NCBI RefSeq assembly: GCF_000426585.1
Contig: NZ_AUFQ01000014.1
Coordinates: 1-64,000, forward strand
Length of the DNA: 64,000 nt
Direction: 5' to 3'
From: Segatella baroniae DSM 16972 = JCM 13447
GTDB lineage: Bacteria > Bacteroidota > Bacteroidia > Bacteroidales > Bacteroidaceae
Position 1 is the first letter of the stretch. Each line of letters opens with the position of its first letter. The position numbers and the translations under genes were made by a program. The notes beneath the pieces were generated by a model that was given only the letters and a program-made list of their open reading frames with translations, was not told the DNA's origin and did no database searches. Below, piece after piece: positions 1 through 64,000 of the stretch.

Positions 1-199
1 CAGACTCGTACACGGCGTGGTACTCACCATCAGGGAAATGCTTCTTCAAAAAGTCAAAGAGCGTCTTTGCGGAGGCTTGCTGCGGGTGCCTCTCTCTGTA
101 ACCCGACTCGGTCAGCACACAGACCTCCCAAGTTTTTGCGTGGACATCAATTCCTATGTAAATCTTTTGTCCCTTGAAGGAAATTTTGTTTCTTTGCAT
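1..199 (-). mobile_element. IS110-family transposase, N-terminal part (runs off window)
   Basis: The minus strand opens with ATG at 199 and stays open to the window edge (66 codons visible). The protein begins MQRNKISFKGQKIYIG and continues IDVHAKTWEVCV. The YIGIDVHAKTWEV pattern is the first RuvC-like acidic motif (DEDD) of IS110-family transposases, where the Asp is catalytic. Only the N-terminus is present, so integrity of the element cannot be judged. The neighbouring non-coding stretch and the broken lipoprotein gene at 392-1285 suggest that this is the transposase-proximal end of an insertion. Confidence 0.85.
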
Positions 200-391
200 A
201 TCGGTACGGTTCTAATTGTTTGTCATTTGTCGTTTGCACTACAAATATACAATCCAATTATTATCGTACCAACTCTTTCCTTGCAGACTATGAAAAACAC
301 CGCGGAGGCTTGCCATGCGGCCGGAGGCGCGAAGCCTCCGAAAAGCGAGGTCTAACTCGTCGCAATACGTTAGCCTTTGCAAACATAGTAA
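200..391 (-). mobile_element. Non-coding left end of the IS110 element, candidate bridge RNA region
   Basis: About 190 bp lie between the transposase start and the first in-frame codons of the interrupted lipoprotein. The stretch has no convincing gene. It contains a hairpin with 9-bp perfect arms, CGGAGGCTT (303-311) and AAGCCTCCG (332-340), around a 20-nt loop. In the IS110 group the non-coding end upstream of the recombinase encodes a structured bridge RNA; position and length fit, but the RNA itself is inferred. The outer boundary of the element is probably close to 391, because the lipoprotein reading frame opens just after a TAA at 389-391. Confidence 0.5.
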
Positions 392-1285
392 CTTGTCGTT
401 TTGCTGTGTTGGACTTCGTGCAGCGACGATGACGAGAAGACCGCTTACTCCAATGAAGGGGCTAAAACGGAAATCGGTAGAAAAATTGCAGAGAACAGCG
501 GCTTTGTAGGACACTTCTTCAAAGACACAGCCTACACGCTTTCGTCGGGGGTGCAGGCATGCGAGATGCAGTGTCTTTCCGAGACAGGCTTGGCAACCAA
601 GTTGTACATTTTCGAGGTGGCTCTCGAAACTAATGGGGTGACGATTGTTGCTTCTTCTCCCGACAATGGTTCTCAATTCGGAGTACAGCCCATGACATTG
701 CAGGCCAAGGCTTATGAAAGTTCTGTCGAACATGTGCTGGGGGCCGTAAATGGGGATTTCTTTGCAGGTGGAGGCACGCCTGGCGGCATATTCTATCGCA
801 AAGGCAAAGCCCTCAAGACGACGATGGCGGACGAAAAGTCCACCTTCTTTGCAATTACAAAAGACAAACAGGCTGTCATCGGGTCACACGATGAGTTCGA
901 CAAGATGAAGAACAACATACTGGAAGCCGTTGGTGGGCGGCATCGGCTGTTGCGAAACGGGCAGATTGAAGCGCAAACCAATACACAGCTGGAACCTCGC
1001 ACGTGTGTGGGAGTCACTGCGGGCAACATCGTTTACCTGATGGTTGTGGATGGTCGCAATTTCTGGAATTCAAACGGCATGACTTTCTCAGACATGTCGA
1101 ACGTGATGAAAGCCTTGGGGGTGAAGGACGCCATCAATCTGGATGGTGGCGGTTCGTCCACTTTTGTTATACGCTCAAAAGAAAACGAAGCGTCCGCCTC
1201 ATTTGCCGTGCGAAACTGGCCGTATGACTATGGAGGTCTGGAGCGTGCTGTTGCCAATGGATTGTTGATAGTAAAGGAAGAATAA
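392..1285 (+). pseudogene. NAGPA-domain (phosphodiester glycosidase) lipoprotein, 5' end lost
   Basis: The frame from 392 reads LVVLLCWTSCSDDDEK, which looks like the end of a lipoprotein signal (hydrophobic stretch, WTSC lipobox, acidic linker), but no usable ATG precedes it and TAA lies at 389-391. The rest is intact and contains NGDFFAGGGTPGGIFY, and NLDGGGSSTFVIR near the C-terminus, the signature of the NAGPA/DUF2233 family (N-acetylglucosamine-1-phosphodiester alpha-N-acetylglucosaminidase-like). The gene is followed 11 bp later by the LRR lipoprotein, so they were probably co-transcribed. The start was apparently cut off by the IS110 insertion. A TTG at 401 could serve as a start but would leave no signal n-region. 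Bacterial substrates of this family are poorly defined; next to a GH18 enzyme a GlcNAc linkage is a reasonable guess. Confidence 0.7.
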
Positions 1286-1296
1286 AGAAGAACGAT

Positions 1297-2703
1297 ATGA
1301 ATATGACAAGAATGAAACAAACGATAAAGGCCGGCATGACGGTTCTCTTCTCCTACACATTGTTGCATGCGTGTCAGGATTTCACAGACCACATGGGATT
1401 TGCTGTGCCAAAGGAAGAATTCAAATTCGGAAAAGACATCGTACAGCTTGGCTATCAGGAACAAGAGGCCGATTTGGAGATTTATGCCTCGGCTCCTTGG
1501 CGGGTCAAGACGGATGTTGCTTGGGTCGACATCGTCAAAGCCAATGATCTTGGCAATGGGCAATACAAAATGAAAGTGCAAGCCAATCCCTTGTTGACAC
1601 AACGGGAAGCGACGGTCACAGGTTGGATTACGACCGACCACACCTGGTCGCAGACGGTCATGCAGGAAGGAGTCGGCATGAAACTGGGTAAAAGTGCATT
1701 CATGGTTTCTGTATCAGAACAGAATATCAAAATCCCGTTTACCACAGTGGTGGACTATACATGTGTACTGCCCGACGATTGCGACTGGCTGGAATTGAAA
1801 AGCCAGCCGGCTGTCACGCCGGTCGAAGTCAATGAGTTGGAATTGGTGGTGCATGTCAAGAAGTTGACGGGAATGGAGGAGCGTAAGGTGGAGATTAGTC
1901 TGAACGGTAGCAATGGAATTTCTTTGCCGATACAGATTACGCAGTCGTCGAAAGTTGTTGAGTTGACCGATATAGACTATCTGAAAGAGTTTTACAAGAA
2001 TGCCAATGGGGCAAACTGGACTAAGAAATGGAACTTCAATGCTCCATTGAAGACGGATGCAGTGAATTGGCCCGGCGTGACTGTTGTAAACGGTCGCGTG
2101 AAAGAGATTGTATTCTTCACGCCAAACAATATCGTTGGGGACATAACTCCGTTGTGCCACTTGTCCGAATTGGTGACGTTGAAGTTCAAACATCAAAAGC
2201 TCACTGGTATTCCGGAAGAAATCGGGATGTTGGAAAAGTTGAATACTTTATGGATCATCGAATGTGCCGCAAAAGGCTCCGTCCCCAAAAGTTTGGCTGA
2301 TTGCAAGCAGCTGAAAGCCCTCAATCTTTCAAATCACCCGACGGCAACACCTGCGGGTTTTGTCAACTCTTTCACGGGAAACCTTGCCGACTTGCTAAAA
2401 AACGAGGCATTGCAGTCCATCAAGATTTATCTGAATGCCTTCACTGGAAACATTCCGGTATTACCTTTGGATGCAGAGGGTAGACCTACCGTTTGGAAAG
2501 ATCTGCGCGAACTCTATATATACAACAATCCGCTCAGTGGAGGGATTCCAGTCGGCTATGGTTACCTATTCAACCATGGAGCCACGGGCAATATTTCCAA
2601 TTGCGGATTGTCGGGCAAAGTGCCAGATGACTTGAAGCGCACCAGCTTTTATCAGCGGCATCGAACGTCCCTTTTTCTGAAAGGAAATTCATTGGAAGAG
2701 TAG
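1297..2703 (+). CDS. BACON plus leucine-rich-repeat lipoprotein
   Basis: 468 residues. The N-terminus has a signal with the lipobox LLHAC followed by QDFTD, so a lipid-anchored envelope protein is expected. Residues about 40-130 and 130-215 look like two BACON-type beta-sandwich modules (APWRVKTDVAWVDI, then a tandem stretch ending PIQITQSS). The C-terminal half, from about residue 220, holds leucine-rich repeats of the plant-like LxGxIP type (LTGIPEEIGMLEKL, FTGNIPVL, LSGGIPVGYG, LSGKVPDDL). BACON and LRR modules are common in Bacteroidetes surface glycan or mucin binders. It follows the broken NAGPA gene on the same strand and converges with the GH18 locus. A second ATG at 1312 is possible; the first has an AAGAAG upstream. 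Confidence 0.8.
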   Translation: MNMTRMKQTIKAGMTVLFSYTLLHACQDFTDHMGFAVPKEEFKFGKDIVQLGYQEQEADLEIYASAPWRVKTDVAWVDIVKANDLGNGQYKMKVQANPLLTQREATVTGWITTDHTWSQTVMQEGVGMKLGKSAFMVSVSEQNIKIPFTTVVDYTCVLPDDCDWLELKSQPAVTPVEVNELELVVHVKKLTGMEERKVEISLNGSNGISLPIQITQSSKVVELTDIDYLKEFYKNANGANWTKKWNFNAPLKTDAVNWPGVTVVNGRVKEIVFFTPNNIVGDITPLCHLSELVTLKFKHQKLTGIPEEIGMLEKLNTLWIIECAAKGSVPKSLADCKQLKALNLSNHPTATPAGFVNSFTGNLADLLKNEALQSIKIYLNAFTGNIPVLPLDAEGRPTVWKDLRELYIYNNPLSGGIPVGYGYLFNHGATGNISNCGLSGKVPDDLKRTSFYQRHRTSLFLKGNSLEE

Positions 2704-2767
2704 TTCTTCCATGGCGGCAAATCGGCAGTGGCAGCTGACACGGCGATGTTGCCTTGAATGTAAAAGC

Positions 2768-2806
2768 AAACACCCTGACAGATTGAGGCCTGCCAGGGTG
2801 TTTTAA
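2768..2806. terminator. Bidirectional terminator between convergent genes
   Basis: Perfect 10-bp arms AAACACCCTG (2768-2777) and CAGGGTGTTT (2794-2803) followed by a T run; A-rich on the other side. It lies between the LRR gene (+) and the DUF1735-LamG gene (-). Confidence 0.8.
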
Positions 2807-2833
2807 AGAGATTATTTAGAACCAAGTTTTGGA

Positions 2834-3970
2834 CTACTTGACAGATACGGGTGCATCCAGCTTCTTGATACTGAAGCCGTCTGTACGACCGGCGAGGCCT
2901 TTGGCCGCGTCTTTCACAACGCCGCCTTCAATCTTTTCCGTGCCGTTGAGCTTGTAGTAGAGCTCCAGACCGTCGGACTTGGGATCCACACCCAGCATGT
3001 TCTGTTTGATTTGGTTCTCGCTGCGGGCGACGCTCCACACGCGGATTTCGCTCATGCAGCCCTCGAACGGACGCTCGCCCCACGGAAATCCTTTGAGCTT
3101 ACCGATGTTGAAACCTACGTCGGCGTTGGGGTCGAAGCCCGTAATGTTCCAGGCCGACTCTGCCCACTTGTTGCCATTGAGATACATCACCGTCTTTCCG
3201 GATGATTGGTCGAACGTCAGGGCCAGATGATACCACTTGTTCGTCTGTAACTTTTCTGGAGCCTCATAGTGCTGACGGCCGGCAGCTTGAACGATACCCT
3301 TAGGTATACCGCCACCCGTATCTCCAATACGAAGAATCATAACACCCTCTGTACCAAGAACAGTGTTGTTACTGCCAAAGTATGTAGGATAGATGAGAGC
3401 TTCGTAGGTGAACGACTTGAAGAAAGTGCCGGCAGGGAACTTAACCGAAATATAGTCATTATTAAACTCCGCCACTTGGGTGATGGTAAATGGCTTGGCC
3501 AGGATGACAAACTCGATGTCGGTGCCCTCAATCGTGGGAACCGAACCGGAATGGAGCCGCACGGGCACGACGTATGACTTGCCTTCGACCAACTTGTCGA
3601 GGTTGCTCAATATCATCTTCACCTTGCCGGCAAACAACTGTCCCTTTTCGATGGTCGAAGCGGTCTGCTCCAACTTCACGTCCTTGGCGTCCAGTGCCAG
3701 ATAGTTGGTGCCGTACTTGGCATTGTAGTCTTTCACTACGCTTTCCTCGGCCACGGAGTAGGACACCGCCACCTCGGACGAATGCTTGTCGGAGAGCCGG
3801 CAGGTAAGCTCAACGTCCATCGTTGGCTTGTCTCCCTTCACCTCCACATTGTATTCCTTGTTCTCGAAATAAACCTTGGGCTTCAGCAAGTCGCTCTCGC
3901 TGTCGTTGCAGGCTGTCGGCAGAAACATCGCCAACCCCAAAGCCACATAGCTTAATATCTGCTTTTTCAT
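2834..3970 (-). CDS. DUF1735 plus LamG-domain surface glycan-binding lipoprotein
   Basis: 378 residues with signal MKKQILSYVALGLAMFLPTAC and Cys at about 21. Residues about 30-165 resemble DUF1735 (the N-terminal domain of BT_3987-like proteins): VYFENKEYNVEVKG and YVVPVRLHS. Residues about 170-370 form a LamG/concanavalin-like domain (KWYHLALTFDQSSGKTVMYLNG, FEGCMSEIRVWSVARS). Such proteins sit at the cell surface and help bind the glycan. It is the last gene of the minus-strand locus and follows the GH18 gene by 48 bp. No catalytic residues are evident, so a binding role is favoured. Confidence 0.85.
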   Translation of the reverse strand: MKKQILSYVALGLAMFLPTACNDSESDLLKPKVYFENKEYNVEVKGDKPTMDVELTCRLSDKHSSEVAVSYSVAEESVVKDYNAKYGTNYLALDAKDVKLEQTASTIEKGQLFAGKVKMILSNLDKLVEGKSYVVPVRLHSGSVPTIEGTDIEFVILAKPFTITQVAEFNNDYISVKFPAGTFFKSFTYEALIYPTYFGSNNTVLGTEGVMILRIGDTGGGIPKGIVQAAGRQHYEAPEKLQTNKWYHLALTFDQSSGKTVMYLNGNKWAESAWNITGFDPNADVGFNIGKLKGFPWGERPFEGCMSEIRVWSVARSENQIKQNMLGVDPKSDGLELYYKLNGTEKIEGGVVKDAAKGLAGRTDGFSIKKLDAPVSVK

Positions 3971-4018
3971 TGTTTCTTTCGTGTTAAATTAATAGATATA
4001 CAGAGATTGCCAGCGGCT

Positions 4019-5134
4019 TTATTTGCCCTGCTTGGCCTTCCATTCGTTGAACACTTTCTGGTTGATCTGAATGGCCTGACGCATCCACTTGTAGTTGGGC
4101 GTGTTGTCGTAGTCGTTGTCAAAGCGATAAGCGCCTACGCCACCCTTGTATCCCTTCGACGGCATGGACGCAGCCTGTTCGAGCAAGCGACCGCCCCAAG
4201 AGAAAGAAGATTCGAAGTTTTCGGTCGTGATGATACTCTTCGGGTCGATGTCGTAGTTGTCGAAATAGGTGAAACGGCCATAAGACTGATCAATCCAATA
4301 GTCCACGTAGCCATCGAGTTCTTTGGTGAGACTTCCGAAGTGCCCGTCTACACAGATGAGTTTGTGCCCCTTGTGCTCGGGATCGCTCTTCGGGCCAATA
4401 TACTTGTTCATCTCCTTGATGAGATAAATCAAATGCCTGTCGTAGCTCAATGTACCGTCCATGTCGAAGACGCCACTGCCGATTTCCCAGTCGATGTCGT
4501 AGCCGTCCCAGTCGTTGGCTTCGAGAGAGTCGCAGAGGGCCTTGGCGAACTTGGCCAACGCCTGATAGTGGTTGTCCGATTCAAACTTTCCATCGAAGCC
4601 CCAGAACTTCCAGCGTGCTTTCTTCTTGGCCTCGTTCAATCGCTCTTCATCATTGTGCCAACCCTCCTTCTCGGCCTGTTTCTCCACTTCCTGGTAGACT
4701 GACTCGGGCGTGCGGCCCTTGCCGATGTACGACAGCAGGGTCACTTCGAGCAGCTTGGTGCCCTTCACTTTCTGCACAAACTCCTTGTCGGCCTTCTGCT
4801 CAGGCGTGATGGTGAAACGGTTCGGCGCGCCACTCCACATAGAGACGATGTCCATGCTGTCGGGCATGGAGGTGAGATAGCCGCGGCGATAGGTGCCGGC
4901 CGGCGACCAGTTGGAATACCAGCCGAAAGCCACCGGGCGCCCATAGTTGACGGCCGTCTGCTTGTAGGCGCGCAAGTCGGCGTAATATTTCTCGCTCTTG
5001 GCGTTGTTGAGCGTGTTGAATCCGCCCACGTGGTCGAAGTCCTTGGCTTCGGGTTCGGTCATGTCGGAGCAGGAAGTCGCAACGAATCCGCCCAGCAATG
5101 CCAACAACAACGTGTAATATTTGATTTTTTTCAT
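4019..5134 (-). CDS. GH18 endo-beta-N-acetylglucosaminidase-type lipoprotein
   Basis: 371 residues. The signal ends in ATSC (Cys about 22) followed by SDMTEPE, indicating lipid anchoring and probable surface display. The GH18 active-site motif DGYDIDWE is at residues 210-217, with Glu217 as the expected acid/base and two upstream Asp residues present. The sequence around GFGWYSNWS-like residues 69-76 and YWIDQSYGRF also fits the EndoS/EndoF/BT_3987 branch, which cuts between the two core GlcNAc residues of N-glycans. Its place after SusC and SusD and before a DUF1735 protein matches the known Bacteroides high-mannose N-glycan locus. The specific substrate is inferred from this context; chitin-type activity is the alternative. 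Confidence 0.88.
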   Translation of the reverse strand: MKKIKYYTLLLALLGGFVATSCSDMTEPEAKDFDHVGGFNTLNNAKSEKYYADLRAYKQTAVNYGRPVAFGWYSNWSPAGTYRRGYLTSMPDSMDIVSMWSGAPNRFTITPEQKADKEFVQKVKGTKLLEVTLLSYIGKGRTPESVYQEVEKQAEKEGWHNDEERLNEAKKKARWKFWGFDGKFESDNHYQALAKFAKALCDSLEANDWDGYDIDWEIGSGVFDMDGTLSYDRHLIYLIKEMNKYIGPKSDPEHKGHKLICVDGHFGSLTKELDGYVDYWIDQSYGRFTYFDNYDIDPKSIITTENFESSFSWGGRLLEQAASMPSKGYKGGVGAYRFDNDYDNTPNYKWMRQAIQINQKVFNEWKAKQGK

Positions 5135-5154
5135 TGTTCTTAGGTTTTAAAGCA

Positions 5155-6777
5155 TTATTTCCTATTGTCCCACCATAGGCGTGTGCCAGCCTTGTCCTGG
5201 CCGCCACGCAGCAGTTTGCGGGCCTTCTCCAGATTCTCCAGTTCTTCTTGCGAGGTGGCCTTGTTGGTCGGGAAGCGCATGCGGCGAATGCCGATGTTGC
5301 TGTCCACCTCGCCATTGCTGCCATTGCTGACCACCTTGTGCAGCTTGGGATAGCCCGTGCGGCGATATTCGCTCCAAGCTTCCTGTCCATTCGGATAGAG
5401 CGCAATCCACTTCTGAATCATGATTTTCTCCAGTTTCCTTTCGGTGTCACCCTCCCATTTGACGGAAGCCTGGCTCACCGGAACCTCTTCTACGGAAATA
5501 TAGGGTGAATACATCGTCATCTTGTACTGCATCGGCTCACGTGTAGAGTTCATGTAGTCATTCAATTGCGAAGCGGGAACACCATTTTCCTCAAACGACA
5601 TGGCGATACCTTGCTTGTAAAGTTCCTCTGCTGTTGCGCCGACAGCCCAGCCACGGAGCGCGGCTTCGGCCTTCAGGAAGTACACTTCAGACGCACGCAT
5701 CCAATAGGTCGGTGTCGTCGGAGGAATGTTGGGCTTCGAGCAGTCCTTGAAGGTCTTGTTACTGGGAAGCGAATGTCCCGTAGGAACGGCGCAGTACTTA
5801 CCTAACTTGCCCACATTGACAGCTTGGTAAATCGTTGACTGCGTAAAGTATTTGGGCAGTCGGGGGTCTTCGTAGCCAGCCAGGTAAGCAAACATCGACG
5901 AACCCATGCGACACTCGTTATACTGGTTGATGAGTACATCCAGGTTGTTCTTGAACACCAAGCCGGCTCCCTGCTCCATCTTGGCCTCATCCTCCTTACC
6001 TTTCATCACGCCATAGCGATGATTGATGGCCTGGAGGGCATACTTCTGCGACAACGCGGCGTCGGCGTAATACACGCGCATGGCCAGGCGCAACATCAGA
6101 GAGTTGGCATAAACCACCCAATTCTTGACGTTGCCGCCATACACGGCGTCGGCCTTCTCCAGCAACGTGGCACCGCCTTGGTCGACATATTTCGCCAGCA
6201 CGGCGATGGCGTCGGTGAGTTCGGTGAACATCGCCTTGTACACTTCCTCCTGATTGTCATAAGGAACGGTGATGAGTCCTTTGCCGGCTTCCTTGTAAGG
6301 AATGGGGCCGAACATGTCAGTGGCTTTGTGCCAAGCCGATATCTTGAGGATTTGCGCCAGGGCGAAAGCCTCCGGGAAAGCGGTCTCGGTCTTGCTCTTG
6401 ACGTCCTGCCACAACGGTATCATCGTGGAGTAGGCTTCCGTATAGGACGAAGCCACCCAGCCGTCACGCAGGAAATAGTTCAGGTTGTTGGGGCCGCCCC
6501 AGTTGTTGTTCTGTCCGAAATAGCCGCTCCAGCAGTCTGCCGCCAGGTTATAGGCCGTCTGGTATCTGTTGACGACATTGGTTCCATCGGCCTGCGTTCC
6601 CACGGGAACGACGCATTTCTGCATGGCTGTGATGGGACCTCCGACGGCGATTCCGTCCTTCAGCCCCTCCTCCGGAAGCATTTCAAACTCGTTGGTATTG
6701 ACTTTCTCGAAGTCACAGGACGTGAACATCGACAAAGCCAACAGTCCTATCATATATAGACATGTTTTCTTTTTCAT
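5155..6777 (-). CDS. SusD/RagB-family outer-membrane lipoprotein
   Basis: 540 residues with signal ending FTSC (Cys about 20) then DFEKVNTNEFEMLPEEG. The helical TPR-rich body and the patterns WHKATDMFGPIPY, YWMRASEVYFLKAEAALRGW and ALYPNGQEAWSEYRRTGYP are typical of the SusD-like_2 branch. It forms the lid over the SusC transporter encoded immediately upstream, 5 bp away, and should bind oligosaccharide released by the GH18 enzyme encoded downstream. Confidence 0.92.
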   Translation of the reverse strand: MKKKTCLYMIGLLALSMFTSCDFEKVNTNEFEMLPEEGLKDGIAVGGPITAMQKCVVPVGTQADGTNVVNRYQTAYNLAADCWSGYFGQNNNWGGPNNLNYFLRDGWVASSYTEAYSTMIPLWQDVKSKTETAFPEAFALAQILKISAWHKATDMFGPIPYKEAGKGLITVPYDNQEEVYKAMFTELTDAIAVLAKYVDQGGATLLEKADAVYGGNVKNWVVYANSLMLRLAMRVYYADAALSQKYALQAINHRYGVMKGKEDEAKMEQGAGLVFKNNLDVLINQYNECRMGSSMFAYLAGYEDPRLPKYFTQSTIYQAVNVGKLGKYCAVPTGHSLPSNKTFKDCSKPNIPPTTPTYWMRASEVYFLKAEAALRGWAVGATAEELYKQGIAMSFEENGVPASQLNDYMNSTREPMQYKMTMYSPYISVEEVPVSQASVKWEGDTERKLEKIMIQKWIALYPNGQEAWSEYRRTGYPKLHKVVSNGSNGEVDSNIGIRRMRFPTNKATSQEELENLEKARKLLRGGQDKAGTRLWWDNRK

Positions 6778-6782
6778 CGTTT

Positions 6783-9700
6783 TCAGAATTTAAACTTGAC
6801 ACTGAATCCATAACTCTTGAGGCTCGGCTGCATGAAATAGTCGTTGCCCTGTCCGTAGGTTCCTGTGGAAGAGGTCATCTCCGGGTCGAAGGGGGCCTTG
6901 CAGTAAATCATCCACGGGTTGGTGGCCACGAACGAAAGGGTGAGGTCGCGCAGCACGTTGTTGAACCAACGCGGATTGAACTTGTAGCTCAAGGTCAGTT
7001 CCTGCAAGCGGATGTTGGTGGCGCTGTAGGTGTAGTAGCCCGCAAGGTCGGTTTCGCCGGTCGCCGTCAGCGTGTAATACTTCTTGGCGTCGAAGCGTCC
7101 TTGGTGAGGAATCATCACGCCACCGGCGTCTCTGGCGTCGGCCGAAGCCTTCGATACGCCGAAGCGGTCAAGCAGTGCCTGGGTGGAAGAGGTGACAACG
7201 CCGCCGAAACGGGCATTGAAGAGGAAGCTCAGACCGAAGTTCTTATAGCTGAGCGAGTTGTTCCAGCCCATCGTGAAGTCGGGCGTCGTCTTGCCCAAGT
7301 AGATGGGATCCACGGTTTCGAGGTTGATACCGCCCGAAGAAGTCACGTTGACATAGCCCTGGTTGTCCTTGGCCAGCACCTTGCGTGCGTAGATGTCGCT
7401 GATGCTTCCGCCAACCTTCAGTATCACACGGCCCTTGTCTTTCGACACTTCCGGAATGTTGATGGGCTTCGGACTCTTCGGATGCACGTAGTCCTTCACC
7501 ATCTCCTTGATTTCGTTCACGTTCTTAGAGTAGGTCAACGAAGAGTTCCACTGCAAACCGCCGAAGTTGTCGTTGTAGCCGACGGTCATCTCGATACCAC
7601 GGTTTTCAACGTTGCCCGCCTGTAGATAAACGGCCTTGTAACCTGAGCTTTCAGGCAGTTCGCCGATGAATGTCTGGTTGTAGGTGTTGGATTTGTACCA
7701 TGTGAATTCCACGGACAGCTTCTTGAAGAAGCGTGCCGTCAAGCCCACTTCATACGACTTGGTGCGCTCGGCCTTGTAGTCGGTGAACGGATAGATGTCG
7801 GTCGACTTCAAGCTGCCGCCCACGAGCGGCGTCGTGATGGTGCCCGGTGTCATGCCCGAACGCGAAACGGGAGAGCCCACTTCGGTATAAGAGCCTCTCA
7901 CTTTGAGGTAGGAGATGAACTCGGGCAGCTTCACCATTTCCGAAACGATACCCGACAGACCCACGGAAGGATAGAAGAAAGACTCTTCCGAGGAGTTGAC
8001 CAGGCGCGAGTTCCAGTCGTTACGGCCGGTAAGCGTCAGATAGACCATGCTCTTCCAGCCCAGTTCGGCACTGGCAAAGGCTGCCACGTTGCGCACCTTC
8101 GAGTCGCCGCCGGCCTCACGGATCTTGCTGTCGGAGGGGTCGATGTTGGTCAGCGAAAACTTGTTGGGCAACAGCACGAGGTTGCCGCCGTAGCCACGGG
8201 TGAGCGAAGCGAAGTCGGAGTAGCTGTAACCCACGTTGGCCGCGAGGCTGAAGTCGCCGAAACGCTTGTTGATGTTGGCGATGGCGTCGATATAAGTCTG
8301 ATGGTCTTTGTAGTCGTAATACTCATAGAAGCCGTTGGGCTTGGCGAAGTATTCGTATGAAGAAGCGTAGACCTTGCGCTCGCTCGTCATGAACGTCCTG
8401 TCGAGACGCACACGGCCGGCCACGCTCAGCCAGTCATATATATTATAGGTGAGGCCCGCGTTGAACATATAGCGGTCCTTGTCGTCGGGAGCCAGGTTGC
8501 GGTAGGCCGTCCAGTAGGGGTTCTGGTTGGCGAAGCGGCCCTCTTGCACCGGCCAATACTGGGTCGGGAAATTGCGCACGACGTTGAAGCGCTCGAACGT
8601 CTTGATGTCTTCGAACGACTCGCCGCGGGGGAAGAGGTAGGCCGCCACGATCGGATTCCAGTATTCTCCCTGCGAAACCATGTTGTTGTCTTTCTGCTTG
8701 ACGTAGGATGCACCCAGGTCGAGCTGCACCTTGCCCTTGAACAACTTCGACGTGTTGCGGACGGTGAAGTTGTAACGGTCGTAAGTGTTGTTGGGCACAA
8801 TGCCCTTCGAGTTGGTCGAAGCCGCCGACACGAAGGTCTGGTTGAACTCATTGCCAGTGTTGACGGTCAACGCGTTGATGAAGTTCGTCCCGGTGCGGAA
8901 GAAGTCCTTCGCGGGATCGTAGCTGCTGGGAGTGGGCAGTTTCTCGCCCCAGCTCTCATACATGCCGGGCTTGTTGCCGTAGGTGTTCTGAAACTTGGGC
9001 ATAATCAGCGGCTTGCTGAAGTCGGCCGACGAAGAGTAGGAAATCTCCAGACGACCTTCCTTGCCCTTCTTCGTCGTGATGAGGATGGCACCGTTGGCCG
9101 CGCTGCTGCCATACAAGGCTGCCGCGGATGGGCCGGCCAGCACGTTGATACTTTCGATGTCCTCGGGGTTGAAGTCAGCAATGCCCTCGCTGCTCACACG
9201 GCCTTCGCCCATGACACCGCTGTCGGCCCCGCCGCTGAAGTTGAACAGAGGCATACCGTCGATGACGTAGAGCACGTTGTTGTCGCCGTCGATCGACTTG
9301 GCGCCACGCATGATGACACGGGTGGCTCCACCCACGCCGCTGGCGCTCTTCGAAATGCTTACACCGGCAATCTTACCGTTAAGAGAATTTACGAAGTTGG
9401 CGTCCTTGTTGCGGGTCAGCTCTTCGCTCGACACCTTCTGTACGTTGTAGCTCAACGCCTTCTCGGCGCGCTTGATACCCAAAGCCGTCACCACAACTTC
9501 GTTCAATACTTTCGAGTCTTCCGTCAGGGTGAGGCGGCGGCCAGCGTCGGCAGCCTTCACCTCCTTGGTGGCGAAGCCCACATAAGAAAATTCCAGCACG
9601 TCGCCGCGGTTGGTGTTGATGGTGAAGTTGCCGTCCACGTCGGTCACGGTCGCATTCTTCGTTCCCTTGACGCGAACCGAAACGCCCGGCAGGCTCTCGC

Positions 9701-10106
9701 CGTTGGCGTCCACCACTTGGCCCGCCACCTTGACAGAACCGGCCTTGCCCGTCTCCTGCTGCGGCTTGGCCTGCTGCTGTGATATGATGATATGTCGGTC
9801 GGTGATGGTGTATTCCAGTCCCGAGCCCTTCAGCATTTCCTTGAGCAGGTCTGACAGTTCGATGGATGACGAGCTGACATTGACCACTTTCTTCAGATTA
9901 ATGCTGTTCTGTCCGTAGTCTACAGACTTTGATGTTTGTTTTTCGATAGCCGTTATCAGGCTTTTCATCGTAGCTTTCTTCTGCTGGAGCTTGATCATCC
10001 GGCTCTGCGCGTAGGCACCCGATGCGACAAACAATAACGCAGCTACGAAAAATGTCTTTGGTTTGGCCATTATTGAGTTTGATAATGGATTGATAAATCG
10101 TTTCAT
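6783..10106 (-). CDS. SusC/RagA TonB-dependent transporter with N-terminal STN domain
   Basis: 1107 residues. After a signal (MAKPKTFFVAALLFVASGAYA) come an STN secretin/TonB short N-terminal domain (about 35-110, MKSLITAIEKQTSKSVDYG), a carboxypeptidase-regulatory-like domain (about 125-205), a plug (NEVVVTALGIKRAEKALSYNV onward, with VLYVIDGMPLF) and the 22-strand barrel ending SYGFSVKFKF. The STN domain marks it as a signal-transducing receptor that contacts the FecR anti-sigma factor encoded 72 bp upstream. Two starts are possible: MKRFINPLS at 10106 or MAKPK at 10070; the second leaves a cleaner signal peptide. Confidence 0.95.
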   Translation of the reverse strand: MKRFINPLSNSIMAKPKTFFVAALLFVASGAYAQSRMIKLQQKKATMKSLITAIEKQTSKSVDYGQNSINLKKVVNVSSSSIELSDLLKEMLKGSGLEYTITDRHIIISQQQAKPQQETGKAGSVKVAGQVVDANGESLPGVSVRVKGTKNATVTDVDGNFTINTNRGDVLEFSYVGFATKEVKAADAGRRLTLTEDSKVLNEVVVTALGIKRAEKALSYNVQKVSSEELTRNKDANFVNSLNGKIAGVSISKSASGVGGATRVIMRGAKSIDGDNNVLYVIDGMPLFNFSGGADSGVMGEGRVSSEGIADFNPEDIESINVLAGPSAAALYGSSAANGAILITTKKGKEGRLEISYSSSADFSKPLIMPKFQNTYGNKPGMYESWGEKLPTPSSYDPAKDFFRTGTNFINALTVNTGNEFNQTFVSAASTNSKGIVPNNTYDRYNFTVRNTSKLFKGKVQLDLGASYVKQKDNNMVSQGEYWNPIVAAYLFPRGESFEDIKTFERFNVVRNFPTQYWPVQEGRFANQNPYWTAYRNLAPDDKDRYMFNAGLTYNIYDWLSVAGRVRLDRTFMTSERKVYASSYEYFAKPNGFYEYYDYKDHQTYIDAIANINKRFGDFSLAANVGYSYSDFASLTRGYGGNLVLLPNKFSLTNIDPSDSKIREAGGDSKVRNVAAFASAELGWKSMVYLTLTGRNDWNSRLVNSSEESFFYPSVGLSGIVSEMVKLPEFISYLKVRGSYTEVGSPVSRSGMTPGTITTPLVGGSLKSTDIYPFTDYKAERTKSYEVGLTARFFKKLSVEFTWYKSNTYNQTFIGELPESSGYKAVYLQAGNVENRGIEMTVGYNDNFGGLQWNSSLTYSKNVNEIKEMVKDYVHPKSPKPINIPEVSKDKGRVILKVGGSISDIYARKVLAKDNQGYVNVTSSGGINLETVDPIYLGKTTPDFTMGWNNSLSYKNFGLSFLFNARFGGVVTSSTQALLDRFGVSKASADARDAGGVMIPHQGRFDAKKYYTLTATGETDLAGYYTYSATNIRLQELTLSYKFNPRWFNNVLRDLTLSFVATNPWMIYCKAPFDPEMTSSTGTYGQGNDYFMQPSLKSYGFSVKFKF

Positions 10107-10178
10107 ACTTTAGTATCAGATAATTTGAATCGTTCTAATTATAAATGATAAGTTAATACTCGTTGTTGTCTTTTCTGT

Positions 10179-11207
10179 CTATCGGGCGCCTCCTTTCTTT
10201 GTTTTGAGCACGATTCGTCCGTGCTCGTGTTGATAAGTGAGGTTTCCGGCTATCTTCGTGATGACTTTCATCACGTCGTCGATGCGCTCGTCGTTACGGA
10301 AACTCATGGTATATCTTCGCCCCGTGTCGACCGAGGGGGCTGCGACGACTTCGATGTTGTACTTGCGGCACACGTCGGCAAGCACACGGCCGAGCTGTTC
10401 TTGCTCGAACACCAGCCTGCCCTGCATCCACGCGTTGTAGCGTTCGCTGTCCACGGAGCTTTTCCGCATCAGTCCGCTGACGCGGTTGTAGACGAGCTGT
10501 TCGTTGGGATTCAACAGGGCCGAGTGCCGTCCGTTGCTCACGCTGACCTTCCCTTCCTCCAGCGTTGTCGTGACATTCTCGTCACAGGCGTAGGCCTTCA
10601 CGTTGAACCGGGTGCCCAACACGCGTATGCGCAGGTTGCCGACGTGTACGATGAAAGGTTGCTTGGCGTCTTTCGACACGTCGAAATGGGCCTCGCCTTC
10701 CAGATAGACCTCACGATTCGAGGCAAAACGGCTGAACTTACGGGGATACAGCACCGTGGAACCGGCGTTGACACGCACCCGCGTTCCGTCCGAAAGGGTC
10801 AGCCCGTCGGTCGCCCCGTTGGCCACGCTGCACTCCAGCAGCTCACCCGAGCGGGCGTGATAGGACGAAGCCGAATACCACAGGGCACCGCCGGAAGCCA
10901 ACAACAGCAGCAAGCCGGCCGCGTACTTGACAACCCGCCGACGCAGACGGAGCGTGGCACAACGCCGTTCGTAGGCGTCGCGACTATGTTGGAAGGCGGC
11001 CAATGACTGCGCCAGGTCTACCGTTTCGCTCTCCGGCGTCTGGTCCCACACCTTTCTGAAGGCCATTTCCTTGGCCTCCACATCCTCGTCGCCACGCAAC
11101 CAACGCGCCACAAGCGGGCGATAGCGGCGTGGAATGAGTCCGTCCACAAAGTTTCTTACGATTTGATAGGCTATGTAGTTGTTCATGCTTTCGCGGTTTA
11201 CTGACAT
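10179..11207 (-). CDS. FecR-family anti-sigma factor
   Basis: 342 residues. A cytoplasmic N-terminal part (RGDEDVEAKEMAFRKVW) is followed by one membrane segment (VVKYAAGLLLLLASGGALWY, about 90-110) and a periplasmic FecR domain (TLSDGTRVRVNAGSTVLYPRKF, EVYLEGEAHFDVSKD, VLGTRFNVKAY), then a C-terminal STN-like region (YTMSFRNDERIDDVMKVI). It holds the ECF sigma factor until the STN domain of SusC signals. Its cognate sigma is most likely the gene at 12186-12752, unusually separated from it by about 1 kb of repeats. An alternative start is the ATG at 11186. Confidence 0.92.
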   Translation of the reverse strand: MSVNRESMNNYIAYQIVRNFVDGLIPRRYRPLVARWLRGDEDVEAKEMAFRKVWDQTPESETVDLAQSLAAFQHSRDAYERRCATLRLRRRVVKYAAGLLLLLASGGALWYSASSYHARSGELLECSVANGATDGLTLSDGTRVRVNAGSTVLYPRKFSRFASNREVYLEGEAHFDVSKDAKQPFIVHVGNLRIRVLGTRFNVKAYACDENVTTTLEEGKVSVSNGRHSALLNPNEQLVYNRVSGLMRKSSVDSERYNAWMQGRLVFEQEQLGRVLADVCRKYNIEVVAAPSVDTGRRYTMSFRNDERIDDVMKVITKIAGNLTYQHEHGRIVLKTKKGGAR

Positions 11208-12076
11208 AACGACGAAAGCACGAAGGACACGTAGTTAAAAGAAGTTAAGCTAATCAACCCAAATCAATCATTGGAAAATTGCCATGGTATACTGCGCTGA
11301 CAATCGTCATGCGGTTGCCATCATTACGCTTCACGGGCATTAATCTCATTATATAAACAAGGTCAACCACCCTGTGCGCCTGCAACCGCGTAGCGGGTGG
11401 TGGCTCAGCACAAGCGGTTGCATGCACAATGCCCATGATTATGCCTCCACGAACCATTGGGTATCAACAAATGCCTGTCGCAGACTGCGCAGGAAGTGAA
11501 GCCGGAGGCTTCATCGCTCAGTAACCCCTGGTCAGCTCTGCGAAGCGGAGTGACCAGGGGATAAAAGACCAGGCGGAAATCGACCCTGGAAGGGTCGCCC
11601 AAAGACTGCCATGATGATGGTGGGCGACCCCTCCAGGGTCGACGGATGGATGGCGGGCACCCCTCCCCCGGTCATCCTGCGGCATGACCGGGGGTTACGG
11701 AGAGGTGAAGCCGCTGGCTTCAACACCCGCAGGAAAGCCTCGGGGGGCGGCATGCGAGCCTGCCCGCCCGTCATAGAGGGGCAGCCGCCCGCAACCATGG
11801 CCATCATATCACCCTTGCATCTCGTGCCTCCGCATGCTTCAAAATCCATTGGCTACTCCGACGGCTCACCCTTTATTCCCGACGACATCTACCACAAACG
11901 TAAAAAAGACCAAGGCCTTCGGCCTAGTTTCTTGTCACCACTTGCCGAACAGGGTAGCTCGCTGCGCTCACAACCCTGCTCTATAAAAAGACCAACCGCC
12001 AAGGCGGTTGCAGGCGCACTACAAGCGGTTGCATGCTCAGTACAAGCAGTTGCATGCGCAATGCACCATGACCATG
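11208..12076. repeat. Gene-free island of hairpins and short repeats between FecR and sigma
   Basis: No believable gene is present. The stretch contains several strong inverted repeats: CCCCTGGTCA (11525-11534) with TGACCAGGGG (11551-11560); a 20-bp arm pair with one mismatch (11581-11600 and 11622-11641); and CCCCCGGTCAT (11665-11675) with ATGACCGGGGG (11684-11694). The segment about 11488-11560 recurs in inverted, diverged form at about 11665-11731. Toward the end a roughly 20-bp word (ACAAGCGGTTGCATGC) is repeated three times at about 12006-12060 and also occurs near 11410. It resembles an accretion of REP/MITE-like repeats. Confidence 0.75.
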
Positions 12077-12208
12077 TTTCAATGAACCGATTTGACTTCA
12101 ACCGAACTGCTGAAGCAACATTTCAATGAACCGATTTGACTTCAACCGAACTGCTGGAGCAGCGTTTCAATGAACCGATTTGACTTCAACCGAACTGCTG
12201 GAGCAGCA
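12077..12208. repeat. Three tandem 44-bp repeats containing the sigma gene's 3' end
   Basis: Units start at 12077, 12121 and 12165; each is 44 bp and nearly identical (differences at the GAAGCAACA / GGAGCAGCG / GGAGCAGCA ends). The third unit overlaps the last codons and TGA of the ECF sigma gene on the minus strand, and the two others repeat those codons (LLQQFG then stop) outside the gene. The array therefore arose by duplication of the sigma gene's 3' end. Confidence 0.9.
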
Positions 12209-12752
12209 TTTCCACGACAAACAAGGTGACGAGGCGGCGGAGTTCGGCCAAGGCGGCGGTGATGTGCGTCTCCACCGTGCGCTTGCTGATGTGCAACGCT
12301 TCGGCTATCTCGTCGTTCTTCAGGCCGTCCACGCGGCTCATTCGGAACACACGGCGTTGCTGGGGCGGCATTTTCTCGATCTGGCGATGGATGATTTCGT
12401 GCAACTCACGGCTGTAGATGGCGTCCTCCACGCGGGTCTCGTCGGCTATTTCCGAGCCTTCGACGTCGGCATGGCTGCGCAAGGCCACCGACTTCAGGGC
12501 GTCGAGGGCGGCATGATGGGCCATGGCGTAGATATAGGCGTCGAGATTCTCCACCGACGCAATGTGGCTTCGCTTCACCCACAGCTTCATGAATACGTCT
12601 TGAGCGATGTTCTCCGCCTCGTATTCGTCGCCGCAGAAGCCCATGACGAAGCGTTTCACCCGTGGAAAGAAACGGGTGAAAACCATGTCGAACGCTTTCC
12701 GCTCGTCATGAGTGAAAGCCACGGAGAAGATATGATTGGTGTCGGAATCCAC
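12186..12752 (-). CDS. ECF RNA polymerase sigma factor (locus regulator)
   Basis: 188 residues starting from a GTG at 12752; no in-frame ATG precedes it before a stop. Region 2 is visible as RFFPRVKRFVMGFCGDEYEA then NIAQDVFMKLW, and region 4 as QIEKMPPQQRRVFRMSRVDG then LKNDEIAEALHISKRTVETH, which is the helix-turn-helix that reads the -35 class element. It probably drives the SusC/SusD/GH18 genes and is checked by the FecR protein at 10179-11207. The last six codons lie in a tandem repeat. Confidence 0.92.
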   Translation of the reverse strand: MDSDTNHIFSVAFTHDERKAFDMVFTRFFPRVKRFVMGFCGDEYEAENIAQDVFMKLWVKRSHIASVENLDAYIYAMAHHAALDALKSVALRSHADVEGSEIADETRVEDAIYSRELHEIIHRQIEKMPPQQRRVFRMSRVDGLKNDEIAEALHISKRTVETHITAALAELRRLVTLFVVEMLLQQFG

Positions 12753-12803
12753 GATGGTCAGCTTATAGTTTATCCATTACACAGCCGGTTTGTCACGATG
12801 GTT

Positions 12804-13187
12804 CTAAGCTTTCATCCATCCGGCCAGCTGACTACCGATGACGACACCGACAAAACCTACAGCCAAACTGGCCAATAGGTAGCCGAACAAGAGCATGTAG
12901 TTGGCGTCTTTCAGGAGTGTCATGTTCTCGTTCATGAAGGTGGAGAATGTGGTGAAACCGCCACAGAAACCTGTTGCCAGCACCAGACGGCTCGATGGCG
13001 ACAGCCATCCCGCTTGTAGGGGAAGCCCCGACAGGAAGCCAATCAGCAGACATCCCAGAATATTGACAAGGAAAGTGCCCAGAGGGAAGGCTCCCGCTAC
13101 CAGCGTCTGTGCCCATTTGGCAATCAGGAAACGGGTGCCGCCACCCATGAAACTGCCCAGGCCGACCAGTAAAAAGTCTTTGAACAT
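12804..13187 (-). CDS. crcB: CrcB/Fluc fluoride channel
   Basis: 127 residues from ATG at 13187 (MFKDFLLVGLGSFMGGG); an upstream in-frame start would add an unlikely 15-residue extension. Family marks are GGGTRFLIA, the pore motif TFLVNILGCLLIGF and GFCGGFTTFSTFMNE, with four membrane segments. Fluc proteins are dual-topology dimers that export fluoride. No fluoride riboswitch was recognised in the 45 bp upstream, which instead holds short GTGAAGTGTGAAATG-like repeats. Confidence 0.93.
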   Translation of the reverse strand: MFKDFLLVGLGSFMGGGTRFLIAKWAQTLVAGAFPLGTFLVNILGCLLIGFLSGLPLQAGWLSPSSRLVLATGFCGGFTTFSTFMNENMTLLKDANYMLLFGYLLASLAVGFVGVVIGSQLAGWMKA

Positions 13188-13232
13188 GGATATGTGAAGT
13201 GTGAAATGTAGAATGTGAAGTGTGGAACGCAA

Positions 13233-13685
13233 TCACCTGTCAGCCTTCATCTTGAAGACCGCTTTCTTGAAACCGGCGGGCGGGGCGACGCAGGGGGCGT
13301 GGCCGTCGGTGGGAAGGAAGATGGCAAACTCGCCGGGTTGCACCGTCACAAAGCTTTCGGGACGAATGCCGGGCAACAGAGCGGCGTCGGTCGCGGCGTC
13401 GTAGCCGTCCTGGGGCAGCTTGCTTGCCGGCGTGTAGCCCATGGTCTCGGGGCCACCTATCGGAATCTGAACGTCGACCATCGACCGGTGGTATTCCAGC
13501 ACGGCCTCGTCCGCGGTCTTGGCACCATGCTCCTGGATGTTGACGAAGAAGTCGGGGCCGTCGATTTCGTGGTGACCTTCGGGCATGCCACGCAGGTCGT
13601 GCTCGGCCAGAAAAGCCACGACGTCCTTGATGCGCGCGTTCATGGGCGCATACAACTTCAGGTTTTCCAATGTATCTATGATCAT
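13233..13685 (-). CDS. YhcH/YjgK/YiaL family protein
   Basis: 150 residues. The fold is a DUF386 beta-barrel cupin-like one: GHHEIDGPDFFVNIQEH, the metal-site style stretch EYHRSMVDVQIPI, FAIFLPTDGHAPCVA and KKAVFKMKAD at the end. Members are linked to sialic acid and other sugar metabolism (YhcH in E. coli) or are beta-subunits of sugar enzymes, but the exact reaction here is unknown. It is followed by crcB with a 45-bp gap on the same strand. Confidence 0.88.
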   Translation of the reverse strand: MIIDTLENLKLYAPMNARIKDVVAFLAEHDLRGMPEGHHEIDGPDFFVNIQEHGAKTADEAVLEYHRSMVDVQIPIGGPETMGYTPASKLPQDGYDAATDAALLPGIRPESFVTVQPGEFAIFLPTDGHAPCVAPPAGFKKAVFKMKADR

Positions 13686-13751
13686 AACGCAGAACTTTAT
13701 CGTATGATAGGATGGCGCAAAGATAGCATTATTTTTTGAAAAGCCGTCCTT

Positions 13752-13883
13752 TCAGCTTGCAATAGCTGCCTTTTCTGCTTGCAACGGTGGCCCTTTTGCT
13801 TTGCAACGGTGGCCCTTTTACTTTACAACGGTGGCCCTTTCAGCTTGTAAAAGCTGCCCTTTCGGCCGCTGAAAGGGCAGCCG
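13752..13883. repeat. Degenerate 22-23-bp tandem repeats
   Basis: Five to six imperfect units of the type GCTTGCAACGGTGGCCCTTTT, starting near 13753, 13775, 13798, 13821 and 13843, and ending in an inverted form (CTGAAAGGGCAGCC). They fill the space between yhcH-like gene and folP. Related words (AAAGGGCTGCTTT) occur at 25040-25165. Confidence 0.75.
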
Positions 13884-13954
13884 TGGGAAATCGGTCGTGG
13901 GCATAGTCTGGGGCAAAAGACGCACGACCTCGTTGAATGATTGCCGTTTCTTGC

Positions 13955-13984
13955 ATTGTTTTTCAACTTTTATTATTACTTTTG
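13955..13984 (+). promoter_or_regulatory. Candidate folP promoter placed against the start codon
   Basis: ATTG (13955-13958), 18 bp, TACTTTTG (13977-13984) approximates the Bacteroidetes -33/-7 promoter. The -7 box ends 5 bp before the folP ATG at 13990, so transcription would start at or next to the start codon. Confidence 0.5.
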
Positions 13985-13989
13985 TCCGT

Positions 13990-14823
13990 ATGATGGATTA
14001 TTCGATAAATGTACGCGGACGACTGCTGTCGCTCCGTGAGCCCCAGGTGATGGGCATTCTCAACGTGACGCCCGACTCCTTCTACTCGGGCAGCCGCAAA
14101 CAGACGGAACGCGACATAGCCGAACGGGCCTTGCAAATCGTGGAGGAAGGCGGCACGATGATTGATGTGGGAGCCTTCTCGACACGCCCCGGAGCCTTCG
14201 AGGTGAGCGAAGAGGAGGAGCGCGAACGGCTGAAGCGCGCGCTCGGGATTGTCCGACGCGAGGTGCCCGACGTACCCGTCAGCGTGGACACCTATCGCCC
14301 GCTGGTGGCCCGCAGCTGCATCGAGGAATGGGGGGCCGACATCATCAACGACGTGAGTGAGGGCGGACTGACCGGTATCGTCAATACGCCCATCCACGAG
14401 CAGGGCAGCATGTTCGACGAAGTGGGCCGGTTGAAGTGTCCCTACATCCTGATGTCGGTCAAGTCCAACCTGCACGACATGCTGATAGCCTTTGCCGACG
14501 AGGTGCAACAGCTGCGCGACCGGGGCGCCAAGGACATCATTCTCGACCCGGGCTTCGGTTTCGGCAAGACGCTGGAGCAGAACTATGAAATCTATCGCCA
14601 CATGGAACGCCTGCAGACGCTTGAACTGCCGTTGCTGGTGGGCATTTCTCGCAAGAGCATGATATACAAATTGGTGGGCGGTTCGCCCGAGACGGCCCTC
14701 AACGGCACCGCCGTCCTCAATACGATAGCCTTGCAGAAAGGTGCCGGAATCCTGCGCGTGCACGACGTGAAGGAAGCCGTGGAGGCCGTGCGGATAACGA
14801 AGCTGGCCACCGGCAGCTATTGA
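13990..14823 (+). CDS. folP: Dihydropteroate synthase
   Basis: 277 residues from ATG at 13990 (MMDYSINVRG); this start gives about 20 residues before VMGILNVTPDSFYSGS, matching the family. Other conserved parts are IDVGAFSTRPGA, VSVDTYRPLVA, INDVSEG, ILDPGFGFGKTLEQN and GISRKSMIYKL. The enzyme joins p-aminobenzoate to hydroxymethyl-dihydropterin pyrophosphate in folate synthesis. It is followed 49 bp later by cdaA, an order common in Bacteroidetes. A longer frame upstream is not supported. Confidence 0.97.
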   Translation: MMDYSINVRGRLLSLREPQVMGILNVTPDSFYSGSRKQTERDIAERALQIVEEGGTMIDVGAFSTRPGAFEVSEEEERERLKRALGIVRREVPDVPVSVDTYRPLVARSCIEEWGADIINDVSEGGLTGIVNTPIHEQGSMFDEVGRLKCPYILMSVKSNLHDMLIAFADEVQQLRDRGAKDIILDPGFGFGKTLEQNYEIYRHMERLQTLELPLLVGISRKSMIYKLVGGSPETALNGTAVLNTIALQKGAGILRVHDVKEAVEAVRITKLATGSY

Positions 14824-14872
14824 CAGATTCCATTCCCAATCATTCATCCAACCTAAAAAGCCTGTAAAGAAA

Positions 14873-15640
14873 ATGCCTTTCGTATTTGGAATCAAGGATG
14901 TCATCGACATCGTCCTCGTGGCGCTCATGCTCTACTACATCTACCGGTTGATGAAAGAGAGCCGCTCGCTCAACGTCTTCATCGGTATCATGGTGTTTGT
15001 GCTCCTCTGGCTCTTCGTGAGTCAGGTGTTTGAAATGCGGTTGCTCGGCTCCATCCTCGACAAACTCGTCAGCGTGGGCGTCATCGGACTCATCGTTCTC
15101 TTCCAGGAAGAAATCCGCAAATTCCTCTATTCGCTCGGCGCCCACCAGCGGTTCAAGCGGCTGATGGCCTTCATGGGCGACAAGCGGCGCGAGGAGGCCG
15201 ACAAGGAGGCCATCATGCCCATCGTGATGGCTTGTATGAGCATGGCCAAGAACAAGGTGGGCGCGCTCATTGTGATAGAGCGGGGCGCGCCACTCGACGA
15301 CATCGTGGAGACGGGCGACCTGATTGACGCCCGCATCGACCAACGGCTCATCGAGAATATCTTCTTCAAGAACTCGCCGCTGCACGACGGTGCCATGATT
15401 ATCTCCAAGAAACGAATCAAGGCTGCCGGCTGCATTCTGCCCGTGAGCCACAACTTCGACATTCCGAAAGAACTGGGCCTGCGCCACCGGGCGGCCATGG
15501 GCATTTCGCAAGACAGCGACGCCGTGGCCGTGGTCGTGTCCGAAGAGACGGGCCGCATCTCGGTGGCCATCAAGGGAGAGTTCCGCCTGCGGTTGAGTGC
15601 CGAGGAGCTGGAAAGCATTCTGACCAAAGAGTTGGCTTGA
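14873..15640 (+). CDS. cdaA: Diadenylate cyclase (c-di-AMP synthase)
   Basis: 255 residues. Three N-terminal membrane helices (about 8-75, ending VGVIGLIVLFQEEIRKFLYSLG) precede the DAC domain, with the catalytic DGA at 172-174 (SPLHDGAMII) and RHR at 204-206 (LGLRHRAAMG). It makes the second messenger c-di-AMP from two ATP at the membrane. The usual CdaR partner is not next to it in this window. Confidence 0.96.
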   Translation: MPFVFGIKDVIDIVLVALMLYYIYRLMKESRSLNVFIGIMVFVLLWLFVSQVFEMRLLGSILDKLVSVGVIGLIVLFQEEIRKFLYSLGAHQRFKRLMAFMGDKRREEADKEAIMPIVMACMSMAKNKVGALIVIERGAPLDDIVETGDLIDARIDQRLIENIFFKNSPLHDGAMIISKKRIKAAGCILPVSHNFDIPKELGLRHRAAMGISQDSDAVAVVVSEETGRISVAIKGEFRLRLSAEELESILTKELA

Positions 15641-15774
15641 CAACAAAACCGCTTTTTGTGGCGGCAAGACGGCCGCGTCTCGATAAAAAGTCGTAATTTT
15701 GCAAACTGGAAATGGCAAAATGGCGATTTCCGGTTATATCCTAATGAACAAATTGTTATTTTATACACATCAAC

Positions 15775-16785
15775 ATGGAATTATTACAGCAAATTGTTGC
15801 CCGCGCAAAGGCAAACAAACAGCGCATTGTGCTCCCTGAAGCTACGGAGGAGCGTACATTGAGGGCTGCTGACCGTGTATTGGCCGACGACCTTGCAAAG
15901 CTGATTCTCATCGGCGATCCTGCCGAAATCAAGCGGTTGGCCGCCGAATGGGGGCTGACCCACATCGACAGGGCCACTATTGTCGACCCGGAAAACAACC
16001 CCAAGGGCGAAGAGTATGCCACCTTGCTGGCGGAACTCCGCAAGAAGAAGGGCATGACCCTCGAAGAGGCCCGCGAACTTGTGAAGAATCCGCTCTATCT
16101 GGGCTGCATGATCATCAAGACCGAGGGGGCCGACGGCCAGGTGTCGGGCGCGCTCAGCACGACGGGCGACACGCTTCGCCCGGCCTTGCAGATCATCAAG
16201 TGCGCCCCCGGTATCACCTGCGTGAGCGGCGCCATGCTGCTCCTGACGCACGAGAAGGCCTATGGCGATGACGGTATCATCGTCATGGGTGACGTGGCCG
16301 TGACGCCGGTGCCCGACGCCGAACAGCTTGCACAGATTGCCGTCAGCACCGCCCAGACCGCCCGAAGCGTGGCCGGCATGACCGACCCGAGGGTCGCCAT
16401 GCTCAGTTTCTCCACCAAAGGAAGCGCCAAACACGAAGTGGTCGACAAGGTGGTTGAGGCCACCCGGCTGGCTCACGAGCTGGCTCCGGACCTGAAACTC
16501 GACGGCGAACTGCAGGCCGATGCGGCCCTCGTGCCTGCCGTCGGGGCCAAGAAAGCCCCGGGAAGTCCCATCGCCGGCAAGGCCAACGTGCTGGTGGTGC
16601 CGTGCCTGGAAGTGGGCAACATCAGCTACAAGCTGGTGGAACGCCTGGGAAGCGCCACGGCCATCGGCCCGATTCTCCAGGGTATCGCCCGTCCGGTGAA
16701 CGACCTGAGCCGTGGTTGCTGCGTCGACGACATCTACTACATGATAGCCATCACGGCTTGTCAGGCACAAGATGCGAAGAAGTAA
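15775..16785 (+). CDS. pta: Phosphate acetyltransferase
   Basis: 336 residues of the short, single-domain Pta type. Marks: RIVLPEATEERTLRAAD at the N-terminus, GALSTTGDTLRPALQII, GVAVTPVPDAEQLAQIA-like stretch and MLSFSTKGSAKH, ending with RPVNDLSRGCCVDDIYYMIA. It interconverts acetyl-CoA and acetyl phosphate. ackA follows 36 bp downstream, so both form the acetate/ATP overflow pathway. A TAATTTTG -7-like box lies at 15694-15701, about 70 bp upstream of the start. Confidence 0.97.
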   Translation: MELLQQIVARAKANKQRIVLPEATEERTLRAADRVLADDLAKLILIGDPAEIKRLAAEWGLTHIDRATIVDPENNPKGEEYATLLAELRKKKGMTLEEARELVKNPLYLGCMIIKTEGADGQVSGALSTTGDTLRPALQIIKCAPGITCVSGAMLLLTHEKAYGDDGIIVMGDVAVTPVPDAEQLAQIAVSTAQTARSVAGMTDPRVAMLSFSTKGSAKHEVVDKVVEATRLAHELAPDLKLDGELQADAALVPAVGAKKAPGSPIAGKANVLVVPCLEVGNISYKLVERLGSATAIGPILQGIARPVNDLSRGCCVDDIYYMIAITACQAQDAKK

Positions 16786-16821
16786 TATAACATTTCACAT
16801 TTAACATTTCACATTTAATAT

Positions 16822-18018
16822 ATGAAAATATTAGTATTAAACTGCGGCAGCAGTTCCATTAAGTATAAGTTGTACAATATGGACGACGAGGCTGTATTGG
16901 CACAAGGTGGTGTTGAACGCATCGGATTGGACGAGGCCTTTATCAAGGTGAAGCTCGACAACGGCGACAAGCGAACGATCATGGCCGACCTGCCGACCCA
17001 CAAGGAAGGCGTGGCATTGGTGTTCAAGTGCCTGCTCGACCCCGAGATAGGCGCGCTGAAAAGCCTGGATGAAATCGACGCCGTGGGCCACCGCATCGTG
17101 CAGGGCGGCGACAAGTTCAACGAGAGTTGCATCGTCACTCCCGAAGTCGAGGCCGGTATCGACGACCTCTGCGACCTGGCGCCGGTTCACAACGCCGGCC
17201 ACCTGCGTGGCATTCGTGCCGTCAACGCGCTCATGCCCCACGTTCCGCAGGTGACGGTGTTTGACAACGCCTTCCATTCCACCATGCCGGCACACGCCTA
17301 TCTCTATGCCGTGCCCTACGAATTTTATGAGAAATACCATGTTCGCCGCTATGGCTTCCACGGCACGAGCCACCGTTACGTGAGCCAGCGCGTGTGCGAC
17401 TTCCTCGGCGTCGACATCAAGACGCAGAAAATCATCACCTGCCACATCGGCAACGGGGCCAGCGTGGCTGCCGTGAAGTACGGCAAGGTGATTGACACCT
17501 CCATGGGACTGACGCCGCTGGCAGGTCTGATGATGGGCAGCCGCTGCGGCGACATCGATCCCTCGGCCGTCACTTACCTGATGGACAAGACCGGCATGAA
17601 GCCCCAGGAGATGGCCGACTTCCTGAACAAGGAGAGCGGCGTGCTCGGTATCACGGGCATTAGTTCGGACATGCGTGAGATAGAGAATGCCGACAAGGCC
17701 GGCAACGAGCGTGCCCACCTGGCCTTGGAAATGTACAACTATCGCATCAAGAAATACATCGGCGCCTACGCTGCAGCCATGAACGGTGTGGACATCATCG
17801 TGTTCACGGCCGGCGTGGGCGAGAACCAGGAAGGCGTTCGCTGGGATTCCTGCACTGATATGGAGTATCTCGGTATCAAGATGGACGCCGAGCGCAACCA
17901 CTGCCGTGGCGAGGAGCGCATCCTCTCGGCCGACGACTCGAAGGTGAAGGTCGTATTGGTGCCCACCGACGAGGAAATCGTCATCGCCCGTGACACGATG
18001 GAGCTGGTGAAGAAGTAG
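16822..18018 (+). CDS. ackA: Acetate kinase
   Basis: 398 residues, usual length. Visible motifs: MKILVLNCGSSSIKYKL (phosphate-binding), VTVFDNAFHSTMP, YGFHGTSHRYVSQR, CHIGNGASVAAVKYG, and VFTAGVGENQEGVRW. It converts acetyl phosphate and ADP to acetate and ATP. It is co-directional with pta; the short intergenic gap consists of ACATTTCACATTT repeats. Confidence 0.98.
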   Translation: MKILVLNCGSSSIKYKLYNMDDEAVLAQGGVERIGLDEAFIKVKLDNGDKRTIMADLPTHKEGVALVFKCLLDPEIGALKSLDEIDAVGHRIVQGGDKFNESCIVTPEVEAGIDDLCDLAPVHNAGHLRGIRAVNALMPHVPQVTVFDNAFHSTMPAHAYLYAVPYEFYEKYHVRRYGFHGTSHRYVSQRVCDFLGVDIKTQKIITCHIGNGASVAAVKYGKVIDTSMGLTPLAGLMMGSRCGDIDPSAVTYLMDKTGMKPQEMADFLNKESGVLGITGISSDMREIENADKAGNERAHLALEMYNYRIKKYIGAYAAAMNGVDIIVFTAGVGENQEGVRWDSCTDMEYLGIKMDAERNHCRGEERILSADDSKVKVVLVPTDEEIVIARDTMELVKK

Positions 18019-18047
18019 TTCGAGACACTCGCTCCTTATCAACGGAA

Positions 18048-18102
18048 AATCCCCGGATGACAGGCGGCCCATGGCGGGCTGCCTGTCATCCGGGGATTGT
18101 TT
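18048..18102. terminator. Strong bidirectional terminator
   Basis: Perfect 18-bp arms at 18048-18065 and 18081-18098 (AATCCCCGGATGACAGGC and its complement), 15-nt loop, followed by GTTTTG. It separates ackA (+) from the convergent hydrolase gene (-). Confidence 0.9.
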
Positions 18103-18112
18103 TGGGAATGGA

Positions 18113-19354
18113 TTACAACTTGTTGATCCAAGTGGTCATGTCATGCAATACTTCGGGGGCGAACGTCTCTTCGATGTTGACACATTCTTCGGGATTGCCC
18201 GTCGTGGCATGCTGGAACTCATGGTTCAGCCCGCCGTATTCCTTGATGAGCGTCTTCCGGTTGGACGGCAGGTGACGGCGGAGGGCCGGAATGGTCAGTT
18301 CGGCCGGCACGTTGAGGTCGAGCGAGCCGTTCGCATGGAACACCGGGCAGTCCACTTTCTTCACGTAGGGCACCATGTCGAGGTCGACAAAGGCCTTCAT
18401 CCATGCGCTCGGATTCATGGCCAACAGCATTTTTCGGGCGTTTTCAGCCGAGTTGACGACGTCTGCGGTCGCGCCCTTGGCCCTTGCCAGTTTGTTGAAT
18501 TGCATGCACATCATCGTGTCGACGCGTGTGGCAGGGCCCGCCAACGACACGATGAAGTCGGTCTTTTTGCGGCTTCCGAGGATGAAAGCAATCATCCCAC
18601 CCTCGCTGTGACCGACCAGTCCCACCTTGCCGAACTCCTTCCGGTCGCGCAGATATTGCAGTCCGGCGGCGGCATCGTCGGCAAAGTCGAACGTCGTGGC
18701 CTCACCGAATTTGCCCGTCGACTTGCCTACGCCACGGTCGTCGTAGCGCAGCGAGGCGATACCCGCCTTGGCCAGCGCGTCGGCAATGACGAGGAAAGGC
18801 TTATGGAAGAACAGTTCCTCGTCGCGGTTTTGCGGCCCGCTGCCCGTCACGAAGAGCACGACGGGAGTTTTTCCCCGCTTGAAATCCTTGGGATAGGTGA
18901 GCGTCGCGCTGAGGGTGACGCCCGCCTTGTCGTTCTTGAAAACCACTTCCTCCGTAGGATAAGGCAGCGGCGGCGTGGGTTCCTGCGGCCGCAGGTATTT
19001 CCTTTGCCCACGGATGCAGACAACAGGTTGGGTGATGGGGCCTTGGGTGAATGTCCCATGAAGTTCATCGGTGGCCAGTCGTCCGCTGAACGACATTCTG
19101 ATTTGGGGCACGAGCACGCTGATGGAATCGTCGGAAAGGTGGTTGACGGTCATCGGAATGCCCGCGGCTCCCTGCTCCGGCACGTCGAGTGTCACCTTTT
19201 TGCCCACGATGTCAATGTGGAAGACCAGCGACAGCTTCTGCGCGCCCAGGTCCAGCTTGCCTGTCCAGTCGCCCTGGAGGCCTTGCCCTTGTGCTTGGAA
19301 AGCGAAAACGGCCACCATGAGGGTGATGGCCGTTTTGAAATAGTTGTGTTTCAT
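18113..19354 (-). CDS. Secreted alpha/beta hydrolase
   Basis: 413 residues with a signal peptide (MKHNYFKTAITLMVAVFAFQAQGQ), so periplasmic or exported. Residues about 25-125 form a small beta-rich N-terminal domain; the hydrolase domain follows, with oxyanion region VVLFVTGSGPQNRDEE, RYDDRGVGKSTG and nucleophile elbow GHSEGG (Ser250). The C-terminal GGLNHEFQHATTG supplies the likely catalytic His. The combination is typical of Bacteroidetes S9/dienelactone-hydrolase-like esterases or peptidases; substrate unknown. It stands alone after the terminator at 18048-18102. Confidence 0.88.
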   Translation of the reverse strand: MKHNYFKTAITLMVAVFAFQAQGQGLQGDWTGKLDLGAQKLSLVFHIDIVGKKVTLDVPEQGAAGIPMTVNHLSDDSISVLVPQIRMSFSGRLATDELHGTFTQGPITQPVVCIRGQRKYLRPQEPTPPLPYPTEEVVFKNDKAGVTLSATLTYPKDFKRGKTPVVLFVTGSGPQNRDEELFFHKPFLVIADALAKAGIASLRYDDRGVGKSTGKFGEATTFDFADDAAAGLQYLRDRKEFGKVGLVGHSEGGMIAFILGSRKKTDFIVSLAGPATRVDTMMCMQFNKLARAKGATADVVNSAENARKMLLAMNPSAWMKAFVDLDMVPYVKKVDCPVFHANGSLDLNVPAELTIPALRRHLPSNRKTLIKEYGGLNHEFQHATTGNPEECVNIEETFAPEVLHDMTTWINKL

Positions 19355-19382
19355 GTGCTTTTTATTTTATAGAGAGAAGATG

Positions 19383-19832
19383 TCAGCCTAAAATCTGTGC
19401 GGCATGTTCCTTCACCTTGATTTCTTTCGGGCCCATGATGCGGGTGATGATGCCGTTCCCATCGGCGATGAAGGTGGTGCGGAAGACGCCCATGTAGGTC
19501 TTACCGTAGTTCTTCTTCTCGCCGTAGACACCCAGTTCGTTCACCAGTTTCATCTCCGTGTCGCAGATGAGCGGGAACGGCAATTGGTATTTCTCAATGA
19601 ATTTCTTGTGCGACTTGGCGTCCTGTGTGCTGCAACCCACCACGGCATAGCCCATGGCGAGGAAGCGTTCGTAGTTGTCGCGCAGGCTGCAAGCCTGGTT
19701 GGTGCAGCCCGGCGTGGAGTCGCGGGGGTAGATGTAGAGCACCAGTTGTTTGCCTTTGAAGTCGCTCAGTCTCAATTCCCTACCGTCCTGGTCTACGCCA
19801 AGAAACTCGGGTAGCTTCTGTCCTATTTCCAT
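19383..19832 (-). CDS. bcp: Thioredoxin-dependent peroxiredoxin (BCP)
   Basis: 149 residues. The peroxidatic Cys43 is in TPGCTNQAC and Cys48 is the resolving candidate, the atypical 2-Cys arrangement of E. coli BCP. LVLYIYPRDSTPG and FRTTFIADGNGII are further family marks. It reduces hydroperoxides using thioredoxin. The gene has a leader of about 95 nt that carries the repeat element at 19870-19943, shared with yaaA. Confidence 0.96.
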   Translation of the reverse strand: MEIGQKLPEFLGVDQDGRELRLSDFKGKQLVLYIYPRDSTPGCTNQACSLRDNYERFLAMGYAVVGCSTQDAKSHKKFIEKYQLPFPLICDTEMKLVNELGVYGEKKNYGKTYMGVFRTTFIADGNGIITRIMGPKEIKVKEHAAQILG

Positions 19833-19869
19833 TTCTATAATATATTAATGTGTAACTTGTCCTTATAAA

Positions 19870-19943
19870 GACAGTGCGAACGAGCACAATGAAAGTTTAC
19901 TTTCGTATTGTCGAGTGCCGCCTGTCTTCTGCAAAGATAGCAT
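19870..19943 (-). promoter_or_regulatory. Promoter-leader repeat element, copy 1 (upstream of bcp)
   Basis: On the minus strand a TATCTTTG -7-like box (19932-19939) is followed by a stretch with the inner hairpin GAAAGTAAACTTTC and flanking GCACTCGA and CTCGTTCGCACTGTC blocks. The same arrangement is found at 21632-21704 upstream of yaaA; most of the roughly 73 positions match. Confidence 0.65.
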
Positions 19944-20022
19944 ATTCATTTGTTTTCCTGTCGGTTTTCCTTTTCTTTCCAGTCCTTTTCACAATAATTT
20001 CATGTCATTCCGTTATCTGTTT

Positions 20023-20808
20023 ATGAAGAAATACATTTGGTTTTGGCTATCTTTCGGCCTGTTGGTGCTGTCGTCCTGCCGGACTTCGGGCTATCGGCTG
20101 GCATGGCAGGAGAACTTCGGCGGCAATGCCGTCGACACGTCGCGCTGGGAGAAGATACCGCGCGGCAAATCTGATTGGAACAAGTACATGTCAGCGCATG
20201 AAAGTCTTTATGCGGTGAAAGGCGGACGCTTGATTTTGCGGGGAACGGTCAACAACGTGGAAAAAGCCGACACGGCCCGCTATCTGACGGGCGGCGTGCG
20301 GACGAAGCGGGGGTTCGGCCTTGGCAAGATGGTCGTCAAGGCCAAGCTCGGCGAAGCCATCGGGGCCTGGCCGGCGTTCTGGATGCTTCCCATGAAAGGC
20401 AAATGGCCGTTGGGAGGCGAAATCGACATCATGGAACATCTCAACCATGACACCATCGCCTATCAGACCATACACACGCACTACACGTATGACTTGAAGA
20501 AATACAAGGTGCCGCCCCACGGCTCTACGGGCAAGATACGCAACCATCGCTACAACACCTATGCCGTAGAGATATTCAAGGACAGCCTCGTCTTCTCCAT
20601 CAATGGCCGCAAGACCTTCGCCTATCCCCGGTTGCCGGGACTGGAGAGCGAAGGTCAATACCCTTTCGTCGACGAACCTTTCTACCTGATGCTCGACATG
20701 CAGCTGGGCGGGATGTGGGTAGGCAAGGTCAACCCGGCCACCCTTCCCTGCGAGATGCGGATTGACTGGGTGAGGTTCTACCGCAGGAAAGCGGAACCAC
20801 GACCTTAA
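20023..20808 (+). CDS. GH16 family glycoside hydrolase lipoprotein
   Basis: 261 residues from ATG at 20023 (MKKYIWFWLSFGLLVLSSC), giving a clean lipoprotein signal; an upstream in-frame ATG lacks one. The GH16 catalytic motif is GGEIDIMEHLN, with both Glu residues and the Asp present (about residues 144-150). YRLAWQENFGGNAVDTSRWE at the start of the mature protein and the end MQLGGMWVGKVNP fit laminarinase/beta-glucanase-like members. Likely substrate is a beta-1,3 or mixed beta-glucan, though GH16 also covers agar, carrageenan and mucin linkages. It is not in a SusCD locus. Confidence 0.92.
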   Translation: MKKYIWFWLSFGLLVLSSCRTSGYRLAWQENFGGNAVDTSRWEKIPRGKSDWNKYMSAHESLYAVKGGRLILRGTVNNVEKADTARYLTGGVRTKRGFGLGKMVVKAKLGEAIGAWPAFWMLPMKGKWPLGGEIDIMEHLNHDTIAYQTIHTHYTYDLKKYKVPPHGSTGKIRNHRYNTYAVEIFKDSLVFSINGRKTFAYPRLPGLESEGQYPFVDEPFYLMLDMQLGGMWVGKVNPATLPCEMRIDWVRFYRRKAEPRP

Positions 20809-20835
20809 GAAAAGCCCCGTTCGCTCCGCTGACTA

Positions 20836-21600
20836 TCACATGTCGAGAATGAAGTGGGGATGGTCGGCGTCGCCAAAACGGGCGTTGTATTTGAAGCCGT
20901 TCAGCTCGAAATCGTTCATGTCCTCGGGCCGTGACAGCCTGTTTAGGATGATGTGGCGGGTCATGGCGCCACGGCAGCTTTTGGCATGCACCACGATGGT
21001 CTTCAGCCTGCGGCCGTCGTCGACGTAGAACAGGGGCTGGACGACACGCACCTCCCGCTTCACCCGCTTCCAGTCGAACACATGTTCAAACTCGCCCGTG
21101 GTCAGATGCACGAGTATGCCGTCGTCGGCTTGCACGGCGTCGATGAGCATTTGGGTGAGGCGGGGCCGCCAGTAGGCGAAGAACGTCTGGTTGTCGGTGG
21201 CTTCGAGCTTCACGTTGCCCTCCATGCGGTAGGGAAGGATGAGGTCGAGCGGCCGCAGAAGTCCGTACAGAAACGACGGGATGAAGAGATGTTGCTGGGC
21301 GAAGCGAAAGTCGTCGGCCGAGAACGTGTCGGCCTTCAGATACTTGTAGGCCTGTCCGTGATAGGCCAGCAGGGCTGGCAGCCCTTCCCCGTCATAGGGG
21401 AAACGGGCAAAGCGACGCTTGTTTTCGCGGGCTATTTCCAGATTGCAATGCAGTTCGCGCGCGATGTCTTCTTCCTCCCACAGGCCCATTTCCTGTGCGA
21501 ACAACCCGGCTTCCTGCCGAAACGCGGCTTGCGAAGACAAGGGCGCGGTGGCCGTTGTCCTTGTCTTCATGATTTTGGCAGAGGATAAAATGATTTGCAT
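20836..21600 (-). CDS. yaaA: Peroxide stress protein YaaA
   Basis: 254 residues from ATG at 21600 (MQIILSSAKIM); the upstream in-frame extension is unlikely. DUF328/YaaA marks: AYKYLKADTFSADDF, QQHLFIPSFLYGLLRPLDLILPYRME, FAYWRPRLTQML and VHAKSCRGAMTRHII. In E. coli YaaA limits free iron during H2O2 stress and binds DNA. Its leader shares a repeat element with the peroxiredoxin gene bcp 2 kb away. Confidence 0.95.
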   Translation of the reverse strand: MQIILSSAKIMKTRTTATAPLSSQAAFRQEAGLFAQEMGLWEEEDIARELHCNLEIARENKRRFARFPYDGEGLPALLAYHGQAYKYLKADTFSADDFRFAQQHLFIPSFLYGLLRPLDLILPYRMEGNVKLEATDNQTFFAYWRPRLTQMLIDAVQADDGILVHLTTGEFEHVFDWKRVKREVRVVQPLFYVDDGRRLKTIVVHAKSCRGAMTRHIILNRLSRPEDMNDFELNGFKYNARFGDADHPHFILDM

Positions 21601-21631
21601 AAATAAACTATTCTTCCGTGGATTTTGCAAA

Positions 21632-21704
21632 GACAATGCAAACGAGCGCAATGAAAGCTTGCTTTCAAATGGCCGAGTGCAGCTTGTCGCATGCAAAGGT
21701 AATA
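21632..21704 (-). promoter_or_regulatory. Promoter-leader repeat element, copy 2 (upstream of yaaA)
   Basis: On the minus strand TACCTTTG (21694-21701) is followed by GACAAGCTGCACTCGG, the hairpin GAAAGCAAGCTTTC and CTCGTTTGCATTGTC. It matches copy 1 at 19870-19943 in order and spacing, and the predicted leader is again about 90 nt long. Confidence 0.65.
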
Positions 21705-21776
21705 AAGAAAACGGGTAAAATCAGCCTTATGTGAAGCCGATTTCACCCGTTTGCGCATTCAAGGACGGCGATGTTC

Positions 21777-22196
21777 TCAATTCTCCTGCCGGTCGGAGAC
21801 GTCTTTCTTGCTTTCCATATTCAGTTTGATGGCGAAAGAAGACAGCAGTCCGATGCCGACGCCGGCCGACAGAATGATCCAGAACGGCAGGGAATCTTCG
21901 TTTATATTCACGCCGAACAGGCCGTTCAGAAGCAGTGTGAAGAGATAGCCGAGCGCCAGGCCGAGCAATGCGCAGCCCCACTGAAGCACGGCGTAGGGGT
22001 TCTTTTTCTGCTTTTCTTCGGGCGTGACCAGTTGTCGCGCGGTCTCGGGGTCGACGTTGTTGGCGATGATCGACTCTCGAATACGCCTTTCGTTGTTCAT
22101 TTTCTTCACTTTGACAATACTGCTGCTGACGACGGCGACGATTCCACAAGTGATTCCCAATACGGATGAGGCTAAGCCAATGATTTCAGGTCCCAT
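21777..22196 (-). CDS. DUF6249-like small membrane protein
   Basis: 139 residues with an N-terminal membrane segment (IIGLASSVLGITCGIVAVVSS), a charged middle (KVKKMNNERRIRESIIANN, DPETARQLVTPEEKQKKNP) and two C-terminal membrane segments (WGCALLGLALGYLFTLLL, PFWIILSAGVGIGLLSSFA). The arrangement is that of DUF6249 proteins often found behind ECF sigma genes in Bacteroidetes. It follows the 108-residue membrane protein and sigma gene on the same strand, so all three are probably one operon. Function unknown. Confidence 0.75.
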   Translation of the reverse strand: MGPEIIGLASSVLGITCGIVAVVSSSIVKVKKMNNERRIRESIIANNVDPETARQLVTPEEKQKKNPYAVLQWGCALLGLALGYLFTLLLNGLFGVNINEDSLPFWIILSAGVGIGLLSSFAIKLNMESKKDVSDRQEN

Positions 22197-22268
22197 AATG
22201 ATATGTTTTAAAGGGTTATGAATTTGTTTTCTGTTTATATGACCGATAAGTTGCTGAAAACTTACAGT

Positions 22269-22595
22269 CTATTTCCAAGAATATTCCGACAATCTTTTGT
22301 TGAACTGCCATCCGATGGCTGCCAGCCCGAAGAGGGCCGACGCGAGCAGCGGCAATACGTCCTGCCAGTGCTGCATCTGGCTGACGGCATAATAGGTGCC
22401 GCCCGCCACGGCCATGAGGATGGCCGGCATGCCGAAGCAGAAAGTCAGCAGGCGAGCCCAATGGCGGAGGCGTTGCCGGCGTGCCGAGGCTTTGATGTCG
22501 CGCATCACTTGCGCGTTGATTTCGTCCAGAATATGTCGGCGGTCGAAGCTCTCCCTGATGAGCGTGTCGAACAGTTGGTCATTCATCTCTTTCAT
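22269..22595 (-). CDS. Small two-helix membrane protein, possible anti-sigma partner
   Basis: 108 residues. A cytoplasmic N-terminal helix region (about 1-50, ILDEINAQVMRDIKASARRQ) is followed by two membrane helices (FCFGMPAILMAVAGGTYYAV, VLPLLASALFGLAAIGW). It begins inside the 3' end of the sigma gene (overlap about 17 bp if ATG 22595 is used, 8 bp from ATG 22586), which signals translational coupling. Position and topology suggest a sigma-binding membrane protein, but no anti-sigma domain was recognised. Confidence 0.7.
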   Translation of the reverse strand: MKEMNDQLFDTLIRESFDRRHILDEINAQVMRDIKASARRQRLRHWARLLTFCFGMPAILMAVAGGTYYAVSQMQHWQDVLPLLASALFGLAAIGWQFNKRLSEYSWK

Positions 22596-23112
22596 TGTTG
22601 ATTTGCTTTTTCAGTTGTTCACGTATGCGATGCAGTTTCACGAGCACGTTGTTGGCCGAGAGTCCCAGCGTGGCGGCGATCTCTTGTGCCTTTTTCTGCT
22701 TGTAATAATGCAGTCGAATGATGTTCCGGTCGAGTTCCGGAAGTCGGCCGATGGCCTCTTCCATGGCCTGCAGCCTGCGCTCATGTTCGTCCGAGTAGCT
22801 GTCGTTCGGGGCTTTCACGTCGCACTCCTCAATGGGTTGTGTGCGTCGCCGTCGGGCTTTGTTGAGAGCGTTCAGCGCCAGGTGCGTGGCGATGGCGTTG
22901 ATCCAGCCGCCCAGATGGGTGCCCCGCCAACTGTCGAGGTTGCTGTAGGCACGGATGAAAGCCTGCTGAACGATGTCTCGGGTCAGGTCTTCATCCTTCA
23001 TGAGGCCCAGGGTCTTGGAATAGACGGGGCCGGAATAGCGGCTGACGATTTCGCCGAAACACCCCGTTTCGCCCTGTTCCAATATCCGTCTTACGATAGC
23101 TTCATCTTCCAT
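22579..23112 (-). CDS. ECF RNA polymerase sigma factor
   Basis: 177 residues. Region 2: ETGCFGEIVSRYSGPVYSKT then LMKDEDLTRDIVQQAFIRAYSN; region 4: RLPELDRNIIRLHYYKQKKA then QEIAATLGLSANNVLVKLHRIR. It is the general ECF (RpoE-like) type rather than the SusCD-linked type. Two small membrane proteins follow in the same operon. The divergent gene at 23223 encodes another sigma factor, 110 bp away. Confidence 0.93.
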   Translation of the reverse strand: MEDEAIVRRILEQGETGCFGEIVSRYSGPVYSKTLGLMKDEDLTRDIVQQAFIRAYSNLDSWRGTHLGGWINAIATHLALNALNKARRRRTQPIEECDVKAPNDSYSDEHERRLQAMEEAIGRLPELDRNIIRLHYYKQKKAQEIAATLGLSANNVLVKLHRIREQLKKQINNERDE

Positions 23113-23222
23113 TTTTGTTCTGCATTTCGCTTATAAGACAAAGGTAACGATAAATTATTACAGTTCGTGGCCGTAATTCGTGCATTCTTCTTATTTTTGC
23201 AAATCATGATCGACCTGTCCGC

Positions 23223-23792
23223 ATGAAGCGTTCTTCGTCGGGCAAGGTCTCCGCATCCGATATAAGCTCAATGCCCATGTCAAAGTTTCACCCCCACGCA
23301 GATGAATTTGAAGCCCTCTTCAAGGAGTGGTACACGCCTTTGTTCTACAAGGCCTTGGACTGGGTGGAGGACGAAGAGGTGGCCAAAGACCTGGTGAGCG
23401 AGCTTTTTGCCGACCTATGGAAGTCATACGACCGCATACGGCATTACCAAATGGCCCCTTATCTGTTCACCGCCATCAAGAACAAGTCGCTCAACCATCT
23501 GCGTCACCGGAAGGTAGAGTGCGACAACCGCGCCGCTTATGCCCGGATGAAGGAAGAGATGCTGGGCGATTCCGAGTTGTTGGAACAGCGGTTGGCCAAG
23601 ATGCAGGAGGTCATCGAGCGACAGACGCCGCTGACCCAGTTCGTCTTCGAGGCCTGCTGTTATGAGAACAAGACCTATCAGGAGGTGGCCGACAGTCTGT
23701 CGGTCAGCGTCAGTGCTGTCCACAAGCACGTCAGCAAGATGATGGCGGCGCTTCGGGCTGCGTTATTGGTGAAGGAAAGAGGTGACGAATAA
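23223..23792 (+). CDS. ECF sigma factor of the FecR/SusC type
   Basis: 189 residues. Region 2: FEALFKEWYTPLFYKALDWV then VAKDLVSELFADLWKSYDRI; region 4: LTQFVFEACCYENKTYQEVAD then SLSVSVSAVHKHVSKMM, the pattern of the large Bacteroidetes RpoE1-type family. The first ATG is at 23223, with alternatives at 23271 and 23277 nearer to the conserved domain. A TATTTTTG box just upstream (about 23190) could be its promoter. FecR and SusC genes follow, so it presumably controls the locus to 33719. Confidence 0.92.
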   Translation: MKRSSSGKVSASDISSMPMSKFHPHADEFEALFKEWYTPLFYKALDWVEDEEVAKDLVSELFADLWKSYDRIRHYQMAPYLFTAIKNKSLNHLRHRKVECDNRAAYARMKEEMLGDSELLEQRLAKMQEVIERQTPLTQFVFEACCYENKTYQEVADSLSVSVSAVHKHVSKMMAALRAALLVKERGDE

Positions 23793-23832
23793 ACGGACAA
23801 ACGTGTTTTAATCAATAAAACGATTTTATGAC

Positions 23833-24891
23833 ATGAACAATAATCATCAAAAGATAGAGTTCTTGGCGAGGGTTTTCTACAGGCGACGCCACAGCAGCAC
23901 GCCCGATGTGGAGGCCGAATGGCTGAAGTTCAAGGCCCGCAACGGACAAGACGAGCCGCGGTCGACGGCCCGTTGGAAACTCGTGGCGGCTGCGGCGGTC
24001 GGCGCGGCGGCCATGTGGTGCGGCATGGTCGTCTACCAACGTCTCCAGTCGGGGGCGCAGGCCGGCCGAAGCATGCCGCTCGTCGTCCTGCAACACCAGG
24101 ATGAAGTGGGACAGGTCACCTTCCGGTCGGGCAGCCGGACCAAGACCTTGGCTGGACTGGACTCCCTTTCCTTCCGCGCCGCCGCGCTACATGCGGGACA
24201 CGGCAGCCCGGCGGACGTCGCTTCCACGACCTCCACCCCCTCCGCCCACACGCCCCTGCAACGCATCCAGACGCCGCGCGGCATGAGCTTCAAGGTCATC
24301 TTGGAAGACGGAACGGAGATATGGCTCAATGCCGAGAGCAGAATCGAGTTTCCGGAGAAGTTCACCGCCCAGGCAAGAAAGGTGAAATTGGACGGTGAGG
24401 CCTATTTCAAAGTGGCCCGAAACACGAAAGTTCCGTTCGTCGTCGTGGGCAGCCAGATGAACGTCCGCGTGTTGGGCACCGAGTTCAACATCAGGCAATA
24501 CGCCCACGAACAGCCGCATGTGGCGCTTGTGAAGGGGGCCGTCGAGATACTCAACAGCCATACGGGGAAGACGGAAGCCACGTTGTCGCCCGACCAAGAG
24601 GCCTGGTGCGACCCGCAAGGTGTCGTGCGTGTGCGGCAGGCTGACACCTACGCCGTGCGCCAATGGGTCGAAGGCATGTTCTATTTCGACGACGCGCCGC
24701 TGGTCAACATCCTCAAGGAGCTCGGCCGTTGGTACAACCTGGGCGTGGTGTTCAAGGACGCACGCCACCAGAACTTCAGGCTTCACTTCAGCGCCTTGCG
24801 CTCCGCCGACGTCCGTCAGGGCATTGAAGACCTGAATCTGCTGTGCAAGTTCAAGATCGTCGTCCAAGGTTCCAACATCGTGGTCTATTGA
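23833..24891 (+). CDS. FecR-family anti-sigma factor
   Basis: 352 residues. Short cytoplasmic N-terminus, membrane segment (LVAAAAVGAAAMWCGMVVY, about 49-67), then the periplasmic FecR domain: TPRGMSFKVILEDGTEIWLN, SRIEFPEKFTAQARKVKLDG, EAYFKVARNTKVPFVV and VLGTEFNIRQY. The C-terminal STN-like part has WVEGMFYFDDAPLVNILKEL. It should pair with the sigma gene 40 bp upstream and the STN domain of the SusC protein encoded downstream. Confidence 0.93.
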   Translation: MNNNHQKIEFLARVFYRRRHSSTPDVEAEWLKFKARNGQDEPRSTARWKLVAAAAVGAAAMWCGMVVYQRLQSGAQAGRSMPLVVLQHQDEVGQVTFRSGSRTKTLAGLDSLSFRAAALHAGHGSPADVASTTSTPSAHTPLQRIQTPRGMSFKVILEDGTEIWLNAESRIEFPEKFTAQARKVKLDGEAYFKVARNTKVPFVVVGSQMNVRVLGTEFNIRQYAHEQPHVALVKGAVEILNSHTGKTEATLSPDQEAWCDPQGVVRVRQADTYAVRQWVEGMFYFDDAPLVNILKELGRWYNLGVVFKDARHQNFRLHFSALRSADVRQGIEDLNLLCKFKIVVQGSNIVVY

Positions 24892-25401
24892 ACGGGAGCC
24901 GTTCGACTTGTGCCCGGTCTCTGTTTTGTCAAGGAAAGCTCACGGATTTCTGCATTTTAAAATCGAGCTTATAGCGCGTTGAGGGGATGAAAGGCGAGGA
25001 ATCGGAGGGCGAATATCCGGCTTTGATTCTTCATCATTATGCTTTCAGCCGATGAAAGCATAGCTATTGGCTTCTCAAAGCAGCCTTTTTGCAAGACAAA
25101 AAGGCTGCTTTGAGAAGCCAATCAGACTGCTTTTGTAAGCCAAAAGGGCTGCTTTGAGCGGCTGGAGAGTGGCCTGTTGTTTCTTGAAAAATCGGAAGTT
25201 GTTGATTCACAATCAAATACCAAACTCGCTCAAAACTCGCATATTTGCCGGCAAAAAGAGTTTGTTTCAGAAAAACGCAAGCATTTTGAGCCTTTTGTTA
25301 AATTATTTCATTTTGTTTTTTTGGGGGAGTAGAGGTGACCGTTTGCTGCCCTTCCTTGTTATCATAAGTAGCAATAGTTTAATATCACAGCTGAAATTTA
25401 T
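24892..25401. promoter_or_regulatory. 510-bp intergenic region with a perfect 26-bp stem-loop
   Basis: No gene is seen. The outstanding feature is a stem-loop with arms 25066-25091 and 25097-25122, identical over 26 bp, and a 5-nt loop CAAGA. A small hairpin (GCTTTCA/TGAAAGC, 25041-25059) lies before it, and further AAAGGGCTGCTTTGAG words follow to about 25160. From 25200 the sequence is AT-rich and leads to the SusC start at 25402. The hairpin has a T5 tract inside the arm rather than after it, so it is not a plain terminator; a role in attenuating or separating SusC from FecR is possible. Confidence 0.7.
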
Positions 25402-28400
25402 ATGAGAGACAGGAGAAAAAGAAAGGTCGAGGCCGCTTTGTTGGTCTTGCTTCTATGGCTGTTTTCCGCACCATCGCTGCACGCCCAGCAGCTGACACAG
25501 GGAAACCGCATCACGTATGCGTGTTCGGAAGAACGTTTGAGCACGGCCTTGAAGGCCATAGAACGGCTTTCGGGCTTTTACAAACTTCAGTTTTCGTCGG
25601 AGGATGTGGAACCTTATCGGGTGAGCATACATATCAATGGCGTCACCATGGATGTGGCTTTGCGCGACTTGTTGAGGAATACGCCGTTGCGTTACAGCGT
25701 GAAAGACCGCTTCATCCGTTTGTCGAAACCAGCTCAACCGGCAGCGGGGCTTGCCTCTGGCGATGTCTACGGCACCGTGTTCGACGCCGAGAAGCAGCCT
25801 GCCATCGGCGCTACCGTCAGGGTGAAAGGCGTGAGCGGCGGCGTGGTCACGGATGTAGATGGCAAATACAAAATCAAGGTAGCCCCGGGACAGACGCTGG
25901 TTTTCAGCTATGTCGGCATGAAGACCGCCGAGAAAAACTACACGGGGCACAACCACATGGATGTCTACATGGAGGCCAGTGAGGAGTTCATGTTGCAGGA
26001 TGTCGTAGTGAACGGCTATTACAGTCGGTCGAAGGAAAGCTACACAGGCTCTGAAATCACAATCAAGGCCGAGCAGTTGAAAGACCTGGGAGCCACCAAT
26101 ATTCTCTCCACGCTTTCCGCCTACAACCCGTCGCTGCGGTTGACCGAGGAGGCGGACTACGGGTCGGACCCGAACCACGTTCCCGAGGTGACGCTGCGCG
26201 GGCAAAGCACTTTCGACTTGAGGGGTTCCGCCGAGAGTTCCCGTGCCAATCCCAACGGCCCGCTCTATATCATGGATGGCGTGGAGGTTTCCGCCCAGAC
26301 CGTTTATGACTATGACATCAACCGCATAGACAACATAACGATTCTGAAGGACGCCTCCGCCACGGCCATGTATGGCTCCCGTGGTGCCAACGGCGTAATC
26401 GTGATGACGACCAAGCGACCGCAACCGGGGCGTATCAAGGTGGATTTCAGTGCCAACTATGCCCTGTCGGTTCCTGATTTGAGGGACTACAACCTGATGA
26501 ATGCCGCCGAAAAACTGGAGTTCGAACGCCTTGCGGGAAGATACATTTTTGCGGCCGGCGGGCTGGAAGGGCAACTGGCGATGGACCGCCTCTACAACGC
26601 ACGGTTGCAGGAGGTGGCCCGCGGCGTGAACACCTATTGGCTTTCACAGCCCTTGCGCACGTCCTTATACCAGAAGTATTCGGTCATTCTGGAGGGTGGC
26701 GACAACAATCTGCGCTATCAGTTGAACGGAAGATACGACACGAACGCGGGCGTCATGAAGGGTTCCGACAGGGACAACTACGGGCTCAGTGCCGTTCTGG
26801 ACTACAACATAGGCGAGAACTTCAGGGTGCGCAACGACCTGAGTGTTTCGGAAGTGAAGTCGAACAACTCGCCATACGGCTCGTTCAGTCTCTTCGCCCA
26901 GCAGAATCCATACGACCGAATCTACGACAGCGAAGGCCATTTGGTGAAGGTCTTGTCCACCAACCACGTGAATCCGATGATCAATGCCACGCTGGCCAAC
27001 CGCGACAAGACCAACACGACGACCTGGACGGACAACTTCTATCTGGAATGGCGCTTCCTGAACGCGTTTCGACTGACGGCTCGCTTGAGCTATGCCAAGG
27101 CCCTTTCGCAGCAGGAAACCTTCGTTTCGCCCAACTCTCCGGCCTATGCCGAGGAGACGGAGATTGAAAAGAAGGGTCGTGCCACGTATTTCAATACCAC
27201 CGAAACCACGCTCGACGGCAACGTCCTGTTGTCCTATTACAGTACATTCAGAAAGGTACACACTCTCAGCATGACCCTCGGCACCAACTTCACGGACAAT
27301 ACCGTGCGTGGCCAAGGGTTCTCGGCAACCGGCTTTTTGAATGACAATCTCGACAATATCCACTTCGCCCAGCAGTACGCGGCCAACAGCAAACCGGCAA
27401 GCGAGTCGGATGTGTCGCGTCTGTTCGGTGTCTTGTTCAATGCCAACTACGGCTTGAAGGAACGCTACTACGTGGATTTCTCGTTCCGTACGGATGGTTC
27501 TTCCAAGTTCGGCAATGACTCGCGCTTTGCCCCTTTCTGGTCGTTGGGTGTGGCATGGAACGTACACAAGGAGAAATTCATGAACGAAAAGTTTGCCAAT
27601 CTGCGCCTCAGGGCCTCGATGGGTAGCACGGGCAACATCAATTTCGCTTCGTCGCAGGCCATCACGCGCTACTATTATCATGCCAACAACATCTATCTCG
27701 ACTCTTGGGGAGCGACTTTGCAGGGCTATGGAAACAACAAGTTGAAATGGCAACAGACCATGGCCTATAACCTGGGTGTGGACATTTCGGTGTTCAATGG
27801 TAGGCTGGCTTTCTATGGAGACGTCTACCGGAAGCTGACCGACAACCTGTTGCTGCCCATGAACGTTGCGCCCTCTACCGGCTTCACATCCTATACGGAG
27901 AATGTGGGCGAGGTGGAGAACACGGGATGGGAGGCCCGCTTGTCGGCCAACTGGCTCAAGACGAAGGACTTCTCGTGGACGACCACCTTCTCCGCCTTCC
28001 ACAACAAGAACAGGATTCGCAAGATTTCCAACGAGTTGGAAGATATGAACAAGCGGCACAACACCGACAAAAACAGCAACATAGGCGGAAGGGTGGCCAA
28101 CCAATATGAGAACGGCAACTCCACGACAGCGATCTATGTGGTTCGCTCGGGGGGTATCGATCCGGCCACCGGAAACGAGATTTATTATAAGCGCGACGGC
28201 TCTCTGTCTTTCATCTATGACTATAAGGACAAGGTGGTCGTGGGCGACACCGAGCCCAAATACAACGGCAACATCATCAACAACATCGCCTGGAAGGGCT
28301 TCAACCTCTATGCCGTGACAACCTACAAGTATGGCGGAAAGGCCTATAATTCCACGTTGGCAACCAAGGTGGAGGGCGCCAATCCGGCATTGAATGCCGA

Positions 28401-28704
28401 CAAGCGGGTGCTCTACGACCGTTGGAAGCAACCGGGAGACCACACCATGTTCCGAAGAATCGACGACCAGTCGCCCGTTTACCAGACCAGCCGGTTCGTG
28501 CAGGACAACAACTCGCTGGTCTTGTCCAATCTCTCGTTAACCTACACCGTGCCCAAGAAGTTCATTGCGGCATTCGGCGTGGAGTATGTGAAGCTGACAG
28601 CATCGGCCACCGACTTGGTTCGATTCTCCTCCATCAAGCAGGAAAGAGGCATTGCCTACCCCTATGCGCATTCTTATTCTTTTGGTTTGAACATTAGATT
28701 TTAA
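25402..28704 (+). CDS. SusC/RagA TonB-dependent transporter with STN domain
   Basis: 1100 residues. Signal (VEAALLVLLLWLFSAPSLHA), STN domain about 35-105 (ERLSTALKAIERLSGFYKL), carboxypeptidase-regulatory-like domain about 118-205 (VYGTVFDAEKQPAIGATVRV), plug with LQDVVVNGYYSRSKESYTGS and LYIMDGVEVSAQTVYDYD, and barrel ending AHSYSFGLNIRF. The STN domain agrees with control by the upstream sigma/FecR pair. It is followed 6 bp later by SusD. The low-sequence-identity cargo is unknown; the locus has no glycoside hydrolase. Confidence 0.95.
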   Translation: MRDRRKRKVEAALLVLLLWLFSAPSLHAQQLTQGNRITYACSEERLSTALKAIERLSGFYKLQFSSEDVEPYRVSIHINGVTMDVALRDLLRNTPLRYSVKDRFIRLSKPAQPAAGLASGDVYGTVFDAEKQPAIGATVRVKGVSGGVVTDVDGKYKIKVAPGQTLVFSYVGMKTAEKNYTGHNHMDVYMEASEEFMLQDVVVNGYYSRSKESYTGSEITIKAEQLKDLGATNILSTLSAYNPSLRLTEEADYGSDPNHVPEVTLRGQSTFDLRGSAESSRANPNGPLYIMDGVEVSAQTVYDYDINRIDNITILKDASATAMYGSRGANGVIVMTTKRPQPGRIKVDFSANYALSVPDLRDYNLMNAAEKLEFERLAGRYIFAAGGLEGQLAMDRLYNARLQEVARGVNTYWLSQPLRTSLYQKYSVILEGGDNNLRYQLNGRYDTNAGVMKGSDRDNYGLSAVLDYNIGENFRVRNDLSVSEVKSNNSPYGSFSLFAQQNPYDRIYDSEGHLVKVLSTNHVNPMINATLANRDKTNTTTWTDNFYLEWRFLNAFRLTARLSYAKALSQQETFVSPNSPAYAEETEIEKKGRATYFNTTETTLDGNVLLSYYSTFRKVHTLSMTLGTNFTDNTVRGQGFSATGFLNDNLDNIHFAQQYAANSKPASESDVSRLFGVLFNANYGLKERYYVDFSFRTDGSSKFGNDSRFAPFWSLGVAWNVHKEKFMNEKFANLRLRASMGSTGNINFASSQAITRYYYHANNIYLDSWGATLQGYGNNKLKWQQTMAYNLGVDISVFNGRLAFYGDVYRKLTDNLLLPMNVAPSTGFTSYTENVGEVENTGWEARLSANWLKTKDFSWTTTFSAFHNKNRIRKISNELEDMNKRHNTDKNSNIGGRVANQYENGNSTTAIYVVRSGGIDPATGNEIYYKRDGSLSFIYDYKDKVVVGDTEPKYNGNIINNIAWKGFNLYAVTTYKYGGKAYNSTLATKVEGANPALNADKRVLYDRWKQPGDHTMFRRIDDQSPVYQTSRFVQDNNSLVLSNLSLTYTVPKKFIAAFGVEYVKLTASATDLVRFSSIKQERGIAYPYAHSYSFGLNIRF

Positions 28705-28710
28705 ACGATT

Positions 28711-30135
28711 ATGAAACTCATTCGATATATTGTAATAGGTGTTTTCGCCTTGCTTATGTCCTCATGCAACGACTGGCTCAAGGTGGAACCTGAGACTTCT
28801 GTCGACGAAGAGAAACTTTTCTCGACGGAACAGGGCTTCAAGGATGCGCTGGCCGGCGTGTATGCCGACATGTCGTCTGCCAACCTGTATGGTCAGGAGC
28901 TTACGTTCGGTTTGTTGGATGTCTTGGGACAGGTGTATGACTACGAAGCCATGGCGACGGTTTATCACCAATATCATTATGCCAAGGATTACCAGTATGG
29001 CAACGAGCAGGTGAGGACGCAGATTGGTTCGATATGGAACAAGATGTATGCCGTGGTGGCCGAAATCAACAACATCCTGCTGTGGCTCGACAAGAACGGG
29101 AAGGTCATGCCCACTTCAACCCAACATCAGATCAAGGGGGAATGTCTCTTCTTGCGGGCCTATCTGCACTACGACCTCTTGCGGATGTTCGCTCCCGACG
29201 TCAAAAGAGAGCCGCAAGCCACTGCCATCCCGTATGTGGAGACGTTTGGCGTGAAAGCGACACCAGCCGTGAGCGTCCGTCAGGTGATTGAAAACATCAA
29301 GCGGGACCTGAATAGGGCCAAGCAGGAACTGGAACAGGACGCCATCAGGAAGGTGACGCCTTGCGACTTTGCCGACAAGACGGAAGCCGACCGCTACGTG
29401 GCACGTGCCAATTACTATGCGGTCGAGGCCTTACGTGCGCGTGTCTTGCTGGATGAAGGAAACTACAAGGAGGCCGGACAGGCTGCGGCCGACGTTATCC
29501 GGTCGGGCAAGTTCAAGCTGTTGGACGTGGCCAAGAGTATCAATGTGCAGCCCGACTCATTGGATATCTTGTTCAACGACGAACACATCTTCTCGCTCAG
29601 GAACAAGTCCATTCTGACCAATGCCCAGAAATTGCATCTCGGTATCGTCACACAGACGTCCGTGAGCGGTGCCGCCCTGCCCTTGGCCACCGACATCAAC
29701 GACCAGTTTGAGAACAACAACAACGATGTGAGGTTGTCGACTTGGGTGAAACCGCAAAGCAAGTATCTTGTGAAATACACCAAAGAAGATATCAAGAAGT
29801 TCTATCCCAAGCAGGTGCTCATCAAGCTCTCGGAAATGTATCTGATTGCGGCGGAATGCAAAATGCGACTGGACGAGTCGGATGCGTTGGAGACATTGAA
29901 CACGCTTCGGCGTTCACGCATTTCCAACTCGGCTGCAGCCGACAAGCCGGTCATCAACCAGGATGTGCTGATTGCGGAGATGCGCCGCGAGTTTATAGGA
30001 GAGGGGAAGATGTTCTATGAATACAAACGGCTGAACAGTCCTATCCTGAATATATTGGTCAACATCGAACCGTCCAATTCCGTGTTGGTCTTTCCATTGC
30101 CGGAAGATGAAAAGGAATATGGCATTTATCATTGA
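28711..30135 (+). CDS. SusD/RagB-family lipoprotein
   Basis: 474 residues with lipobox LLMSSC (Cys about 19) then NDWLKVEPETSVDEEKLF, the standard SusD start. TPR-like helices and KGECLFLRAYLHYDLLRMFA, QVLIKLSEMYLIAAECKMRL and ALETLNTLRRSRIS are family marks. It covers the SusC barrel encoded just upstream. Its stop lies 13 bp before the DUF4843 gene start. Confidence 0.94.
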   Translation: MKLIRYIVIGVFALLMSSCNDWLKVEPETSVDEEKLFSTEQGFKDALAGVYADMSSANLYGQELTFGLLDVLGQVYDYEAMATVYHQYHYAKDYQYGNEQVRTQIGSIWNKMYAVVAEINNILLWLDKNGKVMPTSTQHQIKGECLFLRAYLHYDLLRMFAPDVKREPQATAIPYVETFGVKATPAVSVRQVIENIKRDLNRAKQELEQDAIRKVTPCDFADKTEADRYVARANYYAVEALRARVLLDEGNYKEAGQAAADVIRSGKFKLLDVAKSINVQPDSLDILFNDEHIFSLRNKSILTNAQKLHLGIVTQTSVSGAALPLATDINDQFENNNNDVRLSTWVKPQSKYLVKYTKEDIKKFYPKQVLIKLSEMYLIAAECKMRLDESDALETLNTLRRSRISNSAAADKPVINQDVLIAEMRREFIGEGKMFYEYKRLNSPILNILVNIEPSNSVLVFPLPEDEKEYGIYH

Positions 30136-30148
30136 AAAAGGAGGAAAA

Positions 30149-30916
30149 ATGAAAAATATTTGGCTAAAACTATGGATGATTCCCGCATGCGTCTTGACCA
30201 TGGCTTGTTCCAAGGACATTGACGTGCCCTATTCGGAAGGCGACAGAATCTATTTCGAATATCTGTATCAAGACCCCAATTACGCGGCCAAACGATTGAT
30301 TGTGCGCGACTCGTTGGAGGTTTCCATGGGGTTGCTGCCCGACGAGGTGAAAAGTTTCGAGGTGAAGATTCCAGTCCTGATATTGGGCAACCCGTTGTTG
30401 GCCGACAAGCATTATCGGGTGGAAGCGGTCGAGAAAGGAACGGTTGTGAAAGGCACGACGACCGCCAAGGTGAATGAAGACTACATGTCTTTGCCGGAAA
30501 CCTACACCTTTCATGCCAACACTTGGACGGATACGTTGAGGGTCGTGTTGTTGCGTTCGCACCTGAGTCCTTCCTTCACGCTGAAACAACAGAAGTCGCT
30601 CATCCTGCGATTGGTGGAGACGGAGGAACTGAAGCCCGGCATACGCGAGGGGCATGAGGTCAAGATATCCATGAACAATTACGTGGCCCAGCCCAAATGG
30701 TGGAACGTCTACGCGTTGGGCTATTATCATCCGCAGAAATACAGAATACTTCTGATGTTCAATACGGAAGAATTTTACAGCAAGGTGAATATTCTCAATG
30801 ACGCAGACCGTTACATCAACGCGCTGAAAGGCTATCTGAAAGACAATGTCGTCATAGACCAGGAAACGGGGAAACGAGTGGGCTTCGACAACTTGATAGA
30901 CATGGATGGTGAATAG
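30149..30916 (+). CDS. DUF4843 lipoprotein
   Basis: 255 residues from ATG at 30149, preceded by the good ribosome site AAAGGAGGA. Signal ends TMAC (Cys about 18) then SKDIDVPYSEGDRIYFEYL. The order RIYFEYLYQDPNYAAKRLIV, EVKIPVLILGNPLLADKHYR and PKWWNVYALGYYHPQKYRIL is the DUF4843 pattern, which in Bacteroidetes nearly always sits third in SusCD operons with a PKD-like lipoprotein. A surface accessory of the transporter is likely; ligand unknown. Confidence 0.85.
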   Translation: MKNIWLKLWMIPACVLTMACSKDIDVPYSEGDRIYFEYLYQDPNYAAKRLIVRDSLEVSMGLLPDEVKSFEVKIPVLILGNPLLADKHYRVEAVEKGTVVKGTTTAKVNEDYMSLPETYTFHANTWTDTLRVVLLRSHLSPSFTLKQQKSLILRLVETEELKPGIREGHEVKISMNNYVAQPKWWNVYALGYYHPQKYRILLMFNTEEFYSKVNILNDADRYINALKGYLKDNVVIDQETGKRVGFDNLIDMDGE

Positions 30917-30932
30917 AAAAAGGAGAAAACTT

Positions 30933-32537
30933 ATGAAAACAATCAAATATCTATTGGGCCTGTTGCTGCTGGCGACGTTGTCGGCATGCTATGAGGACAA
31001 GGGAAACTACGACTATCATGAGATAGATGAGGTCGCGGTCAAGGGAATACCCGAAAGCGTCGAGATTGACAGATTCTCCAAGTTGGAGATCAATCCCGAC
31101 ATCAGCGGATCCATCTTTGGCAACGACACTTCCAAATATACCTATGAATGGAAGATAGCCGATAAAGTCATTTCCACGCGGAAGGACTTGGATTATGAAG
31201 TGGGCGTCGCGCAGGGAAGCTACACGCTGCTGTTTACAATTACGGAAAAGGACACCAAGGTGAAGACGTTTGTCACGACGAAGCTCATCGTCAACTACTC
31301 GACTTCTTCCGATGGCATTCTCGTCGTGAGTTCAAAAGACGGCAAAGCGGACTTGTCTTATTTGAGGCTGGACATTCCCAATGCCAAGTTCATGACGATG
31401 TTCTACAACAAGAACCATGACGAATCATTAGGAACCCACCCGCGACAGTTGCACCAGACCTTTGTGGACGGGGCCTTCGCCTATGTCAGGAGATACGGCG
31501 GCTACGGCATAAAACTCATTTGCGACGAAGGACTCGTGCAGCTGAGCAATGTCACGCTGGACTACATGGGAAAGATAGACAAGAACTTCTTTCTCAGTTA
31601 CGGCGAACTCTATCCTATTCCCGACTATTCTTCCTATACGCCCGAATACATGAACAACATCGTCTTTCAATGGAGAAGGACCCCATACGGCAGTATCATG
31701 AACGATGAATATCTCTACGTGATAGCCGGCGGAGGAATCTATGTCATTTCATACGAACGAGCCAAGAAGCCGGAAGTTTTCTACTCCAACTATGCAGGGG
31801 GAGAAGGACAGAAATGCAAGTTCTCACCGATGATGTTTGTCACGGGCAGGAAACCCACGCCCAACAAGGGCAAGAACCTGAACGCAGGCTGGACGACAAC
31901 CGATATGGAATGTGTGTTCGATGAGAACCAAGGCGTCTTTTATACGTTCTCTTCCGGTGAACTGACCGCCGTGGATCCCGACGTATCCTTCCCCGGCTAC
32001 AAGGCTTTCTATGGTGAAGACACGTATCAGATGGGATTCTGCTTTGCCGCCATGGAGAAGGAAGGGAAGGTGCGCTTTGCCACTTTCAACACGGAGAGCC
32101 AAAACCATATAGCCTCTGTTGATGCAACGGAAGCGTCGCCATCCTCCAGATTCTTCATGCTGCGCAATTCGCCATACGTATATTTCAACACGACCAAAGG
32201 AATCTATAAGTACAACATCCTCAATGTAGCTTCCGGAATAGCACCTAATACGTCGGATAGAATTATCTCTTTGGAAGAATTGGGTTATTCCAAGGAAGCC
32301 GTTATCTCTGATATTTGCCTGCACCGGAATGAGAAAAAGATGGTGATAGCCGTTTCCCGATATGGCGACGACACGCAAGGGAAGGGTGACGAACTCAAAG
32401 GCGATATCGTCGAGGTGAGTCTCGAAGGAGCGAAGCCTAAAGTGTTGAACAAGTATACAGGCGTCTGTGGCGTCAAGCCGTTGGTCATTTATAAGTATAG
32501 GACATTTGGACGTAACGATGAATATTTAGTGGATTGA
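30933..32537 (+). CDS. PKD-like family lipoprotein (PKD_2 type)
   Basis: 534 residues from ATG at 30933 (ribosome site AAAGGAG); lipobox TLSAC (Cys about 19) then YEDKGNYDYHEIDEV, the hallmark start of the Bacteroidetes PKD-like family. An Ig-like module covers about 25-130 (YTYEWKIADKVISTRKDLDY), and the rest appears to be a beta-propeller-like or repeated beta domain. It is probably a surface binding component of the SusCD complex. It ends 3 bp before the thioredoxin-fold gene. Confidence 0.82.
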   Translation: MKTIKYLLGLLLLATLSACYEDKGNYDYHEIDEVAVKGIPESVEIDRFSKLEINPDISGSIFGNDTSKYTYEWKIADKVISTRKDLDYEVGVAQGSYTLLFTITEKDTKVKTFVTTKLIVNYSTSSDGILVVSSKDGKADLSYLRLDIPNAKFMTMFYNKNHDESLGTHPRQLHQTFVDGAFAYVRRYGGYGIKLICDEGLVQLSNVTLDYMGKIDKNFFLSYGELYPIPDYSSYTPEYMNNIVFQWRRTPYGSIMNDEYLYVIAGGGIYVISYERAKKPEVFYSNYAGGEGQKCKFSPMMFVTGRKPTPNKGKNLNAGWTTTDMECVFDENQGVFYTFSSGELTAVDPDVSFPGYKAFYGEDTYQMGFCFAAMEKEGKVRFATFNTESQNHIASVDATEASPSSRFFMLRNSPYVYFNTTKGIYKYNILNVASGIAPNTSDRIISLEELGYSKEAVISDICLHRNEKKMVIAVSRYGDDTQGKGDELKGDIVEVSLEGAKPKVLNKYTGVCGVKPLVIYKYRTFGRNDEYLVD

Positions 32538-32540
32538 GAC

Positions 32541-33719
32541 ATGAAACGATTGAGAACATTCCCATTGTTGGTTGCTTTTTTCCTGCAACAGCTTTGCATT
32601 CCAGCCCATGGAGGCAACGGTGGCATTCACTTCGAACGACGCGGATGGCACGAGATACTGCAAATGGCCAAGTCGCAGCATAAGCTTGTCTTTGCAGACT
32701 TCTACACCCAATGGTGCGGCCCCTGCCTCAATATGGTCGAAAACGTATTCTCGCTGCCCGAGGTGGGAGCCTTCTACAACGACCATTTCATTTGTGTGCA
32801 GATAGATGCGGAGCACGGCGAGGGAGTCGCCCTTGCGTCCAAGTATCATGTACGCCTCTATCCTACGTATTGCTTCATCAATCCCGATTCGGAGCAAGCG
32901 GTGCATGTGAGTTCGAGTACGCAAACTCCTGAAACGTTCATAGAGACGGGCAAGGGCGCGTTGGTTCCCGAAAAGCATTCCACTTATTTGACGGAAGCCT
33001 ATCAAAAAGGCAAGCGCGACAAGGACTTTCTGTTGAATTACATACACTATAAGCACGCTGTTCACGACAGAGAGGCCGTGGGTCGGGCATTTAATCAGCT
33101 CATTGAAACAGGCCACACGTTGCGCGACAGTATGGTGTGGAAAGCATTTGTCGTTGCCATCTCTGGCCTGACGCCATATCTTCAGGACGTTTCCCGAAAC
33201 TACGAGGACTACTGTCGTCTGTATTCAAAAAAGTCGGTGGACGCCAAACTCTTTGCCGAGACCAAATATGGCAAGCCGAGCGAGATAGAAAGATTGTGCG
33301 ACTTTGAAGGCAAACAGTTCAATCTGGCATTCATTCGCATAGAAAACGACATGAATCGGATGAAGTTTGACGAAGCTGCCGCACACATCGACTCTCTACT
33401 AGCAGACACCGTTCAGAACAAAACGGAAATAATGAACCGGTTGAAGTTCCTCGTTGGCAGAGCGCGTCATGCGTTGAAGGAAAGTCCGCACGCATGGAAC
33501 ATGAAGTGCTTGGAGTACGCCCGCTACCTTGCTTATAATTGGCCCGACCGCAAAGACGGCAGCATACACCAGCTCTACGCCGACATGCTTGAGCAACTCA
33601 TGAAACAAGAAGTACAAAAGGACGAGATTGCGAAGCTGATTTCCCAACCTCCGAGATATGGGACGCCATCTTATTCCATGCGTTCTCCCAAACTGAAGCG
33701 AAAGCCGAGGGTCTTGTAG
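32541..33719 (+). CDS. Exported thioredoxin-fold protein with WCGPC
   Basis: 392 residues with a signal peptide (MKRLRTFPLLVAFFLQQL then CIPAHG), so periplasmic or membrane-attached. The thioredoxin domain at about 35-140 has the redox motif WCGPC (Cys59, Cys62) in VFADFYTQWCGPC, and the cis-Pro region VRLYPTYCFIN. The helical C-terminal half (about 160-392) is not recognised. Thioredoxin-like proteins often end SusCD-DUF4843-PKD operons; the cargo may therefore contain a disulfide, or the protein may help fold the surface lipoproteins. Both are inference. Confidence 0.85.
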   Translation: MKRLRTFPLLVAFFLQQLCIPAHGGNGGIHFERRGWHEILQMAKSQHKLVFADFYTQWCGPCLNMVENVFSLPEVGAFYNDHFICVQIDAEHGEGVALASKYHVRLYPTYCFINPDSEQAVHVSSSTQTPETFIETGKGALVPEKHSTYLTEAYQKGKRDKDFLLNYIHYKHAVHDREAVGRAFNQLIETGHTLRDSMVWKAFVVAISGLTPYLQDVSRNYEDYCRLYSKKSVDAKLFAETKYGKPSEIERLCDFEGKQFNLAFIRIENDMNRMKFDEAAAHIDSLLADTVQNKTEIMNRLKFLVGRARHALKESPHAWNMKCLEYARYLAYNWPDRKDGSIHQLYADMLEQLMKQEVQKDEIAKLISQPPRYGTPSYSMRSPKLKRKPRVL

Positions 33720-33752
33720 TCCGCAAAGAGATGTGAAAAAAGCATTTTAAAA

Positions 33753-33784
33753 TTTGCATATCTCTATCCGAAGTCTTAGTTTTG
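33753..33784 (+). promoter_or_regulatory. Bacteroidetes-type promoter before the SemiSWEET gene
   Basis: TTTG (33753-33756), 20 bp, TAGTTTTG (33777-33784): full match to the -33/-7 consensus with ideal spacing. The expected start is near 33790, leaving a leader of about 120 nt before the ATG at 33913. Confidence 0.7.
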
Positions 33785-33912
33785 CATTCCAAAATCATGA
33801 AACTCCACCTTGTTACGCCAAATGTGTAGCATCTTCATGCGACGAAAGCGGCGAATTTTAGATAGAAAAAGGGAGTGGACATTCATGGTATCTACCTACT
33901 TGAAATTTGACA

Positions 33913-34176
33913 ATGATGACAAAGGAACGATTTTTCACAACACTGGGATGGATTGGAATGGTAACATCTGTATTGATGTATGTGTTCTATATTCCGCAAA
34001 TCGAAAACAACTTGTCCGGACAAAAGGGGACTTTCATCCAACCGTTTATGGCAGCAGTAAACTGTACGCTGTGGGTGGGCTACGGGCTGTTCAAAGAGAA
34101 GAGGGATTGGCCTCTCGCCATTGCGAACACGCCAGGTATCATCTTTGGTTTGATGGCGGCTTTCACCGCATTGTAA
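33913..34176 (+). CDS. SemiSWEET-type sugar transporter
   Basis: 87 residues from ATG at 33913 (MMTKERFFTTLGWIGMV). Three membrane helices with the PQ motif in YVFYIPQIENNLSG, then FIQPFMAAVNCTLWVGYGLF, are the SemiSWEET/MtN3 signature. Members work as homodimers that move mono- or disaccharides down their gradient. The frame is complete, and the longer overlapping frame 33810-34298 is a shadow. It does not appear to be part of the operon upstream, since its own promoter lies at 33753-33784. Confidence 0.85.
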   Translation: MMTKERFFTTLGWIGMVTSVLMYVFYIPQIENNLSGQKGTFIQPFMAAVNCTLWVGYGLFKEKRDWPLAIANTPGIIFGLMAAFTAL

Positions 34177-34227
34177 ATCCGCCTGTTATATACGAGTATG
34201 GCAAAGTGGCCCCATGTTACGGCAATA

Positions 34228-34740
34228 TCACCTGCTATACTCCGCGTAGATATCCCTCAACGTGTCCGAAAAGCCCCAGCCGCAATCCGTCGCGTTGAGC
34301 ATGCGTTCGACGCGTTCTTTGAAGTCGGCCAGCAGTCCGTGCTCAATAATATATTTCATGGCTTTTTCAAAGTTGGTTTCAAGAGTGGTGTAGTATTGCT
34401 CCCACATGTCGCCGAAGGTCATCGTGTATTCGCAGCCGTTTTCTATGTAATAAATCATGAGGTCGGCGAGATATAGAGGCTGAGGCTTCATCTTCTTGAA
34501 ATCGGAGATGGCTTTTCTGCATGTGGCAAATGAAGGTCGTTCGGAAAATCCCCGCTCGGGGAAGAACTCGCGGCGGATGATTTTTTTGAAGCGTTTGCCC
34601 TCTTCCAGACTGTTGGGTGTGGTGTAAAAGTCCAAATACATCCTGGCTTCCCTGCTGGCGTCATAGAGTGCCATCACGACATTGATGACGTTTTCTTTCG
34701 GAAGTGCCTCAAGTTTCTTTCTCAGTTTGGTTTTGGTCAT
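34228..34740 (-). CDS. DUF6155-like protein
   Basis: 170 residues from ATG at 34740 (MTKTKLRKKLEALPKENVIN). It is mostly helical and charged, without signal or membrane segment, hence cytoplasmic. ALYDASREARMYLDFYTTPN and MWEQYYTTLETNFEKAMKYI resemble DUF6155, a family of unknown role found in Bacteroidetes. It starts 5 bp after the end of the interrupted gene at 34746-36221 and would be co-transcribed with it. Confidence 0.72.
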   Translation of the reverse strand: MTKTKLRKKLEALPKENVINVVMALYDASREARMYLDFYTTPNSLEEGKRFKKIIRREFFPERGFSERPSFATCRKAISDFKKMKPQPLYLADLMIYYIENGCEYTMTFGDMWEQYYTTLETNFEKAMKYIIEHGLLADFKERVERMLNATDCGWGFSDTLRDIYAEYSR

Positions 34741-34745
34741 GATTT

Positions 34746-36221
34746 CTAATAGTTTATACGCTTGAAATTCCGTTCCAGAAAATCCCAGTTCTCTACGACT
34801 ATCTTGTGGCTTTCTGCTTCCAATCCCGGCGGACAAGGGAAGCGGAGCTGAGGCAGCATGTCACGCTCGAAAAGATATTGGAGCATTTCATGGGTGGAAA
34901 GTGAGACGAATAGGTTCCATTGCTCGTCTATGCCGGTAGTGGCAACGTAGTATGGATTTCGTTCATCACAGATACATTGCGCAGCGTTGGAACACGTCTC
35001 AAAGCCTGTTGACGGACTGGGGATGAACGCTACGATGTTTTCACCGTCACCTTGGAACATGCCGATTTGCGCATCGACGTTTTTCAGTCCCATGTCCTTC
35101 CTCAGGAAGTCAAGGTATTCTTTTTCATCTTTAAAATAGAAGAGCGGACTGTTGCCCGACAGCTTCATCAGCTTCTTGTAGTTGGGAATGCCTATGGTGG
35201 ATGGGGCGTCCGTGTCTTCGGTCGATTCCGCCAGCGGCTTGTCGTCATCATCGGACAACATGCTCATGACACCGTTCAACTCCCATCTGTCCATATAAAA
35301 GACAAGAGACATGATGATCTTCTTTGACTTTCCGATCACGCCGCGCTTGAGGTTCAAAGCCGCGTATTCCACAAACCGTTCCTTGCCGTCACTCAATTCG
35401 AAGAGTATGCCATCGTCCTGTTCTTCTATGACTTTATAGATGTTGATATTATCAAAGAAAATGCTTGAGAGACGTGCGGCATACTTGTCTTGTCAGTTGG
35501 CTCTTAGGATGTTTTCCAGCCATTCGCTGGGATAAAGCGCCAAAAGACCAACCCTAAACAAGAAAACGCTCAGGCTGTTTGCCATGTACATGGACTGCCT
35601 TATGTTGTCCGTTTCCGCATAGAGGGTTTCGTATAGATGTTGATGTAAATTCTGATATTTGGCAGCGAGTTGCGGGGTGAAAGTGAGATAGCTGTCGAAA
35701 AGCAGCCACTCCAGTGTGAAGCGCATCGTGACGAAGTCGTCCATGAACGCGCAGCGGTGGAAATAGTCGTGCAGCGCTTCATTGACAGGCAACGTCTCGA
35801 AGCTGTTCAGACAGAAATTGAATACTACTTGTGGCGCACAGAGAATAAATGGGCTTATGGGATGAATGAGTTTCCCTTCATTGAGGGACAAATAGTTTCA
35901 GATGAGAAACTGGATGTCTTCGACGTTGGAATCGTTGAGGAAATATTCGTCTTCATCAATGGGATAAAAAGGAAGATACTTCCCGTAAAGCTCCTTGTGC
36001 CTCATCACAAAGCCGTGCCACAATCCGCTCTCGGCAATGATGTCTTCCATATAGAGCGTGAGGGCAATGTCGATGTTGTCTTCTATCGTGTTGTCAGGGA
36101 GTTGCTGGCGGAGAATGGTCAGGAGCTGGTTTCCAAAACGTGCATATATGAAATCGGTTTTGGAATCAAGCAACTTAGGATGTCTCTCCTTGATGTCGAG
36201 TGCAACGATCTTTGTGGGCAT
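34746..36221 (-). pseudogene. Long unidentified gene interrupted by two in-frame TGA codons
   Basis: Three consecutive segments (36221-35898, 35897-35493, 35492-34746) share one reading frame, separated only by TGA at 35898-35900 and 35493-35495. Read through, the product would be 491 residues, beginning MPTKIVALDIKERHPKLLDS. Both TGA codons fall where Trp would fit (FLI-stop-NYLSLNEG and LRAN-stop-QDKYAARL), so two TGG to TGA changes are the simplest explanation. There is no frameshift in nearly 1.5 kb. No domain was recognised with confidence; it may belong to a Bacteroidetes family of unknown function. The C-terminal part contains ESHKIVVENWDFLERNFKRI. The intact DUF6155 gene follows. Confidence 0.7.
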
Positions 36222-36240
36222 AATATGCGGGATTGATTAG

Positions 36241-36627
36241 GTTGGAAACTATGGATATTTGAATCATACCACAAGTTCAATGCAAAAATATATAAAACTT
36301 TTGGGTCAGGTGCCAACTGAATGGACATTTTCCATTTTCTTTGGGAAAGTATGGTCTGTTTCTTTTCTTGGAGGGTTGCAATATTGTATTACCATACTCA
36401 AAAGGCGATTACAAATCAATAGAGTCATGAACAAAGTACACATTTATCAGACAGCCGATGTATGGTCTTCTGACGAATCTACTTGACAAGACGGAGATAC
36501 TGTGCCTTCCCACTATATGCTTATTTCATCGGAAATCTGGACGAAAGTGTGTGTGTTTGGCTGCCAATCTAATTTTAGGTATTTTTGTCATGAGAAACCG
36601 ACTTATTAAAAGAGTAGAAAGGAAAGC
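36241..36627. other. Intergenic stretch without recognisable gene
   Basis: About 390 bp between the interrupted gene and the sigma remnant. A 75-codon frame (36259-36486) has no recognisable features or good ribosome site, and nothing else was seen. Confidence 0.6.
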
Positions 36628-36807
36628 ATGAACTTTAATCAGAAAGAATTAAGAAAGTTGGCGGAGGGCGACGCCCGTACTTTCGCGGCTTTGCACCGAA
36701 CTTTTTTTTACCAAAGATTCATCAGTTTGCACTCATGCTACTAAAAGACAATCAAGATACCGACGACGTTTGACAAATCATCTTCATGAAAGTAAACCCG
36801 CACATCA
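36628..36807 (+). pseudogene. ECF sigma factor remnant cut off by the CRISPR array
   Basis: From ATG 36628 (with AAAGGAAAG before it) the frame reads MNFNQKELRKLAEGDARTFA then ALHRTFF, an ECF sigma N-terminus. At a run of eight T (36702-36709) the frame must shift to continue as PKIHQFALMLLKDNQDTDDV, then TGA, then QIIFMKVN, which is sigma region 2. Similarity ends where the first CRISPR repeat begins at 36808; regions 2.3 to 4 are missing. Frameshift, stop and truncation show that the gene is dead. Confidence 0.65.
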
Positions 36808-37543
36808 GTTGTGATTTGCGTGAAAACAACGACCTTTGCAGTATCAGCAACAACGCAAGGTCGGCTTCGGCTGCCAACGGACTGGTTGTGATTTGCTTGA
36901 AAACAACTACCTTTGCAGTATCGGCAACAACAGCAACTGCGAATGGCCAGTTCTATGACCAGTTGTGATTTGCTTGAAAACAACTACCTTTGCAGTATCA
37001 GCAACAACCATGCTCTGCACAATACCATTCCCGACATGTTGTGATTTGCTTGAAAACAACTACCTTTGCAGTATCGGCAACAACAGCAACTGCGAATGGC
37101 CAGTTCTATGACCAGTTGTGATTTGCTTGAAAACAACTACCTTTGCAGTATCAGCAACAACCATGCTCTGCACAATACCATTCCCGACATGTTGTGATTT
37201 GCTTGAAAACAACTACCTTTGCAGTATCAGCAACAACTCCGGCAGTACGTAGCCAAGTTCCCCAGCCGTTGTGATTTGCTTGAAAACAACTACCTTTGCA
37301 GTATCAGCAACAACTTGGTAACCTCTGGAATCCTTGTAGTTCCGTTGTGATTTGCTTGAAAACAACTACCTTTGCAGTATCAGCAACAACCATTGCTCTC
37401 AGGAGGCACACAAGGTTCAGTTGTGATTTGCTTGAAAACAACTACCTTTGCAGTATCAGCAACAACCGCCGCCCTTGAATCCCAACTTGCCGAAATGTTG
37501 TGATTTGCTTGAAAACAACTACCTTTGCAGTATCAGCAACAAC
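36808..37543 (+). CRISPR. Type II-C CRISPR array, 10 repeats and 9 spacers
   Basis: Repeats are 47 bp, beginning GTTGTGATTTGCTTG and ending CAGTATCAGCAACAAC, at 36808, 36885, 36962, 37038, 37115, 37191, 37268, 37344, 37420 and 37497. Spacers are 29-30 bp. Repeat 1 is degenerate (GCGTG for GCTTG, CAACGACC for CAACTACC); repeats 2 and 4 share a TCGGC variant. Spacers 2 and 4 are identical, as are 3 and 5, so seven of nine are unique. Length and sequence are typical of Bacteroidetes type II-C. On the plus strand, the first 20 nt of the repeat pair with the tracrRNA anti-repeat at 43507-43526. Inside each intact repeat, GTTG at positions 1-4, 19 bp, TACCTTTG at 24-31 matches a promoter. Confidence 0.98.
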
Positions 37544-37617
37544 TGATTATCTATATAATATTGATTACCAATACAATATATAGATATTGCAAAAATAAAA
37601 AAGTGATACTACAAAAC
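37544..37617. other. AT-rich flank of the array next to cas2
   Basis: The sequence after the last repeat is strongly AT-rich with an imperfect inverted repeat (CTATATAATATTG with CAATATATAG). It is where a leader would be expected if new spacers enter at the conserved-repeat end; the degenerate repeat lies at the other end. Confidence 0.45.
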
Positions 37618-37646
37618 AAAATCCCACTTGCCAAGGGTGGGATTTT
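37618..37646 (-). terminator. Terminator after cas2
   Basis: Perfect 10-bp arms AAAATCCCAC (37618-37627) and GTGGGATTTT (37637-37646) with a 9-nt loop, T-rich on the minus-strand exit side. It ends the cas9-cas1-cas2 transcript before the array. Confidence 0.8.
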
Positions 37647-37666
37647 CGTTTTCTATCAATTGAAGA

Positions 37667-38014
<348 letters not shown>

Positions 38015-38947
38015 TTACATTTCCGGATAACTGATGTGCCGGGCTTCCCCAGCAAAGCATTTTGCAAGAGACGCTGTCGTCTGTTGCGCAGCTATCATCA
38101 GTGGACTTCGCTTGCCATTCACCACAACATCCAACATCGGAATCGCCAAGAGCTGCATTTTCTGTTCTTTCGTAATTTCCGAAACTTCGCCATTGCAACG
38201 AATCATGTCAATGACAAGTTGGTCTATAAACGGACGATAGGGTTCCATGATGTCATCTGCCAAGCAATAAGCGTTGTACCGGTTGTGATGATGAATTCCC
38301 AAAGTGGGCAGTAGGCCACTCCCTACCAGCGATCGGGCTATCACTGCACGCAAGATGGCATAACCATAATTCAAAAGATTGTTGGGCGGTGCACCCTCCC
38401 GCCCACGAACAAAATCAGGATAGTCCGTAAAAAGATTACGCCAGTAGTAGGCGGCAGCCCTTGCTTCCAGATTCTCCGAATCACCACTACGAACATCGTT
38501 TGCCCATACTCGCATACAGTTGGTCTCTTTGTCAGTATTAGTTCGTAGTACATGCTCCTGGTTGAGAATCTTTTGCTTTACAGTTTGCTGCCAGAGTTGT
38601 TTACGTAATGGCAGAGAAGCTTCCAACTGCATACGGAACCGCTCGTTTTGCGTATTGTTGCCACATAACGGAAGAAGCAAACCCACGGGCATACCTTTTT
38701 GGTCACAAGTAATGACCGCACAATTATTTGCCAACAGTGCCTCAAGTACTCCGGAGGTTACTGTAATGCGCCGATTATCGAGCACGACCACCCCAATGTC
38801 TTCTATCGGGATGGTGCGCTCGGCCTCTTTTTTCAGCGTTTCGGGCAGTGTATCGTTACCTTCTACTTCAGGCAAATGCAACACCAACTGGGCATTGCGT
38901 AGACTCAGATAGATAGGATTGGTGAAGCAAAGAGTTTTCTTTATCAT
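38015..38947 (-). CDS. cas1: CRISPR-associated endonuclease Cas1
   Basis: 310 residues, type II Cas1 length. Metal-binding residues are visible as Glu161 in NLEARAAAYYW, His in LGIHHHNRYNAY (219-221) and acidic residues in LADDIMEPYRPFID (231-242). VVVLDNRRITVTSGVLEALL and CAVITCDQKGMPVG form the N-terminal beta domain. It integrates spacers together with Cas2 and, in type II, needs Cas9 for PAM choice. The gene begins 12 bp after cas9. Confidence 0.98.
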   Translation of the reverse strand: MIKKTLCFTNPIYLSLRNAQLVLHLPEVEGNDTLPETLKKEAERTIPIEDIGVVVLDNRRITVTSGVLEALLANNCAVITCDQKGMPVGLLLPLCGNNTQNERFRMQLEASLPLRKQLWQQTVKQKILNQEHVLRTNTDKETNCMRVWANDVRSGDSENLEARAAAYYWRNLFTDYPDFVRGREGAPPNNLLNYGYAILRAVIARSLVGSGLLPTLGIHHHNRYNAYCLADDIMEPYRPFIDQLVIDMIRCNGEVSEITKEQKMQLLAIPMLDVVVNGKRSPLMIAAQQTTASLAKCFAGEARHISYPEM

Positions 38948-38959
38948 AACAAGACAGCC

Positions 38960-41900
38960 TTACTTTATGACTCTGAGGATATTTCCTAACCGGTCTACAT
39001 CAAGTTTCCAGCACACGGCCTTTATCATTTCACCTGTCAAAGACTTTTGATTCTTTGATTGTGGACTACCTACTCCATATTCGTTTTGAATAATAGTACC
39101 ATTACAGAAAGACTCCGCTATCTTCTTATCCACATTATAAATAAGCCCCGCCGACCTGTGAGGAATAAAATTCGCAGTTGTACCGCTAGAATCTACAAAT
39201 TTATAGATTCTTTCCTTGTCCAATTCATTACCATTTTCTTCCCTTGGCACATACACCAAGTCGTTGGGCGACAGATAGCACTTCAAAGGAACCTCCTTTT
39301 CGTTCTTCTCCGGCACAGGAGACAGGCCCTGCTTCAGCCGTTCTGTTACCTCATTCAACGGAATGGTATCGTAGCTTCGCTTACCTTCCTCATCCTCGTA
39401 GATAGCAAAATAAAGATTGGTTCCCTTCTGAGCCTCAACATATTTATCAGCCTTATTACCAGTTTCTCCTACTTGATACTTTTCCCCCATAGTCTCTGCA
39501 ACTCTAACCTTTAGAATAGGTTGATGCTTTTTACCATCATTATAAACTGCAATGTTCTGGTTCATCTCGGCAATTCCCTCTGGTGTAAAGGTAATGGCAG
39601 GGTCTCCGCCTTTAGCTTCAAGATAGTTAAGAAGAATCTTCTGAATGCCTGTATCGGTGATTGCGTCAATGCGCTTTTTATCGAATGAGGTGTCGAGCAA
39701 CTTTCGCGTTGCCACCATAGGCTCTTTTTCATCACTGAATCGCCACACTTCCACCTTATCTATATACTGCTTGTTCCAACGGTAATCCGTGCTCTTGAAA
39801 TGAGCAAGCAACTGTTTGGTATTGAATTGCTTATCCACCAAGACATTAATATAGTCGCGCAGCTCCTTATTACAAATAGAAGAGATGTTTTCCAAAGCCT
39901 CCTTTAGCTTGACAACAGCTTTCCGGCGAAGGTTGACATGTCCGAAGACAGTCTCCTTGTGCATTGGCTTTCTCACCGCCCACATCTCGTTGCCTTTCTG
40001 CGGCACCATCGTCTTCTTGCTGTCTGCATCGTACCGTTCATAGTAATTGGTAGCTTTGTTGATGACACGAACATAATTCTTGAAGCTGACAACCACATCC
40101 TCCAATGCCGCACGCGCATCTTGCGTGAATGTTTCCCACGGCTTGCGGATGATACGATTCTTCTCGCAAAGCAACTGACGCAAGTCTTCCCGCTGCTTTG
40201 GACTTTTAGCAAACTCGTTGTTCAGGTAGTTGATGATATTGCGCGAGGCACATGCTATCACCAGCGCATCCATAGCATGATGGCGGTGATCGATACGCTT
40301 CTTGTTGAAACCAGGCAGCAATTCCATCGGAACAGAGGTCTGGAACACCCGTTTCCCTTCCTTATTCTCCCAATGTCCAAAGTTTTCTGACTTTGTCAAC
40401 CTATTGAGTCGCTCAAAACGAGAATAAACAATGCTGTTCCAAACATCATTCAGTCCCCAGTCTTTCTTCAGCCTGTCGGTAATCCCACCTGTGCAGGAAA
40501 CGACAAACTTAGACGTTGCTTCCAATTCATCTTCAGTACGGACGACATTCGAAAGCAACCCCTTCACCACCTTACTTATGTATCTACTGTCGTTCATCTG
40601 GCGGTTCAGGAACTCCTGCGGAATATCTTCCAGCAGAAGTTTCTCCTTCTTATACTTGTTATTGGAATAATGTTCGGTAACGAAAGTCTTGTATTCACTC
40701 TCGCTGAAAACCTTTACATCGCCCAGCATCGTGCAGTGGACAATCTCGCCACCATGATTTTTGATAAACTCATAGCCCAGCATATTGCTCTTCAGCGTAT
40801 TCACTTCCGACTCGCAAATCACCTTGTTGTTAAAAGAATCATCGAAGTAACGGCTTTGCGGAATGACATGTTCTATCTGATAGGCCGAAGTAAAGAGCTT
40901 GGACAGAGAGATGGACTTTCCTGTATAGGGCGACCGATACTTCTGTTCCAACCACAGTTTATACCTTAAAAGTTCTTTCGCCGAAGGTTGTGCCATCTTC
41001 GATATCTTGGAAATCTCTGCATACTCGGTATCATCTTTGGTCAACTGCTGCAAAGCTCCTTCTTCGTAGATACGCAATATCTCCTGTTGCATTGGCGAGT
41101 AAGGGCGTACATCCTTGACGTCAGCATCATTTTTAAGTTCCATCAACAGGCATTTGATGCGCAAATTGGTGTTTTCATTTCTCAATATATTCTTCGTCAT
41201 GTGCGCACGCTGCTCGGCCGTACTCTTCATTCTGCGTCCAAGTTCTACATGAATCTCATCTATGTGTCCTGCTTCTTTCCATATATCGTGAACCGTTCGG
41301 AGTGTTTCGAGGATACACTGCTCTACGATAGGATTGCGAAGCGAATGCTGTCTGAAGCCTTTAATGTATGACAGCAGTTTATCCGGAGAGTCCCAACGCA
41401 GTATATGCGTTGCCTCTGAATGCCGACCATACACGACATAACACGCCAGCCATTCGGGCAGACCTTGGAAATCGGCAAGATGGCTGAAAGAATAAGCCGC
41501 ATGACCCATCCGCTCTCGTATTTTCTCCTCTATATCTCCCTGCACAATACGTTCTATTCTATCTCTTGTCTGCTTGCAGATATCCTCCTCGTGCCACCAA
41601 CTGCCCATACGCATGACAGCCAACAGCTTCTTCACGGCTTTCTCCGAGTAGGCTCCATAATCTTTCTTGAAGGGTTTCACCTTCAGGAAGGCACCGGCAA
41701 ACTCGTCATCATCCCTTAGCTTGTGCAGCGCACCTTCGGCTTCGTCTCTGGCTTCCACCGAATAGAGCAAGTGCCAAAGCCTGTATTGAAGTTCCGAATC
41801 GTCGAGCCAGCTACGATCCATGCCTGCTCTGTCGAGCGCAAGAAGCAGTTCGTGCCTCGTCTCATTACAGGGATACTTCTTCTCCTTGTCTTCTATATAG

Positions 41901-43453
41901 TTCCAACGGATGGCAAACTCTTTTTCGGCACCTATCTTTACCTTCTTCAATCCAAAGAAATCCTTCAGCAATGTCTCCTGATTGATTTCCTTCCGGTCGT
42001 TCAAATAAGCAAACAAACGGGCGTAATCTTCCCTCGAACGGAGATATTCGGCAGTCACCTCCTTGTCGTCAGTCCTGTCAAAGAGCCTTAGATTGACGAT
42101 AAACTGCCACAGGCGGAACTCCTGATAATAGGGATTCGACTTCGCGACACACTTGATTCCTTGCCGTTTTTTCTTTCCTTTCTCTTTATCCTTATATTTA
42201 TAATACTCGTAAGGACACTCGGCAATCAGCGATTTCTTGCTTTTCAACGGACGCTGATAGAAGATAAGGTCGGTCAGAAGCAGGTAAACCATGTCTTTCT
42301 TCATCAAGCTGTCCCGATGGGGTTGATTGCTTTGATACAATTCTTCCGCACACTTTGCCAGCATTTCCCTGCTTTGCAGTTCCTCGTGATGCTTGCTTTG
42401 CTCACGCAAGATAGCTTCCAGTTCCTGTTTATAATATTTGCGTTCAATAGTACGGATGAAGTTTCCACGAATCTTATCGACAGGTTCTGCCAGCAAATGG
42501 TCGTAGATAAAGGCACCGACGGTCTTGCCCGAGTCTTCCAACTGCGACTCGGTACGTTTCTTCCGAAGCCCCCAATCGTTTTCATCCGGTGCACGGAACG
42601 ACCGCTTGACTTCACCGTCCTTATCTTTCTTGAGAGTCGTTCCGTCCTTCTCATACTCGGTGGTTACAATGAACTGCTTGATCTTTCCTACCCAATCATC
42701 CAAGGCTATCTTGCTGGGACAGGGGTATATCCATCCGTTTTCCAACTGAACACGATACCAGGTATTGCCCCCTTTTCCTTCTTCTGCGACTTCTATGCTG
42801 ACTACTTTCAGCTCATAGTATTCCTCGCGCTTCGTTGGATTTTCTTCTTCCTCCTCCCCGCGCAGCTGATAATATCCTCGTTTCTGATTGAAGTTAAGCA
42901 GTATCCACGCCAACTCCTCTTTGCCGACAGCTTGCGAGAGGGCCTTTTTCCGCAGGAAATAGAGTGTCCAGTCCAACGGGATCTTCCTTCCGTCAGCCAC
43001 CAATGCAGGCTGATGACGGGCGAAATTGGCCATCATTTCGTGGAAGGAGTCCATGAAAAGGAAACGCATGGAGCCATCCTCAAGACGTTCCCAGGCCAAC
43101 TTGGGCTCGCCATGATTGAGGAATTTGCCATAAGTGGAGGCTTCTTCCCTATTCCACCCTATTGCGGAATCGTAGTGAGGGGGCAGAAATCCCATCACGT
43201 GCAACACTCTGTGCAAGCGCTCCCGCCGCAGCAACGAACGCTCCCTTATCCTCCGAACGCTTCGAAAACCAGTACGAATAGCCGTCTGCGATTCCGTCAC
43301 TCCCTTGTCAAAGTTGCCTAAGATGTCCTGACTCATCGGAATGATGCGGCTACCCAATTTAATGTCATGCAAGTAATTTCCATGGTCGTCAACAGAGACT
43401 TTAGCCCAACCAATACTATTGGTTCCCAAGTCTAATCCAAGAATTGTTTTCAT
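38960..43453 (-). CDS. cas9: CRISPR-associated endonuclease Cas9, type II-C, large form
   Basis: 1497 residues. RuvC-I is ILGLDLGTNSIGWAKV with Asp8. The Arg-rich bridge helix is at about 60-85 (RSVRRIRERSLLRRERLHRV). The helical REC lobe follows. RuvC-II is HIDEIHVELGRRMK with Glu737; HNH is YQIEHVIPQSRYFDDSFNNK with His862; RuvC-III is RIDHRHHAMDALV with His1059 and Asp1062. The C-terminus should hold the PAM-interacting domain. All nuclease residues are intact, so a double-strand-cutting enzyme is expected. At about 1500 residues it belongs with the long Bacteroidetes II-C proteins. No Csn2 or Cas4 is present, which defines subtype C. Confidence 0.98.
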   Translation of the reverse strand: MKTILGLDLGTNSIGWAKVSVDDHGNYLHDIKLGSRIIPMSQDILGNFDKGVTESQTAIRTGFRSVRRIRERSLLRRERLHRVLHVMGFLPPHYDSAIGWNREEASTYGKFLNHGEPKLAWERLEDGSMRFLFMDSFHEMMANFARHQPALVADGRKIPLDWTLYFLRKKALSQAVGKEELAWILLNFNQKRGYYQLRGEEEEENPTKREEYYELKVVSIEVAEEGKGGNTWYRVQLENGWIYPCPSKIALDDWVGKIKQFIVTTEYEKDGTTLKKDKDGEVKRSFRAPDENDWGLRKKRTESQLEDSGKTVGAFIYDHLLAEPVDKIRGNFIRTIERKYYKQELEAILREQSKHHEELQSREMLAKCAEELYQSNQPHRDSLMKKDMVYLLLTDLIFYQRPLKSKKSLIAECPYEYYKYKDKEKGKKKRQGIKCVAKSNPYYQEFRLWQFIVNLRLFDRTDDKEVTAEYLRSREDYARLFAYLNDRKEINQETLLKDFFGLKKVKIGAEKEFAIRWNYIEDKEKKYPCNETRHELLLALDRAGMDRSWLDDSELQYRLWHLLYSVEARDEAEGALHKLRDDDEFAGAFLKVKPFKKDYGAYSEKAVKKLLAVMRMGSWWHEEDICKQTRDRIERIVQGDIEEKIRERMGHAAYSFSHLADFQGLPEWLACYVVYGRHSEATHILRWDSPDKLLSYIKGFRQHSLRNPIVEQCILETLRTVHDIWKEAGHIDEIHVELGRRMKSTAEQRAHMTKNILRNENTNLRIKCLLMELKNDADVKDVRPYSPMQQEILRIYEEGALQQLTKDDTEYAEISKISKMAQPSAKELLRYKLWLEQKYRSPYTGKSISLSKLFTSAYQIEHVIPQSRYFDDSFNNKVICESEVNTLKSNMLGYEFIKNHGGEIVHCTMLGDVKVFSESEYKTFVTEHYSNNKYKKEKLLLEDIPQEFLNRQMNDSRYISKVVKGLLSNVVRTEDELEATSKFVVSCTGGITDRLKKDWGLNDVWNSIVYSRFERLNRLTKSENFGHWENKEGKRVFQTSVPMELLPGFNKKRIDHRHHAMDALVIACASRNIINYLNNEFAKSPKQREDLRQLLCEKNRIIRKPWETFTQDARAALEDVVVSFKNYVRVINKATNYYERYDADSKKTMVPQKGNEMWAVRKPMHKETVFGHVNLRRKAVVKLKEALENISSICNKELRDYINVLVDKQFNTKQLLAHFKSTDYRWNKQYIDKVEVWRFSDEKEPMVATRKLLDTSFDKKRIDAITDTGIQKILLNYLEAKGGDPAITFTPEGIAEMNQNIAVYNDGKKHQPILKVRVAETMGEKYQVGETGNKADKYVEAQKGTNLYFAIYEDEEGKRSYDTIPLNEVTERLKQGLSPVPEKNEKEVPLKCYLSPNDLVYVPREENGNELDKERIYKFVDSSGTTANFIPHRSAGLIYNVDKKIAESFCNGTIIQNEYGVGSPQSKNQKSLTGEMIKAVCWKLDVDRLGNILRVIK

Positions 43454-43469
43454 TTTTCTACTGTTTTTA

Positions 43470-43501
43470 TTTGGTTCTTAGTTATTAATTGTTTATATTT
43501 G
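43470..43501 (+). promoter_or_regulatory. tracrRNA promoter
   Basis: TTTG (43470-43473), 20 bp, TATATTTG (43494-43501) is a full Bacteroidetes -33/-7 match. Transcription would start at about 43507, exactly where the anti-repeat begins, and runs away from cas9. Confidence 0.75.
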
Positions 43502-43506
43502 CGGCT

Positions 43507-43578
43507 GTTTTCAAGCAAGTCACAATAAGGATTATTCCGTTGTGAAAACAAACAAGGCGGGGCAACTCGCCTTTCTTT
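43507..43578 (+). ncRNA. tracrRNA
   Basis: The anti-repeat at 43507-43526 pairs with the first 20 nt of the CRISPR repeat without interruption, using two G-U wobbles (repeat positions 1 and 8). It is followed by AAGGATTATTCCG, a nexus-like hairpin (GGA 43529-43531, TCC 43536-43538), and by a terminator stem AAGGCG (43554-43559)/CGCCTT (43568-43573) with tail TCTTT. The predicted RNA is about 72 nt. With crRNA it would load Cas9, after cutting of the duplex by RNase III. Ends are inferred. Confidence 0.85.
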
Positions 43579-43628
43579 ATGATATCACCCCAAAACCATC
43601 ATCTACACAGGCTTGAGGCTCTCCATGA

Positions 43629-43672
43629 GATTTCCAATGAACGTTCAACCAATCAAAGTTTCATTGGAAATC
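43629..43672. terminator. Inverted repeat after coaBC
   Basis: 12-bp perfect arms GATTTCCAATGA (43629-43640) and TCATTGGAAATC (43661-43672), 20-nt loop, just beyond the coaBC stop. There is no clear T run, so a terminator role is only probable. Confidence 0.5.
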
Positions 43673-43684
43673 GGAAGGGCGGAT

Positions 43685-44890
43685 TCACGCGATGTGCCGC
43701 AAGCGTTCCATAATAGCATCAAGGATGAGGTTGGCCGTCTCGTCCTTGCTGCACAACGGCAGTTCCCTAACGCCGTCATCCGTGACAAGTGTCACTTGGT
43801 TGGTATCGACCGCAAAGCCGGTGTCCCGCGACGCGACTGTATTGGCGCAAATCATGTCCACCTGCTTCTTGACCAGCTTTGCGCGGGAGTTGTCCAACAG
43901 ATTCTCCGTTTCCATCGAAAAGCCGACGATGATTTGTCCGTCGCGCTTGTTATGTCCCAAATGCGCCAGTATGTCACGGGTGCGCGTCAAGCGAATCGTC
44001 AAATCCCCTTCGCCTTTCTTCATCTTCTGCGGCGCATGATTGTGGGGCGTATAGTCGGCCACGGCGGCACACATCACCACCACGTCGAAGTTGTCGCTCC
44101 TGCTCGTCACCGCGTCGTACATTTCCTGCGCCGTCGTCACCGCCACCGTCTCCACCCCATGGAACGGCGACAAGCTGACCGGCCCTGTGACAAGCGTCAC
44201 TTCGGCCCCTCTCATCCGAGCCATCTTCGCCAAGGCAAACCCCATCTTGCCGGTGGAATGATTGGTGATGTATCTCACGGGGTCGATGGACTCCTGCGTC
44301 GGCCCAGCAGAGACCAGCACACGCTTGCCCTGCATGCCGTGCGGCAAACCTATCTGTAGCAGGATGTGCTGTAGCAGTTCTTCTTCCGAAGCCAGTTTGC
44401 CACTTCCCACGTCGCCACAGGCCAGCCGTCCCTCGGCAGGCTGCACGATCGACGTGCCGTAATGCACGAGCTTTCGCAGATTGTCTTGCAACACCTCATT
44501 GGTCCACATGTTGGTATTCATGGCCGGCGCGACGATTTTGGGACAGCGGCAAGCCATGAAGGTGGTCGAAAGCATGTCGTCGCAAATGCCATTGGCAAAC
44601 TTTCCGATTACGTTGGCCGTGGCCGGCGCCACCATCAGCACGTCGGCCTTGCGGGCCAACGACACATGGCGCACGTCAAAAGAGAAATTGCGGTCGAATG
44701 TGTCAATTATACACTTTCTCGACGTCAGCGATTCAAACGTCAACGGCGATATGAACCGGCACGCGTTCGCCGTCATGACCACGTCGACCTCCGCCCCCAA
44801 CTTGACAAGCGTCGAAGCCAGACCGGCAGCCTTGTAAGCGGCAATGCTGCCCGACACGCCCAACACAACGTTCTTCCCTTTCAACATCAT
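43685..44890 (-). CDS. coaBC: Bifunctional phosphopantothenoylcysteine decarboxylase/phosphopantothenate-cysteine ligase
   Basis: 401 residues from ATG 44890 (MMLKGKNVVLGVSGSIAAYK); the next ATG at 44887 is equally possible. The FMN-dependent CoaC half has HVSLARKADVLMVAPATANV and APAMNTNMW; the CoaB half has VLVSAGPTQESIDPVRYITN, HSTGKMGFALA and ANTVASRDTGFAVDTNQVTLV. The enzyme makes 4'-phosphopantetheine from phosphopantothenate and cysteine. It is last in the panB-panC-panD-coaBC run, 10 bp after panD. Confidence 0.96.
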   Translation of the reverse strand: MMLKGKNVVLGVSGSIAAYKAAGLASTLVKLGAEVDVVMTANACRFISPLTFESLTSRKCIIDTFDRNFSFDVRHVSLARKADVLMVAPATANVIGKFANGICDDMLSTTFMACRCPKIVAPAMNTNMWTNEVLQDNLRKLVHYGTSIVQPAEGRLACGDVGSGKLASEEELLQHILLQIGLPHGMQGKRVLVSAGPTQESIDPVRYITNHSTGKMGFALAKMARMRGAEVTLVTGPVSLSPFHGVETVAVTTAQEMYDAVTSRSDNFDVVVMCAAVADYTPHNHAPQKMKKGEGDLTIRLTRTRDILAHLGHNKRDGQIIVGFSMETENLLDNSRAKLVKKQVDMICANTVASRDTGFAVDTNQVTLVTDDGVRELPLCSKDETANLILDAIMERLRHIA

Positions 44891-44900
44891 ATTCTCTTCT

Positions 44901-45293
44901 TCATTCCTGTTCGCTGAGGAGTCCGTGCCGCTCATAGCTTGCCTGACGAGTAATATAGTTATCACCATCAACAAACACCACTCTGGGATGATGGGTAGCG
45001 GCTTCGGCCGGCGTCATGGACGCATAAGCCATGATGATCAGCTTGTCGCCCACCTCCACGCAATGGGCTGCCGCGCCATTGACACAGATAATGCCCGAGC
45101 CTGGATAGCCCGCGATGACGTATGTCGCGAAACGGTTGCCGTTGTTCACGTCGGCAATCTCCACTCTTTCGTATTCCACAATGCCTGCGGCAGCCATCAG
45201 TTTGCTGTCGATGGTGATGCTACCCACGTAGTCCAGGTCGGCCTGCGTCACGACGGCACGGTGTATCTTTGCTTTCAGCAGTGTCACTTCCAT
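44901..45293 (-). CDS. panD: Aspartate 1-decarboxylase
   Basis: 130 residues. The self-cleavage site Gly24-Ser25 ([10 protein letters not shown]) that yields the pyruvoyl group is present, as are [28 protein letters not shown] and [20 protein letters not shown]. It makes beta-alanine for pantothenate. Its start overlaps the 3' end of panC by 10 bp, indicating translational coupling. Confidence 0.97.
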
Positions 45294-46126
45294 ATGAAAT
45301 TATCGATAAGTCTGGTCTTTCCTATATATACGGCGATGGCGACCAACGTGTTTTCTTCTATCTTTTCCACACGTTGCACGTTGTCCAAATCCACCACTTC
45401 AATGTAATCCACGCGTGCCAACGGCTCTTGCTTCAGGCAGTCGGCAATGATGTCCACAACGACCTTGGCCCTCCGCTCCCCGTTTTCCACGGCAGCCTGG
45501 GCTTGCCGAAGGCTTCTCGACAAGACAAGCGCGGCCTTTCTCTCCTCGGTCGAAAGATAAGTGTTGCGGCTCGACTTGGCCAATCCGTCCTCCTCGCGCA
45601 CGATGGGACACGCAACAATCTCAATATTGAAATTCAAGTCACGCACGAATCTGCGCACCGTGGCCAGCTGCTGGGCGTCCTTCTGCCCGAAATAGGCACG
45701 GTCGGGGCCTACGATGTTGAACAGTTTGCTCACGACGGTACACACGCCACGGAAGTGTCCGGCGCGTCGAGCGCCACACAACAGCTCCGTCGTCTCGGTG
45801 GTATCGACAAATGTCGTGAAGTGGGGAGGGTACATCTCCACTGGTTCAGGGTTGAAAATCAAGTCGCCACCGGTGGCTTCGACCAAGGCTTTGTCACGTT
45901 CTATGTCTCGCGGATAGGCCTCCAAGTCTTCCGTCGGGCCAAACTGAATGGGGTTGACAAACACCGACACCACCGTGCGGTCGTTGTCGGCGACCGAACA
46001 GGCGATCAAACTCTGATGACCTTCGTGCAGGAAGCCCATCGTCGGCACCAGCCCTACACAGAGCCCGGCCTCACGCCACGCACAAACGATGGCACGGACT
46101 TCTTCTATCGTCTTTACTATTTGCAT
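45284..46126 (-). CDS. panC: Pantothenate synthetase
   Basis: 280 residues. The nucleotidylyl-transferase HxGH motif is at 34-37 in [52 protein letters not shown] and [13 protein letters not shown] are also conserved. It joins pantoate and beta-alanine using ATP. The gene sits between panB (62 bp upstream) and panD (overlapping). Confidence 0.97.
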
Positions 46127-46188
46127 TTTATCCTATCGTTAATCTGTGTCGCCCCGCAACGGCAAGACGGCGTTTCGTAAAACAATGT

Positions 46189-47013
46189 TCAATATAATTT
46201 TTCCAACACATCCTCGTCAATGCTGAACGTATGTTCCTTGGCGGGGAAAGCCCCCGACTCACATTCGTCCTTATAGCGGTGGAACGCTTCGAGCATGGTG
46301 TCATGAAGATTGGCGTACTTCTTTACAAACTTCGGCGTGAAGCCGTCGGCATAGCCCAACATGTCCTGATACACCAACACCTGCGCGTCACAGTATTTCC
46401 CGGCCCCGATACCGATGGTCAGGGCCGACACCTGCTCCGTGATTTTCCGCGCCAAGGCCTCGGGCACACACTCCAATGTGACGGCGAAAGCCCCGGCCGC
46501 TTCCAGCGCACGGGCGTCGTCCAGCAGCTGCTGGGCGGCCTGGGCAGTCTTGCCCTGCACCTTGTAGCCCCCCAGCGTATTGAACGACTGCGGGGTAAGG
46601 CCGACATGTCCCACTACAGGTATGCCGGCTTCCACAATGGCACGCACGCGGTCGGCATAACCTGCCCCTCCTTCCAGCTTCACGGCCTGACAGTTGGTTT
46701 CCTTCATGATGCGTCCGGCGTTCTTCACCGCGTCATAAATGGATGTCTGGTAAGACATGAAAGGCATGTCCACCACCACGAACGCGTTGCGGGCGCCCCG
46801 ACAGACGGCCTTCCCATGGTGTATCATGTCGTCGACGGTCACGGCCAGCGTGTTCTCGTAGCCCAACATGACGTTGCCCAACGAGTCGCCGACCAGAATC
46901 ATGTCGATACCGGCCTCGTCAATCGCGCATGCCGTATGGTAGTCGTAGGCCGTGAGCATGGTCAGCCGCCGCTCCCCTTTTTGGGACAAAAAATAGTTTG
47001 CAGTTTTTTTCAT
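46189..47013 (-). CDS. panB: 3-methyl-2-oxobutanoate hydroxymethyltransferase
   Basis: 274 residues from ATG at 47013 (MKKTANYFLSQKGERRLTML). ILVGDSLGNVMLGYENTLAV, VVDMPFMSYQTS, AVKLEGGAGYADRV and VGHVGLTPQSFNTLGGYKVQ are the family's substrate and metal regions. It makes ketopantoate from ketoisovalerate, the first pantothenate step. A TACCTTTG -7-like box at 47068-47075 (minus strand) may begin the pan-coa transcript. Confidence 0.97.
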   Translation of the reverse strand: MKKTANYFLSQKGERRLTMLTAYDYHTACAIDEAGIDMILVGDSLGNVMLGYENTLAVTVDDMIHHGKAVCRGARNAFVVVDMPFMSYQTSIYDAVKNAGRIMKETNCQAVKLEGGAGYADRVRAIVEAGIPVVGHVGLTPQSFNTLGGYKVQGKTAQAAQQLLDDARALEAAGAFAVTLECVPEALARKITEQVSALTIGIGAGKYCDAQVLVYQDMLGYADGFTPKFVKKYANLHDTMLEAFHRYKDECESGAFPAKEHTFSIDEDVLEKLY

Positions 47014-47243
47014 ACTTATCCTAAGAATATCCGTATAACTTTTACAAATATGAAGCATACTGGGATGCAAAGGTATAAATAAAAGTCAGGATTCATCCAT
47101 TATGTAGTATAAAATACGTTTATGCCATTCCATTCACCGCCGAATACTCGCCGACGCCCACCATCGACAACCTACCCGCTTGAAGAGCCGACCACATGAA
47201 CGGGAAAAAATAACCGCAAAGTTGAAAAAATAACGAATAAAGG

Positions 47244-47274
47244 TTTGATATATGGCCGATTGTTTATATTTTTG
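47244..47274 (+). promoter_or_regulatory. Promoter placed directly before the EamA gene
   Basis: TTTG (47244-47247), 19 bp, TATTTTTG (47267-47274) is a full consensus match. The -7 box ends 8 bp before the ATG at 47283, leaving essentially no leader. Confidence 0.7.
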
Positions 47275-47282
47275 CGATAATT

Positions 47283-48173
47283 ATGCAGAACAACAAACAC
47301 TTTTGGTTTCATCTCATCGCGCTGATCGTGGCACTGATTTGGGGCGAGACGTTCATCAACAGCAAGATTTTGATTCTCCACGGCATGAGTCCATCGGAGA
47401 TTTTCGTGGTCAGATTCCTGCTGGCCTACATCTGTATCTGGTTCATATCACCCAAACGGCTGTTCTGTCACAACTGGAAAGACGAACTCCGGATGATGGG
47501 GCTCGGCATAACGGGTGGCTCGCTCTACTTCGTCAGTGAGAACATGGCCGTGGGACTGACCTATGTCAACAACGTCTCGTTCATCGTTTCGACGGCTCCC
47601 CTCATCACGACGCTCTTCGCCCTGGCCATCTACAGGGAGTTCAAGGCGGGCTGGCAGCTCATCGCGGGCTCCATCCTGGCGCTGGCGGGCGTGGGCCTCG
47701 TCATCTTCAACGGCCAGGTTGTGCTGCGCCTGAACCCCGTGGGCGACCTGCTGGCCCTGGCTTCTTCGGTCAGCTGGGCCGTCTACAGCCTGCTCATCCG
47801 AAAGGTCAGCAAGAACTACAATGCCGCCTTCCTCACCCGCAAGGTGTTCTTCTACGGCCTGGTCACCATGTTGCCGGTGTTCGCCGTCGACCCATGGCAG
47901 TTCCCCCTGCGCGATTTCCTGAAACCGGAAATCTATGTCAACGCTTTGTTCCTGGGCATTGTGGCCTCCTTCCTGTGCTTTGCGCTGTGGAGTTGGGTCA
48001 TCGACAAGCTCGGCGCACTCAAGACAACGAACTACACCTACCTTAATCCACTGACCACCATCGTGGCCAGCGCCATCTTCCTCGACGAGCCCATGACGAC
48101 CATCGCCTACATCGGTTCGGGCATGATATTGGCCGGTGTGATCCTGGCCAACCTGCAAAAGAACATGGTTTGA
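47283..48173 (+). CDS. EamA/DMT-family transporter
   Basis: 296 residues with ten predicted membrane helices in two EamA repeats: ALIVALIWGETFINSKILIL at the start and FLCFALWSWVIDKLGALKTT plus YLNPLTTIVASAIFLDEPMT in the second half. These drug/metabolite-family carriers usually export amino acids or other metabolites; the substrate cannot be read from sequence. The gene is divergent from panB. Confidence 0.92.
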   Translation: MQNNKHFWFHLIALIVALIWGETFINSKILILHGMSPSEIFVVRFLLAYICIWFISPKRLFCHNWKDELRMMGLGITGGSLYFVSENMAVGLTYVNNVSFIVSTAPLITTLFALAIYREFKAGWQLIAGSILALAGVGLVIFNGQVVLRLNPVGDLLALASSVSWAVYSLLIRKVSKNYNAAFLTRKVFFYGLVTMLPVFAVDPWQFPLRDFLKPEIYVNALFLGIVASFLCFALWSWVIDKLGALKTTNYTYLNPLTTIVASAIFLDEPMTTIAYIGSGMILAGVILANLQKNMV

Positions 48174-48284
48174 CATGCTGCGGACGTTAAACGACATTAT
48201 ATCTATTTGGTTGTCGTTAACGTGACGCTTTCCCGTTTTTCCTCTATCTTTGTCGGCGGAATCCATCTTCAAGCCGTCACAACC

Positions 48285-48806
48285 ATGTGGAGAAATGCCC
48301 AAACATTGCTGACAACCGCTTTTTCGATCCTCGCCTCTACGGCACAGGCTCAACAACCTGCGTCCCAAAGCGGCGAGCATACTTTCGTCATTGCCGACGC
48401 CATCACCCACACTCCCTTGCGCGACGTGAACATCTACACCGACGGCAACCAGTCGGTGAAGACCAACTGGCGGGGCGAGTTCATCCTCAGCAGCCGCAAT
48501 TTCAACCGCATCACCATCAGTCACGGCAAGTATTACCCACGACGGATGGACCGGGAGGACTTCAAGCAGGACACCATCATGCTGATACCCAAGATACATA
48601 CGTTGTCCGACGTGGAGGTCATAGGCCACCAGCGTCGCGGCGAACTCTTCAAGCCCATGACAAAAGAAGAGATTGCCCTGTCGCGACCGATGAGGGGAGG
48701 CCCCAACCTGCTCGGACTTATTGTGTGGGGCGTGGACAAGTTGCTCGTCGACCACCACAAACCGACACGGAAAGAACGTATCAAGAAAGCCTTGGACAAC
48801 TATTGA
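48285..48806 (+). CDS. Exported carboxypeptidase-regulatory-like domain protein
   Basis: 173 residues from ATG at 48285 (MWRNAQTLLTTAFSILASTA), giving a signal peptide ending AQAQQ. Residues about 35-115 form a CarboxypepD_reg-like beta domain (FVIADAITHTPLRDVNIYTD, TNWRGEFILSS, HTLSDVEVIGHQRRGELFKP). Such domains usually precede TonB-dependent barrels; here the domain stands alone with a basic C-terminus, as in several small Bacteroidetes envelope proteins. Role unknown. A TATCTTTG -7-like box lies near 48245. Confidence 0.75.
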   Translation: MWRNAQTLLTTAFSILASTAQAQQPASQSGEHTFVIADAITHTPLRDVNIYTDGNQSVKTNWRGEFILSSRNFNRITISHGKYYPRRMDREDFKQDTIMLIPKIHTLSDVEVIGHQRRGELFKPMTKEEIALSRPMRGGPNLLGLIVWGVDKLLVDHHKPTRKERIKKALDNY

Positions 48807-48884
48807 AAAGGCCTGCAACCATAGGTCACAGGCCTCATGAGCGAGAAATATAATTGAGAGAATTTTGTTTTTCCACCGCAGTTC

Positions 48885-49724
48885 CTATTTTCTCGTAGGA
48901 ACATTGAACTCACAAACCTTAGATATTGATTTGGTGCCTTGCAGCACCGAAACGCAAATCTTGGCCATTCCGTCACGCAGACGATTGTCGGCTTTCACCA
49001 TGGCGGTGTAGCGTATGGCCTTGCCCGGCTGCAGTTTCTCGACATGAACGCTCGGCGAGATGTAGAGATGGCGGTTGCCCTTGGCCTCAACCACCATGGG
49101 TTGAAGGTCGTAGAGGGTCGTATTGCCGCGGTTGAACACCTCGAAAATCACCTTGCAAAGTTCGCCGCGCGAAATCACGTTGTCCTGATTGTCGTCCACG
49201 ATGCGGGCGTTGCGTATTTCGATGTTAGGCGTATAACGATAGGTGTCGGCCTTTTTGTCTATGTTCGAGCGGTTCGGATAGACCTCGACAGGCTTCTGCG
49301 CGCTGTAGTCGCCGGTATAATCGGGACTGTCGAAATCGTAGATGCGGTCGTCGCCACCGTTGTTGGGGTCGTAGCCGCTGTCATACGGGTCGGCAGAAGA
49401 GCTGGTCTGAGGCAGCCGGCGGTCGTAATCATAGCGGTCGCGGTCGGCCCGCCGTTGCTTCACGGCTTCCCTATGTTCTATCATTTCGGCCTCAGCCTGA
49501 CGGTCAGCTGCATTGCCGATAGCCGCTCCCACGACCGCTCCACCCACCATTCCTACGATGGTTCCCACGTCCGAGCCCCTCGGACCATCGGACAAACCAC
49601 CGATGGCACTGCCCAATATCGAACCAAGTGTGGAACCGGTATAGGCTCCTTCTGCCGTATAAGTGCCACAACCGCTCAACAAGAGGGCTGCGCCCATGAC
49701 TGCAATGATACCTTTGTTCATCAT
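48885..49724 (-). CDS. Glycine-zipper lipoprotein with C-terminal beta domain
   Basis: 279 residues. Lipobox LLLSGC (Cys about 19) is followed by a glycine-zipper stretch (GSTLGSILGSAIGGLSDGP, IVGMVGGAVVGAAIGNAADR), an Asp/Tyr-rich linker at about 90-150, and a C-terminal CARDB-like domain (ISRGELCKVIFEVFNRGNTT, LQPGKAIRYTAMVKADN). Glycine-zipper proteins associate with outer or inner membranes; no specific function can be assigned. It is convergent with the small exported protein at 48285-48806. Confidence 0.8.
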   Translation of the reverse strand: MMNKGIIAVMGAALLLSGCGTYTAEGAYTGSTLGSILGSAIGGLSDGPRGSDVGTIVGMVGGAVVGAAIGNAADRQAEAEMIEHREAVKQRRADRDRYDYDRRLPQTSSSADPYDSGYDPNNGGDDRIYDFDSPDYTGDYSAQKPVEVYPNRSNIDKKADTYRYTPNIEIRNARIVDDNQDNVISRGELCKVIFEVFNRGNTTLYDLQPMVVEAKGNRHLYISPSVHVEKLQPGKAIRYTAMVKADNRLRDGMAKICVSVLQGTKSISKVCEFNVPTRK

Positions 49725-49830
49725 ATAAACGTTTTATCCACTTGCAAAAGTAGAACGAAAACAGGGAATCGCCAACGCAATTCCCCTACCATGGGATAGG
49801 GTTTTCCCTATCGTTTCATGTCTTCTTTTT

Positions 49831-49894
49831 ACTTTTTCACCTTTTCACCCTTTCACCCTTTCACCCTTTCACCCTTTCACCTTTTCACCCTTTT
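49831..49894. repeat. Tandem 10-bp repeat (CTTTCACCCT type)
   Basis: About six units of TTTCACCCTT with occasional CTTTT variants, upstream of the glycine-zipper lipoprotein gene. Similar TTCAC words occur before crcB and between pta and ackA. Confidence 0.85.
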
Positions 49895-49916
49895 ATATTG
49901 GCTGCTAAAATAGCCC

Positions 49917-50034
49917 TTACGCCATGCCGCGGGCCTTGAAGATGCGTTCCTTGGCTTCGTTGATGGCCTGGAATTTCTTCTCCGCCGCCCGAAATGAAAC
50001 CGAGAAATTCGCCTATCCATTTTCCTAATGCCAT
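49917..50034 (-). pseudogene. TerB/DnaJ-like gene reduced to its two ends by internal deletion
   Basis: From ATG 50034 the minus strand reads MALGKWIGEFLGFISGG, the membrane-helix start of DjlA/TerB-type proteins. In the adjacent frame it continues EKKFQAINEAKERIFKARGM then A-stop (49917-49919), which looks like the end of a J-domain. The bulk of the gene, probably more than 200 codons, is absent and the two ends are out of frame. The assignment rests on two short pieces. Confidence 0.5.
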
Positions 50035-50116
50035 TATAAAAGTGTTAAAGGGTTTGATACTTGTCTATGCAAACGACATGCCATAAGCCATCCGTCACGT
50101 GCAAATCAGCCGTTTT

Positions 50117-50812
50117 TCACAGAATCAGACCGAAAAGCGAGGCGCCGACAACGGTCAGAATACCGCTCACGACGATGGAGAGGCCACTCGTGGCTCCCTC
50201 GACGGAGCCCATCTCCATGGCCTTGGAGGTTCCGATGGCATGCGACGACGAACCGATGGCGATACCCTTGGCGATGGGTTCGTCCACCTTGATCAGTTTC
50301 AGGAAGCGTTCGGCGAAGATATTGCCCAGCACACCGGTGACGATGATGGCCACGACGGTGACGGAGACATAGCCTCCCAGCTCTTCGGACACGCCCATGC
50401 CGATGGCCGTCGTGATGGACTTGGGCAGGAATGTGGCATAGGCCGCATGGTCGAAGCGGAACAAGAGGGCCAGCAACAACACCGAAAGCATGCTCGAAAG
50501 GGCACCGGCGGCAATGCCGGAGAGGATGGCGCGGTAGTTCTTCTTCAAGAGTTCCACCTGCTGATACAGCGGGACGGCCAGGCAGATGGTGGCGGGCGTG
50601 AGCAGATAGCCCAGCCACGAGGCCTGGGCGTTGTAATCTTCATAGCTGACGCCTGCGAACAACAGCACCAATATCACCAACAGGATGGAGACAAGCAACG
50701 GATTCACGAACGAACAACCCGTCCTTCGGCGCAGATACATGCCGATGGCGTAGGAACCCAAACTAATCAACACGCCGAAATAAACCGACCCCTCCAACAA
50801 CTCTTTCATCAT
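50117..50812 (-). CDS. lrgB: LrgB/CidB-family membrane protein
   Basis: 231 residues with about seven membrane helices. LrgB marks: GYLLTPATICLAVPLYQQVE, FLPKSITTAIGMGVSEELGG, GVLGNIFAERFLKLIKVDEP and AKGIAIGSSSHAIGTSKAME. LrgAB complexes influence murein hydrolase export or carry small glycolate/pyruvate-type acids. It follows lrgA with a 40-bp gap on the same strand. Confidence 0.95.
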   Translation of the reverse strand: MMKELLEGSVYFGVLISLGSYAIGMYLRRRTGCSFVNPLLVSILLVILVLLFAGVSYEDYNAQASWLGYLLTPATICLAVPLYQQVELLKKNYRAILSGIAAGALSSMLSVLLLALLFRFDHAAYATFLPKSITTAIGMGVSEELGGYVSVTVVAIIVTGVLGNIFAERFLKLIKVDEPIAKGIAIGSSSHAIGTSKAMEMGSVEGATSGLSIVVSGILTVVGASLFGLIL

Positions 50813-50852
50813 CGTCTTTCCTTTTTACTTTCTTACTTTTCCAAAGGCCCTT

Positions 50853-51209
50853 TTACTCTTTTCCCTTTCTGCCTTTAACAACGTATTGCGTCACCCAACC
50901 GGCCGCTGCCATCACCACGAACGTGCTGACCACCGTCACGACAACATACTGCAACAGGTTGGAGCGGATGTCGTCCCACGCGTCGATCAGCCCCACTGCC
51001 GCCGGAATGAACATCACCGGCATGACGGCGATGAGGAAAACGCTCACCTCGCGCACGTCCTTCACCTTCACGACCTTGGCCGACAGCGCAGCGAAAAGCA
51101 ACACAATGCCGTAGATACTGGCCGGAAAGGGCAGCGGAATCACGTAATGAAGAAGTTCACCGAGAAAGGAAAAAAGAAGGATGAGCAAGAATTGCTTTAC
51201 GAATTTCAT
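50853..51209 (-). CDS. lrgA: LrgA/CidA-family membrane protein
   Basis: 118 residues from ATG 51209 (MKFVKQFLLILLFSFLGELL). Four helices with PLPFPASIYGIVLLFAAL and VMFIPAAVGLIDAWDD are the holin-like CidA/LrgA pattern. It forms a two-gene unit with lrgB. Overlapping longer frames start in non-homologous sequence and were discarded. The cytidylate-kinase-like gene ends 10 bp upstream. Confidence 0.93.
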   Translation of the reverse strand: MKFVKQFLLILLFSFLGELLHYVIPLPFPASIYGIVLLFAALSAKVVKVKDVREVSVFLIAVMPVMFIPAAVGLIDAWDDIRSNLLQYVVVTVVSTFVVMAAAGWVTQYVVKGRKGKE

Positions 51210-51219
51210 ATTCAACTGT

Positions 51220-51798
51220 TTACAATCCAACATCCTTGACATACTCCCCGATGAGCAACGCCGTCTTCTCCGTGCCCAGCCGCAGGCTGTCGAAGCAGAT
51301 GTCGTAGTCGTCGGCATTGCCCCAGGTCAGTCCCGTGTAGTATTTGTGGTAGCGCACGCGGCTGTCGTCGGTCTCGCGCACGAACTCTTCCGCCTCCGCC
51401 AGACTCATGTTGTCGCAGCGCGCCATCGCCTTCACACGCTCCTCAAAGTTCCCTTTCAGGAACACCGACACCAGGTCGGCCCTGTTTCTGAAGATGTAGT
51501 TGCCGCAACGGCCGATGATCACGCAGTCACGCCGGCCTATCAGATTGGCCAAGAGGCGCATCGAATGATGGTTGGTCTCGTCGTTGCCCTCCTCGTTCTC
51601 GAACGCCGAGATGGCATACATCAGTTCGTCGACGGGCCGCTCCTCGAAGAAGTCGTGCATCTTGCCCAGGACACCGTTGTCCTTGGCCATCTGCATGAGA
51701 CTCTTCCGAGTGTAAAAAGGGATGTCGTAACGTGCGGCCAGGAGCTTGCCCACCTCCAAGGCACCGCAACCGCACTGCCGTGCTATCGTAATAATCAT
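51220..51798 (-). CDS. Cytidylate-kinase-like family protein
   Basis: 192 residues from ATG 51798 (MIITIARQCGCGALEVGKLL). The N-terminus is a modified P-loop of the Cytidylate_kin2 family; LIGRRDCVIIGRCGNYIF, NFEERVKAMARCDNMSLAEA and RYHKYYTGLTWGNADDYDIC follow in the usual order. These proteins resemble CMP kinases, but their true phosphate acceptor is not established. It leads the run into lrgA and lrgB. Confidence 0.9.
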   Translation of the reverse strand: MIITIARQCGCGALEVGKLLAARYDIPFYTRKSLMQMAKDNGVLGKMHDFFEERPVDELMYAISAFENEEGNDETNHHSMRLLANLIGRRDCVIIGRCGNYIFRNRADLVSVFLKGNFEERVKAMARCDNMSLAEAEEFVRETDDSRVRYHKYYTGLTWGNADDYDICFDSLRLGTEKTALLIGEYVKDVGL

Positions 51799-51898
51799 GC
51801 CGATATGAATTGAAAAGAAATTTTCCGCCACAAAATTACAAAGAAATTCTCTCATGCCCCACCAACGACAACCTTATGATCCATTTCCCCTTGAATTA

Positions 51899-52069
51899 TT
51901 AATGCAGGTCAATTTGCGGGTTCCACGACGGGCAGGGGATTCCCGACAGCACGTCCTTCATGTACATGTAGCGGGAATGGGCGTCGTTGGCCAGAGCGGG
52001 CAGGCGAATATGGCCTGTCCGCACCGATTTGTTCTCTTTCGCCGTGCCAAATTGCCTTTCATGTGATGG
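51899..52069 (-). other. Possible C-terminal gene fragment
   Basis: A minus-strand open frame without start ends at TAA 51899-51901 and reads in part HIRLPALANDAHSRYMYMKD then VLSGIPCPSWNPQIDLH. The composition looks like real protein, but no family was recognised. It may be the tail of a lost gene. Confidence 0.25.
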
Positions 52070-52105
52070 AATGGTCAAAAACCGCCTCCGTTTTTCCGTC
52101 CCACC

Positions 52106-52296
52106 GTTTGTTTTGGCGTTTCCCGGGCAGCGGAAAGTCCGCCGCCGTTTGTTTTGACGTTTCCCGGGCCGCGGAATTTAACAAACGTTATGTTTTGGCG
52201 TTTCCCGAGCCGCGGAATTTTACAAATGTTTTGTTTTGACGTCTTCCGAGCCTCGGAATTTTACAAATGTTTTGTTTTGACGTCTTCCGAGCCCCA
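52106..52296. repeat. Five tandem 40-41-bp repeats
   Basis: Units beginning GTTTGTTTTGACGTTTCCCG or a close variant start at 52106, 52147, 52187, 52228 and 52269; each contains a GGGCCGCGGAATTTTACAAA-like second half, with the last unit truncated. They fill the region upstream of the TonB-receptor operon promoter. Confidence 0.88.
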
Positions 52297-52399
52297 ATTT
52301 TCCGTCTCTGCGAATGGCGTGGGCCGTAGGAGCGTGAAGAATCACGCTGCGCCTCTCCATTTGATGATTGCCAACAACAGAAAATAGTCATTTTTAGGT

Positions 52400-52431
52400 A
52401 TTGTTGATGGTTTTGAATCGATTTACTTTTG
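52400..52431 (+). promoter_or_regulatory. Candidate promoter of the TonB-receptor operon
   Basis: ATTG (52400-52403), 20 bp, TACTTTTG (52424-52431). One mismatch in the -33 box, ideal spacing. The leader would be about 35 nt. Confidence 0.55.
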
Positions 52432-52471
52432 CAACCATAAGAACCGGTTTCGTCATTTGTATACTTTCCCG

Positions 52472-55264
52472 ATGGGTTCAAGATTTATTTTCATTATGTT
52501 GTGCTGCTGGCTTTCGCTGCATTGCGCGGGTCAGCAACATGTCAATGTGAGTGGTGTCGTGGCCGACGCCACCGACAAGACTGCGCTTGCCATGGCCACA
52601 GTTTCGTTTCAAGGCAAGCACCCCAAGGCCACGCTGGCCAATGCCGACGGCCGCTTCTCCATCAACCTGGTGGCGGGCGAAAGCTATGTGATGAAGGTGA
52701 GCTATGTGGGCTACGAGCCTTACCGGCGCACCGTGACGTTTTCCAAGAACACGACGTTGAACGTGAGCCTGAAAGCCAACCTCCGCCTCAGCGAAGTGAC
52801 GGTCACGGCCAAGGAGGCGCAGGGCCTCGTCACCAGGTCGATCATCGGGCGCGACGCGATGAACCAGCTGCAACCCAACAGTCTGGCCGACCTGATGGAA
52901 CTGCTGCCCGGCGGCTACTCCAAAGACCCGAACATGGGCGTGGCCAACACGATAAGTCTGCGCGAAACGGGCAACATGACTTCCGGCGGGGCCTTGTCGC
53001 ACAACAACGCCTTTGCCATCTCGTCGCTCGGAACGCAGTTCGTCGTGGACGGAACGCCCATCAACACCGACGCCAACCTTCAGTTTTCCCCGCTTTCGGA
53101 CACGCAACACGTCACCTCGGGCAGCGGGGCCGAAAACTATCGCAACATCACCAACAAGGGCGTTGACATGCGCACGATAGGCACCGACGACATCGAGCGC
53201 GTGGAAGTGATACGGGGAATACCATCGGTGGAATACGGCAACTTGACCAGCGGCATTGTGAACATCAGGAAGATACGCCGCAAAATGCCGCTCTCGGCCC
53301 GCTTCAAGGCCGACGGCTACAGCAAGTTGTTCTCTTTGGGGAAAGGCGTTGCGCTCGGCAGTGGCGACGCACGGGTGCTGAACGTAGACCTCGGCTATCT
53401 GGATTCCAAGGTGGATCCCACCGACAATCTCGAAAACTACAAGCGGCTGAACGCCTCCTTGCGCTACACGCTCAGGACGACGGCGGGAAAGACGGCGTGG
53501 AAATGGGAGTCGGCATTCGACTATTCCGGTTCCTTCGACAACAGCAAGGCCGATCCCGACCTCAACTACGGGCGTATCGACGAATACCGCTCCAACTACA
53601 ACCGCATGGTCTTCACCAACAGCTGGTCGATGACGCGCAAAAAGGGGCTGCTCCGCGAGTTGGAGGTCAACACCTCCGTGTCGCAGCAGCTGGACCGCCT
53701 GCACGAGCGACGCCTCGTGGCCCCGCAACGCTACGGCATTGTGCCCACGGGATGGGAGGAAGGGGAACGCGAAGCCGCCGCCGTCTATGCCGAATATGTG
53801 GCCGACTATCTGTGCGACGGCAAGCCCTTCAACGCCTGGCTCAAGGCCAAGGCACTGCTCCGCTTGGACGCGGGCAAGCTGGAAAACCGCCTGAAACTGG
53901 GACTCAACTGGGACTATTCCAAGAATTATGGCGACGGTCAGGTGTATGACATGAGCCATCCGCTCAGTGTCAACGGCTGGTCGGCCAGGCCGCGACGCTA
54001 CAAGGACATCCCCGGGCTGCAGAACCTGTCGGCCTTCGGCGAGGAAAACTTCGTGGCGAAGATAGGGGGCAGCGTATTGGAAGGCATGCTCGGCGTGCGC
54101 CTCAACACCATGCCGGGACTTGACAAACGCTTCGAGATGAACGGAAAGGTATATGCCGACCCACGTGTCAACCTCAACTGGCGGTTGCCTTATCTCACCG
54201 TCGGAGGCAGTCCGCTGCGCCTGGCGGTCGCTGCGGGATGGGGGCTGACGACTAAAAACCCCACGCTCAACTATCTCTATCCCGACAATTATTACAGCGA
54301 CTTCGTGGAACTGGCCTACTACGACACCCAAAACCCAGAACGCGACAGCCGCTTCGTGGTGATGAGCTACAGACAGGACCCCACCAACCATGCCATCAAG
54401 CCGGCCCGCAACCGCAAGTGGGAAGTGCGCCTGGACGTCGATTGGAAAGAGAACTCGCTGAGCCTGGACTATTTCTACGAGCAAATGACGTCGGGCTTCC
54501 GCTATTCCCGCATCTACGGCGACTACCTTTACAAGAAATATGACGCTTCGCGGATGTCCGCCGGCACGGACTGGCGCACGCTGCCCTTCGAGAACAGACA
54601 CGTGCTCGACGGCTACCAGCAGGCCTCGAACGGCAGCAAGATGGTGAAGCAGGGCGTCGAACTGCAATTCACCTCGGCCCGCATCCGCGCCTTGCGCACT
54701 CGCGTCAATGTCAGCGGAGCGTGGTTCCACACCACCTACACCAACAGCCAGCCGATGTTCGACCCCGTGAGTACGGTGATAGACAACCGCCCCGTGAGCG
54801 AATCCTACGTGGGCCTCTACGACTGGAACGACGGACGGGTGAACGACAGGCTCAACACCAACTTCACCCTCGACACCCAAGTGCCCGAGTGGGGATTCAT
54901 CTTCACCACATCGGTGCAGTACATGTGGCTCATCAAGACCAAGCGGCAGGAGAAGAACGGCTACCCCATCGCCTATATCTCGGCGGTTGACGGGAAAGTC
55001 CATCCTTACACCCTGGAAAGTGAACAGGATGTTCTTCTGAAGCAGCTGGTGCAAACCTACAAGGCCGACATGTTCCGCCCGTTCACGGTGCCGATGTCGA
55101 TGATCGTCAACCTCAAGGCCACCAAGCGCATCGGACGCTACATGCGGTTGTCTTTCTTTGCCAACAAGATATTGGACTACCTGCCCGACTACAAGTCCAA
55201 CGGCAAGGTGATACGCCGCAACGCCTCGCCCTACTTCGGGGTGGAAGCCAATCTCAACATATAA
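52472..55264 (+). CDS. TonB-dependent outer-membrane receptor
   Basis: 930 residues from ATG 52472 (MGSRFIFIMLCCWLSLHCAG); a slightly earlier ATG at 52457 is possible. After the signal comes a carboxypeptidase-regulatory-like domain about 25-110 (VVADATDKTALAMATVSFQG), then the plug (LSEVTVTAKEAQGLVTRSII, VDGTPINTDANLQFS, ERVEVIRGIPSVEYGNLTSG) and barrel ending NASPYFGVEANLNI. It has no STN domain and is not SusC-sized, so it resembles siderophore, heme or peptide receptors more than glycan importers. It is first in a five-gene operon. Confidence 0.93.
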   Translation: MGSRFIFIMLCCWLSLHCAGQQHVNVSGVVADATDKTALAMATVSFQGKHPKATLANADGRFSINLVAGESYVMKVSYVGYEPYRRTVTFSKNTTLNVSLKANLRLSEVTVTAKEAQGLVTRSIIGRDAMNQLQPNSLADLMELLPGGYSKDPNMGVANTISLRETGNMTSGGALSHNNAFAISSLGTQFVVDGTPINTDANLQFSPLSDTQHVTSGSGAENYRNITNKGVDMRTIGTDDIERVEVIRGIPSVEYGNLTSGIVNIRKIRRKMPLSARFKADGYSKLFSLGKGVALGSGDARVLNVDLGYLDSKVDPTDNLENYKRLNASLRYTLRTTAGKTAWKWESAFDYSGSFDNSKADPDLNYGRIDEYRSNYNRMVFTNSWSMTRKKGLLRELEVNTSVSQQLDRLHERRLVAPQRYGIVPTGWEEGEREAAAVYAEYVADYLCDGKPFNAWLKAKALLRLDAGKLENRLKLGLNWDYSKNYGDGQVYDMSHPLSVNGWSARPRRYKDIPGLQNLSAFGEENFVAKIGGSVLEGMLGVRLNTMPGLDKRFEMNGKVYADPRVNLNWRLPYLTVGGSPLRLAVAAGWGLTTKNPTLNYLYPDNYYSDFVELAYYDTQNPERDSRFVVMSYRQDPTNHAIKPARNRKWEVRLDVDWKENSLSLDYFYEQMTSGFRYSRIYGDYLYKKYDASRMSAGTDWRTLPFENRHVLDGYQQASNGSKMVKQGVELQFTSARIRALRTRVNVSGAWFHTTYTNSQPMFDPVSTVIDNRPVSESYVGLYDWNDGRVNDRLNTNFTLDTQVPEWGFIFTTSVQYMWLIKTKRQEKNGYPIAYISAVDGKVHPYTLESEQDVLLKQLVQTYKADMFRPFTVPMSMIVNLKATKRIGRYMRLSFFANKILDYLPDYKSNGKVIRRNASPYFGVEANLNI

Positions 55265-55297
55265 TCCCCAACCAACAATCCCCCCAAAAACAGAAAG

Positions 55298-56596
55298 ATG
55301 AAAAGCATTCTATACACTTTGGCGCTGGCCATGCTTGCCCTGCTCTCGTCGTGCAGCGACGACAAGGCGCTACAGGAGGTCGCCACAAACCTCACCATCG
55401 ACTATCCCACGAACGTGAAAAACCTCAAGGTAGTGTCGGAGAAGATTCAGTTCGTCAACCTCACGTCGGGCGAGAAGACGAGCGTGGCCCACTCCGGCAA
55501 CATCCGGTTGCCCGAAGGACTTTACGACTGCGTGTATTCGGCCGACGTCACCTACGACAATGGCGACGGAGCGGAGACCGCCACGGCGAAAGGACACCTC
55601 ACCGGCAAGGCCGAGAACGTTTCGCTTACGGAAACTTCGGGAAGTCTGCGCATAGAGACCTTCCTTTCGGCGGCAAACGACGACTTCATCTTTGAGGAGA
55701 TATTCTTTTCCGGCACGCTGCGCGCCTCGGGCTCGCAATACTATGGCGACGGCTATATCAAGATATTCAACAACACCGACCATGTGCTCTATGCCGACGG
55801 GCTGGCCTTCTGCGAGTCGAAGTTCAAGTCGGTGCAGCTTTTCGAATACTCGCCCGACATCCGCAAGGACACGTTTACGGTATGGTCGGTCTACGTGATT
55901 CCCGGCAACGGAACGGAACATCCGGTCATGCCCGGCCAGTCGCTGCTCATCTGCGACACGGGTATCGACCACCGGGTGGCCAACCCCAATTCGTTTGACT
56001 TGAGCAAGGCCGACTTCGAGTGGTACGACATCTCCACGTCGCCCACGCATCTCGACATAGACAGCCCCACGGTGCCCAATCTGGACAAGTGGTATTGCTA
56101 CACGCTGAGCTTCTATGTCCTGCACAACCGCGGATTCACGTCGTTTGCGCTGGCCCGCATTCCGAAAAACGTCAGCAAGGAGCAGTATCTCAAGGACTAT
56201 CTGTACACCTATTATTATACGATGTATCTCCCGCAGGGCACTTTCCCCATGCAGCAAACGGCCTACAAGATTCCCAACGCGTGGATTGTGGACGGGGTGA
56301 ACTGCAGCGTGCAGAGCAAACGGCTGTGGAACATCCTCCCTCCGTCGGTGGATGCGGGATGGACGCACGTCGGATATGTGGATCGCGACAAGACCCGTTA
56401 CTTCCGCAGCATTCGCCGCAAGTTGCAATTCATAGACGGAAAAGGTGTCATCCACCTGCAAGACACCAACAATTCCACAGAAGATTTCAACACGGAGTGC
56501 ATCCCTTCGGTGATAGAGGAACAGGGAACAGCCATCAGTGCCGACGGCACCAAGGCTTCGACACACACCTACGATGGCGTGACCCCGAAGAAGTAG
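55298..56596 (+). CDS. DUF4876 lipoprotein
   Basis: 432 residues. Lipobox LLSSC (Cys about 19) then SDDKALQEVATNLTIDYPTN. The N-terminal beta domain (about 25-115) is followed by the DUF4876 core with DDFIFEEIFFSGTLRASGSQ, DGYIKIFNNTDHVLYADGLA and WNILPPSVDAGWTHVGYVDR. DUF4876 proteins are regularly encoded between a TonB receptor and a DUF6850 barrel in Bacteroidetes. Surface-exposed binding or accessory role inferred. The gene lies 33 bp after the receptor gene. Confidence 0.82.
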   Translation: MKSILYTLALAMLALLSSCSDDKALQEVATNLTIDYPTNVKNLKVVSEKIQFVNLTSGEKTSVAHSGNIRLPEGLYDCVYSADVTYDNGDGAETATAKGHLTGKAENVSLTETSGSLRIETFLSAANDDFIFEEIFFSGTLRASGSQYYGDGYIKIFNNTDHVLYADGLAFCESKFKSVQLFEYSPDIRKDTFTVWSVYVIPGNGTEHPVMPGQSLLICDTGIDHRVANPNSFDLSKADFEWYDISTSPTHLDIDSPTVPNLDKWYCYTLSFYVLHNRGFTSFALARIPKNVSKEQYLKDYLYTYYYTMYLPQGTFPMQQTAYKIPNAWIVDGVNCSVQSKRLWNILPPSVDAGWTHVGYVDRDKTRYFRSIRRKLQFIDGKGVIHLQDTNNSTEDFNTECIPSVIEEQGTAISADGTKASTHTYDGVTPKK

Positions 56597-56624
56597 AAGA
56601 AGTAAAGGACTAAAAGCAAAAGAC

Positions 56625-58160
56625 GTGAACAAGAAGACAGCTCACTTCCTGATGGCGGTTTCGCTTGCCGTCGTCGGCCCTATCGCTTCGGCAAAGGCCG
56701 ACGACAACGTTGTGGAGAGACAGTTGGAACACCGGAGCGACACCCGCTCATGGTTTCCGGAAGTCTACCGCAACCCCGCCATGCAATGGAATCGTTACCG
56801 GTATTCGCTGAACCGGTTGGCCTCGACCTACACCGACAGCCGGGCCACGCTTCCACAGCAGTTGGAGCATGGCGACAAGACGACGGCAGTCGTGGGCGAC
56901 ATAGACGCGTTTCTGCGAAAGAAGCATGTCTCCCTCTGGGGGACGGCGCACTACGCCAATGGCAAGACCCGCCACATACGCTATAACGAGACCACCGATT
57001 TCGACCTTCTTTATCCCTATGTCATGGCCGATACTGTCGGCGGAGGCGTCTCGCGCAAGGAGACCTACGACTTCACGGGGGGCTTCGCCCACCACAAGGA
57101 CAGATGGACAATCGGTGTGGAAGGCCGCTACACGGCCCGGTTGGAATACCGGACAGTGGACCCGCGCCCCAAGAACCTCACGGGAGACTTGCAGGTGAAG
57201 GCGGGAATGGGCTGGTCAGGCCTCTTCAGCGGGACTTACGAGGGGGGACTGTCGGCGGGCGTCCGACGCTACAAGCAGACGAACGCGCTCGCGTTTTACA
57301 ACGAGACGTCGCAGCCGGCCGTCTATCATCTCACCGGACTGGGCGTGGATTACTACCGGTTCAGGGGTTCCTACACCTCCACCTACTACAAAGGACTGGG
57401 ATGGAATGCCACGATGGAGCTGCGACCCGCCGCTCCCCGAAACGGCGTCTACGCTTCGTTGAACTACAGTTTCCTGGCTGTGGAGAAAATCATTTCCGAC
57501 CTCAACGAACTTCCGCTCACGAAGTTGGAGTTGCGACACCAAGGCTTCGAACTGGGCTACCTGCGCAAGGGACAAGCTTGCACGTGGGGCGTGAGGATGG
57601 CGGAAACCCACGACGAGCGGCGTGGAATGGAAAACATCTTCGGCTCGGCGCAAGACAACATCTATCCACAGATCGCTTCGGGCCGGCAGTATCGGGAGAG
57701 ACGATGGAACCTCTCGGGGGCGTTGCTGTGCCAATATCGCCCGTCGGGCACGGCCGTATATGACCTTTCGTTGACCCAACACTACCGCCACATCCGCGAA
57801 AGCCACGTCGACCCATGGCGGAAAATGTCCTCTTCTGCGCAGATTTCAACCTTCTCGCTGAAAGGAATGTGGCAGATGAAGCGGTGGCTACTGCAAACCG
57901 CCGCGCGCTTGGACTACGCCTGGAACAGCCGTTGCAGCACGACGCTGAACGGAAGTGTCAATGAGCGCATGATGGCCCCCGTGCGTCATCGCTGTGCCTT
58001 CTACGGCAACAACCGCCAGGAAGCCGCCTTGCGGGCCGAAGCCGACTATGCCGTGAACCGCCATTACAGCGTGTTTGTCGCCGCCGAATGGAATCACGCA
58101 CGCTACATGAAGACAGAACACAACAACCTCCTGCGCCTTTCGCTGGGCATGGAGTTCTGA
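56625..58160 (+). CDS. DUF6850-type outer-membrane beta-barrel protein
   Basis: 511 residues from a GTG at 56625 (reads NKKTAHFLMAVSLAVVGPIA after the start, signal ending ASAKA). Alternating hydrophobic/polar beta strands rich in Tyr and Arg run to the C-terminus, which ends LLRLSLGMEF with the terminal Phe of outer-membrane barrels. ITSDLNELPLTKLELRHQGF-like and FGSAQDNIYPQIASG stretches fit DUF6850. It stands between the DUF4876 and the secreted protein genes. It may be a second pore or a structural partner of the receptor. Confidence 0.72.
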   Translation: MNKKTAHFLMAVSLAVVGPIASAKADDNVVERQLEHRSDTRSWFPEVYRNPAMQWNRYRYSLNRLASTYTDSRATLPQQLEHGDKTTAVVGDIDAFLRKKHVSLWGTAHYANGKTRHIRYNETTDFDLLYPYVMADTVGGGVSRKETYDFTGGFAHHKDRWTIGVEGRYTARLEYRTVDPRPKNLTGDLQVKAGMGWSGLFSGTYEGGLSAGVRRYKQTNALAFYNETSQPAVYHLTGLGVDYYRFRGSYTSTYYKGLGWNATMELRPAAPRNGVYASLNYSFLAVEKIISDLNELPLTKLELRHQGFELGYLRKGQACTWGVRMAETHDERRGMENIFGSAQDNIYPQIASGRQYRERRWNLSGALLCQYRPSGTAVYDLSLTQHYRHIRESHVDPWRKMSSSAQISTFSLKGMWQMKRWLLQTAARLDYAWNSRCSTTLNGSVNERMMAPVRHRCAFYGNNRQEAALRAEADYAVNRHYSVFVAAEWNHARYMKTEHNNLLRLSLGMEF

Positions 58161-58199
58161 ATTTGAGATCAATAAATATTCAACTAAAACCCAAAGACT

Positions 58200-59981
58200 A
58201 TGATGAAAAATTTACTCCTTTCGTTTGTAATGCTGGCAACCATGGCCGCAGCTCATGCCGCGGACTTCAAATACCAGTGGCACCACACCATCTACGGGCA
58301 GACCAAGTCCGGCAACACGCCCGTTTCCGTCATCAAGACTACGGACGGCAACTATGTAACCTTCAACGCCTTCGGTACCAACACGCTCACTGGAACCAAA
58401 GTCTATTTCGACGGGCAACCGCTTAAAGACGCCCAAGGGAAAGAGATTGAGGGCTGCCTGTATGTCGGGACTAATGACAACTCCGTCAACGACAACCTCC
58501 TGTTGCAGAAAATGAATCCCCAAACAGGCGCCGTGATGTGGACGGTGTACTCGGACAAGGGCTATCTCTACAACAACAAATCCATCTATCCGACGGCCGA
58601 CGGCGGCCTGGTCTTTGCCGGCGACGTGCGCAATCTGGCCGACAAGACGGAAACGACACTCTTCCGCCTCGTCGGGGCTGACGACAAGAAGGTGGAAGTG
58701 AGTTACACGCCGGCCGGAGACGGCCATTCTTCCGTTGAAGGGGTCATCGCCAAGATAGACAAGGACGGGCACGTGGAATGGGCCAGGTTGATAGCCACCA
58801 CCACGCATCCCACCGTCAAAGGCAAGACTTTCGGCAGCTATGCCATCTATTACAAGGGGCTGGTCGTAGACAGCAAGGGCAACATCTATGTGTGCGGCAA
58901 CTACATGTCGTCCGTCACCTTTGAAAAGCGTGACGGCACAAAGGAGACGCACGAGGCCAAGAACACGGCAGCATGGGACGGCAGCATACAGTCATCGGCA
59001 GGCGACCCGTTCATCGCCAAACTCGATAAGGACGGCTATCTGCTCCAGTTCATGACAGAAGACGAAAGCAACATCAAGTTTGCGACATTCGAGAAGATGG
59101 TCATCCATGATGATGTTCTTTATGTGAGCGGACGCTTTCAGGGCGACGGCACCGCCACCATCAAGTTCGGCGACACCACCTTGAAACCCAACGATTGCCA
59201 CAACCTCATCTATGCTTCCATCAGAACAAATGATTTGAAGCCCAACTACATCAAGATGTTGGTCGGCGGGAAGTTCGGTGGCACGAGTTATGCCGTACAG
59301 AACATGAACCTCCAATACTATAACGGCAGCCTCTATATGACCGGTCTGATTACGGGAAGCTTGGCCGACGACGCCTCTCCGACGCCTTTCATCTCCACAA
59401 CGACCAAGATGCGTGAAGCCATGATCGTAAAGGCGGACGCCAAAAGCGGCAACCGGCTGGCTGCCGGCATAGACGGGAAGTCCATCACAGCCGCCTATGC
59501 CGTGGTCGAAACGAAAGACCCTGCCACCGTTTGGGTCTACGGATATTCATTATCAACGAAAGCCCGGCTCAACAAATATACGCTCAAGGACGGTAAACTT
59601 ACGAAAGAGAAGGAAGAAATCGTACTCAATCAAGCCTCTGTAGGCATGTTGGGAGCACCCCTGATTGACGGCAACGCTTTCGTTTCCATGGCAAGACCAC
59701 GCGGCAACTCCGGCACCGTCTTGGGCGCAACAGGTGAACCGACCCAATTCTACAACTGGGGCATTGTCCTCACGAAGCACACCTGCGACGACATTCAACC
59801 CGAGAGTGGCGTGCCGGCCAGTATCAAGGACCTGAACGTGCAGCAGAACAATGCGGGCAACTGCAACGTCTATACGCTCAGGGGCGTGCTCGTCAAGCGG
59901 GCCAAGACCATGGCGGAGGCCATCGACAACCTGCCTGCGGGCCTCTATATCATCGGCGGCAAGAAGATGGTCGTGAGATAA
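58200..59981 (+). CDS. Secreted protein with T9SS-like C-terminal domain
   Basis: 593 residues. A signal peptide (MMKNLLLSFVMLATMAAAHA) is followed by a large domain of repeated Gly/Asp-rich beta segments (YPTADGGLVFAGDVRN, GVIAKIDKDGHVEWARLIAT, SKGNIYVCGNYMSSVTFEK), which looks like a beta-propeller of the SBBP kind. The last 50 residues (YTLRGVLVKRAKTMAEAIDN, LPAGLYIIGGKKMVVR) resemble type IX secretion sorting domains of Prevotella. Surface display is inferred. The 55-bp gap to the M16 gene keeps it in the operon. Confidence 0.7.
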   Translation: MMKNLLLSFVMLATMAAAHAADFKYQWHHTIYGQTKSGNTPVSVIKTTDGNYVTFNAFGTNTLTGTKVYFDGQPLKDAQGKEIEGCLYVGTNDNSVNDNLLLQKMNPQTGAVMWTVYSDKGYLYNNKSIYPTADGGLVFAGDVRNLADKTETTLFRLVGADDKKVEVSYTPAGDGHSSVEGVIAKIDKDGHVEWARLIATTTHPTVKGKTFGSYAIYYKGLVVDSKGNIYVCGNYMSSVTFEKRDGTKETHEAKNTAAWDGSIQSSAGDPFIAKLDKDGYLLQFMTEDESNIKFATFEKMVIHDDVLYVSGRFQGDGTATIKFGDTTLKPNDCHNLIYASIRTNDLKPNYIKMLVGGKFGGTSYAVQNMNLQYYNGSLYMTGLITGSLADDASPTPFISTTTKMREAMIVKADAKSGNRLAAGIDGKSITAAYAVVETKDPATVWVYGYSLSTKARLNKYTLKDGKLTKEKEEIVLNQASVGMLGAPLIDGNAFVSMARPRGNSGTVLGATGEPTQFYNWGIVLTKHTCDDIQPESGVPASIKDLNVQQNNAGNCNVYTLRGVLVKRAKTMAEAIDNLPAGLYIIGGKKMVVR

Positions 59982-60036
59982 AGAAGAAGCAAGTGGTTGA
60001 AATCATCAGACTTGCAAACCCTGAAACATTTCCTAC

Positions 60037-62862
60037 ATGAAGAAATACTTTCCATGGGTGCTGCTCTTGCTGCTGTCGCCGACCCTCGTCGTCGCACAAG
60101 CACTGGAGCAGGACCCTTCTTTCCTGACGGGAAAGCTGAAGAACGGACTGACCTACTACATCCGTCACAACGCCAAGGAGCCGGGCATAGCCGACTTCTA
60201 CATCGCCCAACGGGTGGGTTCCATCCTCGAAGAGCCTCGGCAGCGCGGACTGGCCCACTTCCTGGAGCACATGGCCTTCAACGGCACCACACACTTTCGG
60301 GGCAACGGCAAGTCGCCGGCCATCGTGCCGTGGTGTGAGAGCGTGGGCGTGAAGTTCGGTGCCAACCTCAATGCCTATACGAGCGTCGACCAAACGGTGT
60401 ACAACATATCGGCGGTGCCTGTGGGGCGCGAGGCCGTGCTCGACTCGGCCCTGCTCATCCTGCACGACTGGAGCCACGACCTGCTGCTCACCGACAAAGA
60501 GATAGACAAGGAGCGTGGCGTGATACACGAAGAATGGCGCACGCGCCGTGCCGGAAAGGCCACGCAGCGCATGATGGAACGGGTGCTCCCGACGGTCTAC
60601 CGGGGCACGAAGTATGAAGACTGCCTGCCCATCGGGTCGATGGACATCGTGGACAACTTCCCCTACAAGGACCTGCGCGACTATTACAAGAAATGGTATC
60701 GGCCCGACTTGCAGGCCATCATCGTGGTGGGCGACATCCGCCCGGCCGAGGTGGAGGCGAAAATCAAGCGGCTGTTCGGCGCCATTCCACGCCCCAAACG
60801 GGCCGCCGAGCGCGTCTACTATCCCGTGGCCGACAACGACCGGATGATTGTGGCCACCGACCGCGACAGCGAACAGCCCATCATGCTGGCCAACCTCTTC
60901 ATGAAGCACGATGTGGTGCCCGACGGCGAGAAGACCACCGTCGGCTATCTGCGCGACAACTACATCGAGTCGCTCATCCTCTCCATGCTCAACGCCCGTT
61001 TGCAGGAATTGCAACAGCAGGCCGTCCCGCCCTTCCTGTCGGCCTCGGCCCATGCCGGCCCCTTCCTGGTGTCGCGCACCAAGGATGCTTTCCGGCTCTC
61101 TTTCGGCTGCAGGCAGGAGAATGTGAAAGGCTCGTTCGACGCCGTGATAGCCGAGAGCGAGCGTGCCCGCCGCTACGGGTTCACCGAGAGCGAACTGCAA
61201 CGGGCGCAAGACCGACGGCTGAAGGTGGCCGAACGCCAATATGCCGAGCGCAACGACCGCCGCAACCACTACTTCGTGAACAAGGCACTGCAGAACTTCC
61301 TGTCGGCCGAACCGGTGGTCACGGAGGCGTTCCAGCTTGAACTCATCAGGCAATTCAACCGTACCGTCACCTCGGAGCAGGTGAACAGGGCGGTGAAAAG
61401 CTTGATTTCGGACAGGAACCAGGTGCTGGTGGTCTACGCACCCGACAAGCCCGAGTTCGTTCTGCCGCCCGACGACACGCTCGAACGGTATGTGCTCGAC
61501 GCGCAAGCGAGGACTTACGAGCCTTACAGCGAGCCGCAACTGACCGGCGAACTCATCCCCACGCCGCCCCAACCGGGGACGATCGTCGGCGAACGGGCGG
61601 GCCTGCATGGCACGAAGGTGCTGGAACTGAGCAACGGCGTCACCGTCTATGTCAAGCAGACCGATCACAGCAAAGACCAGATAGCCATGCGCCTCTGGGG
61701 CGAGGGCGGCACGTCGCGCTATCCCGACAGCGACGCGCCCAACTTCCCGTTTGTCACCAGCGCCATCACCGACGCTGGTGTGGGGGCTTTCGACAAGAAC
61801 ACGCTGCACAAAATGCTCGCCTCGAAGATGGCCGGCGTCACGCCATCCATCAGCGACGACACGCAGCAGCTTACCGGAAAGTCGTCGGTCAAAGACCTCA
61901 AGACAATGCTGGAGCTCACCTATCTCTACTTCGCGCAGCCCCGCCGTGACACCATTGCCTTCAATGGGGCGATAGACCGCATGCGCTCTTTCCTGACCAA
62001 CAGGGAGGCCAACCCGCAGGTGAGCTACAACGACTCGCTCGTCGCGATACTCTACGGCAACCATCCACGCATGCAGCCCACCAAGCGCGAGACGCTCGAC
62101 CGCGTGTCCTACGACCGTGTGTGGCAAATCTACCGGGAGTGCTTCGCCGATGCGTCCAAGTTCACCATGCTGCTTGTGGGCAATGTCGACATCGACGCCC
62201 TGCGTCCCCTGCTCTGCCGGTATGTCGCCACGCTGCCGTCGAGCAAGAACAACACGGCAACCCAACCGACAGGCTGGAAGAAACATCCCACGCCCGACGT
62301 GCGTGACGCCGACGAGACGCGGCTCTTCAAAAAGCGGATGAACACGCCCTCGGCATTGGTCAACATCTTCTACACCTTTGAAGAGCCTTACACCGCCAAG
62401 AGCGACCTTGCGCTGGACGTGCTGCAACGCGTGTTGCAGACGGCCTACACCGACAGCGTGCGCGAGGAGAAGGGGGGCACCTACGGGGTGAGCGTCAGCT
62501 ATGAGCTTGAGAAGGACAACCGTCCCACGGCCATGCTGCGCATCACCTTCCGCACCGACCCCGCCAAGTATGCCACACTGATACCCATCGTCTACCGGCA
62601 GCTGGCGCATATCGCCGAACGCGGCCCCAACCCGGCGAGCATGGACAAGGCGAAGAAGTATCTGCTGAAGACCTACGGCCAAAACATCATCGACAACGGC
62701 TATTGGGATTATGTCATCTACCATCAGCTGCAAGACGGCATTGATTTCCACACCGGCTACGAGCAGCTGGTGCGCAACCTCACCGCCCGCGATGTGCAAC
62801 AAATGGCGAAAGACCTTCTCGACAGTCGTCGTCGCATAGAGGTGACCATGCAGAGCGAATAG
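60037..62862 (+). CDS. M16 (pitrilysin-family) zinc metalloprotease
   Basis: 941 residues with a signal peptide (MKKYFPWVLLLLLSPTLVVA). The inverted zinc motif HFLEH is at 74-78 (GLAHFLEHMAFNG), with a further Glu ligand expected in DKEIDKERGVIHEEW. Four M16 modules in two halves give the full-length, clamshell form; the C-terminal half lacks the motif, as usual. Such enzymes degrade peptides that fit their chamber. Its place after a TonB receptor suggests that imported peptides or peptide-bearing carriers are processed in the periplasm. Confidence 0.93.
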   Translation: MKKYFPWVLLLLLSPTLVVAQALEQDPSFLTGKLKNGLTYYIRHNAKEPGIADFYIAQRVGSILEEPRQRGLAHFLEHMAFNGTTHFRGNGKSPAIVPWCESVGVKFGANLNAYTSVDQTVYNISAVPVGREAVLDSALLILHDWSHDLLLTDKEIDKERGVIHEEWRTRRAGKATQRMMERVLPTVYRGTKYEDCLPIGSMDIVDNFPYKDLRDYYKKWYRPDLQAIIVVGDIRPAEVEAKIKRLFGAIPRPKRAAERVYYPVADNDRMIVATDRDSEQPIMLANLFMKHDVVPDGEKTTVGYLRDNYIESLILSMLNARLQELQQQAVPPFLSASAHAGPFLVSRTKDAFRLSFGCRQENVKGSFDAVIAESERARRYGFTESELQRAQDRRLKVAERQYAERNDRRNHYFVNKALQNFLSAEPVVTEAFQLELIRQFNRTVTSEQVNRAVKSLISDRNQVLVVYAPDKPEFVLPPDDTLERYVLDAQARTYEPYSEPQLTGELIPTPPQPGTIVGERAGLHGTKVLELSNGVTVYVKQTDHSKDQIAMRLWGEGGTSRYPDSDAPNFPFVTSAITDAGVGAFDKNTLHKMLASKMAGVTPSISDDTQQLTGKSSVKDLKTMLELTYLYFAQPRRDTIAFNGAIDRMRSFLTNREANPQVSYNDSLVAILYGNHPRMQPTKRETLDRVSYDRVWQIYRECFADASKFTMLLVGNVDIDALRPLLCRYVATLPSSKNNTATQPTGWKKHPTPDVRDADETRLFKKRMNTPSALVNIFYTFEEPYTAKSDLALDVLQRVLQTAYTDSVREEKGGTYGVSVSYELEKDNRPTAMLRITFRTDPAKYATLIPIVYRQLAHIAERGPNPASMDKAKKYLLKTYGQNIIDNGYWDYVIYHQLQDGIDFHTGYEQLVRNLTARDVQQMAKDLLDSRRRIEVTMQSE

Positions 62863-62968
62863 CCCTGCGCGCCATCAACCGACAAGCCCTGTCCTGACGC
62901 ATGCCATCATTCGTCGGACAGGGCTTTTCCATGTCTTGGCAGACGTCTCCCCGCCTGCCGGACAACAA

Positions 62969-63811
62969 CTATCTGTAGACATAGATGGCATTGGCCACCT
63001 TGCGTTCGCCCTGATGGTCGAAACGCCTGTTGTCGCAGGGATGATTCACCACGCCTCCGCAGGCCGCAGCCCAAAGTGTCGTGGAGCCGCCGCCATCCAT
63101 GTTGATGGCGTCGCGACAACCGATGACACGCAGGAAATGGGCCAGTTGCGGCAGACTCATCCCCCCGGCATGGCCTGGGGCACGTCCATCTATGGCGACG
63201 AAGAGGAGCTTGCCGTTTCCCATCGTTGCGATGGCCGTGCGGGGATGGCGCGTCGCCACGAATCCGCTGTCGCAACCGGTCAGGTCGCAGGGCCTTCCGC
63301 CGCACAGCAGCAGGGGGCCCGAGGCCAGGAGGGTGCCCCGACGCCGCCTGTCGCCCAACTCCGTCTGCCGGTTCCAGGGCATGATTCGCAGTTTCCGGCC
63401 GTCCGCAAGGATGGCACCGGTGACACGCAGGGATAGCTCTTGGGTCTCCGTGGTGTCCACGACCTGGCCGTCCACCTTGAGACAGCACACCGAATTGAAC
63501 CGTTTCATGTCGAAATAGGAGCCGTTCACGGCGGCCAAGGCTCCGACACTGTCGGCTGTGGCGCCGACGGTCTTGCCTTGTCCGGTCACGGCAATGCCCA
63601 CCCTGCGCCCGCCCGTGAGCCTGGTTTCGACGATGGAAATGGTTTGCGGCGCGCCATAGAGCACGGGAAACGCCATTTGCCTGACGGTGACCCCGTCGGC
63701 AGAGGACAGCACGCGCCACGGCGCCGTGGCGATGGCAATCGAATCTTGGATGGTCTGGGCCTGCAAGCCGCAGAAGGAAAGGCAGAGGAAAGCCAGCAAT
63801 AGTTTTTTCAT
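62969..63811 (-). CDS. NAGPA-domain (phosphodiester glycosidase) exported protein
   Basis: 280 residues from ATG 63811 (MKKLLLAFLCLSFCGLQAQ), which gives a clean signal peptide; the ATG at 63823 would add four residues. The domain shows AAVNGSYFDMKRFNSVCCLK, LFVAIDGRAPGHAGGMSLPQ, the signature INMDGGGSTTLWA and a final KVANAIYVYR. It is the intact counterpart of the broken gene at 392-1285. Possible targets are phosphodiester-linked sugars, including parts of cell-wall or glycan modifications; this is inference. No operon partner is visible; it converges with the M16 gene. Confidence 0.88.
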   Translation of the reverse strand: MKKLLLAFLCLSFCGLQAQTIQDSIAIATAPWRVLSSADGVTVRQMAFPVLYGAPQTISIVETRLTGGRRVGIAVTGQGKTVGATADSVGALAAVNGSYFDMKRFNSVCCLKVDGQVVDTTETQELSLRVTGAILADGRKLRIMPWNRQTELGDRRRRGTLLASGPLLLCGGRPCDLTGCDSGFVATRHPRTAIATMGNGKLLFVAIDGRAPGHAGGMSLPQLAHFLRVIGCRDAINMDGGGSTTLWAAACGGVVNHPCDNRRFDHQGERKVANAIYVYR

Positions 63812-64000
63812 TTTCGAGCGCATGATGGGTTGAGCATGAGTAATACGCATGCAAACGTATAAAGAAGTTGCGAACAAAGCAAGGGAGTCGCCCCTGTAAA
63901 TCCTTTTATAGTAGAGTTTGAAGGCTGTAACCAAAAAGCGCATCAAGGGAAATTGTATGCAGGTGCAAATAGCTGTCATGCGATAGTGAATATTGTCGCA

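Follow-up and report, generated by a model that had tools for sequence, protein, structure and literature searches.

Where do the crRNAs of the CRISPR array in Segatella baroniae DSM 16972 = JCM 13447 begin: at one promoter in front of the array, or at a promoter carried by every repeat? The window, by which we mean the whole stretch of 64,000 nt that was analysed, contains a type II-C CRISPR-Cas locus in which cas9, cas1 and cas2 are adjacent, with no fourth cas gene among them and with coaBC beyond cas9. The nearest Cas9 proteins found are from Prevotella species. The features of the locus are the following, all -7 and -33 boxes being candidates.

36556..36587, + strand: external promoter match of canonical form (TTTG-N20-TATTTTTG), lying 220 nt 5' of the array
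36808..37543, + strand (crRNA strand, set by the anti-repeat): CRISPR array of ten 47-nt repeats
36808..36854, + strand: oldest (5'-most) repeat, degenerate, with T13G and T24G and its box as GACCTTTG (letters read)
36885..36888, + strand: GTTG, -33 box of repeat 2 (likewise at positions 1-4 of every other repeat), gap of 19 to the -7 box
36908..36915, + strand: -7 box TACCTTTG, repeat 2
36985..36992, + strand: -7 box, repeat 3
37061..37068, + strand: -7 box, repeat 4
37138..37145, + strand: -7 box, repeat 5
37214..37221, + strand: -7 box, repeat 6
37291..37298, + strand: -7 box, repeat 7
37367..37374, + strand: -7 box, repeat 8
37443..37450, + strand: -7 box, repeat 9
37520..37527, + strand: -7 box, repeat 10 (the repeat nearest cas2; transcription from it would enter the presumed leader)
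37618..37646, + strand: terminator-like hairpin (two overlapping calls) that could end array transcripts
37667..38008, - strand: cas2 (TIGR01573)
38015..38947, - strand: cas1, type II (TIGR03639)
38960..43453, - strand: cas9, 1497 aa (TIGR01865)
43470..43501, + strand: tracrRNA promoter match, TTTG-N20-TATATTTG, closely 5' of the anti-repeat
43507..43525, + strand: tracrRNA anti-repeat, upstream of cas9, pairing with repeat positions about 1-20

The 47-nt repeats start at 36808, 36885, 36962, 37038, 37115, 37191, 37268, 37344, 37420 and 37497. The anti-repeat on the + strand complements the first part of the + strand repeat, and both crRNAs and tracrRNA are therefore assigned to the + strand. 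As type II-C requires, the array runs opposite to the cas genes and has its oldest repeat, recognizable by its degeneration, at the 5' end. A tandem duplication of two repeat-spacer units at 36880-37185 (153 nt, 99% alike) means that two spacers are present twice. The 5' flank of the array (36628-36807) holds a broken reading frame, MNFNQKELRKLAEGDARTFAALHRTFFYQRF..., with in-frame stops, which by eye looks like the start of an ECF sigma factor; a Pfam search with the 38 residues before its first stop gave no match. Rfam at gathering scores likewise returned no match, the viral contigs searched held no relative, and the plasmids searched gave one weak match.

The sequence-only reading had claimed that GTTG, 19 bp and then TACCTTTG occur in each intact repeat, and this holds: GTTG occupies positions 1-4 in all ten repeats, and TACCTTTG lies at positions 24-31 in nine of ten. 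A repeat-embedded II-C promoter requires a motif at a fixed place and strand, which is what these 9/10 repeats possess. TACCTTTG fits the -7 consensus TAnnTTTG, as the consensus is given in the accessible text of PMC7366714. The corresponding -33 element (TTTG or TTG, at a gap of 19-20) is provided by the TTG of GTTG at gap 19, with only three of the four letters of TTTG present. GTTG is the less informative box, being the near-invariant start of the repeat (89/90 distinct long repeats, defined below) and lying inside the half that pairs with the tracrRNA. A simple scan of 36400-37700 for sigma-70 promoters found none on the + strand and a single site on the - strand, outside the array.

We put at about 0.8 the probability that each intact repeat holds a promoter for the primary Bacteroidota sigma factor, with TAnnTTTG at 24-31 as the -7 box and the TTG of GTTG, 19 nt away, as the -33 box, facing the following spacer and directing + strand transcription toward cas2. 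This reading is built from sequence, position, strand, conservation, a preferred spacing, a box that for the most part does not pair with the tracrRNA, and the coupling between box and external promoter seen in the window's family. The earlier suggestion that the II-C layout is realized here with another promoter code thus gains from the comparison, which supports a Bacteroidota-type promoter in each intact repeat. Among the points that weigh against the reading are the damaged box in the window's oldest repeat and the small number of exact boxes outside the family (13/38).

For the comparison, Cas9 was searched in 251 family, 395 phylum and 395 class genomes, and 160 regions were taken from part of the matches; six Prevotellaceae loci with names were added and counted with the window's family. 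Further Cas9 matches in searches of the genus (200 genomes) and order (295 genomes) stand outside the comparison set. Our own finder detected 138 arrays in the window and in loci L062-L228 without L148, with repeats mostly of 44-49 nt or 36 nt and one of 57 nt; loci without a detected array do not enter the counts. All arrays were oriented by likeness to three typed prefixes, and "reverse strand" is relative to that orientation. From the long group we left out L103 (identical to L062), L153 and L184 (orientation failed) and L167 (57 nt), which gives 97 arrays with 90 distinct repeats; by eye, L153 is without a box and L184 carries TATCTTTG. The chance level for the box was taken from 300 dinucleotide shuffles of the repeat part from position 17 on.

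The check proposed with the sequence-only reading, a comparison of the boxes across Bacteroidetes II-C repeats, came out in its favour. An exact TAnnTTTG starting at positions 19-30 is present in 60 of the 90 distinct 44-49-nt repeats (shuffles: mean 1.3, maximum 5), starting at position 24 in 45 and at 23 in 11, and at least five of the six box letters occur in 81/90 (shuffles: mean 15, maximum 25). On the reverse strand, exact matches number 0/90. Within the window's family the exact box is found in 47/52 distinct repeats and at least 5/6 letters in 49/52; outside the family the corresponding counts are 13/38 and 32/38.

Pairing with the tracrRNA covers a different part of the repeat. In the 86 loci with an anti-repeat, located for this count by repeat positions 2-17, the paired fraction is at least 0.87 at positions 1-15, 0.44 at 16, 0.93 at 17 and 0.81 at 18, falls to 0.19-0.62 at positions 19-30 (at most 0.50 at 21-30) and reaches 0.70 at 31. 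Since pairing fades after position 18, it does not explain the box. The tracrRNA itself seems to be preceded by the same kind of promoter: TAnnTTTG lies within 60 nt upstream of the anti-repeat in 63/86 loci. Of these 63, 54 have it 8-11 nt before the complement of repeat position 17, and 42 have a TTG ahead of it at one of the gaps 19 and 20.

That the spacing between the repeat's two boxes is an allowed one, as had been claimed, is supported by other promoters of the same loci. Among 780 intergenic TAnnTTTG boxes of Bacteroidia loci, counted with the arrays masked, 91 are preceded by TTG at gap 19 and 108 at gap 20, while every other gap between 8 and 33 accounts for 9-41 of them (mean 18). 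With stricter masking, gaps 19 and 20 account for 66 and 91 of 486 boxes in the family and for 19 and 8 of 226 in other Bacteroidia. The gap in the repeats is 19 where the box starts at 24, and 18, a non-preferred gap, where it starts at 23. TTG is also commoner at gap 12 in the family (31/486) and at gap 13 in other Bacteroidia (15/226), and CRISPR repeats with the box at 24 also have TTG at gap 12. There may be a second upstream element besides TTG at gap 19-20.

A different account would have one long precursor made from an external upstream promoter, here the match at 36556-36587, with the embedded boxes weak or silent. Because this canonical match lies 220 nt 5' of the array, an external source of transcription is possible in this strain, and the damaged box of the first repeat would agree with it. 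We defined an external promoter as TTG-N18..21-TAnnTTTG within 150 nt upstream of the outermost repeat. In the family, such a promoter stands before all four boxless arrays (L087, L190, L191 and L223), which also speaks for a precursor from outside where the box is missing, but before 0/41 box-bearing arrays (Fisher 7e-6; 0.34 expected by chance in these 41). Extending the range to 300 nt brings the box-bearing family arrays only to 2/40, the window being one of the two. Moreover, silent boxes would hardly persist in 47/52 family repeats, and we regard the single external precursor as unlikely for the window. L191, with 36-nt repeats, joined the boxless group after its flank had been seen; without it the contrast is 3/3 versus 0/41. 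The coupling of a missing box with an external promoter, although post hoc and seen in four arrays, appears to be the strongest evidence for a promoter in the repeat.

The external promoters start 111 (L087), 38 (L190), 96 (L191) and 37 nt (L223) upstream of their arrays, and their sequences differ. In a quick Cas9 tree of 77 proteins, L087 groups with L191 (support 100), L190 falls among box-bearing rows and L223 is placed elsewhere on a long branch; the four arrays thus occupy three places in the tree and about three changes are likely, the placement of L223 being unsure. At the box site their repeats read TACGAAAG, TATTGAGA, TATCAGAA and TATCGAAC, respectively, for which another sigma code or plain loss is possible. 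Outside the family, external promoters within 150 nt were found in 0/28 box-bearing and 0/6 boxless arrays (one of the six, L165, has masked letters there), which either argues against a general rule or means that the pattern TTG-N18..21-TAnnTTTG misses the promoters. We lean slightly toward a wider picture in which Bacteroidia II-C arrays would carry a promoter in every repeat or once in front, hardly ever both. The promoter would have moved out about three times in one family, replaced each time by an external one at the old end of the array, so that repeats would have gained and lost their role as promoters in an otherwise unchanged system. Some boxless arrays outside the family, with neither arrangement, would need another promoter code.

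A further explanation is that selection keeps the box for some purpose unrelated to transcription, for instance recognition of the repeat by Cas1-Cas2, and that its likeness to a promoter is only apparent. The second n of the box is C in 60/60 exact distinct boxes, compared with 99/240 family promoters, and this invariant C is a tighter constraint than promoter function alone asks for. Similarly, some repeats outside the family (L116, L138, L140, L158, L160, L164 and L187) keep CTTTG without the TA (GATCTTTG). However, the missing box is accompanied by an external promoter in 4/4 family arrays, the gap and strand of the boxes match the promoter grammar of the same loci, and the boxless L190 holds 21 repeats, so that acquisition did not need the box there. 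Such a role is, in our judgement, as improbable as the external precursor. That the motif is a functionless relic of ancestry or chance in a slowly changing repeat is very improbable, for although many repeats are related and exact boxes drop to 17 (32 with at least 5/6 letters) among 40 representatives under 80% identity, columns 24-31 of the 64 distinct 47-nt repeats average 1.0 bit as opposed to 0.4 in columns 32-42, where positions 36, 37 and 39 reach 0.7-0.9 bit and are about as conserved as parts of the box.

If the promoter lies in the repeat, the primary sigma factor would recognize the -7 box together with TTG as the -33 box, and transcription would, given the usual geometry of such promoters, begin at about repeat position 35-37, which is 10-12 nt ahead of the spacer. 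In Neisseria, transcription starts in the spacer; the start predicted for the window, unlike that one, would leave a repeat-derived 5' tag. Each RNA would begin with the last 10-12 nt or so of a repeat, continue through the spacer and the repeat after it, and probably run on toward the hairpin at 37618-37646. The crRNAs would next be produced by Cas9, host nucleases and the tracrRNA, itself presumably transcribed from a separate promoter of this type, and the 5' tag would presumably be trimmed. Where the repeat has 36 nt, as in L116, transcription would begin roughly where the spacer does, which is the situation in Neisseria.

The sequence-only reading had further expected short crRNAs without a long precursor, and this part is not supported. 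Terminator-like sites in 36400-37700 number three in all (shuffles: mean 1.3), and the sole + strand place, at 37618-37646, lies after the array; transcripts started in a repeat would therefore read through the units that come next. A canonical promoter match on the - strand (37620-37590), between cas2 and the array and pointing into the array, was taken as chance, as the 3'-flank test was positive in 1/65 box-bearing arrays.

Promoters in the repeats of II-C arrays are described for Neisseria meningitidis, Campylobacter jejuni and Clostridium cellulolyticum in the accessible parts of PMC7038990 and PMC12080349. According to the same texts, in these three systems the array runs against the cas genes, the promoter sits in the 3' part of the repeat and spacers are added at the 3' end, which matches the layout read here for the window. 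In C. cellulolyticum and N. meningitidis the extended -10 lies in the last nine nt of the repeat (available text of PMC7038990), whereas TAnnTTTG in the window ends 16 nt before the end of the 47-nt repeat, and the start would therefore fall inside the repeat. A Bacteroidetes-type promoter encoded in the repeat has been proposed for Flavobacterium columnare and F. psychrophilum; the proposal started from a TTG located 33 or 35 bp ahead of every spacer and had the array transcribed in the direction of its variable end, as predicted for the window. In the sections of PMC8092290 and PMC10309648 available, however, TTG is the one repeat element mentioned, TAnnTTTG is given for the cas9 promoter of F. 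psychrophilum and for nothing else, and the direction in F. columnare is based on eight reads. CRISPR1 of Riemerella anatipestifer (II-C, 47-bp repeat), compared here by its published description, resembles the window in gene order, repeat length and an anti-repeat upstream of cas9, but its authors found no promoter in the repeat and proposed one in the leader (PMC5006608, in part); the accessible part of PMC6008519 adds no transcript map for it.

When the repeat that PMC5608340 prints for Prevotella intermedia is turned round by eye, its positions 24-31 read TATCTTTG, and the portion of that paper available names no promoter there. The start-site map of Bacteroides thetaiotaomicron, as far as PMC7366714 is accessible, includes no CRISPR, and its authors note that the -33 motif was not found in Flavobacterium johnsoniae. 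A word search of PMC12080349 gave no term beginning with Bacteroid- or Flavobacteri-. Repeat-embedded II-C promoters and the TTG-type proposal for Flavobacterium are thus already known; the TAnnTTTG -7 box in CRISPR repeats and the relocation of the promoter were not found in print in the openly accessible literature, covered largely without full text.

If the proposed reading is true, many Bacteroidia II-C arrays can do without a leader promoter, every spacer would be expressed independently, wherever it stands in the array, and the central part of the repeat would be a promoter and not free sequence. It would also explain how arrays running toward their young end are expressed, and it would bear on the published view of promoterless Riemerella repeats, known to us by published description. 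Arrays with the box in the repeat and arrays with a promoter in front would form natural pairs for testing why II-C systems place the promoter in the repeat.

Among 33 distinct 36-nt repeats, two have exact boxes and nine have at least 5/6 letters. A length of 47 nt as a requirement for the promoter was rejected, as the 36-nt repeats L116, L126, L152 and L157 have 5/6 box letters at 23 or 24. The family's 36-nt arrays of the GTTGTGGTTTGATGT type have no box in the repeat, and 9/10 have TAnnTTTG in the 150-nt 5' flank (1.2 expected), starting 90-94 nt before the first repeat in seven of the eight positive arrays examined for position; TTG at gap 18-21 before these flank boxes was found in none. 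At the visible 3' end, 6/9 GTTGTGGTTTGATGT-type arrays are eroded at the last repeat and none at the first, while long arrays erode at the first repeat and in 0/96 at the last; leader-driven and repeat-driven arrays therefore have opposite old ends. Eight 36-nt arrays with GTTGTGGTTTGATTAAAG repeats (L109, L115, L118, L119, L128, L129, L132 and L182), presumably from Flavobacterium and kin, lack TAnnTTTG both in the repeat and in the 5' flank (150 nt).

Published data on 357 II-C systems place the changes in the oldest repeat mostly within its first 15 nt, which is explained as avoidance of extraneous crRNA (PMC12080349, section 16). Among our long arrays with a visible 5' end, the outermost repeat is eroded in 39/77, and 34 with at least 5/6 box letters were tested. 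All six box letters are intact in 28/34 and lost in six (L062, L067, L074, L215, L218 and L227). Erosion ends before the box in 27/34, compared with 60% in a simulation of uniform erosion (p 0.013), and some remnants lie upstream of a whole repeat. In the kept part of the oldest repeats, substitutions affect 1/366 of the specified letters (the window's own T24G), 3/122 of the nn positions and 14/952 of the tail (p about 0.05). Only 1/27 eroded oldest repeats retains a -33 TTG at either preferred gap (19 or 20), and their promoter would therefore be weak. As evidence of selection on the box, the oldest repeat is thus equivocal, with statistically weak contrasts. Boxless 36-nt arrays (L128, L134, L135, L137 and L147) are also eroded at the first repeat, and erosion alone is therefore not specific.

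By eye, the repeat box and the tracrRNA box co-vary in L117 and L125 (both TAnnTTTA) and perhaps in L166 and L185, which is not general. L165, L166, L185 and L167 are long arrays with unusual repeats; repeat-like sequence is found in the flank of L165 and L166, and L165 contains masked letters.
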